NCBI GenBank assembly: GCA_013141065.1
Contig: JABFRR010000008.1
Coordinates: forward strand, 124,001 to 188,000
Length of the DNA stretch: 64,000 nt
Direction: 5' to 3'
Source: Bacteriovoracaceae bacterium
GTDB taxonomy: Bacteria; Bdellovibrionota; Bacteriovoracia; Bacteriovoracales; Bacteriovoracaceae
Part shown: in pieces, positions 1 to 64,000 of the stretch
How positions within the stretch are numbered: position 1 is the stretch's first letter
How the letters are laid out: every line of letters starts with the position of its first letter
Made by a program: the position numbers and the translations under genes
Notes under the pieces: model-generated
What the model saw: the letters and a program-made list of their open reading frames with translations, nothing else
Told to the model about the DNA's origin: nothing
Database searches by the model: none

Positions 1-256
1 TGAAAGAAGAAACCTACTTAAAAAAGACGAGACCTTGATCAACAGAAACCTAGCTCCTAATGAATATACTTTTTTGAAATCTTCAGAAGAAAGTGGATTA
101 GTAAAAATTGATCTTTCTAAATTACTTGGTGGAATTAATACAAAAAAGAAACATGTTTTAAAAGTTGATTTAAATGTATTACTTAACACATCTGCAGCTT
201 TAAATAGAAGCCTTCCAAATTTATCTGCATCTGAGAGTATTACTGTAAATAACTAG
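1..256 (+). CDS. C-terminal end of an unknown protein (5' end outside window)
   Basis: The reading frame is open from base 2 to the TAA stop at 254-256, so this is most likely the last 84 residues of a gene that begins before the window. A TTG at 35 could act as a start but has no clear ribosome binding site. The visible part is polar and lysine/leucine-rich with no recognisable motif. It is followed immediately by a strong hairpin terminator, which supports a real gene end. No function can be assigned. Confidence 0.5.
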   Translation, partial: ERRNLLKKDETLINRNLAPNEYTFLKSSEESGLVKIDLSKLLGGINTKKKHVLKVDLNVLLNTSAALNRSLPNLSASESITVNN

Positions 257-266
257 ATTTTTTTTT

Positions 267-293
267 GGAGATGGGCCCAAAGGGCTCATCTCC
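267..293. terminator. Rho-independent, probably bidirectional terminator
   Basis: A 12-bp near-perfect stem (GGAGATGGGCCC / GGGCTCATCTCC, one G-T pair) with an AAA loop is preceded by a run of T/A and followed by TTTCTTCTT. It separates the upstream unknown gene from the amino-sugar operon. Confidence 0.8.
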
Positions 294-340
294 TTTCTTC
301 TTGACCTCACTAATCAACTAATCACGTCTTTACCAATCGA

Positions 341-369
341 TTGACTCAAACGCCTTATCCACTTAAAAT
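341..369 (+). promoter_or_regulatory. Sigma-70-type promoter of the amino-sugar operon
   Basis: TTGACT at 341-346 and TAAAAT at 364-369 are separated by exactly 17 bp and each matches the consensus hexamer at 5 of 6 positions. The predicted transcription start falls at about 376, which is the ATG of the first gene, so the transcript may be leaderless. Confidence 0.6.
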
Positions 370-375
370 TTATTA

Positions 376-1281
376 ATGAATGAGACGACTAAAACTAATG
401 AAATTCTAAATGATTACACAATTAAATACCTAATCGGTGTTGATGGTGGTGGCTCAGGCACAAGAATTATTGTGACTGATAAAAAATTGAAAATTCTTGC
501 CAGTGCAACTGGAGATCCGTCCGCTCTCGGCCAGGGAATCGAAAAAGCTTGGCGATCAATTCTGGATACTCTTTCACGTGCATTTTCATATGGGAATCTA
601 CCTGTTCCAATGCTCACGGAATGTGCTATCGGCCTTGGTCTTTCGGGAGCGAATAATATTATTTGGAAAAATGAGTTTTACCTACGCAATCCTGGTTTTA
701 AATATACAATCGTCGACACTGATGGATTCACAACACTGCTGGGAGCACATAGTGGCAATCCAGGAGTTATCGTAGCTGTCGGGACTGGTAGTGTCGGAAT
801 GTTGCTCGATAATAATTTTTTGAGAAAAGATGTATCCGGTTGGGGATTTCCAGCTGGTGATGAAGCAAGTGGTGCTTGGTTAGGATTAAAAGCTGCTGCG
901 CTAACTCAAAAAACACTTGATGGGAGAAGGCCTCCATCACAACTTTCTGATTTAGTGTTGAACTATTGTGGAAAAGAGCCGGCTCAATTTTTAAATTGGC
1001 TAGGTAATGCTGGTCAAAACAGTTTTGCCCAACTTGCTCCTTTAGTATTTCAATCTCAAAACTCAGACATAGAAGCTCGTTCACTTTTAATAAGTGCTGG
1101 ATTAGAAATTGAATTGATGGCCAAAGCCTTAGATCCGAAAAATGAGTACGCCTTTTCAATTTGTGGCCGACTAGGTGAAGCGCTTATACCATTCATGCCA
1201 GAGTCACTTCAAAAAAAGCATCATGCCCCGAATGCTGATTCAACTGTTGGTGCATTATTACTTTTAAATCGAGTAATTTAA
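376..1281 (+). CDS. nagK: N-acetylglucosamine kinase-like protein (BadF/BadG/BcrA/BcrD ATPase family)
   Basis: The 301-aa protein has the ASKHA-fold phosphate-1 loop GVDGGGSGT at residues about 21-29, and further glycine-rich motifs (AVGTGSVG, GWGFPAGDEASG) typical of BadF/NagK-type sugar kinases. This family phosphorylates N-acetylglucosamine to GlcNAc-6-P. The genes just downstream (nagA two bases after the stop, then a SIS-type deaminase) would deacetylate and deaminate that product, so the operon makes a complete GlcNAc-to-fructose-6-P route. An ATG at 376 is used; no Shine-Dalgarno sequence is visible and the promoter sits only 6 bp upstream. Substrate is inferred from context; glucosamine or MurNAc-type substrates remain possible. 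Confidence 0.85.
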   Translation: MNETTKTNEILNDYTIKYLIGVDGGGSGTRIIVTDKKLKILASATGDPSALGQGIEKAWRSILDTLSRAFSYGNLPVPMLTECAIGLGLSGANNIIWKNEFYLRNPGFKYTIVDTDGFTTLLGAHSGNPGVIVAVGTGSVGMLLDNNFLRKDVSGWGFPAGDEASGAWLGLKAAALTQKTLDGRRPPSQLSDLVLNYCGKEPAQFLNWLGNAGQNSFAQLAPLVFQSQNSDIEARSLLISAGLEIELMAKALDPKNEYAFSICGRLGEALIPFMPESLQKKHHAPNADSTVGALLLLNRVI

Positions 1282-1283
1282 AA

Positions 1284-2378
1284 ATGAAAAATATAAAGAC
1301 TAATTTACTCATAGATAAAAAAGTAGTTGCTGCTTTGATACAATATTCACAAAAGATTGATAGTATAAAAATCCTTGGTGAAAAAAATGATTCCTTACCT
1401 TTTCTAATACCAGGATTTATCGACCTGCACGTACACGGTGGTGGTGGTGCTGACATTATGGAAGGTGGATTATCTTCTCAGTTGGTTGCCAAGACTCATG
1501 CAAAATTCGGAACAACTTCTTTTTTAGCTACGACGATGACAGCCCCATTTGAAGATTTAGAAAAATCATTTTTAGCAATGAAAGAGAGCTTTTTATCGAG
1601 ACCTAAAGACTGTGCTCGTCTGCTTGGAGTTCACCTTGAAGGTCCCTTCATAAGCAGTGAAAAACTTGGAGCGCAGCCACAATTCACGAGAGAAGGAACT
1701 CTAAAGGAAATTCAAATTTTAAATAAAATTGTTCCAATCAAAGTAATCACACTTGCTCCTGAAATTTTTAATCACCTCGAACTCATTACTGAAATTACTA
1801 AAATGGGCATAGTTGTTCAAATTGGCCACACAAATGGAACTTATGAACAAGGTGTACAAGCATTAAATCTTGGTGCAAAAAGTTTTACTCATCTCTTTAA
1901 TGCCATGTCGAGCTTTCATCACAGAGCACCCGGGATAGCTGGAGCTGCTCTTGCCAATGCAAACTTTGCTGAACTCATCCCCGACTTAGAGCACGTTCAT
2001 CCAGGTGCAATTAAAACGGCCCTAAGATGCATTCCTAATTTATATTTTGTAACCGATTCTACTTCGGCGACTGGTATGCCTGATGGAGAATATAAATTAG
2101 GCTCACACACTGTTCACAAATGTCTTGGTGGAGTTCGCCTTAAAGATGGAACATTGGCAGGAAGTGCACTTACGATGATTCAAGCTTACAAAAATATGAA
2201 AAAGTTAGGATTGAATGAATTAGACTTGAATAATAAATTATCAGGAATTCAAGCGTCTCTTCTAGGACTTTCAGACAGAGGACAAATAAAAGAGGGTTTA
2301 TTTGCAGATTTTATCTTACTTAACCAGCAAGACGACATTCTGTCCGTAACAATTGAAGGAGAAGAATGTGAATTCTAA
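1284..2378 (+). CDS. nagA: N-acetylglucosamine-6-phosphate deacetylase
   Basis: The 364-aa amidohydrolase matches NagA in length. It shows the metal-site motif GFIDLHVHGGGGAD near residues 46-59, the metal-binding glutamate in HLEGPF, the histidines in QIGHTNGT and FTHLFNAMSSFHHR, and the catalytic aspartate in FVTDSTSATGMPDG. The enzyme hydrolyses GlcNAc-6-P to GlcN-6-P and acetate in the cytoplasm. The start lies two bases after the nagK stop and the 3' end overlaps the next gene, so the three genes are translationally coupled. Confidence 0.93.
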   Translation: MKNIKTNLLIDKKVVAALIQYSQKIDSIKILGEKNDSLPFLIPGFIDLHVHGGGGADIMEGGLSSQLVAKTHAKFGTTSFLATTMTAPFEDLEKSFLAMKESFLSRPKDCARLLGVHLEGPFISSEKLGAQPQFTREGTLKEIQILNKIVPIKVITLAPEIFNHLELITEITKMGIVVQIGHTNGTYEQGVQALNLGAKSFTHLFNAMSSFHHRAPGIAGAALANANFAELIPDLEHVHPGAIKTALRCIPNLYFVTDSTSATGMPDGEYKLGSHTVHKCLGGVRLKDGTLAGSALTMIQAYKNMKKLGLNELDLNNKLSGIQASLLGLSDRGQIKEGLFADFILLNQQDDILSVTIEGEECEF

Positions 2379-3390
2379 AATGCGCAATGAGGCCCTAGAA
2401 TCAAGCCAAGTCGTTACCAATCAAATTATCAATAATAAAAAATTAATCGAAGATTTATCGCAAGAGATTTTGCGCTTAAATCCATATTCTGTCGTAAGCA
2501 TTGCCAGAGGCAGTTCAGATCATGCTGCTCAATACTTAAATTATCTCTCTATGGCAAAATTAGGACTTCTTCCAACATCTCTTTCAATGTCGATACTCAC
2601 ACTCTATAAAACAAAATTAAAAGTTTCTAATTCTCTTGGAATTGCCATTTCTCAATCTGGTCAAAGCCCAGATGTTGTTAATCCCTTAAGTTATTTTACT
2701 GAAAATAGCCTAGGGAGTATTGCCCTAGTCAATGACACTCATTCTCCCTTGGCGAAGGCCAGTCGATGGACTGTTCCTCTTTTAGCCGGAGCAGAAAAAT
2801 CAGTAGCAGCAACAAAAAGTTTTATTGCTTCACTCAGTGCATCTGCTCACCTTGTAGCAACATGGAGTAAGGATAAAAAATTACTTGATGCCCTAGAATA
2901 CCTAGGAGAAGATTTACAAAAAGCTCAAGAGTGTGATTGGTCACTAGCAGTTGATAAGCTTGCTGACGCAAGAAGAATTATGGTCGTTGGCAGAGGTTAT
3001 GGGCTCCCTTTGGCTTTGGAAGTTGCTTTAAAATTTAAGGAGACTTGTTCTATACAAGCGGAAGCTTTCAGTGCAGCAGAAATTAAGCATGGGCCACAAG
3101 CATTAATCGAAGAAGGATATCCACTCATTATATTTGCAACCCAGGGCCCAACCTTGACCAGTATGCTTGAGCTTGCAGAAGACATGAAAACACGAGGTGC
3201 CAATGTCATCTTAGCTGCTCCAGCTTTTGTAAAAGAAAAAAGTTTAACAATTCAATCTACTCATGCCGAAGAATTAGACATAATCAGTGCTGCACAATCG
3301 TTTTATCTTATGATTGAAAAGCTTTCACTTTCGAGAGGCTTAAATCCAGATGAGCCAAAGCATTTGTCCAAAGTTACTAAAACCCATTAA
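2368..3390 (+). CDS. SIS-domain glucosamine-6-phosphate deaminase/isomerase (NagB-II/AgaS type)
   Basis: This protein of about 340 aa resembles the isomerase half of GlmS without the glutaminase domain. Two SIS domains are visible: ARGSSDHAAQ and ISQSGQSPDVV in the first, and VVGRGYGLPLALEVALKFKE with EIKHGPQALI in the second. Behind nagK and nagA it most likely deaminates GlcN-6-P to fructose-6-P, feeding glycolysis. I chose GTG at 2368 because AAGGAG lies 6 bp upstream. A longer TTG start at 2353 lacks a binding site, and an ATG at 2380 is possible. It overlaps the end of nagA by 11 bases. Confidence 0.85.
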   Translation: MNSKMRNEALESSQVVTNQIINNKKLIEDLSQEILRLNPYSVVSIARGSSDHAAQYLNYLSMAKLGLLPTSLSMSILTLYKTKLKVSNSLGIAISQSGQSPDVVNPLSYFTENSLGSIALVNDTHSPLAKASRWTVPLLAGAEKSVAATKSFIASLSASAHLVATWSKDKKLLDALEYLGEDLQKAQECDWSLAVDKLADARRIMVVGRGYGLPLALEVALKFKETCSIQAEAFSAAEIKHGPQALIEEGYPLIIFATQGPTLTSMLELAEDMKTRGANVILAAPAFVKEKSLTIQSTHAEELDIISAAQSFYLMIEKLSLSRGLNPDEPKHLSKVTKTH

Positions 3391-3569
3391 TTTTTAATTA
3401 TTAATTTTTTTGATTCTGTCGAAATGATTCTAGATTTATTCCCATCGGGAACTTCGGCTGTAAAGTGCATAATGTATGTTCCATTTTTCACCTTTTTTAT
3501 CCATGACAAAAAAATTAAATTCCGTGGAGGAATTTGTGTAGAATCTAATTTTACATTTAATAAAAGATT
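3387..3569 (-). pseudogene. Remnant of an unknown gene antisense to the end of the nag operon
   Basis: On the minus strand a 60-codon frame is open between a stop at 3570-3572 and a stop at 3387-3389. It has no start codon, but its composition looks coding (segments such as IPPRNLIFLSWIKKVKNGTY and HFTAEVPDGNKSR). A frame change near 3570 would join it to an ATG-led frame further upstream, so it may be a frameshifted gene. I do not recognise the family. Confidence 0.4.
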
Positions 3570-3665
3570 TTAGACAATTAATTACATTTGAATTTGAAAT
3601 TGCCATCAAAGAATAAATTTTAGAAGATGGGAGTCGATAAACATCTAATCAAAGGATTATGACTG

Positions 3666-3977
3666 ATGAAAAAAATAATTTTGGGCTTTTTTTTAACTCT
3701 AAGTTTCAAAGTAATGGCCGAGCCTGTATTTATTTATCCAACTTGTTATGCCAGCCCTTACAACAGTGAATGCACCATTAATAACAATTCTGGAAAAGAC
3801 ATAAGCTGTTCAATCCAGATCACTGGCCAGACGAAAAAGGGTGGCTATGTGAGTGCCTATGAATACCGCGTTCTATATCAATATATGTCTGCCTGGATAA
3901 GAGTTAACTCAAATGACCCTATGAATGATCCAATTGTTTATCTTCAGGCTTATGCTAATTGCAATACTCTTAACTAA
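3666..3977 (+). CDS. Small secreted protein of unknown function
   Basis: The 103-aa product begins with a signal peptide (MKK, hydrophobic core to about residue 16, cleavage probably after VMA at residue 18). The mature part of about 85 aa is rich in Tyr, Asn and Ser, with four cysteines that could form disulfides in the periplasm. No family is recognised. It stands alone and converges on the VOC gene at 3989, leaving only 11 bp between the stops. Confidence 0.6.
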   Translation: MKKIILGFFLTLSFKVMAEPVFIYPTCYASPYNSECTINNNSGKDISCSIQITGQTKKGGYVSAYEYRVLYQYMSAWIRVNSNDPMNDPIVYLQAYANCNTLN

Positions 3978-3988
3978 TTTTTATAAAA

Positions 3989-4696
3989 TTAAGTAGTATA
4001 CGGATCAAAATTACTTTCAACATTATTCATCATGTATTCTTTGTCACAATAAAATGGAGAATAAACAATTTCTAATTTTATTCTATCCGGATCTTCAAAA
4101 AAAACTGAGTAGTAATTATTATCACCAGATGCACCTTCATGATAAAGACTTTGAATATTATTTTTTTGTAAAATTTCTCGGTAAAAGTCATCAACGACCT
4201 CTTTAGTTTCAGCATAAAAAGCTAGGTGATTTAGGCCAACTCGTTTACGATGAAAACCAAAATGCTTATATTCTTCTTCAACTGGGCACAAAACAACTTT
4301 CAAAGTGCCATCGGTATATGTTGTGTGATCAAGTCGACTGACTAATTTCTCCCAGCCAATGCTGAGCAAGATAAGGTCATAAAACTTCACACTTTCTTTA
4401 TAATTTGAAACAGATAAATCTACGTGCGAGAGCTTTGTACGTTTAATTCCCCACTGCCATTTTGGTTTTTCACCGAATCTAAAACAAATAAGAATTAAGC
4501 CCATGACTAAAATTGGAATAGAAGCATAAGTATAAAAATACTGTGTCGATTTTTCGAAATCTAAACTCTTCATAGTCAATCTTATAAGAAGAGGGATAAT
4601 AACCACCATGAGAGTAGCTACCCAACCTTCCCAGGTTATCGGTGTCCAGCCCCAACCATAAGTTTTTCGTCTAAACCAAAGCTTACTTTTTTTCAT
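3989..4696 (-). CDS. Membrane-anchored VOC (glyoxalase/dioxygenase-fold) protein
   Basis: The 235-aa protein has two predicted transmembrane helices in its first 85 residues (around 25-42 and 55-72). A VOC-fold domain follows from about residue 88: THVDLSV-type opening, HTTYTDGTLKV, GLNHLAFYAET, and YYSVFFEDPDRIKLEIVY near the end. These histidine and glutamate positions match metal-binding positions in VOC enzymes. Fusion of a soluble VOC domain to a two-helix anchor is unusual, and the substrate cannot be told. It probably forms a pair with the secreted protein gene 13 bp upstream. Confidence 0.7.
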   Translation of the reverse strand: MKKSKLWFRRKTYGWGWTPITWEGWVATLMVVIIPLLIRLTMKSLDFEKSTQYFYTYASIPILVMGLILICFRFGEKPKWQWGIKRTKLSHVDLSVSNYKESVKFYDLILLSIGWEKLVSRLDHTTYTDGTLKVVLCPVEEEYKHFGFHRKRVGLNHLAFYAETKEVVDDFYREILQKNNIQSLYHEGASGDNNYYSVFFEDPDRIKLEIVYSPFYCDKEYMMNNVESNFDPYTT

Positions 4697-4709
4697 TTTT
4701 ATCTCTTAA

Positions 4710-5177
4710 TTAGTTCTTCTTGATTAGCTCTTCTCTGATGCCAAAATAAAATTCGCCGCGAGTATTGTAAGATGACAAATAAACACCTCCACGCTGAATT
4801 GAAACATAAGCACTATCTATGAAATACTGATTGAGCTTTCTGGCTTTTGCACCTTTGAGCTTAAAAACAAGTACATCTCCGATTTTTTGTAAGGAACTAA
4901 CTGGTAAATTAATGAGACAAGATCCATAGATCTCTAGGCGGCTATTTTTTAAAGCATCGCATTCCAAGCTAAAACCTTCTTGATCTATATATTTCCTTCG
5001 CTCAATACCTTTAAGTGAATTCCAGAGTTCACCAGCTTCAAATGGTGGGAATAGGCCATCATCGGCGACACTAATAGTTAATATATCTGTTCCTCTTATG
5101 ACTTCAGCAGAAAAATCTGTTTGTGAAAGTGCATTAAAAGAAAACATCATATAAATAAAAAACAGAACCTTCTTCAT
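4710..5177 (-). CDS. Secreted protein of unknown function
   Basis: The 155-aa protein starts with a typical signal peptide (MKKVLFFIYMMFSFNALS, cleavage near residue 18). The mature part contains two cysteines (ECDAL and GSCLINL) and is otherwise featureless. It lies 13 bp upstream of the membrane-anchored VOC gene on the same strand, so the two are probably co-transcribed. No family recognised. Confidence 0.6.
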   Translation of the reverse strand: MKKVLFFIYMMFSFNALSQTDFSAEVIRGTDILTISVADDGLFPPFEAGELWNSLKGIERRKYIDQEGFSLECDALKNSRLEIYGSCLINLPVSSLQKIGDVLVFKLKGAKARKLNQYFIDSAYVSIQRGGVYLSSYNTRGEFYFGIREELIKKN

Positions 5178-5305
5178 CTGATACCAACTCTATTTAAGGG
5201 TTAAAAATGCAGAATCTTCGGTATATTTTATTACATTTTTCAAAATTAAAGTGGAATTAATAAACGAATTGATCAAAAAAAGGGCCTCTTAAATGACTTA
5301 CTATT

Positions 5306-5336
5306 ACCCACAACTTTCATCAGTTGTGGGTTTTTT
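5306..5336 (+). terminator. Inward-facing hairpin terminator in the left end of the IS4-like element
   Basis: A 10-bp perfect stem (ACCCACAACT / AGTTGTGGGT, 6-nt loop) is followed by TTTTT. It would stop transcripts entering the element from the left. Confidence 0.7.
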
Positions 5337-5413
5337 GTTTTTTGGGCCCTGAGTCTAGGCCACTCTATTTAGATCTATTAACCTTTTAAGTTAAATAACT
5401 TCAAGAGGTTTTT

Positions 5414-6875
5414 ATGACTCAAAATGATGCTTCTTCTTGGATTCAAGAAGAGTTTTCTTCTCATGCCTTTAGCGATGATCGTCTTCACAAGAGACTTTTA
5501 AAAATTACCAAATCTCTAGCAGAGGCACCGACTTTATCTATTAATCAAGCATGTGCTGAGTGGGCAGCCGTGAAAGGTGCTTATCGATTTTTTGACAACA
5601 ACTCCGTCTCAAGCGATCTTATCCTAGATCCTCATTATAGAATTACATATGAAAGGTCGTTACCTGACGATCGTATTCTTATCGTTCAAGATACTTCTAA
5701 AATTAATTATGATTCACATCGGGCAACCGAAGGACTTAGTTCTTATAGCACTTCTAAAGGATTTGAAACTCACGGCCTTATTACTCATACAGCTCTTGCA
5801 GTTAACACGGATGGAGTTCCATTAGGAGTAATCGATCAAAAAACTTGGACGAGAAGTATTGATGATGATGTCAAAGAATTGAGTGAATATAAAAATTATA
5901 AAAGACCAATTGAAGAAAAAGAAAGTTATAGATGGATTGAGGCTTTAAAGAAATCTAAAGAACGAATGCCAGATAAAGATATTGTAATAGTTGGAGATCG
6001 TGAAAATGATATCTATGAGTTTTTCAAGAAGCTTTAATTGAAGATGTGAATTTTGTTGTTCGTTCATCGTCTCCTAGAACGATAGAGGATACTTCCGGAC
6101 TCCATCAAAATATGGATCACAAACTTCGGAAATTGCCTGAAATGGGGCGAGTGTGTTTACACATTCCTGCAAAGCAGGGAGTGGCGGCACGTTCAGCAGT
6201 GCTTGAACTTCGTTTTACTGAGGTTATGTTGTTAAGTAGACCAAGGGAATTAAGATTGCGAGATCAGATACGCGAGTAGATATTCCATTAAATGTAGTTG
6301 AGCTTGTTGAAAGAAATCCACCGAAAGGAATAAAAGCTCTTCACTGGAGAATTTTAACTAATTTAAAAGTTAACAATGATAAAGAAGCATTAGAAATCAT
6401 TCATTATTACAAGCAAAGATGGCAAATTGAGACATTTTTTAAAATTTTAAAATCCACGTGCAAGGTTGAGGATTGTCGACTTGGACATGCTGAAAAATTA
6501 ATTAAATTTATTGCATTGAAGTCGATAATTGCCTGGAGAATTTATTGGGCAACGATGCTGAGGCGAGAATCATCAGAATTACCAGCTGATTGTATTATTA
6601 CAACGGCCGAATGGAAGTCAGCCTGGGTGACGTTAAATTACAAAAAAATAAAAGAGAAAAAAATCCCTAATCAGATTCCTGAAAAAGTCCCTACTCTTGA
6701 TACAGTTATAAAATGGATTGCTCAACTTGGAGGCTGGCTTGGTCGTAAGGGTGATGGTGAACCGGGTGTTATGAGTATTGCGAAAGGCTGGCAAAGAATA
6801 GAATCAGGTGCAATGATGTGGGAGACAATGAATGATCAATGCAAAAAACCCACAACCGATGAAAGTTGTGGGTAA
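5414..6875 (+). pseudogene. IS4-family (Tn5-like) DDE transposase, frameshifted
   Basis: Three consecutive frames together encode one transposase of about 485 aa: 5414-6034 in frame 2, about 6034-6243 in frame 1, and about 6243-6875 in frame 3. The N-terminal part resembles the Tn5-type DNA-binding domain (ASSWIQEEFSSHAFSDDRL, AEWAAVKGAYRFFDNN). Candidate catalytic residues are D in IVQDTSK, D in VIVGDRENDI and E in YYKQRWQIETFFKILKS. The first frameshift reads as loss of one G in AAGAAGC; the second lies near 6243. As read, it cannot give an active enzyme. The last codons overlap the right-end hairpin. Confidence 0.85.
6843..6873 (-). terminator. Inward-facing hairpin terminator in the right end of the IS4-like element
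   Basis: On the minus strand ACCCACAAC pairs with GTTGTGGGT and is followed by TTTTTT. It mirrors the left-end hairpin. Because smc is transcribed toward it, it now probably serves as the smc terminator. Confidence 0.7.
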
Positions 6876-6908
6876 TAGTAAGTCTTAAATGAGGCCCTGT
6901 ATAAATAT

Positions 6909-9900
6909 CTAGTGTAATTGAACTGAAACTGCTTTTGAAACTCCGGGCTCTTGCATTGTCACACCGTAAAGAGTGTCGTTAAGCTCCATGGTCTTTTTGT
7001 TGTGAGTAATTAGAATAAACTGAGAGTCGCTACTCATTTCTCTTAATAGTTCATTAAAACGACCGACGTTCGCGTCATCAAGTGGAGCATCGACCTCATC
7101 AAGAAGACAAAATGGAGACGGCTTCACAAGAAAAATTGAGAAAATTAAACTTACGGCAGTCATGGCCTTTTCTCCACCTGACATAAGATTAATGTTTTGC
7201 ATTTTTTTGCCTGGTGGTTGAGCTACAATTTCAATTCCGCATTCAGCATCATTAATATCACCAACAACTTTTAAGTCAGCCGAGCCACCACCGAAAATAA
7301 TTGGGAAAACTTTTTGAAATCTAGAATTCACTTCATCATATGCCGCTTGAAAACGAATTTTTGATTTCTCATCAATATGAGCTATCGCTTTTTGAAGATC
7401 TTCTAGTGATGACCTAAGTTCTGTTTCTTGAACTTTAAGGAAATCAGCACGAAGCTTCTGACGATCGTAATCTTCTATTGCTTGCCAATTAATGTCACCG
7501 AGGCGACCAAACTCTGATTTGTAACTTTTGAGCTTATCAGAACATTCTTTAAGATCTTGGCCATAACGACGAGTGAATTCAAAATCTACACGCTCCACTT
7601 CTTTAGGTCCCTCTTCAGTTTCCATCCAGAACATCGAGTTCACATCTTTTAATTCTTGGTAGTCATTATCGTCATAAGATAAAAACTTACCAAGAACGAT
7701 ACGTAGATCAACTTGGTATTTTTCAAAAATATTTCTTACGTTTTGTTCTTCTTCTATGACAAATTGAGAAAGTTTAACTTCATTTTCAGAAATTTCTCTT
7801 TGATTTTTATTAATTCGTGCCGTGATGTCTTTTACTTCATCCTCTCTTTCCTTCATTGAAAGAAGAAGTTGGCCGAGACTATCTTTAAGTAGATTTAATA
7901 CATCTTCCTTATCACTTAAAGTCATAGATTTGTCTTTATTGGCTGCTTCAAGTTTTTCAAGTTCAAGAATGATTTGATCGATTTCTGAGTTGTAGTTTTC
8001 AACTAATGTCTTGTTAGACTCGAGTCTTTGATTTAAGCGTTCGATTTGTCCATTCAAGTCATCAATCTGTGAATTTAAACTTTTCAAAGTAGATTCAAAA
8101 GATTTTGCTTCAACTTGTTTTTGCAGAAGGGTCGATCTTTCTTCTTCGAAGTTTGATCTTTGAATTTCAACTTCTTCTTGTATTTCACTCAAACGAGATT
8201 GTTTATCCTCTAAATTATCTGTCATTTCAGTTTTTCTAACTGAAAGACTTTCTTCAGATTCAATCATATCAAGACGAGATTTAGAAATTTCATTTTTTCT
8301 ATTCTTAAGAATTTCAAGTCTTGTAAATCCAGATTCAAAGCTAGAAAGCTTTGCATCAAGTGCAGACTTCTTAGATGAAAACTGTGCTCGTGCCTCTGCT
8401 GCTTGATCTCGAAGATTATCAAAATTTAATTTTGCACTTTCAAGTTCTTCTCTTTCAATTAGAGATTTTGAATCCATTACACTCACTTCAGCTTGCAACT
8501 CTAAAACAAGGCCTTGGAGTTCTAAAATCAGATTATTTCTTGCTACAAAACCTTGGGCTTCATCAGTTCCAACTTGAACAGAGATGAGTTTTGCTCCAAA
8601 AAGATTAGCAAGTTTTCTTGTTCCATTTAAATCAGAAATACCTTTAAAGCGAATGTCTGAAGACAGTGACTGCATTGAATCAGTTGAGAGAGTCTCAACA
8701 ATAAAATAGCCGTCTAAAAATGATGCCATTTTACTTTTAAGCTCTTCATCCATTTCTAAGACATCACTTAACGACACGAGGTCTTCACCAAGAATTAGCT
8801 TCAAGCGTTCTATAGCTTCACTCGAAAGTTTTTCTGTATTGGTCATTTTTAAGTAATCTAGGTTTTTTTGGTTCGCTTCGATCCATGAAAAAAGGTCAAG
8901 ATCGTTATCAGCTGTCGCAACGAGAGTTTCTAAAAACTCCGCCAGTAAGACCTGAACAGCTTTCGTATACTTTTCGTTACACTTAATAAGTGTTCCCAGA
9001 AGAGAGAAGCCTTCTTTGTGGTCTTTTAAGAACGCAGAAATACCATCTTTTTTGCCTTCAAGTGATCGGTTAACTTCAACCAATGATTGTAGCTTTGACT
9101 CTGTTTGAATTAACACTTTTGATTTTTGAGAAAGTTTTTGCTCGAGATCTCTCACTTCAATATTTTTGGCTTCAATTGATTCTCTAAGAATCATTTCTTT
9201 TTCTTTTAATTCAATTGATGTTTTTTCTGCTAATGTGACGGCTTCTCTTTCATTCACAATTTGCGAGTTAACACCTGAATATTGAGCTTCTAGTGCTTCG
9301 ATCTCTTTAGTTAAATCTTGCAGTTGATTTGCATACTCTTCTAGTCTTGATGAATTTCTAAATAGATCTTGTTCTGTTTTATTGAATGAATTTTTTAAAA
9401 CTTCTACTTCGTCTTTTAGATCATTGAAGCTTTGAACTTTAAAATCTAACTCTTCTTTTAAGTGTTCAACTTTTTCTTCGAGCAATTGAAAGTCATTATC
9501 TTCTTCACCTTTTTTCTCCCAAAGGGCCAATTCATTATGAAGAGATTCAAGTTTTTCTAATCGTCCATTGAGTTCAATTTCAACCGTTTCGATTTCTTTT
9601 TCGCGAGTTTCTATTAGTTTTTCTTTTTCTGTTTGAGTTTTACAAAGGTAGACGAGTCTTTCTTCTGCTGCCGCTAATTCTTTTGACAAGACATTATATT
9701 CTTTTTGTAGCTCTTCAATTTTTTCAGTTTCTTCATCTTTTCTGAAGCGTTCTTCTTCTAATCCAATTTCGATAATACTTTTTCTAGCAGACCAGTTTTG
9801 AATTTCTTCAGTGCGCTCATCGACTATTGTTTTTCCTTCTTTATAATTTTTAAGAAGGTCAAATTCCTTATGTGAATGAACAACGAGATCATAACGTTTA

Positions 9901-10583
9901 ACTTTTTCTTTTAAGTCTCGGGCTCTCTCGGCAATCGCAGCTTGCTTTTCCAATGACTTTAAGTTTTTTTCAATTTCTTGTTGAAGATCGTTTAGTCGAG
10001 CTAAGTTTTGCTCTGTTTGCTCAATCTTTTTGAGAGATTCTTTTTTACGAGCTTTAAATTTTGTAATTCCGGCCACTTCTTCAATCATCACTCTGCGTTC
10101 TTCAGGTTTTTGATTAACTAATCGGTGAATTTCACCTTGTGCGATAATAGAATAAGATTTAGCACCAGCGCCCGTATCCATGAAAACTTCTTGAATGTCT
10201 CTTAAGCGACAAGGAATATCATTGATTCGATATTCGGTTTCACCATTTCTATAGAGCTTTCTTGTAAGTTGAATTTCAGATGGACTAGAAACCTGATGAC
10301 CGATATGAATATGCTTTCCATCATTGTTTTCTAATACAAGTGAAACTTCAGCAAATGTTCCAGGTGAGTATTTAGAAGAACCTGAAAAAATAACATCTTT
10401 CATGGAATTTCCGCGAAGATGCTTAGCCGATTGTTCACCCATTACCCAGAAAAGGGCGTCAACGACGTTAGATTTACCACAACCGTTTGGTCCAACGATT
10501 CCTGTAATTCCTTCATCGAAATGAATGACCGTGCGGTCTTTAAATGATTTAAAACCTTGGAGAATGAGTCTCTTTAACTTCAC
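6909..10583 (-). CDS. smc: Chromosome segregation protein SMC
   Basis: The 1,224-aa protein has the full SMC layout: N-terminal ATPase half with Walker A GPNGCGKSN near residues 32-40, a long coiled coil, a hinge around residues 510-670, a second coiled coil, and a C-terminal half with the ABC signature NLMSGGEKAMTA and Walker B FCLLDEVDAPLD. SMC forms an ATP-dependent DNA-loop-extruding complex with ScpA/ScpB that compacts and separates chromosomes. The length is in the usual range. The stop codon lies 10 bp from an IS element that leaves the gene intact. Confidence 0.97.
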   Translation of the reverse strand: MKLKRLILQGFKSFKDRTVIHFDEGITGIVGPNGCGKSNVVDALFWVMGEQSAKHLRGNSMKDVIFSGSSKYSPGTFAEVSLVLENNDGKHIHIGHQVSSPSEIQLTRKLYRNGETEYRINDIPCRLRDIQEVFMDTGAGAKSYSIIAQGEIHRLVNQKPEERRVMIEEVAGITKFKARKKESLKKIEQTEQNLARLNDLQQEIEKNLKSLEKQAAIAERARDLKEKVKRYDLVVHSHKEFDLLKNYKEGKTIVDERTEEIQNWSARKSIIEIGLEEERFRKDEETEKIEELQKEYNVLSKELAAAEERLVYLCKTQTEKEKLIETREKEIETVEIELNGRLEKLESLHNELALWEKKGEEDNDFQLLEEKVEHLKEELDFKVQSFNDLKDEVEVLKNSFNKTEQDLFRNSSRLEEYANQLQDLTKEIEALEAQYSGVNSQIVNEREAVTLAEKTSIELKEKEMILRESIEAKNIEVRDLEQKLSQKSKVLIQTESKLQSLVEVNRSLEGKKDGISAFLKDHKEGFSLLGTLIKCNEKYTKAVQVLLAEFLETLVATADNDLDLFSWIEANQKNLDYLKMTNTEKLSSEAIERLKLILGEDLVSLSDVLEMDEELKSKMASFLDGYFIVETLSTDSMQSLSSDIRFKGISDLNGTRKLANLFGAKLISVQVGTDEAQGFVARNNLILELQGLVLELQAEVSVMDSKSLIEREELESAKLNFDNLRDQAAEARAQFSSKKSALDAKLSSFESGFTRLEILKNRKNEISKSRLDMIESEESLSVRKTEMTDNLEDKQSRLSEIQEEVEIQRSNFEEERSTLLQKQVEAKSFESTLKSLNSQIDDLNGQIERLNQRLESNKTLVENYNSEIDQIILELEKLEAANKDKSMTLSDKEDVLNLLKDSLGQLLLSMKEREDEVKDITARINKNQREISENEVKLSQFVIEEEQNVRNIFEKYQVDLRIVLGKFLSYDDNDYQELKDVNSMFWMETEEGPKEVERVDFEFTRRYGQDLKECSDKLKSYKSEFGRLGDINWQAIEDYDRQKLRADFLKVQETELRSSLEDLQKAIAHIDEKSKIRFQAAYDEVNSRFQKVFPIIFGGGSADLKVVGDINDAECGIEIVAQPPGKKMQNINLMSGGEKAMTAVSLIFSIFLVKPSPFCLLDEVDAPLDDANVGRFNELLREMSSDSQFILITHNKKTMELNDTLYGVTMQEPGVSKAVSVQLH

Positions 10584-10726
10584 AGGCGTAATCCTTTGCT
10601 GTGTGTTGTTATGTGTGTAGCGAATAATGTGTCATAAACGACAAAGAGTGTACATGAGAAAAATGTCGAGTTAAGACAATGTAAGATGTGCATTTTCAGA
10701 GGGAAAAATGAGTTTTTTGAAGAACT

Positions 10727-11386
10727 TTACTCGACGCTTACAACGCCTAGAGAAAGTGTGCTGTAGCCTTCTAGTACAGCCTCTAAGCTATCTCCTTTTT
10801 TAAGTACACCTACCCCTTCTGGGGTCCCTGTGAAAATAATATCGCCAGGTGAAAGAGTAAATATAGTCGATAAATAAGAAACTATCTGCGGAATTGAAAA
10901 CAACATGTTCTGCGAATTACCTTTTTGCTTTATTTCACCATTCACCGCAAGATGAAACTGCAAATTTGAAAGCTGTAATACATTACCGTCGAAAACTTGA
11001 AAGTGACCAATGCCCGCAAAAGTATCAAAACCCTTAGCGATACTCCAGGGAAGTGATTTGTCCTTAGCTTTATCTTGCAGGTCTCTGGCTGTAAAATCTA
11101 AACCAATTCCTAAATGCGAAATATATTCATGGGCATTTGGCACAAGTATATTTTTTCCTTTTTTCCCAATGACCAAAACAATTTCAACTTCATGATCCAC
11201 ACGATTTGATTGTGTGGGAAGTATGAGATTTTCTCCATCAAAACAAAGTGAAGAGTTTGGCTTTATAAAAACTACCGGTGAAGTAGGAATCGGATTATTG
11301 AGTTCTTTTGCATGTTCCGCATAATTTCGTCCAATACAAAAAATATTTTGTGCAAAGAAATTAGTTCCAGGAATATTTTTAATCAA
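10727..11386 (-). CDS. Fumarylacetoacetate hydrolase (FAH) family protein
   Basis: The protein has FAHD1-type motifs: IFCIGRNYAEHAKEL near its start, a metal-binding segment around VDHEVEIVLVIGK, GLDFTARDLQ, SIAKGFDTFAGIG and IFTGTPEGVG. Members act as acylpyruvate hydrolases or oxaloacetate decarboxylases; the substrate here is unknown. I prefer TTG at 11386 (219 aa, GAAGGA about 10 bp upstream), because longer starts at 11452 or 11419 read through osmC in another frame. It overlaps the osmC stop and is the last gene of an ethe1-trxC-osmC-fah operon now broken by insertions upstream. Confidence 0.85.
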   Translation of the reverse strand: MIKNIPGTNFFAQNIFCIGRNYAEHAKELNNPIPTSPVVFIKPNSSLCFDGENLILPTQSNRVDHEVEIVLVIGKKGKNILVPNAHEYISHLGIGLDFTARDLQDKAKDKSLPWSIAKGFDTFAGIGHFQVFDGNVLQLSNLQFHLAVNGEIKQKGNSQNMLFSIPQIVSYLSTIFTLSPGDIIFTGTPEGVGVLKKGDSLEAVLEGYSTLSLGVVSVE

Positions 11387-11742
11387 ATTTGGCCTGTCCT
11401 TCGGCGAGCGCAACACCATTGAGCTCAATTTTATATTTAACCGGACATACACGACTAATCATGTAACTCACACCACAATACTTGGTCATTGATTTTATCA
11501 CAGAAGATTTAACTATTTCTGGGTCGAGTTTATCTCCTAAGAAATTAAAATGAACCCTGACTTCTGCAAAATATTTTGGTGTTGTATTAGTTAAATCAGC
11601 TTCAGTACTAATTTCAAATGAAAGAAGCTCTTGCTTGTGCTTTTTTAAATAATACACAATATCCATACCCGTGCATCCAGATAAGCCCTGCAAAACATAT
11701 TCTTTGGGACTCGCCCCTTGATTTAATCCACCACTCGCGAAG
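11379..11742 (-). pseudogene. OsmC/Ohr-family protein, C-terminal part (gene split by an IS)
   Basis: This fragment has the OsmC-family segments GGLNQGASPKEYVLQGLSGCTGMD and YCGVSYMISRVCPVKYKI, including the two conserved cysteines. The N-terminal 27 codons lie at 13182-13261, on the other side of an IS1111-type element. Deleting the element plus one CT core rejoins the parts in frame (80 + 364 = 444 bp, 147 aa). OsmC-type proteins reduce organic peroxides or handle other reactive thiols. The ATG-led frame from 11759 uses IS sequence for its first residues and is not the native start. Confidence 0.85.
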
Positions 11743-11832
11743 AAGTAATGGATGACCACCCTTTACTCTGGGACTGGTTACCCTAAAGTAATATTTAGGA
11801 AATAAATACTTACTCAAAAAGGGGGTCATCCA

Positions 11833-12935
11833 ATGAAAAAGATACTACATGTGGGGCTAGATGTCGACGACAAGAGTTTTCATATCGGAGCATTTTGCTC
11901 AGAAACTGAGAGGTTTTGAACTATCGTCAAAGCCTACCGTTGGAGATTTATTAAAAAACTAGAAAAATTTAAGGCGTTAAATTTTGAAATTAAAATCTGT
12001 TATGAGGCAACCTATATTGGTTATTCATTGTGCCGATTACTTAGAAAAGCAAATATTGAAACAGTAATTATTGCACCTTCACTAATTCCAGAACTGCCAG
12101 TAAAAGAGTTAAGACGGACCGATTGGACGCTAATAAAATGGCAAAATATTATGCCAATGGTTTACTGACAACAATTTACGTTCCAGTGGAAGAAGATGAG
12201 CACGATAGAGATTTAATCCGCAGTAGAAGTTTTTTGGTTGATCAGAGAAAAGATTTAAAGAAACATATTTTGTCTACTTGTCGAAGAAATAATCTTCATT
12301 ATAAGCAAGAACAAAATGCCAAAGATCATTGGACAGCAAAACATTTAAGTTGGCTCATAGGTGAAATAAATAAATTATCCGGTGCTCTTCGAAGTACGTT
12401 TGATTTTCTAATGTTCCAATTAAAAAAATTGGATGAGTGTATAAGTGATTTTGAAGAAAAAATAAAAGAACTAGCTGAAACAGAAAAATATAAAAAGAAA
12501 AAAGATTCTCTTAACTGCTTTAGAGGCGTGAGTACGTTGACAGCAATGACTTTAATCACAGAGATTGGAGATGTTAAAAGATTCAAACACCCTCGCCAAC
12601 TAACTTCATATGCAGGACTTGATATTGCTGAATATAGCTCTGGTGGCAAAGAGAAAAAGCTCAGTATTACAAAAATGGGAAATAGAAGAATTAGGACTGC
12701 CGCCATTGAGTCCTGCCAACGAGTAGACAAGGCCAATAAGTTAAGTAAAAGGCTTGCAGAACATCGTAAGCACCAAGATGCAAAAATTATTGATGTAGCC
12801 GATCGTTGCATAAAACGATTGAGAAAAAAATCAAATAATTTACTAGAAGCTGGTAAACATAAAAATAAAGTAAAAGTTGCGTGTGCGCGTGAGTTCCTCA
12901 GTTTTATCTGGGAAGCTTTACACGTAGCCGCTTAA
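11833..12935 (+). pseudogene. IS110-family transposase (DEDD/serine type), frameshifted, copy 1
   Basis: The N-terminal RuvC-like domain begins at 11833 (MKKILHVGLDVDDKSFHIGAF) and suffers three single-base losses near 11910, 11918 and 11956 compared with copy 2. A further -1 change near 12105, shared by both copies, leads into the frame TDRLDANKMAKYYANG (open from TTG 12123 to 12935). That frame contains the C-terminal transposase domain (CFRGVSTLTAMTLITEIGD, TSYAGLDIAEYSSGGK, TKMGNRRIRTAAIES). IS110 transposases cut and paste DNA with a guide RNA from their own non-coding end. Confidence 0.85.
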
Positions 12936-13181
12936 AATATAGTAATAACCGCTCAGGCGGTAAGGATAAATACGCTTCTAAAAAATTATAAGATCAAGTT
13001 GTGATGAAGTCCTTGTTAGCAGACATAGATTAATATATCTGAGCGAAGATTAAGGTTAACATCACATTCGAACACACTTAATGCGTTATCCAGCACGCGG
13101 ATATGAGTCTGAAAGTTCAAGATGCTCATAAATTTTTTAGGAGGGTATTTTTTTCCTTGCAAATGTGGTCATCCATATGAG
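12936..13181 (+). ncRNA. Candidate bridge RNA region in the right end of the IS1111-type element
   Basis: The 246-bp non-coding right end is where IS1111-group bridge RNAs are expected. GAAGTC at 13006-13011 equals the left part of the target GAAGTCTG on the transposase-sense strand. CAGAC at 13020-13024 is complementary to its right part GTCTG. The two are 8 nt apart, as in the two guides of one target-binding loop. ATATGAG at 13101-13107 repeats the element's own right terminus. The RNA ends are not determined. Confidence 0.5.
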
Positions 13182-13261
13182 TCTGCATCCATGACTGTTT
13201 CATGTCCACGCGTATTGGTCTCAAACTGCATGAGAGATTTCCAAGAAAGTTTTGTTTTCAT
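13182..13261 (-). pseudogene. OsmC-family protein, N-terminal part (gene split by an IS)
   Basis: These 80 bases encode the first 26 complete codons of osmC (MKTKLSWKS...) and continue in frame at 11742-11379 after removal of the IS. The ATG overlaps the trxC stop as ATGA, showing that osmC was the next gene in the trxC operon. Confidence 0.8.
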
Positions 13262-13704
13262 ATGGCCTCAGTTATCCACTTACTAAGTTGATCTGGTGGC
13301 AATGCCCCTGAAATTCGCTTTAACTCTTTACCTTCTTTAAAAATTATTAAAGTTGGAATACCGCGAATTTGAAGTTGATCTGAAACAGTTGGGAAATTTT
13401 CAGTATTCACTTTTGTAAAAACGACTCTCCCTTGAAAATCTTTAGAAGCTCGTTCAAATGTAGGCGCAAATGAGCGACATGGACCGCACCAAGGTGCCCA
13501 GAAATCTACAATCATTGGTGCAGTAGATTGTGATATAAGTTTTTTCAAGCCACTATCATCTGTATTTGAAACCATCTGATGAAATTCGATGGGAGTTTGG
13601 CACTTTCCACATACAACTTCTGAAGCACTCACTTTTTCGACACTCACTTTATTAGTTGCATGGCACTTTAGACAAGTGGCAAACGTGAATAATTTTTCTG
13701 TCAT
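13258..13704 (-). CDS. trxC: Thioredoxin 2 (zinc-finger thioredoxin, TrxC)
   Basis: The 148-aa protein has an N-terminal zinc-binding domain with two CxxC pairs (CLKC, CGKC) and a thioredoxin fold with WAPWCGPC and the cis-proline motif GIPTLI. TrxC is a cytoplasmic disulfide reductase often induced by oxidative stress. The ATG at 13704 is preceded by CAGGA. A longer frame back to 13746 borrows IS terminal sequence and is rejected. An IS5/IS1182-like element ends 27 bp upstream, separating the gene from its original operon partner at 15242-16102. The stop overlaps the osmC start. Confidence 0.93.
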   Translation of the reverse strand: MTEKLFTFATCLKCHATNKVSVEKVSASEVVCGKCQTPIEFHQMVSNTDDSGLKKLISQSTAPMIVDFWAPWCGPCRSFAPTFERASKDFQGRVVFTKVNTENFPTVSDQLQIRGIPTLIIFKEGKELKRISGALPPDQLSKWITEAI

Positions 13705-13730
13705 AACTATTTCCTGGGTTAACAAGTAAT

Positions 13731-15237
13731 TAGTGGCTGGTGCCATTTAACCTGAAAATATAATATTTTTTATAAGAAATTTGCTTTATGGCCTGTTCAA
13801 AATGAAAAAGGCCTCTTAGAATAGTTTACCACAACAAAAACTAAGGGGCCTTGATAATGTCTATAGACCTATCCACTATAAATTACCCAATAAAAAATAA
13901 TTTGAAAACTATTATTCATGTTCCAGCTAATCATTTTCTACTTCTCCTATCAGAAACGATTCCTTGGGAGGAATATGCTCAAGTTGCAATTGAAGATTTA
14001 TATAGTGATAGAAAAAAATCTGGAAAAAAAATTGAATATTAGGCTTCACTTGGGTGCATTTTTATTACAAACAATTTTTCGTTGGACAGATCGCGAGCTG
14101 GAAGAAAACCTTAAATATTATTCCCCGCTAGAATATTCTGCGGCATTAAAAATGAACAAGTCTCCTATGATCATAGTGCTTATGTGAAATTTAGAAATAG
14201 ATTAAGCGATGAGACTGCAAGTAAGTTTAATATTTCTTTGTTAAAAGTTGCTAGTCGGAAAGGCTTTACTGGTGCAGCGTTTGTCGATGTAGATTCGACC
14301 GTTCAAGAAGCAAATATTGAATACCCTGCAGACATAAGAATGATGCAATCTGTTTTTAGAAAAGGGGTGAAATTATTAAAAGGTCTAAGTGAGGCTGGAT
14401 CTTCTACCGCAAGAAATTTATTAAGTTTTTTTGATAAAAAAAGTACAGAAAAACTCTTTAAGTCATATTTTTTTGCTAAGAAAAGTATTAAAGGTTTTGA
14501 ACTTAAAGTACAAGTTTTCAGTGAAGCTCATAAGATTTCAAAAATGATGGTTGAAGCAATTTTGTCAATACAAAACAAGCTAAAGGGCTATGTTTTACCT
14601 TGGAACTTCAAAAAAGATAATGAGCAATTAACGTGTATTGCACCAACTCTTTTGAATCAAATAAATCACTTTATTAAATATGGGGAAGTGGCCCCTAATA
14701 AAATTCTTTCACTTCATGCAAGTGAAGTAAAATGTATAAGTAAAGGTAAGGCCGGCAAACCTTATGAGTTCGGTAGAAAGTTTTTTATTGGAAGACTTCC
14801 TGGAAATTATTCATTTACAATGACAGATAATGAATATGCACTAGAGGATTCAGCATCATTGGAAAAAGTATTAAATAACTTTGAAGAAATTTTTAACGAA
14901 TCACCTAAATCCATATCAGGTGATCAGGCATTTTGGTCAAGACAAAATCTGAAAGCATGCGAAAATAAAAAAATAAATGAAATTGGTATTTGTCCTCGTG
15001 GACATAAAAATTGGAAAATTGATGAAAGTAAAGTTGAAGAAATGGCAGCAAGAAGATCTAAAGTAGAACCAATAATTGGTCATCTAAAAAGAAGAGGAAT
15101 GGGAAAATCTAAAATGAAGTCCGATGTGATGACAAGATTAGACGGACAAAGATCGTCACTTTCTTTAAACTTGAGCAGATTGGCAAGAGATTTAAGTAAT
15201 GTTGAACTTAAGTGGGCTGGTTAAATGGCACCAGCCA
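13731..15237 (+). mobile_element. IS5/IS1182-like insertion sequence between ethe1 and trxC
   Basis: Perfect inverted repeats bound the element: AGTGGCTGGTGCCATTTAAC and one further C at 13731-13751, mirrored at 15217-15237. TAATTA occurs directly outside both ends, but because it is palindromic the duplicated length cannot be fixed. The single transposase gene carries two frameshifts. The insertion lies just after the stop codon of the metallo-beta-lactamase gene and splits an operon. Confidence 0.87.
13857..15224 (+). pseudogene. IS5/IS1182-like DDE transposase, frameshifted
   Basis: Three frames make one transposase of about 455 aa: 13857 to about 14035, about 14035-14165, and about 14165-15224. 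The first shift falls in a run of A (about 14029-14036), the second near 14165. Conserved parts include HLGAFLLQTIFRWTDRELEENL, the first acidic residue in FVDVDSTVQEANI, a second in SISGDQAFWS and the glutamate in RRSKVEPIIGHLKRRGMGKSK. The SLHASEVKCISKGKAGKPYEF block is typical of IS1182/IS1478-like enzymes. It cannot be made as one chain without correcting the shifts. Confidence 0.8.
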
Positions 15238-15241
15238 CTAA

Positions 15242-16102
15242 TTATCTAACTGGAATTTTTAAATACCTTGTTCCATTATCATCTGGAGTCGGCAATGCTC
15301 CGGCATCAATATTAATTTGTACACTAGGAAGTAACAACCTCGGTGCAGCAAGAGTTTTGTCGCGATTTTTTCTGAAATTTACGAATTCTTCACGTGGGGT
15401 CTCAGCCTTTAATTGAATATTTTTTATTTTTGATTCACCAATCGTTGACTCAAACTCTACTCCACGACCATTTGGCATGTAATCATGACCGACAAATACT
15501 CTGGTTGTATCTGGAAGTTTATACAATTTTTCATGAACAGAAGTATAAAGCTCATCTGCACTCCCGGCAGGAAAATCACAGCGGCCCGTACCATAATCCG
15601 GCATAAACAGTGAATCTCCCGTAAAAAGGACATCACCAATTAGATAACTACTACAGGCAGGTGTATGCCCAGGCGTAAAAATTGTTTTTATTTCAATTAA
15701 GCCGGCTTTTAGTGTTTCTTTTTCGTTTAAAAGTAAATCAAACTGACTGCCATCAGTGGCAAAATTAGGATTGAGATTAAACACTTCTTTGAAAACTTTT
15801 TGTACATCTGTAATGTGAGCTCCAATGCCGACCTTCGCTCCTAAAAGTTTTTGTTTCAAAATTTGTGAACCGGAGACATGATCAGCATGTGCATGAGTTT
15901 CTAAGATATAATGAACTTTTAAGTTTTTCTCTTTTACAAAAGAAAGTACTAAATCTGCTGACTCCGTACTTAACTTAGAAGACCCTGGATCATAATCCCA
16001 TACTGGATCGATAATAATGGCGTCCTTAGATAATTCATCAAATGCCACATAAGTTAGGGTCCAAGTAGCTTTATCAAAAAATTCTTTTACTTGCAGTTTC
16101 AT
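15242..16102 (-). CDS. Persulfide dioxygenase-like metallo-beta-lactamase (ETHE1/Blh type)
   Basis: The 286-aa protein has the MBL metal motif THAHADH near residues 68-74, a second-shell GHTPACSSY, FTGDSLFMPDYGTGRCDF and GHDYMPNGR, the pattern of persulfide dioxygenases of the ETHE1/Blh branch. These iron enzymes oxidise glutathione persulfide to sulfite and protect against sulfide. It lies divergent to a Crp-type regulator. It was probably the first gene of an operon with trxC, osmC and fah until an IS landed at its stop codon. A shared operator-like palindrome lies in the 126-bp upstream gap. Confidence 0.9.
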   Translation of the reverse strand: MKLQVKEFFDKATWTLTYVAFDELSKDAIIIDPVWDYDPGSSKLSTESADLVLSFVKEKNLKVHYILETHAHADHVSGSQILKQKLLGAKVGIGAHITDVQKVFKEVFNLNPNFATDGSQFDLLLNEKETLKAGLIEIKTIFTPGHTPACSSYLIGDVLFTGDSLFMPDYGTGRCDFPAGSADELYTSVHEKLYKLPDTTRVFVGHDYMPNGRGVEFESTIGESKIKNIQLKAETPREEFVNFRKNRDKTLAAPRLLLPSVQINIDAGALPTPDDNGTRYLKIPVR

Positions 16103-16159
16103 CTTATACTCTCCTTGAGTGATATATTCTAAGCATATAGCTTTTACTCAGGTTTCAAT

Positions 16160-16173
16160 ATGTCCCAGAACAC
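16160..16173. promoter_or_regulatory. Imperfect operator-like palindrome between ethe1-like gene and Crp-type regulator
   Basis: ATGTCCCAGAACAC matches the perfect palindrome ATGTTCTAGAACAT at 18501-18514 at 11 of 14 positions. Both sites sit between divergent genes of the sulfur/copper region, so a common regulator, possibly the Crp-type protein at 16229, may bind both. Confidence 0.4.
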
Positions 16174-16228
16174 AATAGAAATAAAAATAGTCCTTTTAAC
16201 TTTGCTTTTTAATGATTAAAATCAGTTT

Positions 16229-16870
16229 ATGAATTATTTAAATTTATGGGCGAATCTTTCAGATGAAGTTAAAAATATTTTTGATAAAAATGCTCATATT
16301 TTAGAATTCAAAAGAGGCGAAGCCATTTACCTCGCCAGTGAAAAGCCTAAGGGCATCTATTTTCTTGAATCAGGCCTGGTTGGGTTATTAATTATTGGCA
16401 AGGACTCGGGCAAAGAACATCTTTTACGTTTTTTTAAAGCAGGTCAATTCTTTGGACATAGGTCTCTCTTCTCTGATGAAGATTACCACGGAAACACGAT
16501 TGCACTTGAAGCTACTCGTTTAAAATTAGTACCTAAAAATATTATTTTGAATGTACTTGAAAATCATCCAATCCTTTATAAAGAAATTGTTTTAGTGATC
16601 GCCAAAGAATTAAGGCGCTGTGAAAATCAACATGTCATGATCTTAGAAAATCAAATATTAGCCAGAGCGGCCCAAGCCATTATTTACCTAAAGGACTTGC
16701 ACCCTGAGCATAATTGGACAAGACAAGAAATTGCTAATTTTTGTGCAAGCACAGTTTCCACTATAATTAAAGCAATGGCAGAACTTGAAGATTTGGGATA
16801 TATAAGTCAAAAAGGTCGAACTATTGAAGTAACTAATCGTGAAGCCTTACTTAATCTAGAAAGTCGTTAA
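16229..16870 (+). CDS. Crp/Fnr-family transcriptional regulator
   Basis: The 213-aa protein has a cyclic-nucleotide-type beta-roll sensor domain (residues about 10-125: ESGLVGLLIIGKDSGKEHLLRFFKAGQFFGHRSLF), a long dimer helix, and a C-terminal winged helix (NWTRQEIANFCASTVSTIIKAMAELEDLGYI). It lacks the FNR N-terminal cysteine cluster, so the signal is unknown; it has only two cysteines (CENQH and NFCAS). Its position divergent to a persulfide dioxygenase and amid sulfur genes suggests control of sulfide or persulfide defence. Confidence 0.85.
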   Translation: MNYLNLWANLSDEVKNIFDKNAHILEFKRGEAIYLASEKPKGIYFLESGLVGLLIIGKDSGKEHLLRFFKAGQFFGHRSLFSDEDYHGNTIALEATRLKLVPKNIILNVLENHPILYKEIVLVIAKELRRCENQHVMILENQILARAAQAIIYLKDLHPEHNWTRQEIANFCASTVSTIIKAMAELEDLGYISQKGRTIEVTNREALLNLESR

Positions 16871-16935
16871 ACACTAGAAGGAGTAATGATAACTATATCG
16901 ATTAGGTTCTTATGATGAATGGAAAAAAGCTATTC

Positions 16936-17409
16936 CTAATTAGAATCTAAAAACCACTCTGCTCTCCAGATTCCAATAAGACTCATTCCAGATCCCAACG
17001 TAGTAACTTTACCATTTTCAACAAAAAGTGTTGTCGGTGTTACTTGGATATTTAACTTTTTGGCAATAGCTGGTGCATCTATAAAAATAAAAGGATATTC
17101 ATTTTTTTTCAGAAAATCCTTTATGACACTAACCTCTTCAAAGGGATTTATCGCATAAACTTTCTCAGACAAAATTTTTTTATTTAATATAGATTTTTTA
17201 AGCCGATTCATTTCAACCTTACATGGGCCACACCAAGTAGCCCAAAAGATAGTTACTGCTTTTTGATTTAAAGGAGGGAACTCTACTTCTAAAATATTAG
17301 ATGGATGAAATATAGGTTGAAAATTATTTAATATAACAGGAAATTGTCGCCAAATAAGGACCGCAAAAATTGCAAATGTAAAAACATTGCTTTTATTAAT
17401 TAAACTCAA
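16936..17409 (-). CDS. TlpA/ResA-like membrane-anchored thioredoxin
   Basis: The 157-aa protein has an N-terminal membrane anchor (residues about 9-28) and a thioredoxin fold with FWATWCGPCK and the cis-proline motif VTPTTLFV. TlpA-type proteins act in the periplasm and reduce copper-site cysteines of SCO proteins and cytochrome oxidase subunit II. Its start overlaps the end of the PCuAC gene by 14 bases, so the SCO-PCuAC-TlpA trio forms one operon for assembly of the oxidase CuA site. Confidence 0.85.
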   Translation of the reverse strand: MSLINKSNVFTFAIFAVLIWRQFPVILNNFQPIFHPSNILEVEFPPLNQKAVTIFWATWCGPCKVEMNRLKKSILNKKILSEKVYAINPFEEVSVIKDFLKKNEYPFIFIDAPAIAKKLNIQVTPTTLFVENGKVTTLGSGMSLIGIWRAEWFLDSN

Positions 17410-17818
17410 CTGCTTTAACCTTGATTAATTTTTCTGAATTATCACTAAAAAATAATTTTAAATCATAGAATTTGTCTTTTTGAAGTGGTTTTTTAATGTC
17501 AAAGACCATGATGTGAAGTCCTCCAGACTTAAGCTCTGTAGTTGTATCTTTTCTCAGTAAAATTAAATCAACTTGCCGCATTCTCATCATATTATCTTTC
17601 ATCTCCATGGTATGAAGTTCGAATTGCTTAGCAAATTCTCCACTGACTTTGATAATTGATAAATCATTTTTTGATTTGTTCATAATTTTTAAAAAGATTG
17701 CAGAGACATTTTGCCCAGGAGGTGGGAGCCTGATTATTGGTGTGAGAATTTCTATTGAGGAGTTCGCCATTGTGTTCAAGGACATAATAAGTAAAATAGT
17801 AAAAAGTGTTGTTTTCAT
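17396..17818 (-). CDS. Periplasmic copper chaperone PCu(A)C
   Basis: The 140-aa protein has a signal peptide (residues 1-18, ending TMANS) and the PCuAC copper motif: histidine/methionine in ELHTMEMKDNMMRMRQV and the second pair in SGGLHIMVF. These His and Met residues bind Cu(I) for transfer to the CuA centre of cytochrome oxidase. It lies 6 bp after the SCO gene and overlaps the TlpA-like gene. Confidence 0.9.
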   Translation of the reverse strand: MKTTLFTILLIMSLNTMANSSIEILTPIIRLPPPGQNVSAIFLKIMNKSKNDLSIIKVSGEFAKQFELHTMEMKDNMMRMRQVDLILLRKDTTTELKSGGLHIMVFDIKKPLQKDKFYDLKLFFSDNSEKLIKVKAVEFN

Positions 17819-17824
17819 TAAAAC

Positions 17825-18427
17825 CTACAGGCTGAAGTAATCTTTTAAAAGTTGATTCACTTGGGATAAAATTAATGGTTTTGAATATGTATGAAGAATT
17901 GGAGTGAGAATCTTTCCATCAGGTGATAAGACTACAACTTGTGTAGAGTGATCGATCGTATAGCCCATTTGGGATTTTAATGGAACTTTTGAGAATACTA
18001 CTCCAAAATAACGAGCAAATGATTCTAACATTTCAATTGGCACGATTACCGGAATGATTTTTGGATGAAAATGGGAAACATAAGTTTTCATTTCATCCAA
18101 TGAATCTCGTTCTTGATCCAAACCTATAAATATGAAATTAATTTTATCGAGTTTCTCTTTAGATAAATTTTTAAATAAAGAGCTCATTGTTGAAAGTGTA
18201 GTTGGACAAACATCTGGACATGCTAAAAAACCAAAATAAAGTAATGTTATTTTGTCTTTTTTTAGATCTTTTAAAAACACTTTCCCATCCTGGGAATTGA
18301 GTTCAGTTGAAAATGGATCAAAACTACTTTCACTATTTATTTTTTGATATGAGAAAAGCAGAACTGCCACCAAAGTTAATGCTGCTAAAAATGACTTTAA
18401 ACTTTCCTTAGACATAAGAAATTTCAT
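17825..18427 (-). CDS. SCO1/SenC-family copper chaperone
   Basis: The 200-aa protein has an N-terminal membrane anchor (residues about 12-28) and a thioredoxin-like domain with the copper-binding CPDVCPTT motif and the conserved histidine in YTIDHSTQVVV. SCO proteins deliver copper to or reduce the CuA site of cytochrome c oxidase. It heads the SCO-PCuAC-TlpA operon, divergent to the MBL-rhodanese gene, with a perfect palindrome between the two. Confidence 0.93.
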   Translation of the reverse strand: MKFLMSKESLKSFLAALTLVAVLLFSYQKINSESSFDPFSTELNSQDGKVFLKDLKKDKITLLYFGFLACPDVCPTTLSTMSSLFKNLSKEKLDKINFIFIGLDQERDSLDEMKTYVSHFHPKIIPVIVPIEMLESFARYFGVVFSKVPLKSQMGYTIDHSTQVVVLSPDGKILTPILHTYSKPLILSQVNQLLKDYFSL

Positions 18428-18500
18428 ACTGGCATTATATGCATAATTCGATGGTTAAAACATGGGTTACATCATCATAATTCACTTTTTCCTTCAAATT

Positions 18501-18514
18501 ATGTTCTAGAACAT
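18501..18514. promoter_or_regulatory. Perfect 14-bp palindrome between SCO and MBL-rhodanese genes
   Basis: ATGTTCTAGAACAT is a perfect dyad located 35 bp before the ATG of the MBL-rhodanese gene and 74 bp from the SCO start. A related site lies at 16160-16173. Its size and symmetry fit an operator for a dimeric regulator. Confidence 0.55.
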
Positions 18515-18548
18515 CAATCCTTTACATGACTTATGAGAGTATTTGTTC

Positions 18549-19952
18549 ATGGAAACAAAAAAAATGGCACTTTCTTGCGAGCAACTTTATGAAATCTGGT
18601 CAAGTGAGCCAGAACTTTTAGTTGTATTAGATAGTAGGGAAAAAGAACTTTTTAACAAAGGGCATATTCCAGGTGCAACTCATATTACAACTAACGAAGT
18701 AAAAAATACTCTTCTGAAAATTGGAGAAAAACTCGCAGTTATTATTTGTAACGATAACGATAAAGAAAAATTACTTACTGAGCTTTCTCCATTTAATAAT
18801 TTCATGTTTTTACATGAATGCAAAAGATGGGACATTTTACAGTTACCAATAGTCGAAAAATCTATAGATGACATAAATAAAAACCTTATTAACAAAGGCC
18901 ATAAAATGAATAGTAATTCCATTTTCTTTCAGCTATTTGAACCTGAGTCATCAACTTATACTTATATAATTGGAGACTCTAAAACTAAAGAAGCGGCTAT
19001 TATTGATCCCGTCATGGAAACGCTTGACCGTGATATAAAATTTATTAAAGAGCTTGATTTAAAATTGCTCTATGTACTCGATACTCACGTTCATGCCGAC
19101 CACATCACAGCTGCCGGCGAAATGAGAAAACAAACTGGTGCAAAAACAGCTGTTAGCTTACATTCAAAAGTGGAATGTGTAGATCTACTTTTGGAAGATG
19201 GTCAAGAGTTAAAACTTGGTGATAAGACAATTAAAGCAATTACCACTCCAGGTCATACAAATTCATGCATGAGCTTTTACTTTGAAGGTAAGGTTTTTAC
19301 AGGTGACACCCTCTTAATCAGGGGCTCTGGACGGACAGATTTCCAGCAAGGTTCAAGTGAAAATCTTTACCACAGTGTTCATAACAAACTCTACTTATTG
19401 CCTGATGAAACAGTTGTCTATCCAGCGCATGATTATCGTGGATTTACTTCTTCGACTATAGCTCTTGAAAAAAAATTTAATCCAAGATTGGGAGTCGGCA
19501 AATCAATTGATGATTTTACAAAAATAATGAATGAACTAAAATTACCTTATCCTAAAAAAATTGATGTTTCCTTGCCTGCAAATTTAAAATGTGGATTCAT
19601 GAAGGAATCAAGAGTTCTCCACCCTCAAAATGTAGATGGTATTCCTGAAGTTACCAATGAAGATGTCTATAAAAACAAAACACAAATCAGATTAATTGAT
19701 GTCAGAAGACCCGATGAGTTTAATGGTGAATATGGCCACATCGAAGGAGCTGAACTCGTTACGTTAGGAGAAGAACTGACGAATTGGTTATCTAAAAATG
19801 ACAAAAATCAAGAGATTGCTTTTATTTGCAGAAGCGGTGGACGATCTGGAAATGCTACTCTAGAAAGTTTGAAGTTAGGATTTACCAAGACAGTTAACAT
19901 GACAGGTGGAATGATTATGTGGAATGAAAAAAAATTACCAACAATAAGATAA
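18549..19952 (+). CDS. Rhodanese-MBL-rhodanese fusion (persulfide dioxygenase/sulfurtransferase)
   Basis: The protein of about 467 aa has three parts. Residues about 10-95 are a rhodanese-like domain with an atypical loop (IICNDNDKEK). Residues about 120-350 are an ETHE1-type metallo-beta-lactamase domain with THVHADH, TPGHTNSC, GDTLLIRGSGRTDF and AHDYRG. The C-terminal part is a rhodanese domain with an active-site loop CRSGGRSG. MBL-rhodanese fusions couple persulfide oxidation to sulfur transfer. ATG 18549 is preferred to an upstream TTG at 18543. This is a second persulfide dioxygenase besides 15242-16102. Confidence 0.9.
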   Translation: METKKMALSCEQLYEIWSSEPELLVVLDSREKELFNKGHIPGATHITTNEVKNTLLKIGEKLAVIICNDNDKEKLLTELSPFNNFMFLHECKRWDILQLPIVEKSIDDINKNLINKGHKMNSNSIFFQLFEPESSTYTYIIGDSKTKEAAIIDPVMETLDRDIKFIKELDLKLLYVLDTHVHADHITAAGEMRKQTGAKTAVSLHSKVECVDLLLEDGQELKLGDKTIKAITTPGHTNSCMSFYFEGKVFTGDTLLIRGSGRTDFQQGSSENLYHSVHNKLYLLPDETVVYPAHDYRGFTSSTIALEKKFNPRLGVGKSIDDFTKIMNELKLPYPKKIDVSLPANLKCGFMKESRVLHPQNVDGIPEVTNEDVYKNKTQIRLIDVRRPDEFNGEYGHIEGAELVTLGEELTNWLSKNDKNQEIAFICRSGGRSGNATLESLKLGFTKTVNMTGGMIMWNEKKLPTIR

Positions 19953-21250
19953 AAATTATAGTTAAAGGAGACGGTATGTAAGTGAATAGCTTACTGAAGT
20001 CAATCCGGAATAAATGTAGAGAATGGAAAATTTTAAAAGTGTACCTCAGGATTTAAATAGAGAAGCTTCAGGAATGGGCCTGAGCTTAATTTATGAGAGG
20101 GCGAACCGAGGTTCCCCTAACCTGGAGGTACACATGGCAAAGTATAACATTGGTGTTGATTATCACAAAAAGTTTTCTCACTTAGTGGTGAAAGATGAGA
20201 TGGGAAAAGTTTTACGATCTGGTCAGGTAATGAATAAAAAAGCAGACGTGAATAAGTTTTTAAAGCCTTTCACCAATGACTCTGCTGCGGTTTTGGAATC
20301 TTGTAGAAATTGGCAAGTAATGCACGAGTGGCTTGAAGAAATGATTGACCATGTTGTGCTAGCAAATCCGTATAAAGTAAAAGCAATTGCTGAAGCAAAG
20401 ATTAAGACTGATAAAATCGATGCAACTGTTTTAGCAGATCTATTACGAGTGAACATGATCCCTGAATGTTATGTGGCACCGAGAGAAGTACGAGACTTGA
20501 GAACGCTGTTAAGACAACGAATATTTTTTGTTCAAACGAGAACGAAAGTAAAAAATAGAATTGTGACAATAGTTGATCGTTATCCAGAAGAAGTACAGAA
20601 GTGGAAAGCAGTAACGGATCAATTTGGAAAGAAAGGGCGAAAACAAATAGAAGAACTTTGTTTTAGCCCAATGGATAGGGCACTAATAGAAAGAGAAATG
20701 AGTTTTATAGATATGATTAATCTTTACATTAAAGAAATTGAAGACGTTATTGGAGAAAACTTTAAAGAAAGCAAGAATGCTCAGCTATTAAAAACGATTC
20801 CAGGTATTGGACAATTTTTTTCAATGTTAATTGATTCTGAAATTGGTGAGATTGAAAGATTTAAAACAGTAAAAAAATTATCAAGCTATGCAGCCTAATA
20901 CCTGCAACTTATTCCTCAGGGGAAAGACAACTCAGGGACGAATTACAAAAAGTGGAAACCATCTACTTCGATGGGCACTGGTAGAAGCTGTGATACCGGC
21001 AATTGCTAGTGATGAGGAACTAAGAGCGGAATATGATTTTTAAGAAAGAGAATGAATTACAACAAAGCAAAAGTGGCAATAGCAAGAAAGATATTAGCGA
21101 TTTGCTTCAGAGTTTTAAAAAGACGAGAGAGCTTATAAAAAGAAGAATAAAATTGAACTTGAATACAAAAGATTATCGAGGGCAGCATAGCTACCCTCAA
21201 TCTTCAACTTGCCCCCGATTTTTATCTAGTGGTTTATCTATAGGATAATC
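19953..21250 (+). mobile_element. IS110-group element, degraded; exact ends not resolved
   Basis: A transposase lies between the MBL-rhodanese gene and the yeeE-like pair. About 150 bp of non-coding DNA precedes it, the position where IS110-group (not IS1111-group) elements carry their bridge RNA. I could not find inverted repeats, as is usual for this group, so the ends are approximate. The sequence AAAGGAG-acggt-ATG-TAA at 19964-19981 looks like an orphan ribosome binding site and start codon near the left end. Confidence 0.55.
20134..21145 (+). pseudogene. IS110-family transposase with several frameshifts
   Basis: The start is ATG 20134 after a good CTGGAGG site. The intact part to 20898 contains the RuvC-like domain (NIGVDYHKKFSHLVV, IKTDKIDATVLADLLRV) and the start of the C-terminal domain (LLKTIPGIGQFFSMLIDSEIGE, SSYAA). 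Beyond 20898, pieces of the expected tail appear in other frames: LIPATYSSGERQL, then GRITKSGNHLLRWALVEAVIPA, then KAKVAIARKILAICFRVLK. At least three single-base shifts separate them, so the gene is dead as read. Confidence 0.8.
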
Positions 21251-21461
21251 GCACTCTCAAGGAGTATGGGGATTTGAGGATCGAACACCGTGATGTAGCT
21301 CTATAGTAAGAGCACGAATTGGAGAATGATCTTATTTTTATTTGAGCAACGTTTTAGTTGAGGAGAAAACTTTTTCAAAAAAAATGATTAAGTTTTAAGT
21401 ATAGAAAAATATTAAAAACTGAGTACAAAATAAACCTTGTATTCTTACATTGGAGATCAGT

Positions 21462-21887
21462 ATGCAAATTGATTGGATTTATGCACTAGTGGGGGGAATG
21501 ATTATCGGTTTATCCGTTTCAATCATGTTGTTATTTAATGGTAGAGTGACTGGGATTAGCGGAATCGTTAATGGCATACTCACTCCTCAAAAAGGAGATA
21601 CTGCCTGGAGACTTACATTCGTAATAGGTCTTTTCTCAGGAGGATCGCTACTTAATGTAATCGCTCCTCAAGCTTTCAGTGGCGCATTGTCAACACCAAC
21701 ATGGACAGTTGTAGTAGCGGGTTTATTAGTAGGCTTTGGTACTATTATGGGAAGTGGTTGCACAAGTGGGCACGGCGTATGTGGAATTAGCAGACTTTCA
21801 CCAAGATCAATCGTAGCGACTCTCACATTTATTGGTGCTGGTGTTGCTGCTGTTTATGTCCTTCGCAATTTAGGAGTTATTCAATGA
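21462..21887 (+). CDS. YeeE/YedE-family sulfur-compound transporter, first half
   Basis: The 141-aa protein has four predicted membrane helices and the hallmark [12 protein letters not shown] with conserved cysteines. YeeE/YedE (TsuA-like) proteins import thiosulfate or other sulfur species; two-gene split forms like this one often occur beside MBL-rhodanese or Crp/ArsR genes. ATG 21462 follows a TTGGAGAT site; a TTG at 21450 would overlap that site. Its stop overlaps the next gene by 4 bases. Confidence 0.88.
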
Positions 21888-22312
21888 AAAAAAATATAAG
21901 TTCTTTTGTTGTAGGTTTAGTTTTTGCTATCGGATTAGGTGTTTCTGGCATGACTCAGCCTCAAAAGGTTGTCGGCTTTCTTGATCTTTTTGGAACTTTT
22001 GATCCTTCATTAATATTTGTTATGGCCGGTGCAATCGCCGTTCATTTTATAACTTATAAATTAATTAGAAAAAAAGACTCTCCATTACTTCATCCAGAAT
22101 GGCTTGTTCCCACGAAAAAAGATATTACACCTGCGCTCATAATTGGATCATTTATTTTTGGAGTAGGTTGGGCGCTCGGTGGATTCTGTCCTGGCCCTGC
22201 TCTCACCAGCCTGGCAAGTTTTGAACCGCGACCACTTATTTTTATCGGAAGCATGATTGGTGGAATGCTAATCTTTAAATGGATTGATAGTATTTTAAAA
22301 TTTCAAAAATAA
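21884..22312 (+). CDS. YeeE/YedE-family (DUF6691-type) transporter, second half
   Basis: The 142-aa protein has four predicted helices with the motifs GLGVSGMTQPQKVVGFLD and GWALGGFCPGPAL, typical of the second half of split YeeE/YedE transporters, including the conserved cysteine. It starts in a 4-base overlap (ATGA) with the first half, so the two are almost certainly partners in one membrane channel for sulfur species. Confidence 0.88.
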   Translation: MKKNISSFVVGLVFAIGLGVSGMTQPQKVVGFLDLFGTFDPSLIFVMAGAIAVHFITYKLIRKKDSPLLHPEWLVPTKKDITPALIIGSFIFGVGWALGGFCPGPALTSLASFEPRPLIFIGSMIGGMLIFKWIDSILKFQK

Positions 22313-22322
22313 GAGGCATTAA

Positions 22323-23129
22323 ATGACTTTAGAATTAGTTGGCTATTTTTCTGCAATATTCATGGGTCTATCCCTCGGTATGATAGGTGGTGGTGGTTCC
22401 ATTTTAACAGTACCTATATTGGTTTATCTGTTTAATATTGATCCTACTCTTGCTACTGCCTACTCCCTTTTTGTTGTTGGCTTAACTGCTCTTTTTGGTG
22501 GCTTTAATTATTACAAAAGGGGGGAGGTAGATTTAAAAACCGGTTTTATCTTTGCGACACCGAGCTTTATAGGTGTCTATCTCATTCGTTCATTTGTAAT
22601 TCCCAATTTGCCAGTTGAGATTGCTCACATTGGTAACCTAGTTCTAACGAAATCCCTCCTTATCATGCTTTTATTTGCTGTCTTAATGGTTGTGGCATCT
22701 ATCTCTATGATCAGATCTAAAAAAAGCGAAACTAAGAAAAAAGAATTTTCTCCTACAACTCGCATGTTGATTATAGGACTTGAGGGTCTTGTGGTTGGTG
22801 GTGTGACCGGGTTTGTAGGAGCAGGTGGAGGATTTCTCATTATTCCGGCACTTGTTATTCTAGTTGGTCTTCCCATGAAAATTGCCGTAGGTACATCGCT
22901 CTTTATCATCGCGGCAAAATCACTTTTAGGTTTTATTGGTGATGTCCAACATCAACCTTATATAGACTGGATGATGCTTTTAAAAATTGCTTCAATTGCC
23001 ATTGTCGGTTTATTTGTGGGAGTAAAACTTTCAGATAAAGTTTCAGAAAAAACTTTGAAGAAAGGTTTTGGTTACTTCGTTTTAGTGATGGGAACATTTA
23101 TCTTGATAGATCAATTGCGAAAGATGTAA
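22323..23129 (+). CDS. TauE/SafE-family (TSUP) sulfite/sulfur exporter
   Basis: The 268-aa protein has about eight predicted membrane helices arranged as two similar halves, each with a glycine-rich motif (GLSLGMIGGGGSILTVPIL and GGVTGFVGAGGGFLIIPAL). TSUP proteins export sulfite, sulfoacetate or related anions. It follows the YeeE pair by 10 bp. With the persulfide dioxygenases, which make sulfite, it would complete a pathway: sulfur import, oxidation and sulfite export. Confidence 0.88.
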   Translation: MTLELVGYFSAIFMGLSLGMIGGGGSILTVPILVYLFNIDPTLATAYSLFVVGLTALFGGFNYYKRGEVDLKTGFIFATPSFIGVYLIRSFVIPNLPVEIAHIGNLVLTKSLLIMLLFAVLMVVASISMIRSKKSETKKKEFSPTTRMLIIGLEGLVVGGVTGFVGAGGGFLIIPALVILVGLPMKIAVGTSLFIIAAKSLLGFIGDVQHQPYIDWMMLLKIASIAIVGLFVGVKLSDKVSEKTLKKGFGYFVLVMGTFILIDQLRKM

Positions 23130-23144
23130 AGTTGGAAGTAGTTC

Positions 23145-23243
23145 TGATTTTTTTCGCATGCCTTCGACTATTTCATTGACAATAGACTGAGTAGCTTCCA
23201 CTTGCCACACAGGGAGCTCTCTTTCATAAGAGTCCCCTGCCAT
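23145..23243 (-). pseudogene. Possible remnant of a gene downstream of rhuM
   Basis: Just after rhuM on the same strand a coding-like stretch begins at ATG 23243 (MAGDSYERELPVWQVEATQSIVNEIVEG in part). It then runs antisense into the 3' end of the TauE gene and stops there without a natural end. It may be the truncated 5' part of a gene that once followed rhuM. The family is not recognised. Confidence 0.3.
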
Positions 23244-23280
23244 TTGAAAATCTTTAGATTCTGCTTAATGAATACTTGTA

Positions 23281-23999
23281 TTATTTTTTCCCTGATTCAA
23301 TCTTCACTTTAATAAGTTTGATGGCTTTTTCAAAATCTCCATCTTCTTGATCTAACATACTAATTCTCATTTGATTAAATTTTTCATATTCCGTTTCAGC
23401 TTTAGAAATCGCAAGTTCATGACTAATTTTCCCAGAATGATTTAAAATATCGCGGTCATTTAAGGATAAAAAACCTTCAAGCTTTGTAATCCAATCATTC
23501 ATGCTCATCGGGATTCTTCGTCTCGCTTGCCCTTCAGCAAAAACTAAGTACTGTTCAACAAGATTACTTAAAGATAAAAGTTCTTCTTCTTGAAGATAAT
23601 TTTTGGCAACGCTCACATCACCCTTACGAACTTTTTCTCCTCGCCATGTAGTGAGTCCCATGTTGCTCTTTTTTGAATCAGCTCTATCGTAAATAATTTC
23701 AGCGGCAGTTTTTTCAGTGATGGCCCAATGAAGCTTGTTCTGTACGGTCTTGAAAAAATTAATACTAATGTCTGAAGTCGGATCGTAATCCATACTTGTT
23801 GCATAAATTTCAGTGATCTTTTGGTAGAACCTTTTTTCAGAAGTTCTAATATCCTGAATACGTTTTAAAAGCTCATCAAAATAGTCAAACGGATGATCTG
23901 GATTTTTTAAGCGCTCATCATCAAGCACAAACCCTTTTACAATATACTCTCGAATTCTCTCTGTAGCCCACTGCCTAAAGCGTGTACCACGTACAGACT
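23281..23999 (-). pseudogene. RhuM family protein, C-terminal part (gene split by an IS)
   Basis: This part encodes the C-terminal 238 residues of a RhuM-family protein, beginning SVRGTRFRQWATERIREYIVKGF and including KLHWAITEKTAAEIIYDRAD and MNDWITKLEGFL. RhuM-type proteins are widespread accessory DNA-associated proteins of uncertain role, often near restriction or toxin loci. The first residues of the longer frame to 24057 come from the IS. Removing the IS and one CT core joins it in frame to 25441-25762 (1,041 bp, 346 aa). Confidence 0.85.
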
Positions 24000-25438
24000 C
24001 ATATGGATGACCACATTTGCAAGGAAAAAAATACCCTCCTAAAAAATTTATGAGCATCTTGAACTTTCAGACTCATATCCGCGTGCTGGATAACGCATTA
24101 AGTGTGTTCGAATGTGATGTTAACCTTAATCTTCGCTCAGATATATTAATCTATGTCTGCTAACAAGGACTTCATCACAACTTGATCTTATAATTTTTTA
24201 GAAGCGTATTTATCCTTACCGCCTGAGCGGTTATTACTATATTTTAAGCGGCTACGTGTAAAGCTTCCCAGATAAAACTGAGGAACTCACGCGCACACGC
24301 AACTTTTACTTTATTTTTATGTTTACCAGCTTCTAGTAAATTATTTGATTTTTTTCTCAATCGTTTTATGCAACGATCGGCTACATCAATAATTTTTGCA
24401 TCTTGGTGCTTACGATGTTCTGCAAGCCTTTTACTTAACTTATTGGCCTTGTCTACTCGTTGGCAGGACTCAATGGAGGCAGTCCTAATTCTTCTATTTC
24501 CCATTTTTGTAATACTGAGCTTTTTCTCTTTGCCACCAGAGCTATATTCAGCAATATCAAGTCCTGCATATGAAGTTAGTTGGCGAGGGTGTTTGAATCT
24601 TTTAACATCTCCAATCTCTGTGATTAAAGTCATTGCTGTCAACGTACTCACGCCTCTAAAGCAGTTAAGAGAATCTTTTTTCTTTTTATATTTTTCTGTT
24701 TCAGCTAGTTCTTTTATTTTTTCTTCAAAATCATTTATACACTCATCCAATTTTTTTAATTGGAACATTAGAAAATCAAACGTACTTCGAAGAGCACCGG
24801 ATAATTTATTTATTTCACCTATGAGCCAACTTAAATGTTTTGCTGTCCAATGATCTTTGGCATTTTGTTCTTGCTTATAATGAAGATTATTTCTTCGACA
24901 AGTAGACAAAATATGTTTCTTTAAATCTTTTCTCTGATCAACCAAAAACTTCTACTGCGGATTAAATCTCTATCGTGCTCATCTTCTTCCACTGGAACGT
25001 AAATTGTTGTCAGTAAACCATTGGCATAATATTTTGCCATTTTATTAGCGTCCAATCGGTCCGTCTTAACTCTTTTACGGCCAGTTCTGGAATTAGTGAA
25101 GGTGCAATAATTACTGTTTCAATATTTGCTTTTCTAAGTAATCGGCACAATGAATAACCAATATAGGTTGCCTCATAACAGATTTTAATTTCAAAATTTA
25201 ACGCCTTAAATTTTTCTAGTTTTTTTAATAAATCTCCAACGGTAGGCTTTGACGATAGTTCAAAAACCTCTCCAGTTTCTGAGCAAAATGCTCCGATATG
25301 AAAACTCTTGTCGTCGACATCTAGCCCCACATGTAGTATCTTTTTCATTGGATGACCCCCTTTTTGAGTAAGTATTTATTTCCTAAATATTACTTTAGGG
25401 TAACCAGTCCCAGAGTAAAGGGTGGTCATCCATTACTT
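23998..25438 (-). mobile_element. IS1111-type element of the IS110 family, copy 2 (in rhuM)
   Basis: This 1,441-bp element is nearly identical to 11743-13181 but inverted, differing by a few substitutions and single-base indels. It has the same subterminal repeats (GGATGACCAC / GTGGTCATCC). The candidate bridge-RNA segment is on the minus strand at about 23998-24243. The flanks are rhuM sequence on both sides. Confidence 0.92.
24244..25348 (-). pseudogene. IS110-family transposase, frameshifted, copy 2
   Basis: The first frame (25348-25010) encodes the RuvC-like N-terminus without the three deletions seen in copy 1. The catalytic TDRLDANKMAKYY frame follows after a -1 change near GTAAAAGAG, a change shared with copy 1. 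A copy-specific loss of one T near 24945-24950 then shifts into the C-terminal domain (24244-24945). The shared shift could be programmed or an inherited lesion. Confidence 0.82.
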
Positions 25439-25762
25439 CTTCACACGGTAACCTACGGAAATAATCACATCGAGGTTATAATGTAACACCTCGTAATTTC
25501 TACCGTCATCTAGAACTTGTCGGAATTTCCGACAAGTTGTCCCCTCTTCAAGCTCACCCTCTTCAAAAATGTTTTGAATATGTTCTGAAATTGTAGAACG
25601 ACCTTTATCAAAAAGTTCTGCCATTTGCACTTGATTAAGCCAGACGGTTTCATTCTCAAGTCGTACTTCAATTTTTGTCTTTCCACTTTCAGTTTGGTAG
25701 ATAAATATTTGACAAGGTAAGAAAGCAGCACCGCCTTTGGGCGTAATCCACTTGGGCCTCAT
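25439..25762 (-). pseudogene. RhuM family protein, N-terminal part (gene split by an IS)
   Basis: This part encodes the RhuM N-terminus (IFIYQTESGKTKIEVRLENETVW, LNQVQMAELFDKGRSTISEHI, VLHYNLDVIISVGYRVK) with its helix-turn-helix-like segment. It breaks at GYRVK and resumes at 23997. The true start is uncertain: the ATG at 25762 lies inside a repeat that may belong to the neighbouring IS110-type element, and no other ATG occurs before the conserved core. Confidence 0.8.
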
Positions 25763-27045
25763 CTAGGCAAAACCTAGCGTGCCAGCAATTAAGCGCGTGG
25801 ATATTAAAATGTTTGTATGTACTACAACATTTTGATCACAAGGAGTGCTGCTTATGAAGTATTTTATCGGCCTTGACGCCCATTCATCAACATCAACTTT
25901 TGCCGTTTTGAACGAAATTGGTGAATGTGTTCTCAGAAAAACTGTCGACACCTCTGAAAAGAACCTTTGGCATGTTCTAGAATCAATAAATGGCGAGCGA
26001 ATTCTCACACTCGAAGAGTCAACTATTTCGCAATGGTTGTATTTAATACTCAGAGAAAAAGTAGATCGCTTATTAGTTTGCAATCCAACTTTTGTTGCAA
26101 GAAAACCTGGTGGAAAAACAGATTTCAGAGATGCAATTCATCTCGCAAATGAACTTCGATGTGGTCATTTAAGAGAAGTTTTTCATGACGATTCCCATTG
26201 GGCACAACTTAGAACTTCAGTGAGTGGCTATCTAGATATCGTTCAAGAAATAGTTAGATTTAAAAATCGATTAAAATCTGTCTTTAGAGCTAATGGGCTC
26301 AAGACAGATGAAAATAACTTCTACAAAAATAAAGAGCGATGTTCAGAATTTAAAAACGATTCAGCTCGATTTGTTTCAGAAAATTTATTTCATCAAATTG
26401 AATTTTTAGAAAACGAAAAAATAAAGTATCTAGACTGGTTTAAAAATAATCAAAAAAAATATCGCCCAATTAGGAATCTGATGACGATACCAGGAATAAG
26501 TATTGTCAGGTCCAATATTATTACGGCGATTGTATGCCAACCAGAGCGCTTTAAAAATAAACATCAGTTCTGGGGCTACTGCATGTTAGTTCGTCACATT
26601 CAAGAATCAGGTGGAAAAATTTATGGAAACAAAAGAGTTCATGGCCGCAGAGAGCTGCGAGATATTTTTATTGGTGCGGCGAATCAGCAATGAGAACTGA
26701 AACAACATTGCGAGATTATCACGATGCACTTCGAGCGAAAGGAACTTCTGCTAAAGATGCAAAGGTAGCACTTGCAAGAAAAATTGCTTCACTGACATTA
26801 AATTTATTAAAAAACAACGATACATACAACGACGATTACGAGGAGTATTTAAAGGAAAGAAAACGACTACGATTACTTGTCGGACAGAAAAAACGCTAAA
26901 GAATCTCGTTCACTTGATTTCACATGGAAGTGAATTAGGAGACAGTTCCCTTTCTTATTCATTATGACAGGAAAGCGATTGTTAAATTAAATATAGGATT
27001 TGTTTCGGGTGAATTAGGGATGAAGGATGAGGCCCAATATTCTCA
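25745..27045 (+). mobile_element. Further IS110/IS1111-type element upstream of rhuM
   Basis: A 12-bp perfect inverted repeat, TTGGGCCTCATC at 25752-25763 and GATGAGGCCCAA at 27026-27037, flanks an IS110-type transposase and may be the subterminal repeats. ATGAGGCCCAA recurs as a direct repeat at 27129-27139, so the right end could extend further. The right non-coding end is longer than the left, as in the IS1111 group. The ends given are approximate. Confidence 0.55.
25854..26899 (+). pseudogene. IS110-family transposase, split near its C-terminus
   Basis: ATG 25854 follows AAGGAG. The first frame (to 26693) has the RuvC-like domain (YFIGLDAHSSTSTFAVL, GGKTDFRDAIHLANELRCG) and the start of the C-terminal domain (RNLMTIPGISIVRSNIITAI, SGGKIYGNKRVHGRRELRDIF). 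The remaining tail (LRDYHDALRAKGTSAKDAKVALARKIASLTLNLL) is in the next frame from 26690, overlapping by 4 bases. In relatives this is one chain, so a frameshift near 26685 is likely, although two coupled ORFs cannot be excluded. It is only distantly related to the other IS110-type copies here. Confidence 0.75.
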
Positions 27046-27399
27046 TGTCACGTTAATGATAAACGATGACCATTATTTGACTGGCACGCCTTCTTTTTAA
27101 ATCCAACATTATCATGGCACATTTTATAATGAGGCCCAAAAAGATGAATGAATGAGCTGAGGCGAAATTCTGTTTAAGGTAATGGAGTAGTTCACAGAAT
27201 AAAAACTTCTAGAGAGTGAAATTAAGTGAGTCACTACCAAGTGCGAGGTTTGGCGGGCAAAAGCAGCTAAACTTTTACTCTTTTTAGAGGAAAGGGAAAA
27301 TATTTTTTAGAACTGCTTGCTTTCTTAAAGATGGGAATTCACAGAAACCTCTTACTGCTTTTTTAATTATATTTAGCTTTGGCACACATCCTCAAGCTA
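27046..27399. other. Non-coding stretch between IS110-type element and putative immunity gene
   Basis: I see no convincing gene here. It contains the second ATGAGGCCCAA copy (27129-27139) and a segment CTGGCACGC (27081-27089) that is the inverse of GCGTGCCAG at 25777-25785. It may be IS remnant plus the native 3' flank of the immunity-like gene. Confidence 0.4.
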
Positions 27400-27906
27400 T
27401 TAATATCTTTCAGCTTCGCTTTTATGTTCTATGTACTTAATGACAATATTGGCAAGGTCTTCATTTTTATAAAATTCCCATTTGGGTGTGTCTAAAGTTA
27501 TAAATTCAATCCATACATCTTCGGTAATTATTAAGTATTGAAAAATTTCTTCAGGATCTCTTTCCTCTACTGTGATCAAACGAGCATTGTAAGTTTTCTT
27601 CGAAAAAGATGTATTCCAAACTTTAAATGTTGAACATCTTTTTTCCTTTTTCTCATTTGGATTTGCTCTGTTTAAATAATTGCCTATATACTTCCAGCCA
27701 AGACCTTCTTCGGTAATTCTAAATGGACTAGTCCAAGGAATACTCAATACATAAATATCTTCAGAGCCATGATTCTTTTGAAAGAAAAAGTGAACTGCTC
27801 TTCCATTATATACTTGTGTTAATAACCATAGCTGCTCATTGTACATTACTGGACTATCCCAACTCTCAAAACAAACATCATTTCCATGTGCTGATTCAAT
27901 TTTCAT
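27400..27906 (-). CDS. Small cytoplasmic protein, putative immunity partner of the upstream lipoprotein
   Basis: The 168-aa protein has no signal peptide or membrane segment and is rich in aromatic and acidic residues (ESWDSPVMYNEQLWLLTQVYNG, EDVWIEFITLDTPKWEFYKNED). Its ATG overlaps the stop of the large lipoprotein gene by 4 bases, so the pair is translationally coupled. Because that lipoprotein ends in a domain resembling polymorphic-toxin C-termini, this protein is a good candidate for the immunity factor. I do not recognise its family; the role rests on position only. Confidence 0.6.
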   Translation of the reverse strand: MKIESAHGNDVCFESWDSPVMYNEQLWLLTQVYNGRAVHFFFQKNHGSEDIYVLSIPWTSPFRITEEGLGWKYIGNYLNRANPNEKKEKRCSTFKVWNTSFSKKTYNARLITVEERDPEEIFQYLIITEDVWIEFITLDTPKWEFYKNEDLANIVIKYIEHKSEAERY

Positions 27907-29558
27907 AGGTACCTCACTTTTATTCTAATATTATTAGCTCCCCTAGATTCACCTTTTGGATATTGTACTTCTAAGGTTGGAGGTGTTTCATCTTCAGCAG
28001 GACGTTTTACAATTTTTTTTCCGTCTGGTAATTCTTTATATTCAGACCCGTCAGATGCGACTTTATTTTTTCCTGGCAATTTATCAAAATCTCTTTGAAG
28101 TTGCTCCCCACCTCCAGACTTCGTGTAATTTTTAACTTCACCATTGTTGCGATTAGATGTCTCTTTAGTCTTTCCAGAAATAATTCCAGCTTCTTTTAAT
28201 GGTTTTTCTAGTTCATCATGCGCCTCTTGCAGGGCGCGCATTCCGATCTCTATTTCTTGTTTCACTGAAGAATAATTTGAATCTTTTAAAAGGTCGTAGA
28301 GTTTAAAAAAGGAATCCCATTCAATAGTCTTAGCGGCCAATACTGCAGCTAAAACCATTGTCGCTGCTAATGGATTTTTTACCAAGTCCGGTAATATCAT
28401 GACAACTGCGTAACCATATATTGGCGAAAAAGTGAGAGGTTGAACAGAATTAGAATTTGGATTAGCAATTAATGAAACAAGATCAAATACTACATCATTT
28501 CTTGAAACGGAGTTAATAACACGCTTTTGATTTTCTTTTAAAATTCGTATTTGAATAAATCCAATTTCCTGATAATGGCCAGCGGTTATAAAGCGTGAAT
28601 ATATATTACTTGAGATTTGTGACCATGCCGTTTCAGGAGCTTCTATCTTAGTTAATAAGGAGGCTGTGTTTATTAATTCACTTAAACGAGAATAATCATT
28701 ACCTACTTTATGAAGTTGGTTCTTAAATCGCCTTATCACAATAATTTTTTTTCCGACTTCGCCTAATTCTGTAAATAAATTTTCTGAACTTTCTTCAAAA
28801 GAAGGAATTAATCCATGTGAATTATTTGAAAGTTTATTCCATTTCTTTTCTAAAACTGACAAAAAAGATTCTTTTAGTTGGAGTTTAAATTGAGGAATCA
28901 CTTCATCAATTATTTTCTGGCTTTCTTTTGTCATTTCATCGTAAGCAAGACCTGCTTGCAGACTCCAGGAAACAATTTGAATATCCTGCTTATTAAATTT
29001 AGTGGGCGCCAGAAGATTGAGCTCTCGAATCATTTCGGCGCGTGTACCTTCGAGCTTGCTAAGAGAATAAATATGTCCACTCGGACTAGAGCCAGCTTGC
29101 TTCATACAATAAGTCATTACTGGAATAACATAGTCGCCTGGTGACAAAAGCAAATTACCATTAAAATCATAAACAAGTTCACGATTAATATTCTTTCTTG
29201 GATCAAAAGAACCCCCTGGAAGTTTTAAAATTTTAGGATATGAACTACGTTCTACTGGATTAATTGGAGCTGCATCATTAAAGACAGTCTCAACTTGAGA
29301 CTTTAAAGTTTTTATTAAAAGTTTAATAGTTTCGTTTCTAATGTCGTTATTATCAAGAGGAAGTTGCGAACAAGAACTTAGAAATTGAATTGAAAATAGA
29401 AAAAGAATTGAAAGAACTTTTTTTGTGAAATTAAAGAGGCACCTCAATTTTTTATCGATAGTATAATTTAATTTATATTTATTTTTGTGACAAGAATGAT
29501 CTTGAATATATTGTACGAATCCTAACTCTGCGCGAAGAGTTAAGAAATGGCTATTCAA
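27903..29558 (-). CDS. Lipoprotein with polymorphic-toxin-like C-terminal domain
   Basis: The encoded chain has a lipoprotein signal ([18 protein letters not shown], lipobox LSSC) and a middle region with [23 protein letters not shown] and [15 protein letters not shown] hydrophobic stretch follows ([16 protein letters not shown], around residue 400). The last ~70 residues ([45 protein letters not shown]) resemble the LPDG...RP...PTLE...KIRY ends of RHS- and hemagglutinin-type polymorphic toxins. No ATG start exists: TTG at 29558 gives the full frame, and TTG 29447 gives a more usual signal peptide. The overlapping downstream gene may be the antidote. Toxin activity is inferred. Confidence 0.65.
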
Positions 29559-29585
29559 ATAATTAGAACTATAGGGTTTTCTAAG

Positions 29586-29662
29586 TGGTCGGAGCGAGAG
29601 GATTCGAACCTCCGACCCTCTGCTCCCAAAGCAGATGCGCTACCAAACTGCGCTACGCTCCG
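29586..29662 (-). tRNA. tRNA-Pro (anticodon UGG)
   Basis: The minus strand folds as a 77-nt cloverleaf: acceptor CGGAGCG/CGCTCCG, anticodon arm CTGC-loop-GCAG with TTTGGGA giving anticodon TGG, T-loop GGTTCGAATCC, discriminator A and an encoded CCA end. The 3' end faces the IS-rich accessory segment. Confidence 0.95.
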
Positions 29663-29741
29663 ACATTAGAAAAATCAAAAAAGACAGGCTCAATTTATAT
29701 GGCATGAAAGACAAGTTGGCAAAGAATTTCAGAGTTTTTCT

Positions 29742-30326
29742 CTATTTTCTTTCAGACAAAAATTTATAAGCAAAAGCACAGGCAATGGCCCTGTGAGAAT
29801 GCTTTTGCTTCCACTCATGTAATTCTGCTAAGGTTAATCCCTCTTGTGCTTTATCTGTGGGAATAAAAACAGGGTCATAACCAAATCCAGTTTGGCCTCT
29901 ATAGTTATAGGCAATAGTTCCATTTAGGCGTCCTTCGAAATAAAAAATTTCTTTTTCATTAAAATAGACGCAAAGAACACAACTAAAAAAAGCCTCTCTC
30001 TCAATAACGCCTTCCATCTTTTTCAAAAGGAGTTCCGCGCGATCGCGATCAGTGAGTCCATCGCCGCCAAAACGTGCTGAATAGAGGCCTAAATCATTCG
30101 GAAGGGCAGCAACATTTAATCCAGAATCATCTGCAATAACTGGAACTTTGAATTTTTCATAATAAGACTGTGCTTTCAATAAGGCATTTTCAAAATAACT
30201 AACACCATTTTCTAGTACATCTAATTTTTCTGAAGCTGGCTTTATTAAAACTTTGCTGGAATCAAATAATTCTGAGAATTCAGAAGCTTTGTGAGCATTA
30301 CTAGAGGCAAGAATTAATTCAATCAT
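29742..30326 (-). CDS. rdgB: XTP/dITP diphosphatase (RdgB/HAM1)
   Basis: The 194-aa protein has the ITPase family pattern: ILASSNAHKASEF at the start, VIADDSGLNVAALPNDLGLYSARFGG in the middle, GQTGFGYDPVFIP and the C-terminal SHRAIA. It hydrolyses non-canonical purine triphosphates (dITP, XTP) to keep them out of DNA and RNA. The start overlaps the rph stop by 4 bases, a common rph-rdgB arrangement. Confidence 0.95.
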   Translation of the reverse strand: MIELILASSNAHKASEFSELFDSSKVLIKPASEKLDVLENGVSYFENALLKAQSYYEKFKVPVIADDSGLNVAALPNDLGLYSARFGGDGLTDRDRAELLLKKMEGVIEREAFFSCVLCVYFNEKEIFYFEGRLNGTIAYNYRGQTGFGYDPVFIPTDKAQEGLTLAELHEWKQKHSHRAIACAFAYKFLSERK

Positions 30327-31039
30327 GCTAGTGCTTCGTCTTGCTTAGTAAAAACCACGTCAAGCGAATTTTTTGCACACTCCATTAAGGCCATCATCTG
30401 ATCGTGAGAAAAAGGAGCTTTTTCAGCAGTGCCTTGAATCTCAACAAATTTCCCTTCGCGAGTCATAACAATATTCATATCAGTTTCACAACTTGAGTCT
30501 TCTTCGTAATTCAAATCAGCGATGGCTTTACCCGACTTGTTAATTCCGACGCTAATTGCAGCCAATTGAGCAGTTATCGGGTTTTCTTTTATTAACTGAT
30601 TCTGCATAAGTTTTTTCATTGCGAGAGAAAGTGCTACATAAGCTCCTGAGATCGACGTAGTTCTCGTCCCTCCATCTGCAACAATGACATCACAATCAAT
30701 TTGAACTGTTCGCTCACCTAGCTTCTTCAGATCAACCACCGAACGAAGCGCTCGGCCGACCAGACGCTGAATTTCTTGAGTTCTTCCACTCGCTCCATTT
30801 CTCTCTCGTTTATTCCTTGAATGAGTCGCAGAGGGCAACATCGAATACTCTGCTGTGAGCCATCCTTCACCCTTGCCTTTTAAAAAAGGCGGGACTCCTT
30901 CATCGACAGTGACAGTTACATAAACTTTAGTATTTCCACATTCAACAATGACTGATCCCATCGCATAAGGGTTAGGATTTATTGTATATTGTATTTTTCT
31001 AGGTTGATTTCGTTCAATAATATGAGAGTAAGATGACAT
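30323..31039 (-). CDS. rph: Ribonuclease PH
   Basis: The 238-aa protein matches RNase PH in length and motifs: GSVIVECGNTKVYVTVTVD, GEGWLTAEYSMLPSATHSRNKRE, GRTQEIQRLVGRALRSVVDL, and DCDVIVADGGTRTTSISGAYVAL. It is a phosphorolytic 3'-5' exonuclease that trims tRNA precursors. It is followed by rdgB in a 4-base overlap. Confidence 0.97.
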   Translation of the reverse strand: MSSYSHIIERNQPRKIQYTINPNPYAMGSVIVECGNTKVYVTVTVDEGVPPFLKGKGEGWLTAEYSMLPSATHSRNKRERNGASGRTQEIQRLVGRALRSVVDLKKLGERTVQIDCDVIVADGGTRTTSISGAYVALSLAMKKLMQNQLIKENPITAQLAAISVGINKSGKAIADLNYEEDSSCETDMNIVMTREGKFVEIQGTAEKAPFSHDQMMALMECAKNSLDVVFTKQDEALA

Positions 31040-31087
31040 TATTTTTCCTTTGAGATAAGTTTAATTACATTTGAAATGAATTATTAA

Positions 31088-31831
31088 CCACATTTTAATC
31101 TATATAAATATCAAATATCAATTCATCACTTACATTTTAATTCTATTCACTCTACCCAAGTCTATCTTCGTGATAATTTAACGGAATTACAAACTCACTC
31201 TGAGAATGTATTAATAACGACAAATGAACAATCTCTCGGAGTTGGTAGAAAGGGTAATAAATGGGATTCATATCCTAATAGCTTGGCGATGAGTTTTACT
31301 TTAAAACCCAATAACATTCCGACAATGACACCGATAGAAATTGGAATACTCTCTTCACAATTTTTTTCACATAAATTTAAAAAGTTAATCTTTTTAAAGT
31401 GGCCGAATGATCTCTTGACTGGGGAAGGTGAAAAATGTGGTGGAATCATTGCTCAGTATATAAATCAATCTACTGTCATTGTAGGAGTAGGATTAAATTT
31501 TAAAACTGCTCATAGTATAAATTATCCAACCCATTACAAGCACGGCTTAGGTTCAATTGATTTTGAAAAAGAGCTAACTTATAAAGAACTTTTAGATGTT
31601 TCTATAAATCTTTATCAATATATCTTAGAAAATCGAATTCAATCTGCAAGTGATCTTCAAGAAACTTTTAAAGATAAATGCTTTCACATCGGTAAAGAAG
31701 TTATTATTGATGACGATGATAAAGACTATCATGGAAAATTTCTTGGAATTGGAACTAATGGTGAAGCCATAGTTGAAATAGAAGGAATTAAAAAATCATT
31801 TATTTCTAGTTCACTGAAAATTTTACACTAG
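31088..31831 (+). CDS. birA: Biotin-protein ligase catalytic domain (BirA-like), start unresolved
   Basis: The frame contains the whole biotin ligase catalytic domain without the N-terminal HTH: HFNSIHSTQVYLRDNL, TTNEQSLGVGRKGNKWDSYPNSLAMSF (GRKGNKW being the biotinoyl-AMP loop), LKWPNDLL and KCGGIIAQ, plus the C-terminal cap domain. It attaches biotin to acetyl- or propionyl-CoA carboxylase. The conserved region starts well upstream of the first standard start codon (TTG 31283). An in-frame ATG at 31076 is followed two codons later by TAA at 31085. Either a non-standard start is used or the gene carries a nonsense change or a sequence error. Confidence 0.75.
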   Translation, partial: PHFNLYKYQISIHHLHFNSIHSTQVYLRDNLTELQTHSENVLITTNEQSLGVGRKGNKWDSYPNSLAMSFTLKPNNIPTMTPIEIGILSSQFFSHKFKKLIFLKWPNDLLTGEGEKCGGIIAQYINQSTVIVGVGLNFKTAHSINYPTHYKHGLGSIDFEKELTYKELLDVSINLYQYILENRIQSASDLQETFKDKCFHIGKEVIIDDDDKDYHGKFLGIGTNGEAIVEIEGIKKSFISSSLKILH

Positions 31832-31838
31832 AAATTAA

Positions 31839-33032
31839 TTAATGTTTTATTGAATCTGAAATTTCTTTTTTTTCTTTTCGAATAAGATTTTCTGCTAGAT
31901 CTGGGATAATTTCCCATGCCACTTTTTCTGCATTTTGACGACAAAACTCACGCACTAATTCTTCAATCATGGGACGCAATGAAACTTTTAATTTTTCAAT
32001 CAACTCATCTTGATCAACATGAGCAACATTATCCACCTTGGCAACTTTTGGTGCTTTATTCTCGGATGCTCGAAAATTCTGAATGGTCTCAGTCAGATCA
32101 GAAGTAATTTCATCTAGATTAGTGTTAACAATATCTGCATATTCTTCAGCTTTGAGAGGAACAATTTCATCCACTGCCCAAAATGCATCTGGAGAAATTT
32201 CTTCTTCGAGCTCATTTAGTAAATTTCGATTAAGGTCTTCAGGCAAATCAAAAGAAGGATCAGTTTCGACTTCATGTTCTTGGGCCAGTGTAGAAGTTAC
32301 GAAAGTAGATGAAGATTGCAATCGATCAAGAATATAATCTGGCGTTGGTTCTTCAATAATTGGTGGAAAAGATTTATTAAATTTTTCTTCTAAATTATTA
32401 TTGGTAGAAAATCCCCACCCTGCAATTTCACTAGCAAGAGGATCTAATTGTGCACTTGTTGATCCTGAGTTTGATAAAGATAATTCATCTAAATTTTCAT
32501 CATTCCCTTCTTCACTAAGTGAAGATTTAGAATTGAACTTCGGCGCATCGACTGTCCAAAGATCAAGATCATCAGAACTCTCTTCACTACTTTGAGCAAA
32601 ATCTTGAGTATTTGGCTTCTTTTCAATTTCTAATTTTGAATCACTTAATGGTGCTGGTTTTTCTTTCACACCCTCAAGTAAGTCACGACATTTTTTTATG
32701 AATTTACTACTTTCAAATGGTTTAACAATTTTATCTGCAATACCGCACGAAGCAAACTGAGCCTCATCAATTGAATCAAATGTCCCGAGCATAACAATTA
32801 TGCCAGCACTTGGATTAATATTAAATATTTGCTTAGAAAGATCATAACCAGAACGATTATCAGATAAATTAAAATCAAGTAAGATTAAATCAAAATGATT
32901 GGACTTCACTTTGCTTAATAGGTCATCCTCATTCGTGCATTCTATGAGCTCATAACCACTATTGGCCAAAGTAATACCAATAACTTTTTGAATTGTTAAA
33001 CTATCATCTGCAATTAAAACTCTTGAAGCCAT
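31839..33032 (-). CDS. Response-regulator receiver protein with a long acidic linker
   Basis: The 397-aa protein begins with a CheY-like receiver domain (residues 1-120): acidic pair in LIADDS, phospho-acceptor D in LILLDFNLSD, T in VMLGTFD and K in KIVKPF. A low-complexity Ser/Glu/Asp-rich linker follows (about 125-330), and then a conserved helical tail (EKLKVSLRPMIEELVREFCRQN, EIIPDLAENLIRKE). This layout is known from myxobacterial and bdellovibrio proteins of unknown output. It is encoded downstream of a PP2C-like phosphatase and FHA proteins and may share their signalling circuit. Confidence 0.85.
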   Translation of the reverse strand: MASRVLIADDSLTIQKVIGITLANSGYELIECTNEDDLLSKVKSNHFDLILLDFNLSDNRSGYDLSKQIFNINPSAGIIVMLGTFDSIDEAQFASCGIADKIVKPFESSKFIKKCRDLLEGVKEKPAPLSDSKLEIEKKPNTQDFAQSSEESSDDLDLWTVDAPKFNSKSSLSEEGNDENLDELSLSNSGSTSAQLDPLASEIAGWGFSTNNNLEEKFNKSFPPIIEEPTPDYILDRLQSSSTFVTSTLAQEHEVETDPSFDLPEDLNRNLLNELEEEISPDAFWAVDEIVPLKAEEYADIVNTNLDEITSDLTETIQNFRASENKAPKVAKVDNVAHVDQDELIEKLKVSLRPMIEELVREFCRQNAEKVAWEIIPDLAENLIRKEKKEISDSIKH

Positions 33033-33118
33033 GTTGATCCTCTCTAACTATTCTTAACTAAATCAGACTCTTAATCAATGCAAAATTTCAACCATTAACC
33101 AACTAAAACAGTATTCTT

Positions 33119-33859
33119 TTAAAAAGTGAGTATAAGACCTGACTGGTTGTCTAAGTTTCCACGATCATTTGAGAGACTAAAGAGATCCTTAAGTATTTCA
33201 AGTTCATTATCGAGATTTTTTTCAATAATATATTTAATTTCATCATGGGCTAAGCGGGCATACACTCCATCTGTTAGGAATATTACCTGATCTCCTTTTG
33301 CAATCTTTATCTCGCGCACATTATAATGAAGATCTTCAAAAAGTCCTATTCCACTCAATGGAATAGAATGTAGGTGAGGCTGGTACGAATCACGAGTTAA
33401 GTTATTTAACGAGTCTGGTATTAATTCAAGAGTTAAATGCCCTTTTCGAAACAAGTAAGCTGCGCAGTTACCTGTCGAAACAAGACTAAGAATACTTTCG
33501 GAAAGTGCACCGGCTAATACGGATGCTCCTCCACGGTTTTCTAAACTTTTAGATTCGTTATCTTTAATGATACTTTGGTGTGTTGATTGAAATGCATTTA
33601 TGAGAGCATTACCTTCAATGAGATATTTATGACTAAAATAAAATGGTAAAGTTGCTTCAGGGTCAATCGCTATTTTTGTGAAAGCTCTTTTTATGTTATC
33701 CCTTACTATCATCGCAGCCCTGTCACCAATATTAGATCCGCCAAAACCATCGATTAGTAAAAAAAGATTATTGGCTAAATCCAAATCAACTATATCTTCA
33801 TTTAAATTTAGATGAGGCCCTTGATGAGTTTGTAGACCATAACTTTTTAATTCGATCAT
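33119..33859 (-). CDS. PP2C-like serine/threonine protein phosphatase
   Basis: The 246-aa protein has the PP2C outline: an acidic residue in NLNEDIVDLD, the metal motif LLIDGFGGSNIGDRA (usually DGMGGH), GASVLAGAL, STGNCAAYLFRKG, QVIFLTDGVYA and a final DNQSGLILTF. Such enzymes remove phosphate from Ser/Thr residues, commonly opposing Hanks-type kinases whose products are read by FHA domains. It lies 3 bp after a double-FHA protein gene, so it probably regulates that protein. Confidence 0.85.
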   Translation of the reverse strand: MIELKSYGLQTHQGPHLNLNEDIVDLDLANNLFLLIDGFGGSNIGDRAAMIVRDNIKRAFTKIAIDPEATLPFYFSHKYLIEGNALINAFQSTHQSIIKDNESKSLENRGGASVLAGALSESILSLVSTGNCAAYLFRKGHLTLELIPDSLNNLTRDSYQPHLHSIPLSGIGLFEDLHYNVREIKIAKGDQVIFLTDGVYARLAHDEIKYIIEKNLDNELEILKDLFSLSNDRGNLDNQSGLILTF

Positions 33860-33862
33860 AAA

Positions 33863-36223
33863 TTACTCCAAGTAATTTTTTAATTTCTCTGTGGCTTTTT
33901 TATAATAGTCAGTATCCACAGGAGATATTTGTTGAACCTCTTGAAATTTCTCCTTTGCATCTTGAAACAAAGTTAAAGATTCAGCGATAATGGCTTCGCG
34001 ATATATTTTTCTTGCTCTAATCGTTAATTGATCTCGAATATCACTAATTTGATTTAATGCTTCAGTATTAGATGGCTCAATTCTTAAAATTTGCTGATAA
34101 ACTTCATAGGCACTTTTTAAATCTTGACCTTCAAGTAATGACTTAGCCTTACCTATAAGAGGTGCCACCGCCGAACTTAACTCTTCTCTCGATTTCTTTA
34201 GCATATCAGTTGCTTCAGTTGTTAAATCATCGTCCATGTCTTTAATTCTAAGAAAATCTTCAAGTTTACTAATCGCTTTAAACCATTCATTTTGTAAAAA
34301 TAAACTTCTACCAGGTTTTAGTTTTTCTACTTTGTCTTCTCTCTCTTTCTTCTTTTGAACTTCTTCTAACTCTTTTCTTTGTCTTTCTTTTTGCCAATCT
34401 TCAAGTTCGAGCTTCATTTTAGAAACTTCAAAATTCTCTGGATCGATTTGTGTAATTTCATTGAAAGTAGAATTGGCCAAATCAACTCGTCGATCACGGG
34501 TGTATTCTCTTGCAGTTTCAAGCAATGAAAGTACTTTTGCTTTTCTTTCAGCAGCTTGGATTTTAGCCAATCGCTCTTTTTCACTGTCTTCGATCTTTTG
34601 TAAACCTTCTTTAGATAAAGCAATTAAAGATTGTAAGCTAGGATTAAAATTTGGGTCTATCGCTGCAATTTTCTGTAACTCACTTAAAGCTTCACGATAA
34701 CGTCCATTGTTATAATGAGCCTTACCTATTTCATAAGTTGCAGAGAGTGATCTTCTTTGTTCTTCTGATAATTTTTTAGATTGACCATTCGAACGAGGTG
34801 TAGGTACGGCTTTTTTCCCTTCTGTTACTTTAGCTTTGGGTTGTGGTAAGTCTTTTTTGTCTTCCTCACCAAATAACACCCACATTAAGACACCTGCAAC
34901 AAGAACATAAATTAATTTTTTTCTTTGAGCTTCATCTTTCCATATTCTCTTTAAGATGGATTTTTCAGGTGGCTCGTTACTTACGACATCACCTAAAGCA
35001 TCAAATTGGTCACCTTCATCTGCTTCAACTTCTACAATTTCTTCAACTTCAACGGTTTGATTTTCGTCTACCGCCATTAGAGTCGCACTTTCTTCTTTCA
35101 AAAACTCCGAACGAACTTTAACTGTAAAAGTCACTCCACCTATAACAAACTCATCATTATGATTAAGAGCAACTTTATTGACTCGATCACCATTATAAAT
35201 TGTACCATTTGATGAATTTAAATCTTCGAGTGTGAGAAGAATATTGTTTCTTGTAATAACTGCATGAACAGTAGAAACTTCTGTATCATTTAGAATAATT
35301 TGGCATTTTCGAGGATCACGGCCAATGAAAGTTTTTTCTTTTTCTATTATGTATCGGTCATATGGTGCTGTTTCGCCAAAAAGCTCTAAGTGAATCGTAG
35401 CGAAAGACTGGATAACCCTGGTACTGTCATCATCATTACCTGAATCAATATTTTCTAAAGAATATGATAAATTTTCTTCAGTTTCGGATGAAGCAATTTG
35501 GCTAGATTCATTAATCACTATTTTTGAATCTGAAATATCATGTCTGGCTTCTGCCAATGCCATGTCAAGATTTATTTCTTCAGAAGGCTCATCCAAAAAT
35601 TCTGAGTCTTCATTAGATGTTTTTTTATCTAAATTATATTCTTCTACTCCTATTTCTCGAGTTGAGTTTGCATCAATCGTTTCTTCGGGATCTGAAGAAA
35701 CATCAATATCAAATTCCGCAATTGCATTTTTGGCGTGCTGATCTTCCCTATTTTTTACATCATTTCTGACATCAACTTCATCTATTACGTTTGATTTTTG
35801 TTCAATGTTTTTTTGAGACGGTTGTTCAATGAAATCATTAAAATCATCTACAGCGGCCACTGCAGATGTCTCAATCTTACGACCTGATATTTGCACGATA
35901 GATTCAGACTTCTTTATATCACTAAAAACTATAGAAAAACCTTCTACTGTAAATACATCCCCAGACTCCAATTCATGTGAGTCAAAATTTTCACCATTTA
36001 TTTGGCAATTGTTTTCTGGACTAACCTTTTCGATTCGCCAATGGCTATTTTTATGAATTAATTTCGCATGCTCTCGAGATATTTTTTTGTCATCTAAAAC
36101 AATATGACACTCTTTCGATCGACCGATCAAAAATATTGCTTCCGAAGAATCTTGGGCGAGAACGTCAGAACCTAGATCAATTTCTTGAATCTGCTGACTT
36201 CTCTTCAAAACACCTAATTTCAC
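33863..36223 (-). CDS. Double-FHA, single-pass membrane protein with TPR-like repeats
   Basis: The 786-aa protein has an N-terminal FHA domain (about residues 25-95: IFLIGRSKECHIVLDDKKISREHAKL), a long acidic linker, and a second FHA domain (about 280-365: TFIGRDPRKCQIILNDTEVSTVHAVI, LEDLNSSNGTIYNGDRV). A membrane helix near 440-460 (LIYVLVAGVLMWVLF) follows, then charged coiled coils and TPR-like repeats to the end. FHA domains bind phosphothreonine, so the cytoplasmic half can read kinase signals while the TPR half may scaffold partners across the membrane. It overlaps the next FHA gene by 47 bases. Confidence 0.85.
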   Translation of the reverse strand: MKLGVLKRSQQIQEIDLGSDVLAQDSSEAIFLIGRSKECHIVLDDKKISREHAKLIHKNSHWRIEKVSPENNCQINGENFDSHELESGDVFTVEGFSIVFSDIKKSESIVQISGRKIETSAVAAVDDFNDFIEQPSQKNIEQKSNVIDEVDVRNDVKNREDQHAKNAIAEFDIDVSSDPEETIDANSTREIGVEEYNLDKKTSNEDSEFLDEPSEEINLDMALAEARHDISDSKIVINESSQIASSETEENLSYSLENIDSGNDDDSTRVIQSFATIHLELFGETAPYDRYIIEKEKTFIGRDPRKCQIILNDTEVSTVHAVITRNNILLTLEDLNSSNGTIYNGDRVNKVALNHNDEFVIGGVTFTVKVRSEFLKEESATLMAVDENQTVEVEEIVEVEADEGDQFDALGDVVSNEPPEKSILKRIWKDEAQRKKLIYVLVAGVLMWVLFGEEDKKDLPQPKAKVTEGKKAVPTPRSNGQSKKLSEEQRRSLSATYEIGKAHYNNGRYREALSELQKIAAIDPNFNPSLQSLIALSKEGLQKIEDSEKERLAKIQAAERKAKVLSLLETAREYTRDRRVDLANSTFNEITQIDPENFEVSKMKLELEDWQKERQRKELEEVQKKKEREDKVEKLKPGRSLFLQNEWFKAISKLEDFLRIKDMDDDLTTEATDMLKKSREELSSAVAPLIGKAKSLLEGQDLKSAYEVYQQILRIEPSNTEALNQISDIRDQLTIRARKIYREAIIAESLTLFQDAKEKFQEVQQISPVDTDYYKKATEKLKNYLE

Positions 36224-37235
36224 CTTTCTCTAATCCTAGTGCTGACTCAATTGAGCTCAGTTTGGTTAATGCATTTTTATATCTTTCATCATTTGGATAT
36301 TCTTTAATAAGTTGTATGACTCCACAATACGAGACAATCGCTGCTTGGTATTTTTTAGAGTCTTGCTCTTGAGTTCCTTTTTCAAAATTTTTAGATATTT
36401 CATCATCAAGCCTTTGCTTCGCTTTAGAAAGATAAAAACTAGCTTGTCCATTGTTTGGACTAATCAGAAGAGCTAATCTAAATTCTTCCATGGCCCTAAA
36501 ATAATTTCCTTCTCTAAATTCTCTTCTGCCACCATGAATAAATGCATTAAGCTTTTTCTGACTATCATCATCCAAAATTTGTTTTTTTATAACAATTGAC
36601 TCGTTAAAAGCATCTGCTTCATCGTTACCAATAATTCCTTTCTTGGCTTTAGTGCTTGCTGGCTTATCATCACCAACATATAAGACATATACCACTGCTA
36701 TTAAAATAACTGCAAATAAAACAAAACGTGATTTGCTATCTGCTCTCGGTACTTTTGCTAGATCAGGCCGAAATTCAGGATCTTTCATTGACCTTGATGG
36801 AATTTTAACCTTTATCCCTTTTTTTATATCTTTAGACATTTGCGAATCAGGATTAGCCTCAGCGAGGATCATCTCCTTAGATTCTTTTATATTATAGATA
36901 TTATATTTAAACACTGTTTGACCAATAACTACTTTTTCACCATCTTTAAGTTTGGCTTGCTTAATCTTTCTGTCGTTAACAATGACACCATTTTGAGCAC
37001 CCAAGTCAGTAATCGTGTATGTATTATCAGACAATGAAAGCTCTGCATGCTCTCTAGAAATTTTAGTATCCACAATTTGAATATCAACATTATCACCACG
37101 TCCGATGAGTATTCGTTTGCCTGTTAAATAGTAAACTTTTCCTTTGTTAGGCCCAGTCATGCATAACATACGATAATGAAATCCAACATCAGTTGGATTT
37201 TTTAATTCATTTGTTACTTTTACATTTAAAGCCAT
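36177..37235 (-). CDS. FHA-domain membrane protein with TPR-like repeats
   Basis: The 352-aa protein has an FHA domain at residues about 38-110 (ILIGRGDNVDIQIVDTKISREHAEL, TDLGAQNGVIVNDRKI), a membrane helix near 171-187 (FVLFAVILIAVVYVLYV) and a C-terminal half with two or three TPR-like helices (FREGNYFRAMEEFRLAL, YQAAIVSYCGVIQLIKEYP). It repeats the FHA-helix-TPR layout of the downstream neighbour, suggesting duplication. It probably acts in the same phospho-dependent membrane complex. Confidence 0.85.
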   Translation of the reverse strand: MALNVKVTNELKNPTDVGFHYRMLCMTGPNKGKVYYLTGKRILIGRGDNVDIQIVDTKISREHAELSLSDNTYTITDLGAQNGVIVNDRKIKQAKLKDGEKVVIGQTVFKYNIYNIKESKEMILAEANPDSQMSKDIKKGIKVKIPSRSMKDPEFRPDLAKVPRADSKSRFVLFAVILIAVVYVLYVGDDKPASTKAKKGIIGNDEADAFNESIVIKKQILDDDSQKKLNAFIHGGRREFREGNYFRAMEEFRLALLISPNNGQASFYLSKAKQRLDDEISKNFEKGTQEQDSKKYQAAIVSYCGVIQLIKEYPNDERYKNALTKLSSIESALGLEKGEIRCFEEKSADSRN

Positions 37236-37244
37236 TTTTACCTA

Positions 37245-38825
37245 TTAATTATCTAATACAAAAGAGATATAAAAACCTTTTGCAAATCCGTCTTTTCCCA
37301 TAATTGAATTAACAAAAACATTATAAGATTTACCCTGTAGCTCATAACCTCCAGACTGAGATGTTCCTGAGTTGTTGGCAGAATTATCACATAGCTCAAT
37401 TAATGTTGCTGCAAATCCTCTTTCTTTTGTAATGTCTAAAATATTTTGTCCTTCTGACATCGAAAGACGAATTCCACAAACATCTTCAGCTTGGGTATTT
37501 AACTTTATGAGATTTTTTTCAGAATTTAAAACCATTACTGGTCCTGCTGCTCCATTCAAAAATTCCAGAAGAACATTTACATAGGTAGAATCACTCTCTA
37601 TGTCATTTGGATCAACTTCACTTTCATCTCTTTGAAGTTCTCGAATTCTCTGAAGTCCAGTATTTATTGCATTTCTTACGGGATTTAATTCTTCAAATAG
37701 CAATTTACTTTCAACTGATCTTCTTTTGCCCCTTAACCCTTCTTCAATTTGAAATTTCAACTCTTCTATTGGTCGCAGGGTTAAATAATATACGACTCCA
37801 AAAAAGAGTATTCCTACTAGAAAAGAAGTGACTAGAGATTCAAAGTAAAGTCTTGCACTTTTTGAGGCTTCAGCAGTCAATGTAGTTGGAGCAAATCTGA
37901 TAGCAATAATTCCGACAGATTCTTGTGTCCCCGTTTTGGGATCGTAGATAAAAATTTGTTTTCCGATACCAATTTTTCCACCTTCAAGTTGAAGAATACG
38001 AGCATCTTTAATATTTTTATTTTTGGGATTATTAAACCACTCTTTAATTTGAACAGTTACTGTATCATTTGAATATTCATTGAGTTTTGATATAGGTCTT
38101 AAAACACGTCCATCTAAATCTATAAGTTCATATGATTCAACACCATCTTGACCTGCACCATCTAGGAATGAAGTATCTACTCGCTCTAATGCTTTTTGCT
38201 CAAGAGCCTTTGTATTGGTTCGACTAATTTCGTCGGCATAGTGAGCTCCACGAATTTTTATTTCATTCATCAATACACTCTTAGAATCTTGAAGCACAGG
38301 CCCAATTGTAAGTGTGATAGTCACCAATGCAAACATCGCTGTAAATATAGCTAGCAAAATTCTCCATTCATATTCTTGGTTTATTCCATGCACTAGCGAC
38401 ATTAGCTTATACTTAAATAACCAAAAAATCTTTCCAACTAGACTTTCAGGTGCTTCTCCACCGAGCATTATATCATCTAGGCTTTCTTCAATCTCTCGTT
38501 GATTACTAATTTTTTTAGTTACAATAACTTTCTTTTCTTGGACGTAAACAAGCTGTAATATGGAGTTTGGCAAACCGATTTTGTCACCACTTTTGGCTGC
38601 TGCCTTCTTAATAATTTTACCATTTAAAAAAGTTCCATTCGCACTTCCAAGGTCAGAAACATAAAGCCCATCTTCAGCAATAGATATATTCAAATGTTTC
38701 TTAGAAACACCTTCAACTGCAAAATGAATATCACAAGAAGCATCACGCCCGAGTGAATTGTCTCCGTTTTTTAAAACGAATTCTTGACCTCGAAGCTTCC
38801 CACCGACTACAACTAATTTATACAT
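37245..38825 (-). CDS. FHA-domain membrane sensor protein
   Basis: The protein of about 526 aa has an N-terminal FHA domain (NSLGRDASCDIHFAVEGVSKKHLNI, VSDLGSANGTFLNG) and two membrane helices (about 155-180 and 327-350) enclosing a periplasmic domain of about 150 aa. A PAS-like cytoplasmic tail (MVLNSEKNLIKLNTQAEDVCGI) follows. This is a sensor layout without a kinase domain. The ATG at 38825 is preferred to the one at 38852, since the former matches the FHA start and overlaps the DUF192 stop. Confidence 0.82.
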   Translation of the reverse strand: MYKLVVVGGKLRGQEFVLKNGDNSLGRDASCDIHFAVEGVSKKHLNISIAEDGLYVSDLGSANGTFLNGKIIKKAAAKSGDKIGLPNSILQLVYVQEKKVIVTKKISNQREIEESLDDIMLGGEAPESLVGKIFWLFKYKLMSLVHGINQEYEWRILLAIFTAMFALVTITLTIGPVLQDSKSVLMNEIKIRGAHYADEISRTNTKALEQKALERVDTSFLDGAGQDGVESYELIDLDGRVLRPISKLNEYSNDTVTVQIKEWFNNPKNKNIKDARILQLEGGKIGIGKQIFIYDPKTGTQESVGIIAIRFAPTTLTAEASKSARLYFESLVTSFLVGILFFGVVYYLTLRPIEELKFQIEEGLRGKRRSVESKLLFEELNPVRNAINTGLQRIRELQRDESEVDPNDIESDSTYVNVLLEFLNGAAGPVMVLNSEKNLIKLNTQAEDVCGIRLSMSEGQNILDITKERGFAATLIELCDNSANNSGTSQSGGYELQGKSYNVFVNSIMGKDGFAKGFYISFVLDN

Positions 38826-39162
38826 ATATGATCCTAAGAATCTCTCCCTCAAATATTTTTTTATTTAAAGTTCCCGCTTTCATTTCTAACACCTGAGTTG
38901 AGTTAAAATAAATCCAACTCATTCTCCAAGGCTTTAAATTATATAAAACCTTGATAACTTTAAAATTTTTGTCCAAAAAAATTACATCCAAAGAATAAGC
39001 CATAAAAAACGTGTGTATCGAGTTACAGGGTGAAATTAATAAACCATCACAACGAGGTAACTCTGAAGAAAACATCAGCCCCTTTAGTCTCGAAAAAAAG
39101 CTTGAAGCAATCATTAATTTTTTACAAACTACCTCATCACTTGATGACATTTTTACTTGCAT
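38818..39162 (-). CDS. DUF192 family protein
   Basis: The protein of about 114 aa shows the DUF192 pattern: FSRLKGLMFSSELPRCDGLLI, SIHTFFMAYSLDVIFLDKNFKVIKV and VLEMKAGTL. The family's function is not established. It is sandwiched between TadC and the first FHA gene, as DUF192 genes sometimes are near secretion and pilus loci. I start at ATG 39162, just past the TadC stop. Confidence 0.8.
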   Translation of the reverse strand: MQVKMSSSDEVVCKKLMIASSFFSRLKGLMFSSELPRCDGLLISPCNSIHTFFMAYSLDVIFLDKNFKVIKVLYNLKPWRMSWIYFNSTQVLEMKAGTLNKKIFEGEILRIIYV

Positions 39163-39166
39163 AATT

Positions 39167-40516
39167 TTATCTACCACCAATGGCCTCCATAACAATTGGA
39201 GCAAAAACAATCATAAGAACTGAAGGAACGATTAAAAAAAGCATTGGAAATAGAATTTTGGTTGCAGCAGTTGCTCCTGCTTTTTCAACTTCAGCTGATT
39301 TTTTTTGTCGAATCTCAACTGCAAGTGCTTTTAAAATTGGTCCAATTGAAGCCCCCACAGAATCTGCAGCAATTAGTGTCGCAGAAAAAGAAGAGATCTG
39401 GATTAGGTCGATCCGCCAAGCAAAATTCCTTAGCGCTTCAGCACGACTAGCACCAATTTTTATTTCACGGATTAAGATTTCAAATTCTTCTGTAAGCGGA
39501 TTAACTTTTGCTTTTTCTATAACTTTGGCCATCGCTGCAACGAAATCCAAGCCAGCTTCAACTGAGAGGGCAAGCATATCAACACAAAACGGCATTGCTC
39601 TAATTATGTCTTTTTGGCGTTGTTCAATTTTTCCTTTTATCCAAAAGTCGGGATAAAAGAAACCAATTAAGCCGATTATTGGTATGAGTTGTAATGACCA
39701 AGTTTCTTCAAGAAATGTACGTACACCCATAAATAAAATCGGAAAACCAATAATTAAAAATAATTTAAAAGCAAAAAAATCTTCAGGTGTTAAAATATTT
39801 GTTAGACCAGCTGCTGCTAATTTTCGTCTGTATTTATCTTTGAAATTTTTCTTACTCTTCATCCCCGAGACAATTGGACTAAAGAATCTTTTGAAAAATG
39901 GTCTTGAGTATCGTAAGACAATTCCGTGTCTAGCAATTTCATCCACTTGAGTCTTGCTATCATCTAATTTTTCTTGAGCTTGAAATTGGTCTTCATCTTG
40001 AAAAATAGTTTTCGCAATTAAAAAAATGGCCAGGAAAATTAAGCCTAAACCGGCCCAATAAAGCAATACGGCACCCTCATATTGAACTTTGCCTGACATT
40101 TCTTTACAAGCAACTTTTTCTCCTCCCTCACAAGCTCTTCTTAATGCTGCACGGGACTTGATAGCAATATTAATTTCTTGATTCTCTGGAGTGAATTTCG
40201 CACGTAAGGTTTGAATTTTTTCTAAATCTTCGGATGAAAGGTCATCGTTGATATTGATTAATTTTATTTTTCTGCGCTCTTCATTTAATCTGCTTATTTC
40301 TTCTCTCGTTGCACGTTCTTCAATCGGATCAATACGCTTATTTTCCAAATACCAATGCGCGACTTGATAACAATTTGCAAACTGTTCTTTTTCACATGAT
40401 TCGTTATAAAGCTCAAATTTTTGATCTTCTGTTAAATCTTTAAATTCGATTGCCAACAATGATGTTGAAAATAACAAACTTATGAATATTGTAAGACTTA
40501 TGAAAGCCTTTTTCAT
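39167..40516 (-). CDS. TadC-like type II/IV secretion inner-membrane protein
   Basis: The 449-aa protein has a signal peptide (residues 1-22) and a Sel1-like cysteine-containing N-terminal region. One membrane helix (about 155-175) and a T2SS-F domain follow (about 215-449: MPFCVDMLALSVEAGLDFVAAM, LIREIKIGASRAEALRNFA). TadC/GspF proteins form the platform on which a Tad pilus or secretion pseudopilus is assembled. The extra periplasmic N-terminal domain is unusual for TadC. It leads the DUF192-FHA-PP2C cluster. Confidence 0.88.
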   Translation of the reverse strand: MKKAFISLTIFISLLFSTSLLAIEFKDLTEDQKFELYNESCEKEQFANCYQVAHWYLENKRIDPIEERATREEISRLNEERRKIKLININDDLSSEDLEKIQTLRAKFTPENQEINIAIKSRAALRRACEGGEKVACKEMSGKVQYEGAVLLYWAGLGLIFLAIFLIAKTIFQDEDQFQAQEKLDDSKTQVDEIARHGIVLRYSRPFFKRFFSPIVSGMKSKKNFKDKYRRKLAAAGLTNILTPEDFFAFKLFLIIGFPILFMGVRTFLEETWSLQLIPIIGLIGFFYPDFWIKGKIEQRQKDIIRAMPFCVDMLALSVEAGLDFVAAMAKVIEKAKVNPLTEEFEILIREIKIGASRAEALRNFAWRIDLIQISSFSATLIAADSVGASIGPILKALAVEIRQKKSAEVEKAGATAATKILFPMLFLIVPSVLMIVFAPIVMEAIGGR

Positions 40517-40625
40517 TCTATCCCCATCATAAGTTAATGATATCAGATAAAACTAAAAGCTAGTTGGAGGGAATTAAGTGGAAATATTGTCCACTTAATA
40601 ATTTAATTTTGAGTAATGTAATCGA

Positions 40626-41699
40626 CTATTTTTTTTCGGCTATTTTTTTCTTTAAATCATCAATAAATATCTGAGTTTGTCTTCGATTAAATTTCTTTTC
40701 TAAATCAGGCACATATATAGGTTTATATTCTGTGAAATAATTTTTTTTAACTTCTGAAATTCTAGTTAAACGATCCGCGAAATCGGAAGATTTTATCGTT
40801 TTGTCTTTATGCGCTTTTTTTAAACCTTCTAATCCTAAAATCGCTTCAGCTGTATCTCTATACTCGATCAAATCGCTCCCTGCACGAATGGCCATCATTG
40901 CAGCTTCACCTGTTCCACGATGTGCTGTAATGGCTCCCATTTGCATATCATCTGACAATATTAATCCCTTATATTTTAATTCATTTCTCAAAATATTATG
41001 GGCTTTAGGTGAAAGCGAACATGGTAAATCGGGATCAATTTCTTCAACAATTATATGGGCCATCATGATCATATCAACTCTTGATTTAATCGCTTTAATG
41101 AATGGCTGAAATTCTTCAGCTTTAATATCAGCAAGTGATTTTTTTACGATAGGTAAATCATAATGTGAATCTTTGAGTGTATTTCCATGACCCGGAAAGT
41201 GCTTTGCACATGACATTAAGTGATTTGTTTCAAATCCCCTAATCATAGATGAAATAAACTTTGAAACTGATTCATGATCAGTACCAAATGCTCTATCCCA
41301 GATAACTTTATTTTGATCATTGTTCCAAATATCACAAACAGGAGCTAGATTTAAATTGATCCCACAGGCAGTTAATTCTTCTGCCATTATCGTTGCAACA
41401 TCAAATACTAATTTAGGTGAATCCAACTTTGCAATATCCAGCATTGGAGGAAATTGAGTAAATTGAGTTTTAAATCTTACAACCCTACCACCTTCATGGT
41501 CAGTGCATATAAAAAGTGGATACTCTTTTCTTAAAACTTGAATACTATTTACTAGTTCTGCAAGTTGTGCGGGAGATTCATAGTTTTTACTAAATAAAAT
41601 GACACCGCCGATATCTTCTTTTTCGATAAAAATTTTTTCTTCAGTCGTTAGTGTTAAACCACTTAAGCCTGTAAAAACCAATTGTCCAATTTGAGTCAT
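40626..41699 (-). CDS. nagZ: Beta-N-acetylhexosaminidase, glycoside hydrolase family 3
   Basis: The 357-aa protein has the GH3 NagZ motifs: GGVILFSKNYE, CTDHEGGRVVRF, the KHFPGHGNTLKDSHYDLP loop holding the catalytic acid/base histidine pair, and the nucleophile aspartate in GLILSDDMQMGAI. NagZ releases GlcNAc from muropeptides. Here it follows two oligopeptide ABC permeases by 2 bp, suggesting uptake and breakdown of cell-wall fragments; the nag operon at 376-3390 could use the released sugar. No signal peptide is seen. Confidence 0.94.
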   Translation of the reverse strand: MTQIGQLVFTGLSGLTLTTEEKIFIEKEDIGGVILFSKNYESPAQLAELVNSIQVLRKEYPLFICTDHEGGRVVRFKTQFTQFPPMLDIAKLDSPKLVFDVATIMAEELTACGINLNLAPVCDIWNNDQNKVIWDRAFGTDHESVSKFISSMIRGFETNHLMSCAKHFPGHGNTLKDSHYDLPIVKKSLADIKAEEFQPFIKAIKSRVDMIMMAHIIVEEIDPDLPCSLSPKAHNILRNELKYKGLILSDDMQMGAITAHRGTGEAAMMAIRAGSDLIEYRDTAEAILGLEGLKKAHKDKTIKSSDFADRLTRISEVKKNYFTEYKPIYVPDLEKKFNRRQTQIFIDDLKKKIAEKK

Positions 41700-41701
41700 A
41701 T

Positions 41702-42538
41702 TTAACCTTTATTTGGATCGAGATAATCTCGCAGTCCATCTCCTAGCAAGTTTAAACCAATAATGAGACCGGCCATTGTTAAGCTTAAAATCATAGCAAT
41801 GTGAGGGGCTTCTAATAATACTGTTTTTGCCGCCGACAGCATGGCTCCCCATGAATAAGGACTACCACCTAATCCCAAAAATCCGAGAGCTGCTTCACTA
41901 ATAATAACACCACTAATTCCTAAAACCATATTAACAATCATAACTGGTAATATCGCCGGAATAATTATTGTAAAAAATAATCTTATTTCACCAATCCCAA
42001 TTGCTCTTGCACCTTCAACATATGTTAAGGCCAATACTCGCTTAGCTTCACCTCGTGCTATTTTTGCATAACCCGGCCAGCCTGTAATGATCATCGCAAA
42101 TATCAAACCTTGCATTGATTGACCTGCTACTGCCATAATCATTATTGCGATAAGAATACTTGGGAAAATAAAAACTAAATTGATGAGTAAATCAAAAACA
42201 AGCTTGAACCAACTTGGAGCTTTGATTGCCATATATCCCATTAGAATACCAATTGAGGCAGTGGCAATTGTAACAATCATTGAAAGTGTAAGTGAGTAAG
42301 TCAGCCCTGCGGAAAGCACTTCCAGCAAAGATCTACCTAATAAATCAGCACCAAGGGTTAATCCATTCGAAAGTGGCAATGCTAGTTCTAACTTCATGTC
42401 GAGTTCAGGTGTGTACGGCTTTAAAAAAGTTCCTTTTACTACAAATTTATAAAAAAACCATGAAATAGCCCATACAACATAAATTGATAGTATTCCAAAA
42501 CCCCATTTCATCTCTTTTGTGAGACTTCTATTTTTCAA
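41702..42538 (-). CDS. Oligopeptide/dipeptide ABC transporter permease (DppC/OppC type)
   Basis: The 278-aa protein has six predicted helices and the permease EAA-like loop (YVEGARAIGIGEIRLFFTIIIPAILP), followed by EAALGFLGLGGSPYSWGAML, typical of DppC/OppC. It pairs with the DppB-like gene 9 bp upstream. No ATPase or binding-protein gene is adjacent, so those subunits must be elsewhere. Its location before nagZ suggests muropeptide uptake. Confidence 0.9.
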   Translation of the reverse strand: MKNRSLTKEMKWGFGILSIYVVWAISWFFYKFVVKGTFLKPYTPELDMKLELALPLSNGLTLGADLLGRSLLEVLSAGLTYSLTLSMIVTIATASIGILMGYMAIKAPSWFKLVFDLLINLVFIFPSILIAIMIMAVAGQSMQGLIFAMIITGWPGYAKIARGEAKRVLALTYVEGARAIGIGEIRLFFTIIIPAILPVMIVNMVLGISGVIISEAALGFLGLGGSPYSWGAMLSAAKTVLLEAPHIAMILSLTMAGLIIGLNLLGDGLRDYLDPNKG

Positions 42539-42547
42539 AAATATCTC

Positions 42548-43459
42548 CTAGCTTTGAGTTCTGGGATCTAATTTTTCATTGATAAAATCAATTAAAAAAT
42601 AAATGATCATATAAGTTATAGTTGAATAAACAATTACACCTTGAACAATTGGATAATCTCTATTTTGAATCCCATCAAATAAAAGAGAACCCATTCCTGG
42701 TATATCAAAAATAGTTTCTGTAATCATTGTTCCTGCAATTACTACTGATAATTGGATTGAAACAACATTTAAAATTGTAGGGAGACAAACTTTTAAAATT
42801 CTCAGTAATATAGAAACTTCTCCCAATCCCTTAGACCTAGTTACCATAACCCATTGAGAATGAACTTCTTCGAGATACTTATTCCTAGTCACTCTCATAA
42901 CAACTGCACTGAGTGGAATGACAAGAGTCACTATTGGAAGAAGCATGTGTTTAATAGATATCCATTCTGAAACTGGTAATAAATTTAGTTTTATTGAAAA
43001 AAATAAAACCATAAGTGGTGCAAGTGAAAAAATTGGAAAGGACAGCGCAAATAAAGAAATTAGTCTAGAAAACTTATCAAAACTTTGATTCTTTTTATAG
43101 CCGGCCATGATGCCCAAAAAAATTCCAGTAATTGCTGCTAGTGTAACAGAAATTGATGCTAATATTATACTTGGATACATCCGTTCTTTTAGGAGTTCCT
43201 TTACATCTTTGTTGCCAAATATCGTTTTACCCAAGTCACCTTTAGAGAGTGCTTTTAAATAATTTTTGTACTGCTTTGAAATTGGCAAGTCGAGCCCAAG
43301 CTGTGTTTGAAGTTTTAAAATTTCTTCTTGAGTTGCTTTTTGGCCCAGAACAGTTTCAACAGGATCTCCAGGTGAAAGTCTGATAACAAAAAATATCGCC
43401 GTGAGTGCAACAAAAATAGTTAATAAAGCATAGAGGGTCTTTTGTATAAATCTACTCAA
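42548..43459 (-). CDS. Oligopeptide/dipeptide ABC transporter permease (DppB/OppB type)
   Basis: The 303-aa protein opens with FIQKTLYALLTIFVALTAIFFVIRLSPGDPVE, the N-terminal signature of DppB/OppB permeases. It has about six helices and an EAA-type loop (WVMVTRSKGLGEVSILLRILKVCLP), followed by ETIFDIPGMGSLLFDGIQNRDYP. It imports peptides with a partner DppC-type permease encoded just downstream. Its start overlaps the upstream lipoprotein gene. Confidence 0.92.
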   Translation of the reverse strand: MSRFIQKTLYALLTIFVALTAIFFVIRLSPGDPVETVLGQKATQEEILKLQTQLGLDLPISKQYKNYLKALSKGDLGKTIFGNKDVKELLKERMYPSIILASISVTLAAITGIFLGIMAGYKKNQSFDKFSRLISLFALSFPIFSLAPLMVLFFSIKLNLLPVSEWISIKHMLLPIVTLVIPLSAVVMRVTRNKYLEEVHSQWVMVTRSKGLGEVSILLRILKVCLPTILNVVSIQLSVVIAGTMITETIFDIPGMGSLLFDGIQNRDYPIVQGVIVYSTITYMIIYFLIDFINEKLDPRTQS

Positions 43460-44279
43460 TTTCTCCCTCCTCTGATTCTGATGATTCTAAAGACGATTTA
43501 GAAGATGTTTTTGATTTGCTCACCATTGAAATACCTTGGCTAATCCAAAACATTTTTTTCATGTTGTCTTGTTCATCTAAAACATAAGTAATTGCTTGCC
43601 CAGCAACTCTCAAACTAAATCTTCTCTCAGATTGCTTCGTTTTTCCATCATATTCCAATTGTGCATCGGAAAAAAGCTCTGTTGTAAAATCACTTAGAGT
43701 TTCATTGAGATAGGGGTAGCCTTCCCAAACGACTAACATATTGAGCACTCCACTCTGGGCCTTACTTGCTTTAGAAATAAATCCATTAACTTTAGCGCAT
43801 TCAATGATCTGATTAAAAAAACAGGGTAACAATTTCGTAGATGGGAATTTAATTTGTTTTGATCCATTCCATTGGGATTCGGGGCTTTTCATTTTGACAT
43901 CAATCGCTTTTTTAGCTGTGTTAATTTTTAACTCGCTAAAATATTTTTTTCCCTCAAACCAAACACTGTATTGCGATATTTTTGGTCTGAGAATAACTGA
44001 CTTTTTTTTCACAACTCCTAGACTTGAAATAGAAACACTCTGTTCAATAACTTGGTCCACGCTCTTGTTGGGTATTTCCATAATTCGCTTAGTCGTATAT
44101 GACTTTGTTTTTTCTACAAATCCAGTTGCAACTCGAATATTGTACTGGCCATTTTTATCCGACAAATTAAATAGGATATCACTTGCGATTAATTGAGCTT
44201 CTGCATTTTTTGAGTTGCTACTACATCCATATATGAGTGTGAAAAGCGTAATAAGGGTAACTATTACCAACTTACTCAT
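43452..44279 (-). CDS. Lipoprotein of unknown function
   Basis: Starting at ATG 44279 the protein of about 275 aa has a lipoprotein signal (MSKLVIVTLITLFTLIYGC, lipobox LIYGC), a folded middle region without a known domain, and a serine-rich acidic tail (SKSKTSSKSSLESSESEEG). The longer frame to 44339 runs into the PilZ gene. Its coupling to DppB/DppC permeases suggests an accessory or substrate-related role, but it does not look like an SBP_bac_5 peptide-binding protein. Confidence 0.75.
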   Translation of the reverse strand: MSKLVIVTLITLFTLIYGCSSNSKNAEAQLIASDILFNLSDKNGQYNIRVATGFVEKTKSYTTKRIMEIPNKSVDQVIEQSVSISSLGVVKKKSVILRPKISQYSVWFEGKKYFSELKINTAKKAIDVKMKSPESQWNGSKQIKFPSTKLLPCFFNQIIECAKVNGFISKASKAQSGVLNMLVVWEGYPYLNETLSDFTTELFSDAQLEYDGKTKQSERRFSLRVAGQAITYVLDEQDNMKKMFWISQGISMVSKSKTSSKSSLESSESEEGEIE

Positions 44280-45150
44280 TTTTAATAAACTCTTCAAATT
44301 CTTTTTGATAATTAAAAAGATCCACTGTAATGCCAGCATGATCCTCTATTTTCTTTTTTAATAGTGGGTTCGGTTTAAAATTTATTCCTATTTTAAACAT
44401 AGGAACACCGGCAAATTGTGAATTAATATAGTTCATTTTATAAACGACAACTGCTTCATCTAAATTAAAGACATTCATTTCGAAATTGAGTACAAAGCTG
44501 AATCTTTGGTCTCCTATTGAGTCTAAAATACTTTCTTTTTCTTGGGTGCTTGCAAAAAAACTTAATCCAGAAGGTGACAAATCTTCGACCCTAAAACCTA
44601 TGAGATCTTCATCTTGTTCAGTTTCTAAATCAGGTGCTAAAGATTGAATTCGATTTTTACTTAAATTATCTATTTCAGTTAAAAAATCTTTATTGACCTG
44701 TTCTTTTTTATTAAAAAAGACAACATTGGTTTGAACAGCTTTTTTATATTTTAAATAGGCATAAACTTCATATATGGGATATGTGATTAATCGTTCTCGG
44801 CTTCTCTTTTCCACTCTAAAACAATGTTCTTCAAGCTCAACAGTCATTTGTAAGTGATCTTCATCTTGATCACTAATACGACCTCTTAAATAATAATCAA
44901 TATCATTAAGTGAAAAATTAAAACATATTCTTTCACCAACTAAGCGCCTATGAATGTTACAGTTGCCAATTATTAAAGATGTTTTTTTCTGACTAATATT
45001 AAAGTCAATTGCTTTGCCTTCGAAATAACGAGGTGACGTTTTCCAAAAAATTATTCGCTTTTTTTCACTAACAAGAAGTGCAATTTTAGCTGCCAGCTCT
45101 TGTTGGTTAAGCTTAATAAAATTAATTTTTGCACGTGTGTCTGAGCCCAT
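44272..45150 (-). CDS. PilZ-domain protein (cyclic di-GMP receptor candidate)
   Basis: The 292-aa protein has a PilZ signature split by a loop: the RSRERLITYP motif (about residues 111-120) and DLSPSGLSF (about 200-208), the two parts that bind cyclic di-GMP. The first 100 residues resemble a YcgR-type N-terminal domain. It lies 12 bp after mreB on the same strand, so c-di-GMP signals may be linked to cell shape or the downstream uptake genes. Target unknown. Confidence 0.82.
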   Translation of the reverse strand: MGSDTRAKINFIKLNQQELAAKIALLVSEKKRIIFWKTSPRYFEGKAIDFNISQKKTSLIIGNCNIHRRLVGERICFNFSLNDIDYYLRGRISDQDEDHLQMTVELEEHCFRVEKRSRERLITYPIYEVYAYLKYKKAVQTNVVFFNKKEQVNKDFLTEIDNLSKNRIQSLAPDLETEQDEDLIGFRVEDLSPSGLSFFASTQEKESILDSIGDQRFSFVLNFEMNVFNLDEAVVVYKMNYINSQFAGVPMFKIGINFKPNPLLKKKIEDHAGITVDLFNYQKEFEEFIKNE

Positions 45151-45161
45151 TGAAGACTCTC

Positions 45162-46208
<1,047 letters not shown>

Positions 46209-46219
46209 TTAAATAGTTT

Positions 46220-47164
46220 TTACCATTGATAGTGACGGATCGCTTCGCCTCTTTCTGCAATATCTGCCATAGCTTCGATACCTAATTCTATATGAACATC
46301 GGTAAATTTCCTAAAGACTGCTTTTGCCGATTGCTTGGTCTTAATACCGCCTTCTTTTAGAGGACAGTCAGAAATAAGCAGGAGCGCACCTATATTTACT
46401 TTACTCACAAAACAAGAAACAAAAAGTGCTGCCGTTTCCATTTCAACTGCAAGTACCCGTTGTTCAAGTAAATTTAATTTAAATCGGTCATCAAATTCCC
46501 AAAAACGATAATCCGTTGAGTGAATTGTTCCCGTTCTATATTCCAGGCCATGCTCAACTAAAATTTGAGAAACAAATTTCTGCACTTTAAAAGTTGGCAA
46601 CGCTGGAACTTGCTCAGGAAGAAAATGCTGAGTAACGCCCTCACCTCTAACTGAGGCAATCGGAAGAACAAAGTCTCCGACATCAAGTGAAGGATGAACT
46701 CCTCCAGCTAAACCTAAAAAGAGTACAGCTTTAGGATCGATAACTGCCAGTAACTCACCAATCAAGGCAGCCATTGCAGAACCAACTCCAAATTCTATAA
46801 TTGTCACTTTTGCTTTTTTAGATGACGATGCTTTAAAAGCAGAGCCTTGCGTGTAATGTGAATCTGGTAAAAGAGCATTAAATCTCTCTACGTAATAGTG
46901 AAAATTGGTAAGAATGATTTGCTTTTGAAAATCTTTAATCTCGTGACCGGTGTATCTTTCGAGCATATCACGAGCAATTTTTCTTTTATCTTCATTTCCA
47001 TGAATTCTTCTTGCGCGCAGTTTTTCTTTTAAGTGATTAATCTCATGAAGAACTTCACGTCGTTTTGACTCACTTTGGCTCTCAATTGTCTTAGAGCGCG
47101 ATTTTTTTTGCACTGCCTTCTTTAGCGTGCTTTTTTTAACAACCATCGTTAATTCCGAATCCAT
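46220..47164 (-). CDS. amn: AMP nucleosidase-like phosphorylase-family protein
   Basis: The 314-aa protein has a basic N-terminal extension and a nucleoside phosphorylase-fold domain: IEFGVGSAMAALIGELLAVIDPKAVLFLGLAGG, GDFVLPIASVRGEGVT, and VLAVEMETAALFVS with the purine-binding glutamate. This matches short AMP nucleosidases, which cleave AMP to adenine and ribose-5-phosphate. ATG 47146 is an alternative start 6 codons downstream. It lies 23 bp upstream of mreB on the same strand. Confidence 0.85.
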   Translation of the reverse strand: MDSELTMVVKKSTLKKAVQKKSRSKTIESQSESKRREVLHEINHLKEKLRARRIHGNEDKRKIARDMLERYTGHEIKDFQKQIILTNFHYYVERFNALLPDSHYTQGSAFKASSSKKAKVTIIEFGVGSAMAALIGELLAVIDPKAVLFLGLAGGVHPSLDVGDFVLPIASVRGEGVTQHFLPEQVPALPTFKVQKFVSQILVEHGLEYRTGTIHSTDYRFWEFDDRFKLNLLEQRVLAVEMETAALFVSCFVSKVNIGALLLISDCPLKEGGIKTKQSAKAVFRKFTDVHIELGIEAMADIAERGEAIRHYQW

Positions 47165-47310
47165 TCAAATAAACTAAATCGTTTATAATAAAATTTATCA
47201 TTTCAGTCAGTTGGATACAACAATTAAATACTAGATTTCCCCCGTTGTTTTTTATAGACTAGGGCCTCTGAGAACTAATTTAAATAAACTGACCAAAAAG
47301 GAAGAATAAA

Positions 47311-47415
47311 ATGGGAATGGGAAGAAAACAAATCGCACTAAAAATGAAAAGAAAAACAGCTCAAGCTAAGAAAAAAGCGAGAATTCAAAAGAGAATTGCA
47401 GCAGCTAAAAAGTAA
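47311..47415 (+). CDS. 34-aa highly basic small protein
   Basis: This short ORF is preceded by AAAAGGAAG and encodes MGMGRKQIALKMKRKTAQ followed by AKKKARIQKRIAAAKK. About half the residues are Lys or Arg, with alanines arranged as one amphipathic helix, so it could bind nucleic acid or ribosomes. It is followed by a hairpin at 47435. I do not recognise the family. Confidence 0.6.
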   Translation: MGMGRKQIALKMKRKTAQAKKKARIQKRIAAAKK

Positions 47416-47434
47416 TAACTAGTTAATTTTGAAG

Positions 47435-47459
47435 TTTCCCGATCAATTTGGTCGGGAAA
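47435..47459. terminator. Hairpin between the small basic protein gene and the LpoA-like gene
   Basis: TTTCCCGA and TCGGGAAA form an 8-bp stem with a 9-nt loop between two convergent genes. No long T tract follows on either strand, so termination efficiency is uncertain. Confidence 0.5.
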
Positions 47460-47464
47460 TACCA

Positions 47465-49435
47465 TTATAATAATGCGTCCTCAATTCCTTCTCGCTTAAT
47501 TTTAAACGTACTCATATCCTTCATCCAAATATCATCTTGCAACTTCCAAAGACCGTTTTCTCCTTTAAGTATTTCCTTTTTAGTTAAGGCCACATCGAGA
47601 TCTTGACGTGATTCAAAATTAGAATTTGTTTCAATCAGATCAAAGAGAACTTTAAAAGAGTCAAAAGCGATCGTCTCTACCACGTTTGGTTGCTTGTTGA
47701 ACTTATTATAATAGGCTTGAGAAAATGATGTCTCTTGATTTCCACTAAACTCATCCATGAAGTATACATTACCGTAGCGGTAGCCTTCATTCATCATAAG
47801 TTCAGATCTCCAACTAGGAACACCAACATAGTTAAGATTGAAAGCATCAAAATAATTAAAATTTGGCAAAATTTGTACAACTTCTCTTGGAAGTGCAGGA
47901 ACAAATATCCAGTCAAAATCAATTTGTGGCTGTAGATTTTGAAGGCGCTTGATACTACGCTTGCTCTCAAGGCTGGCAATATCATTCACGATTGATAATT
48001 CTTCTTCTCGTTCTCGATCAAATTTAATTCCTAAAATATTTTTTACAGGATCACGATAGTCAGTTTGATTGACGTCAAATGAAATCAAACCCGTTACTCC
48101 TAAATTATTTTTTTTAGATTGGCGCCAAAACTCATTTGCATAAGATTCACCAATTTCAGTTTTGGGATACAAAATAGCTGGCCTTGAACCTAACCTGCCA
48201 AGCATTTTATTCGAAAATAAGTGATTAACCTGAGATTCAATTGATCCTGGAATTTCTATCAGCAAATGATTTTTTTCTTCTTTGGGTAGAAGTACTTTAG
48301 AAAGAGAAATAAAGATGACTCCATATTTTTTAGCTTCTAAATATTCTTTTGTTGCCTCTGCTGAATTAAGTCCTCCGATGATTGCCGATACGTTGTTGAC
48401 TTCAACTAAATCTTTAACTGCAAATGCCCCGCTGGCCGGATTGCCCTTTGAGTCTTTTATTTCTAAACGATATTTTTTAGTTGGATCAATAATTAAATTT
48501 TCTAGAGCAATATCAATTCCGGCTAAAGCTCTCTCTCCAAGACCTTTTTGTTCACCTGATAATGGTAAAATAATTCCTAAGTATCGAAGATCTATTTTTA
48601 TTGAATTATTTTTATTTCTAGCAACTAATCCACTTAATAAATTCATTACTTCAGGATTATCGATATAACGCTTTTCAATCCATTCTGCAAAGTCTTTTAC
48701 TTTATCTTGGTCTCCGGCCCTGAAGGCAGTTTCAGCTTCTTTATAAGCCAGGTAAGCAATCGTTACATTATTGTCTTGATCAAATTCCTCAAGCAGTCTT
48801 ACTTTTTCACTGTTTGATAGTTTTTGAAATAACTCTTCGACATGAGCAAATCTCGGTTCAGAAGATACTTCACGTATTGTTTTTTTATCATCTAGTGCTC
48901 TGATTGTTGATGACAAGCTTTCTTCTTTTTTTCCTAATTGTTGGGATAAAAGAGCATAGAGTTGGTGAAATTTTTTGGCTTCACCATCTTGTAAGTTTTT
49001 GTAATTTACAAGTGATAAGACTTGATGAGCCTTTTCATTTTGTCCCATTTTGAAATAAACGCTTCCTAGATTTAGATTAATTTGTGCCTCAAGATATGGG
49101 TCTTCTTTCGCCATTAACAATGCACCATCGAACTCTTTTGAAGCAAGATCATAATTTTTTTTAGAGAAATTCATTACTCCAATTAAATTTTTTCTAGATG
49201 CTTTTTCTGTAGGCTTTAAACCATCTTCTTTAATAGACATTAATTCTTTTAATGCCAAATCAGTTTTACCTTTTCGATGCTTATCTTGAACTGAATTTAT
49301 TTTTTGCAAGAAACTCTGATCATAGAGTTTACTTGTATCTACTTTTTCAGCAATATTTCGCTTAGGATCTAAAACTTTAATTCCCGAACAATTTGTTAAT
49401 ACTAAAAAGAGTAGGGCAAACGAAATTTTTCTCAT
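47465..49435 (-). CDS. LpoA/LppC-like outer-membrane lipoprotein (penicillin-binding protein activator)
   Basis: From ATG 49435 the protein has about 656 aa with a lipoprotein signal (MRKISFALLFLVLTNC, lipobox LTNC). TPR-like helices follow (about 45-270: ASRKNLIGVMNFSKKNYDLAS, AQINLNLGSVYFKMGQNEKA), and then a periplasmic-binding-protein-like domain from about residue 285 (LRYLGIILPLSGEQKGLGERALAGIDIAL). That is the arrangement of LpoA, which activates a bifunctional peptidoglycan synthase from the outer membrane. The PBP partner cannot be told here. Confidence 0.85.
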   Translation of the reverse strand: MRKISFALLFLVLTNCSGIKVLDPKRNIAEKVDTSKLYDQSFLQKINSVQDKHRKGKTDLALKELMSIKEDGLKPTEKASRKNLIGVMNFSKKNYDLASKEFDGALLMAKEDPYLEAQINLNLGSVYFKMGQNEKAHQVLSLVNYKNLQDGEAKKFHQLYALLSQQLGKKEESLSSTIRALDDKKTIREVSSEPRFAHVEELFQKLSNSEKVRLLEEFDQDNNVTIAYLAYKEAETAFRAGDQDKVKDFAEWIEKRYIDNPEVMNLLSGLVARNKNNSIKIDLRYLGIILPLSGEQKGLGERALAGIDIALENLIIDPTKKYRLEIKDSKGNPASGAFAVKDLVEVNNVSAIIGGLNSAEATKEYLEAKKYGVIFISLSKVLLPKEEKNHLLIEIPGSIESQVNHLFSNKMLGRLGSRPAILYPKTEIGESYANEFWRQSKKNNLGVTGLISFDVNQTDYRDPVKNILGIKFDREREEELSIVNDIASLESKRSIKRLQNLQPQIDFDWIFVPALPREVVQILPNFNYFDAFNLNYVGVPSWRSELMMNEGYRYGNVYFMDEFSGNQETSFSQAYYNKFNKQPNVVETIAFDSFKVLFDLIETNSNFESRQDLDVALTKKEILKGENGLWKLQDDIWMKDMSTFKIKREGIEDALL

Positions 49436-49515
49436 AGATGTCCTGTTTTCAAAATTTGAATTATTATAGCACATAGACCTGGCAGTGAAAGGGTACAATG
49501 TCCGACTTTTTTTAT

Positions 49516-49880
49516 CTACAATGACTCAACATTAACAATATCAACGGAAGTGTGGCCAAAGCTTTGATTCCGATTATTTTTCAGCTTAACGTCGCAAGGA
49601 TTACAGTTTCCATAAAAAGAGCATTCTCTATAAATATCCTGTATATTCGAATGATTTTTTGTGATATTTCCCAAGGGCAAAATCTGATTATAAAGATCGT
49701 GGTGACAACGATGAATATTACCATCTGGAGCAATCAGTAGTTCTGTTGTTTTGCACAGACATTTTTTAAGAACTTGAGAACCAACTGCATCCGGGTATTT
49801 GTATTCACCTAAAAGTTTATTTTCAAAACTACCAAGTAAGTCTTTAAATCGATAATCAATTCCTAATTTAGAAAAAAAAA
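49516..49880 (-). pseudogene. C-terminal fragment of a radical SAM/SPASM protein
   Basis: The segment encodes a SPASM-type cysteine-rich tail (CLCKTTELLIAPDGNIHRCHHD, CSFYGNCNPCD), in which auxiliary Fe-S clusters are held. The radical SAM core that should precede it is missing: the frame runs into degT sequence of the opposite strand at about 49855-49885. It is therefore a truncated remnant at a rearrangement junction. Confidence 0.7.
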
Positions 49881-50632
49881 TTACTCCCAATACAAAAGCA
49901 ATAATTCCTGTTCATCTTTATGGGCAAATGGCCGAAGTTGAAAAAATTAAGAATATAACAAATAAGAGCATAAGTATTATTGAAGATGCTTCTCAGGCTC
50001 ATGGTGCCACTCGCGAAATTGATGGTATTTCATTTAAAGCTGGAAGTTTTGGACAAATTAATTGTTTCAGTTGCTATCCAACTAAAAACCTCGGTGCTCT
50101 GGGGGATGCTGGTATAGTAACTACAAACGTCGAATCATACTCAAACCAATTAAAGATCATTCGTAATCATGGTCAATCGAGCAGAGGACAACACACTGAC
50201 TTAGGCCACAACGAAAAGATGGATGAAATTCAGGCAATTGTCTTGAATGAAAAACTAAGTATGTTGGACCAACACAATTCAATGAGGCGCGAAGTTGCTC
50301 ATTGGTATTTTGAAGCTTTGCAGTCCCTTGATCTGACTTTACCAATGACCGAAAATTTAAATGTGCATACATATCATCAGTTTGTTATAAAAGTCAGAAA
50401 TCGGAAAAAAATTATTCAGCTTTTTAAAGATGAAGGCATCAATCTCGCTATTCACTACCCCCAACTTATTCATCAACACGAATGTTTAAATGATCTCAAC
50501 ATTAAAACTAATAAATTTCCAAATGCTGAAAAAATTTCTCAAGAAATTCTCTCTCTACCAATGGGACCACATTTGCATAAAAATGATGTCGACAAGGTCA
50601 GCACTTTACTTAAACAAGCGCTGGAATTTTAA
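49855..50632 (+). pseudogene. DegT/DnrJ/EryC1-type sugar aminotransferase, N-terminally truncated
   Basis: Coding sequence starts abruptly at about 49855 with PNLEKKITPNTKAIIPVHLYGQ, the middle of a DegT-family protein. It continues with DASQAHGA, the cofactor-lysine segment CFSCYPTKNLGALGDAG, and AIHYPQLIHQ near the end. These PLP enzymes transfer amino groups to keto-sugars for surface polysaccharides. Roughly 120 residues are missing before the junction. The ATG at 49928 would give a shortened protein that lacks part of the fold. Confidence 0.75.
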
Positions 50633-50634
50633 AG

Positions 50635-51930
50635 ATGTCATCAACTAAACTTACAAAAATTAAAGACATTGTCGCAAGATTTGATTTTCTTAATATTAAT
50701 TCTCACCACAAAATAGATAATAAACTAATACATTCATATGAAAACTATCTACAATATCGAAAACTCAATGAAAACGAAGAAATTTTCCCAATAGGAATTC
50801 CAACATTTATAAATGTTACTAGTGATTGCACCAATTGTTTTTATGGCTTTCAAATTGATTCGTACATGTTTGGATGCTCCCACGAATGTACTTACTGCTG
50901 GGCCAAAAGTGAATTAACAAAAGTTAGTCAATGGAACTCTCCTGCGCCAGTGCCGATCGATTTAACTTCTTTATGGATGGCACTTTTTCAAACTTTCGAA
51001 AAAGAAAATGACAACTCTCCCAAACACCCTCTTTCCAGTATATTAAAACGAAAAATACCCATTCGAATTGGATCAATGTCTGATCCATTTCTATCTTTAG
51101 AAAAAAAGTATTTAATTACCTTCGAATTAATTAAACTTTTAAATTTTTACAACTATCCCTATGTTTTATTAACTAGATCTCATCTAGTTTCAGAAGATTT
51201 ATACCTAGACCTAATCAAGCCAGAAAATGCGACAATTCAAATTTCTATTCCCTCAACAAATGAATCCTTCATAAGGCTCATAGAACCCGGCTCACCAAGT
51301 GCAATCGAGAGATTAGCAGCAATTAAAAAACTTAGGTCAAGAAACATATGGGTCACTGCAAGGCTTAACCCCTTATTTCCCAATTATCCAGATGGACATT
51401 TTAGTTTGAATAATGGTGATTTTAATTCCAAACCTAGTTATGATTTTTTTAATCTACAGACATTGGAAAAATTAAAAGAAAATGATTGTCTCTCTGTTCT
51501 CGTTGGCTTTGTTCACCTTGACCAATCGACGATGGAGACTGTATCAAACAAACTTTCATTGGATCTTTCTAGTTATATGACGACTGAATCCAGAAATTTA
51601 ATTCAAGGCTTCACTTATTCAAGACCCGAAATTCGCATGTATTATGAAAAAATCCATGATAGATGCAAGGAACTCAAATTGGGTTTTTCAACATGCTATC
51701 TTGGCTTAGGAGATCAATATTTTTGGAAAGACAAAGATCTGTGGGCCAATAAAGAAGACTGTTGCAATCTAAAAGGAAATGTCAAAAACTTCAAAGATAC
51801 TGCACTTGATATAAATATGTCAGAACAAATTTCTAACAGTAATGTAAACCAATCTCCACTTAAGAATTATTTTCTTTTATTTATATTAAAGACCAAATCT
51901 TTTATGATGAAAAAAATTTTTTACCAATAA
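50635..51930 (+). CDS. Radical SAM protein (spore photoproduct lyase-like family)
   Basis: The 431-aa protein has the radical SAM cluster motif CSHECTYC (CxxxCxxC), preceded by YMFGC. SMSDPF, QISIPS and WVTARLNPLFP resemble radical SAM proteins of the SPL/Rv2578c-like group. Another cysteine pair (EDCCNL) near the C-terminus could bind a second cluster. It starts 2 bp after the degT remnant, so it may have belonged to a sugar-modification operon. The reaction is unknown. Confidence 0.75.
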   Translation: MSSTKLTKIKDIVARFDFLNINSHHKIDNKLIHSYENYLQYRKLNENEEIFPIGIPTFINVTSDCTNCFYGFQIDSYMFGCSHECTYCWAKSELTKVSQWNSPAPVPIDLTSLWMALFQTFEKENDNSPKHPLSSILKRKIPIRIGSMSDPFLSLEKKYLITFELIKLLNFYNYPYVLLTRSHLVSEDLYLDLIKPENATIQISIPSTNESFIRLIEPGSPSAIERLAAIKKLRSRNIWVTARLNPLFPNYPDGHFSLNNGDFNSKPSYDFFNLQTLEKLKENDCLSVLVGFVHLDQSTMETVSNKLSLDLSSYMTTESRNLIQGFTYSRPEIRMYYEKIHDRCKELKLGFSTCYLGLGDQYFWKDKDLWANKEDCCNLKGNVKNFKDTALDINMSEQISNSNVNQSPLKNYFLLFILKTKSFMMKKIFYQ

Positions 51931-51933
51931 AAA

Positions 51934-51952
51934 AACCAGCTCAAGGCTGGTT
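51934..51952. terminator. Bidirectional rho-independent terminator between radical SAM gene and dnaJ
   Basis: AACCAGC and GCTGGTT form a stem with a short loop, flanked by A-run and T-run, so transcripts from both convergent genes can end here. Confidence 0.85.
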
Positions 51953-51956
51953 TTTT

Positions 51957-53093
51957 TTATTGAAATAGATCTTTTACTTTATCGAAAAATCCCCGACTCA
52001 TAGGATTAGAACTTTCCCCAACTTCAGCTAAACGCTGAAACAATTCTTTTTGTTCATTCGTAAGTTTTGTTGGAGTTTCAACATGAACAGTGACAATTTG
52101 GTCTCCAGCTCCGTAGCCTCCCAGGCGTTGAATTCCTTTGCCTTTCAAGCGCATCTTTACACCTGATTGAGTTCCAGCTGGAATTTTTAAAGCAACTTTA
52201 CCTGAAAGTGTCGGCACTTCTAATTCTGCCCCAAGAGCAGCTTTCGAAAAACTAATAGGTACAGTACAGTGAACATCAAACTCATCTCTTTCAAAAATCT
52301 CATGACGTCTAATATTGATGACTACATATAAATCACCATTAGGGCCACCATTTGCACCAGCGTCACCTTCATTAGAAAGTTTTAATCGCTGGCCTTGATC
52401 GATACCTGCTGGAATCTTAACCTGAAGGTCGACTTTCTTTTTCTTTTTTCCTTGCCCCTGACATGTTCCACATGGATCTTTAATCATTTGCCCAGAACCA
52501 TTACATTTCGGGCACCCAGATGAAACGGTGAAAAAGCCCTGTTGTCTTCTTACTTCACCATGGCCATTACAATAATCACATGTAGTAGGACTCGATCCAG
52601 CTTTTGCCCCAGAGCCATTACAGGTATCACACTTTATATTTTTTGTTAGAGATATCGTCTTTTCACAACCAAATGCTGCTTCAGAAAAATCTACATCGAT
52701 TCCCATTTGTAGATCATCACCTGGACGACCTTGGCTACGTCTTCCACCGCGACCGCCGCGACCACGCGCTCCACCTAACATGTCTCCAAAAATGTCTCCA
52801 AAGATATCACCGAAATCACCAAAGTCACCTTGTTGGAATCCACCACCGCCTCCGCCGCCTTGACCATTAACACCTGCGTGTCCAAATTGATCATAACGAG
52901 CTTTCTTGTCATCATCCAACAAGACTTCTGCAGCTTCACTAGCTTCTTTAAATTTTGCTTCAGCTTCAGGATTTCCTGGATTTTTATCAGGGTGAAACTG
53001 CATGGCCATCTTGCGATAAGCTTTTTTAATTTCATCCTTACTTGTTGTTTTTTGAACCCCAAGAATTTCATAATAGTCGCGTTTAGCACTCAT
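51957..53093 (-). CDS. dnaJ: Chaperone DnaJ
   Basis: The 378-aa protein is a full type I DnaJ: J domain with HPD (FHPDKNPGN), Gly/Phe-rich region ([20 protein letters not shown]), four CxxCxGxG zinc repeats ([32 protein letters not shown]) and the C-terminal substrate domain. It stimulates DnaK ATPase and delivers unfolded proteins. It lies 75 bp after dnaK with a hairpin in the gap. Confidence 0.98.
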
Positions 53094-53110
53094 GTTTTAT
53101 ACCCTTTACG

Positions 53111-53142
53111 AAAAAGGTCCCTCCTAATGGAGAGACCTTTTT
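53111..53142 (-). terminator. Hairpin between dnaK and dnaJ
   Basis: AAAAAGGTC and GACCTTTTT pair, extended inside by CTCC/GGAG with a TAAT loop. On the minus strand it is followed by a T run. It may terminate or attenuate dnaK transcripts, or protect their 3' ends, and so reduce dnaJ expression. Confidence 0.7.
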
Positions 53143-53167
53143 AATAAGCAAAAATAATTGTTACAGA

Positions 53168-55087
53168 TTAAACTTCTTTATAGTCAGCGTCTACAACATC
53201 ATCATCATTCTTCTTTGATGATCCTGTATCTGAGTTAGCTCCGGCAGTGCCCTCTTGTCCTGCTTCCGCTCCTGGTGCCCCACCAGCCTGATACATTTCT
53301 GTTGCTACTTTATGTGAAACATTTTGCAATCTTTCTAGTGCAGCTTTTAATTCATCAACTGACTCACTTGTAAGTTTTGTTTTCGCTTCAACAACCGCAC
53401 TTTCAAGTTCTGACTTAGATTGTGCAGAGATCTTCCCTTCACCATCTTTAATCATTTTTTCAGTTGAGAAAATCATTCCATCTAGACTGTTTCTAGTATC
53501 AACAACACTACGTCTTTCAAGGTCAGCTGTTCTGTTGGCTTCAGCATCTTTAACCATTCTTTGAATTTCTTCATCAGTTAATCCTGAACCACCAGTAATT
53601 CTAATTTCTTGAGACTTACCAGTTGCTTTATCAGAAGCAGATACGTGAACGATACCGTTAGCATCAATATCAAAAGTGACTTCTACCTGAGGAACACCAC
53701 GCGGTGCTGGTGCAATTCCAGTTAAGTCAAATTTACCTAAGGTTTTATTAACGTTAGCAAATTCTCTTTCCCCTTGAAGTACGTGAATCGAAACTGCAGG
53801 TTGATTGTCTTGAGCTGTTGAGAAAACCTGAGATTTCTTCGTAGGGATAGTTGTATTTTTTTCAATAATTTTTGTAAATACTCCACCAAGAGTTTCAATC
53901 CCAAGTGATAAAGGAGTAACATCAAGAAGAAGAACGTCTTTAACATCTCCTGCAAGAACTCCACCCTGGATTGCCGCACCAGCAGCTACTACCTCATCTG
54001 GGTTAACACCTTTTGAAGGCTCTTTTCCAAAAATTTCTTTAACTTTCGCTTGAACAAGTGGAATTCTGATCGATCCACCAACCAAAACGACTTCATGAAT
54101 TTCACTAAGTGATAATCCAGAATCTTTAATACATGTTTTACATGGAACGACTAATTGTTCAACTAAATCACCGATCAACTGTTCAAATTTCGCTCTAGTG
54201 ATCATTACATTTAAATGCTTTGGCCCAGTCGCGTCTGCAGTGATGAACGGAAGATTAACATCAGTTTGGTTAACATTGGAAAGTTCATGTTTTGCTTTTT
54301 CAGCTGCTTCTTTTAATCTTTGAAGCGCCATCGTGTCATTGCGTAAATCAACACCATTTTCTTTCTTAAATTCTTCAGCTAAAAAGTTAATGATTCTGTA
54401 GTCAAAATCTTCTCCACCTAAGAAAGTATCACCGTTTGTTGCCTTAACCTCAAAAACACCATCTGAAGTGATTTCAAGAATTGAGATATCAAATGTACCA
54501 CCACCTAAGTCAAAGACTGCAATGTTTTGATCTTTTTTAGAATCAAGACCGTAAGCAAGTGCCGCCGCAGTTGGCTCGTTGATAATACGCTTTACATCAA
54601 GACCTGCAATTCGACCTGCATCTTTCGTTGCTTGTCTTTGAGCATCGTTAAAATAAGCTGGAACAGTAATAACTGCTTCAGTAACCGGTTGACCTAAATA
54701 ATCTTCTGCAGCTTTTTTTAATTTTTCTAAAACTTTTGCTGAAACTTCTTGAGGTGACATTTCTTTACCGTCAACTTTTACCCAAGCGTCACCATTTTTA
54801 TTGGCTACAATTTCAAAAGGTGCGACTGCTTTAAATTTTTGTACTTCTGGAGCGTCTGCTTTTCTTCCAATTAATCTCTTGATACCAAAAAGTGTTTTCT
54901 TTGGATTAGTGACTGATTGTCTTTTCGCAACCTGACCCACTAAAACTTCACCATTATTGGCAAAACCAATAATCGAAGGAGTTGTACTATGTCCTTCTGC
55001 GTTTGCAATAATTTTATATGTACCATTTTCTAAAACTGCTACACATGAATTTGTTGTCCCTAAGTCAATACCAATAATCTTACCCAT
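53168..55087 (-). CDS. dnaK: Chaperone DnaK (Hsp70)
   Basis: The 639-aa protein is a canonical Dna[42 protein letters not shown] in the ATPase domain, the linker [17 protein letters not shown] and a substrate domain with a C-terminal acidic tail ([12 protein letters not shown]). Usual length. It follows grpE by 30 bp and precedes dnaJ. Confidence 0.99.
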
Positions 55088-55117
55088 ATATTTCTCCTGT
55101 TTATTTAAACCTAAAAC

Positions 55118-55651
55118 TTAATTATTATTTGCTACAACTACCTTCGATGCTCTAAGTAACCTTCCATTAAGCGTGTATCCTCTTTGATACTCTGTAATGA
55201 TCTCCTGGTTTTCTTTTCCCACTGCTGGAGCTTGGGCCACTGCCTCGTGAAAATTTGGATCAAAAATTTTTCCAACAGATTCTACGGGTGTTAGTCCATT
55301 ATGTTTCAGCACATCGAGAAATTGATTTCTAATCATGTCGATACCTTTTACGATATTTTGAACTTTGTCATCATTGTCAGACTTAATTGCATTTACAGTT
55401 AAGTCAAAGTTATCTACTACTGTTAAAAGATTAGAAAGCACCTTCTCATTGCCGTATTTAAGTAAATTTTCTTTTTCTCTTTCAAATCTTTTTCTCGCAT
55501 TATCAAATTCAGCTGCTAAGTAGTAATACTTAGCCTTGAAATCTTCTTCATGTGCCTTTGCAGTTAATACTTCAACATTTTCTTTTATCGCTTCATCGCC
55601 ATCTGCATTGATGATGTCTTCATTGCTAAAATCATTCGTATTGTCAGTCAT
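55118..55651 (-). CDS. grpE: Nucleotide exchange factor GrpE
   Basis: From ATG 55651 (AAAGGAA site upstream) the protein has 177 aa: acidic N-terminus, long coiled-coil helix (YYYLAAEFDNARKRFEREKENLLKYGNEKV) and the C-terminal beta domain ending NGRLLRASKVVV. GrpE releases ADP from DnaK. The longer frame to 55717 has no ribosome binding site. No CIRCE element or hrcA gene is seen upstream. Confidence 0.96.
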   Translation of the reverse strand: MTDNTNDFSNEDIINADGDEAIKENVEVLTAKAHEEDFKAKYYYLAAEFDNARKRFEREKENLLKYGNEKVLSNLLTVVDNFDLTVNAIKSDNDDKVQNIVKGIDMIRNQFLDVLKHNGLTPVESVGKIFDPNFHEAVAQAPAVGKENQEIITEYQRGYTLNGRLLRASKVVVANNN

Positions 55652-55808
55652 CGCGCTATTCCTTTCTTTATCATTAATCTTACGAACTAAAGGTGGGAAG
55701 AATAGCTTCAGTGTCAATGTTATAGGAGAAATAATCTTTTATTTTACTTTCCAAGTTACGCAATTTCAACAACTTGGCAAGCAGGGCAAGAGTATAAGGC
55801 GCCTTGCG

Positions 55809-56849
55809 CTATGAAATTTCCTGAGCGTATTTTAAGACATGATCTATGAGTAATTTAGCAGCGTCATTTGGATTTTTTCCCAGGTGAAGTTTCATTTTTT
55901 GAGCTCTCAAGGCGAGTGCCCCAAATCCAAAAGCTCTGAGAAAGAATATTTTTGTTTTTATCATAAAATCCACAGGCCCATTTTCCCAAAAATACTCAAT
56001 AACCATTGGCAAACCAAAACCAATCACTCCGTGTTTCATGAGTCCGATATAAGTTGAGAGAATATTCGTTTTTTTGAGCTGCGAGATTTCCGAATTAAAC
56101 CTGAAAGATTCAACAAGTATGATCTTCCTAAAAACTTTTCCTGGCTCCTCCACTCTTCCTGGAATTCCCTCGACACACAGAAGCTGTTTAACACCATAAA
56201 ATCCTCTATCCATTGTATAGAGATTTTCTTCAGGATTGTGAATATCTAAACTCTCTGGAAATTGACTCAAGCCGATTTTAATAGGAAAAGGAAGAATCTC
56301 TCCTTTAAAATTAATCAGTGGAATGTCATCAGAGATCATTTTAAAACGACTGTCTTTTAAAAACTCCATCAATAACGTACTTTTCCCCCCTTTCATAGGC
56401 ATCATACAGACAATGGCAATGTCATTAAAAGAAACACTGAAAGCATGCAGCTTGTGAAGACCTGCTAAGTCCATTTTTTTTCCCACTCGGGACAACGTAA
56501 GAAGATAGCTCACCTCATGCATTCTTTGAGTATTTTCTGAATAGAGCCTAGCGTGATTCATTTTTTTATCTAAAATGACAAGGAGTTCACTGTAGTAATC
56601 ACAATAGCGGAACTTCCCTACATCATAGCAAATAGAATTTAAAGTCTGCATTGATGCACTAGTTTTGGGGACTTGGTTCCATGGAGGTACTTGATTACAA
56701 ATTTCTAAAGTAAACTGATTTTTTGATGTCGATTCAGTATTCGACTTAAATGCAGAAAAATCTTTAGCCAACAAACTAATTACCTCAAGATCTTGAGGTG
56801 AACTGATACAGACTGAATGATTATAAAAATTTAAATTAAGTATTTTCAA
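55809..56849 (-). CDS. HPr kinase-like (HprK-related) P-loop protein
   Basis: The 346-aa protein has a P-loop MPMKGGKSTLLMEF (about residues 151-164) and a downstream ISDDIPLI, the pattern of HprK-type or PEP-carboxykinase-like small-molecule/serine kinases (Walker A and the DD motif). The C-terminal ~120 residues are basic and partly hydrophobic. No HPr or peptide-modification genes are adjacent, so it is not the ordinary PTS HprK; the nearest gene is a divergent glycosyltransferase. Confidence 0.7.
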   Translation of the reverse strand: MKILNLNFYNHSVCISSPQDLEVISLLAKDFSAFKSNTESTSKNQFTLEICNQVPPWNQVPKTSASMQTLNSICYDVGKFRYCDYYSELLVILDKKMNHARLYSENTQRMHEVSYLLTLSRVGKKMDLAGLHKLHAFSVSFNDIAIVCMMPMKGGKSTLLMEFLKDSRFKMISDDIPLINFKGEILPFPIKIGLSQFPESLDIHNPEENLYTMDRGFYGVKQLLCVEGIPGRVEEPGKVFRKIILVESFRFNSEISQLKKTNILSTYIGLMKHGVIGFGLPMVIEYFWENGPVDFMIKTKIFFLRAFGFGALALRAQKMKLHLGKNPNDAAKLLIDHVLKYAQEIS

Positions 56850-56941
56850 GTAAATTCTCCTCGTCCAGTTTAGTCTAAGCTTTAAGACTAAATCAATATT
56901 TTACCAATGACTTTAAGTTCATAATCTCGTAACCTAATTTT

Positions 56942-57955
56942 ATGAAATTCAGTATCATAATCGTGACCTACAATCGACCGAAAGAGCTTTTAAGCTGCTT
57001 AGAATCTATTCGAGCCCAAAGAATTGAAATCCCCTATGAAGTTCTCGTCATTTTCAATGGAGATCGTAGTTATCTTGAAAAATTCTCACGCGTTTTTTCT
57101 AAATTCAAAATGCAATTTATTCATAAAACGACACCTTCAAACGCCAGAAACCATGGTCTGCTTAAAGCCCAGGGAGAATACATTTTTTTCTTAGATGATG
57201 ACTGCACTTTGCCAGCTGATTATTTTTCACACATTGACTTTAATACAAACTGGGATGTTTTAGGTGGCCCAGATCAAACTCCTAAGAAATCAACTCCTTT
57301 TCAGGTCATTACTGGACGAGCGCTTTCTTCTTCATTATGTATGGGACCGACTAAAAAAAGACACACTTCAGGAAAATATTATTCTAAAAATGCAGATGAA
57401 CGAATGCTGATTCTTTGTAATCTCTGGTTTAAAGCTTCATTATTTAAAAATGAAGGATTTAAATTTAATGCTGATCTTTTTAGAAATGAAGAAAATTTTT
57501 TGTTAAAAGAATTAAAGCAAGCAAATAAAATCATCCATTATTCTCCAAAACTTATAGTTTATCACCAACGTAAAAATGATCTCGAAAAGTTAGGACTTTC
57601 AATTATTAAAAGTGGCGAATGCCGAGTTCAAAATTTTTCATTAATACCCAACTCTCGGGAACTTCTATACTTCCTCCCCTTGTTTTGGCTAATTGGATTT
57701 TTTTATGCACTCTTTAATCCAGAAAGTCTTATTGTTTACTTCTATGCGGCTTATTCTGTACTAGTCGCTTTTCAATATTTATTTTTATATAAGTCATCAC
57801 ACTTTCTTTATATTTTTCTTTATATTTTTCTTCATTATTTTACACTTACGACTTATTCCATTGGACTTATAAAAGGATTATGGAAATTCTCTCCTCAAAT
57901 CTATGCTAAATCGAGAGCAAACAAATCATTCATTAGTGAGTCTAAAAGCAAGTAG
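56942..57955 (+). CDS. Family 2 glycosyltransferase with membrane segments
   Basis: The 337-aa protein has a GT-A domain: KFSIIIVTYNRPKELLSCLESI at the start, the DxD-type metal motif in YIFFLDDDCTLP, and RNEENFLLKEL. Two or three C-terminal membrane helices follow (LLYFLPLFWLIGFFYALF, YFYAAYSVLVAFQYLFLY). It most likely adds sugars to a lipid- or surface-linked glycan. It converges with the HemW-like gene, overlapping it by 55 bases. Confidence 0.88.
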   Translation: MKFSIIIVTYNRPKELLSCLESIRAQRIEIPYEVLVIFNGDRSYLEKFSRVFSKFKMQFIHKTTPSNARNHGLLKAQGEYIFFLDDDCTLPADYFSHIDFNTNWDVLGGPDQTPKKSTPFQVITGRALSSSLCMGPTKKRHTSGKYYSKNADERMLILCNLWFKASLFKNEGFKFNADLFRNEENFLLKELKQANKIIHYSPKLIVYHQRKNDLEKLGLSIIKSGECRVQNFSLIPNSRELLYFLPLFWLIGFFYALFNPESLIVYFYAAYSVLVAFQYLFLYKSSHFLYIFLYIFLHYFTLTTYSIGLIKGLWKFSPQIYAKSRANKSFISESKSK

Positions 57956-59016
57956 CCCTGTGTGTTTAAGAATATTTTTTCAGCATTACGAGATTGCAAA
58001 TATCCTTTTATTTCCCAAGTCGAAACGAGAGTTAGATAAGCTAATTTATTTTTTATTAAATTGATATCTAGACCTTCTGATGACCTGAGTGACATATAAA
58101 TTTTTTCCAACAAAAAAGCCTCATCACTCAGTTCTTCTAAATCATACTGTGCCTCTTTTGTCTTCCATTTGTATCTCAATTTTTTATCTGAAAAAAATCC
58201 AGTAGCCGAAGGACCTAGTGCCGCAACCGAAGCTGATTTCCAATAACGAAGATTGTGTTTTGACTCAAGACCAACTTTTGCAAAATTAGAAACTTCATAA
58301 TGATTAAATCCATTTAATTTTAAAAATTTGGCCACATCCAAATATTCAGTTTCTATCCATTCTTCAGTGGGTAGATTTTTATAATGGGGGTAGTTATCCT
58401 TTACAGTTAGTATATAAACGCTGAAATGGGAGGGATTATACTTAAGTGCATCAGCCAGTTCAGCAACAACATCGCGCTTATTTTCCTCTGAAAAAGGTAA
58501 ACCAAGCATAAAATCCATTGAATAATTGACCTTTTTACTTTTGAAATATTCGAGCGTATCTAACACATCATTTATGTTATGTATCCGATCAAGATGCTTT
58601 ATTGACTCAGCTTGTAGTGACTGTATTCCTAATGAAAAACGGTTAACGCCAATACTTTCCCAACTTTCTATCGATTCTTTTGTCCAGCTTGCTGGGTTAA
58701 CTTCTAAAGTAAATTCACATTCAGAATCTAATTTTATCCGATGGGAGTCGAGTAGGTTTTTTAAATAATGACTTCCAGCTTCACCCCAAAGTGACGGAGT
58801 CCCTCCGCCAATATAAAGCGTTTTGAGTTTCCCCCAGGATAAATCATTCTCGGCCATTAATTTGTTATGTAAAGCGAAGGCATTATCCATGTAGGTATGA
58901 AAATCATTAATTTCAAGATCTGAATTGACAGGAACCTTTTTAAAAAAATCACAATAGTTACACAAATGTTTGCAGAACGGAAAATGCAGATAAAGAGATT
59001 CAACTTTGTTATTCAT
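57901..59016 (-). CDS. hemW: HemW-like radical SAM protein (coproporphyrinogen III oxidase-like)
   Basis: The 371-aa protein starts with YLHFPFCKHLCNYCDFF, the HemN/HemW CxxxCxxC motif, and contains LYIGGGTPSLW, EVNPASW, RFSLGIQSL and HYEVSNFA. HemW is a heme chaperone that passes heme to membrane proteins; unlike true HemN it is often encoded by short genes like this one. The fourth cysteine of HemN (CxxxCxxCxC) is absent here (CDF), which fits HemW. Confidence 0.88.
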   Translation of the reverse strand: MNNKVESLYLHFPFCKHLCNYCDFFKKVPVNSDLEINDFHTYMDNAFALHNKLMAENDLSWGKLKTLYIGGGTPSLWGEAGSHYLKNLLDSHRIKLDSECEFTLEVNPASWTKESIESWESIGVNRFSLGIQSLQAESIKHLDRIHNINDVLDTLEYFKSKKVNYSMDFMLGLPFSEENKRDVVAELADALKYNPSHFSVYILTVKDNYPHYKNLPTEEWIETEYLDVAKFLKLNGFNHYEVSNFAKVGLESKHNLRYWKSASVAALGPSATGFFSDKKLRYKWKTKEAQYDLEELSDEAFLLEKIYMSLRSSEGLDINLIKNKLAYLTLVSTWEIKGYLQSRNAEKIFLNTQGYLLLDSLMNDLFALDLA

Positions 59017-59119
59017 TTACTTTAACTTCCAGATTATCGAGAAATTCTATTAGGTAGTGTTGAGGTTTAAGGATTATAATATACATTATTCATTACAATT
59101 AAAGGCTCAAGGAATAAAT

Positions 59120-61696
59120 ATGCAATACGAAATGACAACATTAAAAAACGGGCTAAAAACCCTGTTTGTTAACTCTCCTGGATCAACCTCTGCAACTGTT
59201 CAAATTTGGTTTCGTGCTGGTAGTGCTTTAGAAAAAAATGATCATGAAGGCATTGCTCATTTTTTAGAGCACATGTTTTTTAAAGGAACCCAAACACGCC
59301 CCGGAGCAATGATTGCTCACGACGTTGAGAGTTTTGGTGGTGAGATTAATGCTTTTACTTCTTTTGATTATACTTGTTACTACATCAATACTCCCAATAC
59401 AAAACTTCCAGATACTATCAATATCCTAATGGATATGGTTTCCAATCCACTTTTCAAAGAAGAAGATCTTATTCCGGAAAGAGGAGTCGTCTTTGAAGAA
59501 TTCAGAAGATCTATTGATAGTCCAAGTCAATTTGCCTTTGCAAAACTTCAAGCAACCTCATTTGATGGAAGTTATGCCCATCAAATCCTAGGAAGAGAAG
59601 AGACAATAAAGAATTTCTCTCGTGAGCAACTTCATTCTTTTAGAAATAATTTTTATAATTTATCGAACTCACTTCTCATTGTTGCAGGTGATGTCTCAGA
59701 AAAAGCTAATTTAGAAAAAATCATTGAACAGTATCAGTTGCCAAAAGGTCCTGAGAGCTTATTTCCTAATTTCGAATTAAAAAAACAACCAACTTTAGAA
59801 ATTCATCAAAAAGAAGTAGGAATGGCCACCATGACAATGGTTGTTCAAGCACCTCAATATCTTGATAAGGAAGCAGCAAGTGAAGATCTTGCAATTAATT
59901 GTTTAGGATTTGGTGAAACTTCAAGACTCTACAATGCCTTAGTCTTAGATAAAGCCTTGGCCAATGTCGCTTCGGCTTCAACTATGTTTATGGCAAAAGG
60001 GGGGGCTCACTTTATTAGATTTGTTTTCCCTCATAAAAATATGAGTGAAATTTTAAAGAAATTTCAAGAGGCAATTGAGCTAGTTATAAGTAAGGGACTT
60101 GCTGTTGATGAAGTTCAAAAAATTAAGAATCAATATGTCTCTTCAAAAATTTACGAAAGAGAATCTATTGAATCTTATTCATTTTCACTCGGGCACAGTT
60201 ATGCTCAAAGTGGAGATATTAGATGTGAAGAAGAATTTATTGAAAGAATTAAAAACACTACTCCTAAAGCAGTTAATCATTCATTTAAGAAAATTTTTTC
60301 AAAAAATATACACATTAGTCTTCAGTTACCAAAAGAAGCCAGTCTCGTAAAAAGCAAAAAAGAGGTTATGGCCTTTCAGCAAAAGATGAAAATTCTTCAA
60401 GGGAACTTAACAAAAAATTCAAAAATTAAATTCAAAGTTGAAAACTCTAAGCATGATCAACAAGTAAAATTGATCAAGGTTAAGCCAGGGGTGACATTAA
60501 TTTATCGTCAAAACCTAATGACTCCAACTTTTGTTTTACAGGCTTATTTAAGAGGTGGATTGACAGAAGAAACGCCAAAAAATAATGGTGCCTATCAACT
60601 TTTAAGTTCAATGCTTACCAGAGGTCATAATAAAATTAGTTATGAGAAAATAAAAAAAGAACTCGAAGAAAAATCTGCAAGTTTGTCAGGATTTTCAGGA
60701 AAAAATTCTTATGGTGTTTTCATGCATGGACTCTCTGAAAATTTTCAAGAGCTACTTCCTCACTTAACTGGTGCCTTAACAGCTCCTGACATGCCAATCA
60801 AGCATCTTAACCAAGAAAAACAATTTTCTTTGAGGGCGCTTGTTAACCAAAAAGAAGATCCTGTTAAGCAGTGTTTTAGAGAAGCACAGAGACAATTTTT
60901 TGGAACTCATCCCTATTCTTATAATCCAATAGGTACTGAAAAAACTATAAAGTCCATTTCGCAAAAAAATCTACTTGATATACACAAGAAAAATTTAAAA
61001 ACTCAAGAGTTTTTGATCACTTACTGTGGAGACCTAGATCTAGAAGATGTAGTAGAAAACTTGCAACCACTTTTTACTAAACTTCCTGGCAGAAAATCAC
61101 AAAAATTAAAATTTAAAAAATATAAGCCAACTGTAGGAATTGAAAAATTTATTAAATTTAATCGAGAACAAACTCAAATTTTCTACGGTATTCCTTGTGG
61201 AAAAATGGGCTCACCTGATAATTTATACTTAAAAATGTTGAGTTCTCACCTTTCAGGTCAATCGTCAGAATTATTTGTTGAAGTACGTGACCGTCAGGGA
61301 CTTTGCTATTCTGCTCAGCCTGTTCACTTTGCAGCGATTGAAGGTGGTTACTTTGGAATCTATATGGCCTCTGGCCATGATAAAGTCATTGCCGCTCAAG
61401 CTGCCATCAAAGATTTGCTTGGTAAAATTCGCGAAAACGGTCTTCCTGAAGAGGATTTCAATAGAATTAAAACTATGATTAGAGGACAAAATCTTATAAA
61501 TGTTCAAACAAATGAAGATTTTGCCAGCATTTACTCAATCCCTGTTCTGCAATCACAGGGGTTAGATTTCTATTACAAAAGTAATAAAGAAATAGAAGAT
61601 TTAAAATACTCTGACTTTCAAAAAAATATTAAGAAGGTACTTTCTCAGAAATGGAATTCAATTGTTGTCGGCCGTGAAATAAAAGCTAAAAGTTAA
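59120..61696 (+). CDS. M16-family zinc metalloprotease, two-domain
   Basis: From ATG 59120 (CAAGGAA site) the protein of about 858 aa has two M16 peptidase units. The first carries the active site HxxEH in HFLEHMFFKGT, about 75 residues before the third ligand (ERGVVFEEFRRS). The second lacks it and has the RDRQGLCYSAQP motif of the partner domain. Such pitrilysin-like proteases degrade peptides, in the periplasm or cytoplasm; no signal peptide is obvious. The longer frame from 59057 has no ribosome binding site. Confidence 0.92.
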   Translation: MQYEMTTLKNGLKTLFVNSPGSTSATVQIWFRAGSALEKNDHEGIAHFLEHMFFKGTQTRPGAMIAHDVESFGGEINAFTSFDYTCYYINTPNTKLPDTINILMDMVSNPLFKEEDLIPERGVVFEEFRRSIDSPSQFAFAKLQATSFDGSYAHQILGREETIKNFSREQLHSFRNNFYNLSNSLLIVAGDVSEKANLEKIIEQYQLPKGPESLFPNFELKKQPTLEIHQKEVGMATMTMVVQAPQYLDKEAASEDLAINCLGFGETSRLYNALVLDKALANVASASTMFMAKGGAHFIRFVFPHKNMSEILKKFQEAIELVISKGLAVDEVQKIKNQYVSSKIYERESIESYSFSLGHSYAQSGDIRCEEEFIERIKNTTPKAVNHSFKKIFSKNIHISLQLPKEASLVKSKKEVMAFQQKMKILQGNLTKNSKIKFKVENSKHDQQVKLIKVKPGVTLIYRQNLMTPTFVLQAYLRGGLTEETPKNNGAYQLLSSMLTRGHNKISYEKIKKELEEKSASLSGFSGKNSYGVFMHGLSENFQELLPHLTGALTAPDMPIKHLNQEKQFSLRALVNQKEDPVKQCFREAQRQFFGTHPYSYNPIGTEKTIKSISQKNLLDIHKKNLKTQEFLITYCGDLDLEDVVENLQPLFTKLPGRKSQKLKFKKYKPTVGIEKFIKFNREQTQIFYGIPCGKMGSPDNLYLKMLSSHLSGQSSELFVEVRDRQGLCYSAQPVHFAAIEGGYFGIYMASGHDKVIAAQAAIKDLLGKIRENGLPEEDFNRIKTMIRGQNLINVQTNEDFASIYSIPVLQSQGLDFYYKSNKEIEDLKYSDFQKNIKKVLSQKWNSIVVGREIKAKS

Positions 61697-61710
61697 ATTT
61701 ATAATTCACC

Positions 61711-61748
61711 AATCGATGTCACGAAACTAAAGCAGCGTGACATCGATT
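61711..61748. terminator. Hairpin terminator after the M16 protease gene
   Basis: AATCGATGTCACG and CGTGACATCGATT form a 13-bp perfect stem with a 12-nt loop, followed by ATTTTC. It lies 14 bp after the stop codon. Confidence 0.75.
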
Positions 61749-61865
61749 ATTTTCAAAAATCCTTCATTTTCATTACCATTGTCAGCATATATTAAAATTT
61801 ACTTCATTGTTATTTCCTTCTAAAATCCAAGTAATAAATTTCTTATTTCAAAGAAGGACAGTGTC

Positions 61866-64000
61866 ATGGACAACAAAGAAAAAACCAAATCATCTACACT
61901 TGAAGACTGGAAAAAGTTGGCCCAAGCTGAATCAAAAGGCAAAACAGTTGATGATCTCTCCTGGAAGAGTCCTGAAGGAATCACGGTAAAACCACTTTAT
62001 ACCAAAATCGATCTTGAAAATCTCGCCCACACTGATACCATGCCTGGCTTCTCCCCTTTTATTCGTGGCCCAAAGGCAACTATGTACACCGGCCGACCTT
62101 GGACGATAAGACAATATGCAGGATTTTCTACTGCAGAAGAATCTAATGCTTTTTACCGCAAAGCACTTGCCGCTGGTGGACAAGGTGTTTCAGTAGCTTT
62201 CGACTTGGCCACTCATCGAGGATACGACTCCGATCATCCTCGAGTTTCTGGTGATGTTGGAAAAGCAGGTGTAGCCATTGATTCAGTCGAAGATATGAAA
62301 ATACTTTTTGAAGGAATACCTCTAGATAAAATTTCTGTCTCTATGACAATGAATGGAGCTGTTTTACCTATTCTCGCTAGCTATATTGTTGCAGCTGAAG
62401 AACAAGGAGTTAGTCCAGATAAATTATCTGGAACAATTCAAAATGATATTTTAAAAGAATTCATGGTGAGAAATACCTATATCTATCCACCAAAGCCTTC
62501 GATGAAAATCATCGCAGATATTTTTGCTTATACTTCTAAGTGTATGCCTAAATTTAATTCAATAAGCATTTCGGGATATCACATGCAAGAAGCCGGAGCA
62601 GATGCAGTTTTGGAGCTTGCATACACTCTCGCAGATGGAAAAGAATATATTGAAACGGCCCTAGAATCTGGATTAAAAATTGATGAGTTCGCTCCACGGC
62701 TGTCATTTTTCTTTGGTGTTGGAATGAATTTTTATATGGAAATCGCAAAACTCCGTGCCGCGAGACTTCTATGGGATAAAATTGTTTCAAAATATAATCC
62801 AACTGATAAAAATTCAAAAGTTCTTAGAACTCATTGTCAAACATCAGGTTGGTCTCTGACAGAACAAGATCCTTATAATAATATTATCAGAACTACTGTC
62901 GAAGCCATGGCCGCTATTTTTGGAGGCACTCAATCACTTCACACAAATGCTTTTGATGAGGCGATAGCTCTTCCCACTGATTTTTCATCTCGTATCGCTA
63001 GGAACACCCAAATTGTTTTACAAGAAGAAACTCAAATATCTAAAGTTGTCGACCCATGGGGTGGCTCTTACATGATGGAATCTCTTACGCAGCAAATTGC
63101 TGATCAAGCTTGGGAAATTATTTTGGAAGTAGAGAAAGCTGGAGGTATGTCTAAGGCCATTGAAACGGGGACTCCAAAATTAAACATTGAAAAAGCTGCC
63201 GCAGCTAAACAGGCACGTATTGATCGCGGACTCGATGTTATTGTAGGTGTAAATAAGTATCAACTCAAAAAAGAAGACCAGATAGACATATTAGAAATTG
63301 ATAATGAAAAAGTGCGAAAGTCACAACTTATAAGACTCGATAAACTAAGAACTAGCCGTGATGATGAAAAAGTGATGAGTGCTCTTGAAGAATTAAGTGA
63401 TTACGCTCGTACCGGAAAAGGAAATTGTCTCGAGCTAGCGATCAAGGCTGTGAGACTTCGAGCAAGTGTTGGTGAAATTACTTATGCTTTAGAGAAAATA
63501 TGGGGACGCTATAATGCCAGGACTCAAACAGTTTCTGGAGTTTATAGTCAATCATTCGAACATGATGAAGGATGGAAAATGATTCAAGAAAGAATAAAAA
63601 CTTTTATAGATAAAAATGGAAGAAGACCACGAATGCTTGTTGCAAAAATGGGACAAGATGGACATGACAGAGGTGCCAAAGTTATCGCAACTGCGTTTGC
63701 GGACTTGGGATTTGATATTGACCTAGCTCCACTTTTTTCGACACCTAAAGAAGTTGCCAAACAAGCAGTTGAAAATGACGTGCATGTCGTTGGAGTTTCT
63801 TCTCAAGCTGCTGGACACAAAACACTCATCCCTGAATTAATTGCTGAATTAAGGGCCCTAGGCTCTGATGACATTATAGTCGTCTGTGGTGGAGTAATTC
63901 CAAAACAAGACTATGATTTTTTAAATAAGGCAGGAGTAAAAGGAATATTTGGACCAGGAACACCTGTGTCAATTTCTGCTTTGGAAGTTATTAAGGCGAT
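61866..64000 (+). CDS. scpA: Methylmalonyl-CoA mutase large subunit (3' end outside window)
   Basis: The open frame (711 codons visible) starts at ATG 61866 after AAGAAGGA. It has the catalytic barrel with [58 protein letters not shown] and [19 protein letters not shown], and near its end the cobalamin-binding domain ([14 protein letters not shown], DxHxxG). The B12 enzyme isomerises methylmalonyl-CoA to succinyl-CoA in propionate breakdown. Only the final residues of the C-terminus fall outside the window. Confidence 0.96.

What the first reader, a model, noticed from the sequence alone, without database searches (positions are those of the whole stretch)
12936..13181. Candidate bridge RNA whose target loop matches the observed target
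In the non-coding right end, GAAGTC (13006-13011) equals the left half of the target and CAGAC (13020-13024) is complementary to its right half, only 8 nt apart. ATATGAG (13101-13107) equals the element's own right terminus, as expected for a donor guide. IS110/IS1111 bridge RNAs carry just such paired target and donor guides. The same segment is present in copy 2 (about 23998-24243, minus strand).
Basis: partly seen in the sequence, partly recalled or inferred. Interest (0 to 1): 0.85.

Follow-up and report, generated by a model that had tools for sequence, protein, structure and literature searches.

The report
IS1111-type transposon with guide RNA
A jumping gene in this bacterium carries, next to its transposase gene, a structured RNA whose short guide segments match both the place where it inserts and its own end, and comparison with relatives shows that guides and targets change together, so it very probably chooses its insertion site by RNA.

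Summary
The finding is real, but one of its three guides is misassigned. The element at 11743-13181 (two more near-identical copies in the genome) is an IS110-family insertion sequence of IS1111-type organisation: 12-bp subterminal inverted repeats, a 246-nt non-coding right end, an AG core. The right end holds a conserved RNA (model match 12986-13138) with two-sided changes in 14 of 18 predicted pairs.

CAGAC is supported as the right target guide (GCAGAC, 13019-13024): it changes with the right flank in relatives. GAAGTC (13006-13011) is not the left guide: it lies between two helices and does not follow the targets of relatives (permutation p = 0.90). The left guide is GCGAAG (13043-13048), 3' of the right guide (p <= 5e-5). 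This order is the one published for IS1111 seekRNAs, the reverse of IS621.

ATATGAG (13101-13107) is supported as a donor guide: RNA and right terminus agree 7/7 in 12 of 12 family members, in three sequence states, and in 6 of 9 plasmid-borne relatives. A CTT opposite it probably reads the left end.

Kind: new member of a known kind. Its interest is comparative evidence that an IS1111-order RNA also carries a donor-reading half. No transcript or activity was tested.

The parts
11743..13181 (+). insertion sequence, copy 1 (1,439 bp; the AG core stands at 11741-11742 and again at 13180-13181)
   Evidence: repeat pair, ends, restored OsmC-family frame when the flanks are joined
23998..25438 (-). 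insertion sequence, copy 2, inside a RhuM-family gene
   Evidence: PF13310 on the downstream part, below cut-off on the upstream part
11748..11759 (+). left subterminal inverted repeat ATGGATGACCAC
13165..13176 (+). right subterminal inverted repeat GTGGTCATCCAT
11833..12935 (+). transposase gene, frame broken in this copy; intact 369-aa relative in L004
12986..13138 (+). conserved RNA (model R1 match)
   Evidence: 138.3 bits; the window copy is one of the 12 sequences the model was built from
13000..13066 (+). target domain: P1 13000-13006 with 13060-13066, P2 13011-13014 with 13052-13055, short inner hairpin 13027-13029 with 13038-13040
   Evidence: RNAalifold and pair counts on 12 sequences
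13019..13024 (+). right target guide GCAGAC, complementary to the top strand GTCTGC
   Evidence: permutation tests, per-insertion matches
13043..13048 (+). left target guide GCGAAG, identical to the left half of copy 1's target (pairs with the bottom strand)
   Evidence: permutation tests; not significant in 7 plasmid relatives
13006..13011 (+).
   Evidence: no covariation, p = 0.90
13077..13079 (+). CTT, proposed right donor guide (reverse complement of AAG at the left end)
   Evidence: exact trinucleotide in 11 of 17 elements
13082..13099 (+). donor hairpin TGCGTTATCCAGCACGCG
   Evidence: helix paired in all 12 sequences, nearly invariant
13101..13107 (+). ATATGAG, left donor guide, equal to the right terminus 13175-13181
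   Evidence: 7/7 in 12 of 12 family members and 6 of 9 plasmid relatives

Best explanation
The element is an RNA-guided insertion sequence. Its DEDD transposase binds an RNA made from the right end. [quoted passage not shown] Exchange at AG inserts the element in a fixed orientation without a target duplication. Shown here: anatomy, conserved structure, guide-target and guide-end covariation, strand order. Inferred: transcription, binding to the transposase, pairing in the complex, the circular intermediate, exchange at AG. My odds are about 0.92 for the target half and about 0.65 to 0.75 for the donor half as a working guide.
For: Conserved structure with two-sided changes in 14 of 18 pairs. 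Left guide p <= 5e-5 and right guide p = 0.0008 (w = 7), each as the maximum over all alignment columns; opposite-strand controls p = 0.21 to 0.96. Right guide in 13 plasmid relatives p <= 5e-5, same-strand control p = 0.41 (AG plus 5 nt). Donor match 7/7 in 12 of 12 and 6 of 9. Transposase passes NF033542. Guide order, RNA position, repeat length and end extensions as published for IS1111.
Against: No expression or activity data. Single sequences do not fold better than shuffles (11 sequences, z -1.69 to +1.26). One of the five pair measures is weaker (further pair types 30 against 25.0, 14 of 500 shuffles as high). Right guide only 5 of 7 in 4 and 4 of 7 in 1 of 15 insertions; with AG plus 7 nt the plasmid test weakens to p = 0.008. 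The left guide is not significant in 7 plasmid relatives (p 0.27 to 0.37) and weak in L004/L005. L038, found by the RNA model alone, has no right-guide match. The permutations do not control for relatedness; the donor signal in the family has only three states. The transposase frame is broken in all three near-identical copies.
Confidence: 0.75

Rival explanations
1. Only the 5' domain works as a guide (a seekRNA in the sense of Siddiquee et al.). The 3' domain is not a donor guide: ATATGAG resembles the right end because the transposase protein binds the same motif in both places, or for another cis-acting reason.
For: For ISEc11 an 82-nt seekRNA alone supported transposition, more efficiently than the long RNA (PMC11187229). 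The target domain here is about 67 nt (13000-13066) and would match such a short form.
Against: The terminus and the RNA change together, on the strand expected for base pairing, and the trinucleotide across the hairpin is a reverse complement of the left end, which a shared protein-binding motif would not predict (11 of 17 exact; this test mixes clades).
Confidence: 0.22
2. The transposase recognises the target by protein alone; the matches in the non-coding end are coincidences, or copies of flanking sequence picked up earlier.
For: Each single match is short.
Against: Permutation tests in two sets. Three copies share one RNA while their outer flanks differ. Transposases of 45-73% identity keep the RNA scaffold while guide and target both change.
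Confidence: 0.03

Closest known systems
IS1111-group elements with seekRNA (ISEc11, ISPa11, ISKpn4, ISPst6; Siddiquee et al. 2024, PMC11187229)
   Same: non-coding region downstream of tnp; subterminal inverted repeats of 11-13 bp; 7/3-bp extensions; top-strand-complementary guide 5' of the bottom-strand-complementary one; natural redirection between relatives
   Different: transposase 369 aa against 330-350; P of the GL-P----S(T)G motif missing in all 9 aligned family proteins; a donor half is proposed here, whereas that paper leaves the role of the long RNA open
IS621 bridge RNA (IS110 group; Durrant et al. 2024, PMC11208160)
   Same: two-domain RNA, target loop then donor loop, each with guides to both strands and including or touching the core
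   Different: RNA in the right instead of the left end; order of the two guides within each loop reversed; core AG instead of CT; 12-bp instead of 2-3-bp inverted repeats
Plasmid-borne IS110-family elements of Proteobacteria, Actinomycetota and Bacillota, with ISEc45 (RNA match) and ISSso6 (transposase listing only)
   Same: transposase family; homologous RNA by model R1 on the expected strand in 13 of 17 loci searched at E <= 1, ISEc45 (L051) E = 4e-7
   Different: three aligned transposases 28-31% identical to L004; right end of the ISEc45 copy not found, so its target was not tested; the RNA of ISSso6 was not examined

Membership tests
IS110 family in the wide sense (IS110 plus IS1111) | DEDD transposase with PF01548 and PF02371 domains | tested here: met
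   L004 transposase: PF01548 41.6 bits, PF02371 66.9 bits, NF033542 197.1 against cut-off 140; the window copies are frameshifted
[quoted passage not shown]
IS110 family in the wide sense (IS110 plus IS1111) | RNA co-purifies with the transposase and is needed for movement | not testable with these tools
   needs expression and an assay
IS1111 group | subterminal inverted repeats of 11-13 bp with 7-bp left and 3-bp right extensions | tested here: met
   12 bp, exact; 7 and 3 bp if AG is counted on the left
IS1111 group | long non-coding region downstream of the transposase gene | tested here: met
   246 nt right, 90 nt left
IS1111 group | top-strand-complementary guide 5' of the bottom-strand-complementary guide | tested here: met
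   GCAGAC 13019 before GCGAAG 13043; definition
IS1111 group | GL-P----S(T)G motif in the C-terminal domain | tested here: not met
   9 of 9 aligned family proteins have I, V or L in place of P, and 3 of 9 have GF or GM for GL; relatives L047 and L048 have GLVP
IS1111 group | transposase of 330-350 aa (a reported range) | tested here: not met
   369 aa in L004
IS1111 group | transposase falls in the IS1111 clade | not tested
   no tree with ISfinder entries was built; hence filed as IS1111-type organisation, not as a member of the clade
IS110 group (IS621-like) | RNA in the left end, short inverted repeats, bottom-strand guide 5' | tested here: not met

The most novel reading that the evidence does not exclude
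IS1111-type long RNAs are true two-loop bridge RNAs in mirror order. Their 3' half, whose role the seekRNA paper leaves open, reads the element's own joined ends through a three-base right donor guide and a seven-base left donor guide around a conserved hairpin, and it co-evolves with the right terminus across several bacterial phyla.
Probability: 0.6. Interest if true: 0.65.

Novelty: new member of a known kind. Interest (0 to 1): 0.5.

Why it matters
It adds a set of naturally redirected elements, some aimed at ribosome-binding sites, to the RNA-guided IS1111 type, with guide positions precise enough to test. The donor-guide covariation makes an open point directly testable: whether IS1111-type elements use their RNA to recognise their own ends, as IS621 does, or only to find the target.

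Tried and rejected
Rejected: GAAGTC as left guide. IS621-type guide order. Left end starting at TAATGG with AAG in the target: the OsmC-family frame would gain one residue that the relatives lack.

Led nowhere: the Rfam scan of the window at gathering thresholds gave only a tRNA. The genome-contig scan gave 1 distant locus, L018, without an RNA match. Two viral-contig scans gave no relative. The order and class searches covered the same number of genomes (129) with the same 6 matching ones as the family search. Single-sequence folding was uninformative. A promoter across the circle junction is weak: mean 8.5 of 12 matches against 7.3 shuffled; a TTGACA-like box stands 22-25 nt before the right end in the best hit of 12 of 17 elements, but not in the window element. 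The left guide in plasmid relatives was not significant (7 tested).

Dropped rows: L011 (transposase, no RNA match, ends not found); L018; L037 (truncated, right end one base off); L039 (weak partial RNA match); L041 (same copy as L013); L050; L051 (right end not found); L052 (followed at once by another transposase gene, right end not found); L062 (near-duplicate of L048). L045 (IS4321) was looked at only for the item under noticed. L013 has a left end only; L008 and L024 a right end only. L006, L012, L014-L017, L025-L027, L029-L036, L040 and L042-L044 are re-fetches of elements already held. The right ends of L048, L049, L056 and L061 had been found through the donor match itself, so they are in the 13 but not in the 9. 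The plasmid relatives L046-L049 had been looked at by eye before one search was run.

Literature: a search for ISSso6, ISEc45 or ISAzs32 listed 12 papers, of which only PMC11208160 was opened. IS110 with ribosome binding site, target site and IS900 gave none. IS110 with Shine-Dalgarno gave 4, two opened for passages, neither on target choice in what I saw. That IS900 is said to insert near ribosome-binding sites is recalled, from no call.

Full report
What is there. The window holds two inverted, near-identical copies of an insertion sequence, at 11743-13181 (+) and 25438-23998 (-). The genome has a third such copy (L003) and two at 72% nucleotide identity, L004 and L005. L004 encodes an intact 369-aa transposase that passes NCBIfam NF033542 (IS110 family RNA-guided transposase, 197.1 bits, cut-off 140) and carries PF01548 and PF02371. 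Among solved structures it matches ISCro4 and IS621 by sequence. The ends carry exact 12-bp subterminal inverted repeats. The right non-coding end runs from the stop codon at 12933-12935 to 13181.

Ends and targets. The three near-identical copies sit in GCGAAG|TCTGC, GTGAAG|TCTGT and CTTAAG|TCTGC. The placement takes AAGTAATGG as the left end and AG as a core shared by element and target. Joining the flanks of copy 1 on this basis gives a continuous OsmC-family frame. Of 11 homologous loci compared, 9 align through the junction without a gap; L070 does not reach it and L073 is gapped nearby. The left flank ends in AG in all 14 insertions of the family for which a left flank was held.

Relatives. 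A protein search at E <= 1e-50 matched 12 of 368 genomes of the phylum, the window's own included. The RNA model built later matched 15 of 368, one of them weakly. Eight relatives aligned to the L004 transposase are 45-73% identical to it, yet the right ends keep a block of near-invariant sequence (CTTAATGCGTTAACCAGCACGCGAAT) with variable segments around it.

Structure. RNAalifold on 12 aligned right ends predicts 18 pairs, 14 with two-sided changes. With this structure 88.3% of cells are paired, against 25.9-51.8% when partners are slid by 1-3 columns; the covariation score is 0.524 against a shuffled mean of 0.220, 0 of 500 shuffles as high; further pair types are 30 against 25.0, 14 of 500 as high. 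The structure was derived from this alignment, so cells paired leans towards it. Single sequences do not fold better than shuffles (11 sequences, z -1.69 to +1.26). In the window P1 is 13000-13006 with 13060-13066, P2 is 13011-13014 with 13052-13055, and the target loop lies inside P2.

Target guides. I scanned alignment columns for agreement between RNA words and the element's own flanks, with flanks swapped among elements as null and the maximum over columns as statistic. For left flanks on the same strand (6-base words) the best column is that of GCGAAG (13043-13048): 52.7 of 66 against 34.4 expected, p <= 5e-5, 11 elements. Restricted to the four bases left of the core it is 27.7 of 40 against 12.3, p <= 5e-5 (10 elements). 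For right flanks as reverse complement the best column lies in the right-guide region: 42.5 of 84 against 28.1, p = 0.0008 for 7-base words, 12 elements (p = 0.019, 0.003 and 0.0008 for 5, 6 and 8). The opposite-strand controls gave p = 0.21 to 0.96. Per insertion, the right guide matches 7 bases including the core G at 6 or 7 of 7 in 10 of 15, 5 of 7 in 4 and 4 of 7 in 1 (best position in a 45-nt stretch). It lies between P1 and P2.

Second set. I fetched plasmid-borne relatives that had played no part in finding the guides; 13 had a usable right end (Alpha- and Betaproteobacteria, Actinomycetota, Bacillota). The best match of the right flank anywhere in the non-coding region before the donor hairpin summed to 77 of 91 (AG plus 5 nt) against 66.3 with swapped flanks, p <= 5e-5, same-strand control p = 0.41; AG plus 4 and plus 6 nt also gave p <= 5e-5, AG plus 7 nt p = 0.008. 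In 11 of 13 the best match starts 70-80 nt before the hairpin. The left guide could be tested in 7, whose left flanks resemble each other; it was not significant (p 0.27-0.37). Model R1 gives a match at E <= 1 in 14 of 17 plasmid loci, 13 of them on the expected strand, the weaker ones at E 0.019 to 0.35; IS4321 (L045), L052 and L058 give none. Of three further elements found by the RNA model alone, L028 has a 7/7 right guide (GTTCTCC for GGAGAAC), L038 has none on the right and 5 of 6 on the left, and L037 could not be judged (read by eye).

Donor guides. After a conserved hairpin (13082-13099) the RNA repeats the element's right terminus: ATATGAG in the window copies. In the family, terminus and RNA agree 7/7 in 12 of 12, in three states (ATATGAG, ATACGAG, ATAAAAG; p = 0.0005). 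In 9 plasmid elements whose right end was set by inverted repeats only, 6 of 9 agree 7/7 (59 of 63 bases, p = 0.0002). On the other side of the hairpin a trinucleotide is the reverse complement of the first three bases of the left end: exact in 11 of 17 elements (CTT for AAG, GGT for ACC, TGT for ACA). This last test mixes clades, so its p value is generous. No permutation here controls for relatedness.

How it most likely works. A transcript from the right end folds into a target domain and a donor domain, each with the top-strand-complementary guide 5' and the bottom-strand-complementary guide 3'. The transposase uses it to bring the joined ends of the circular element and the target together and to exchange strands at AG. 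Anatomy, structure and covariation are shown. Transcription, binding and catalysis are inferred from IS621 (PMC11208160: section 12 read in full, passages elsewhere) and from the IS1111 work (PMC11187229: sections 6, 9, 10, 12, 13 and 14 read in full, passages elsewhere).

Compared with what is known. Guide order, position of the RNA, length of the inverted repeats and the 7/3-bp extensions are those reported for IS1111 elements. The order is the reverse of IS621. The proline of the IS1111 motif is missing and the protein is longer, so membership in the IS1111 clade proper is not claimed; no tree was built. Durrant et al. predicted donor-binding nucleotides for IS1111 elements by inspection. 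Siddiquee et al. found that a short seekRNA suffices for ISEc11 and leave the role of the long RNA open. The covariation here favours a working donor half.

A side result. L004, L005 and L007 sit in Shine-Dalgarno-like sequence just before the ATG of a gene, and L028, of which only the right flank is held, does so too, with right guides to match. The element's right end leaves GAG in front of the right half, so a Shine-Dalgarno-like sequence remains before the downstream gene. That this is useful to element or host is inference.

Noticed in passing
L038 (genome G019): A 303-bp derivative with both ends and the whole RNA but only the last codons of the transposase gene: a miniature element that would need a transposase in trans. 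Its right guide does not match its right flank.
   Followed up: partly
window 11743-13181, 23998-25438; L003; L004 and L005: The copies differ mainly by one-base indels, most in runs of one base (0 substitutions and 8 indel columns between L001 and L003; 4 and 4 between L001 and L002; 2 and 4 between L002 and L003; 2 and 2 between L004 and L005), so the transposase frameshifts may be assembly errors.
   Followed up: partly
window 20023-20898 and 25845-26693: Two further IS110-type transposase frames of other kinds (PF01548 and PF02371 in both), within 15 kb of the studied element.
   Followed up: no
L004, L005, L007, L028: Members of the family sit in Shine-Dalgarno-like sequence before a start codon, with right guides that match GGAGG or GGAG.
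   Followed up: partly
L045 (IS4321), 192 and 250 nt after the transposase gene: ATAGATTC occurs both in the non-coding region and across the right end with its flank, perhaps a donor-type match in a named IS1111-family element; a single case, not tested.
   Followed up: no
L037: A truncated relative next to AGAAGTATAAAACGGG, a stretch that recurs about 1 kb downstream, as if the target were a repeated sequence.
   Followed up: no
window 5414-6037: A frame with the Tnp_DNA_bind domain (PF14706), another transposase.
   Followed up: no
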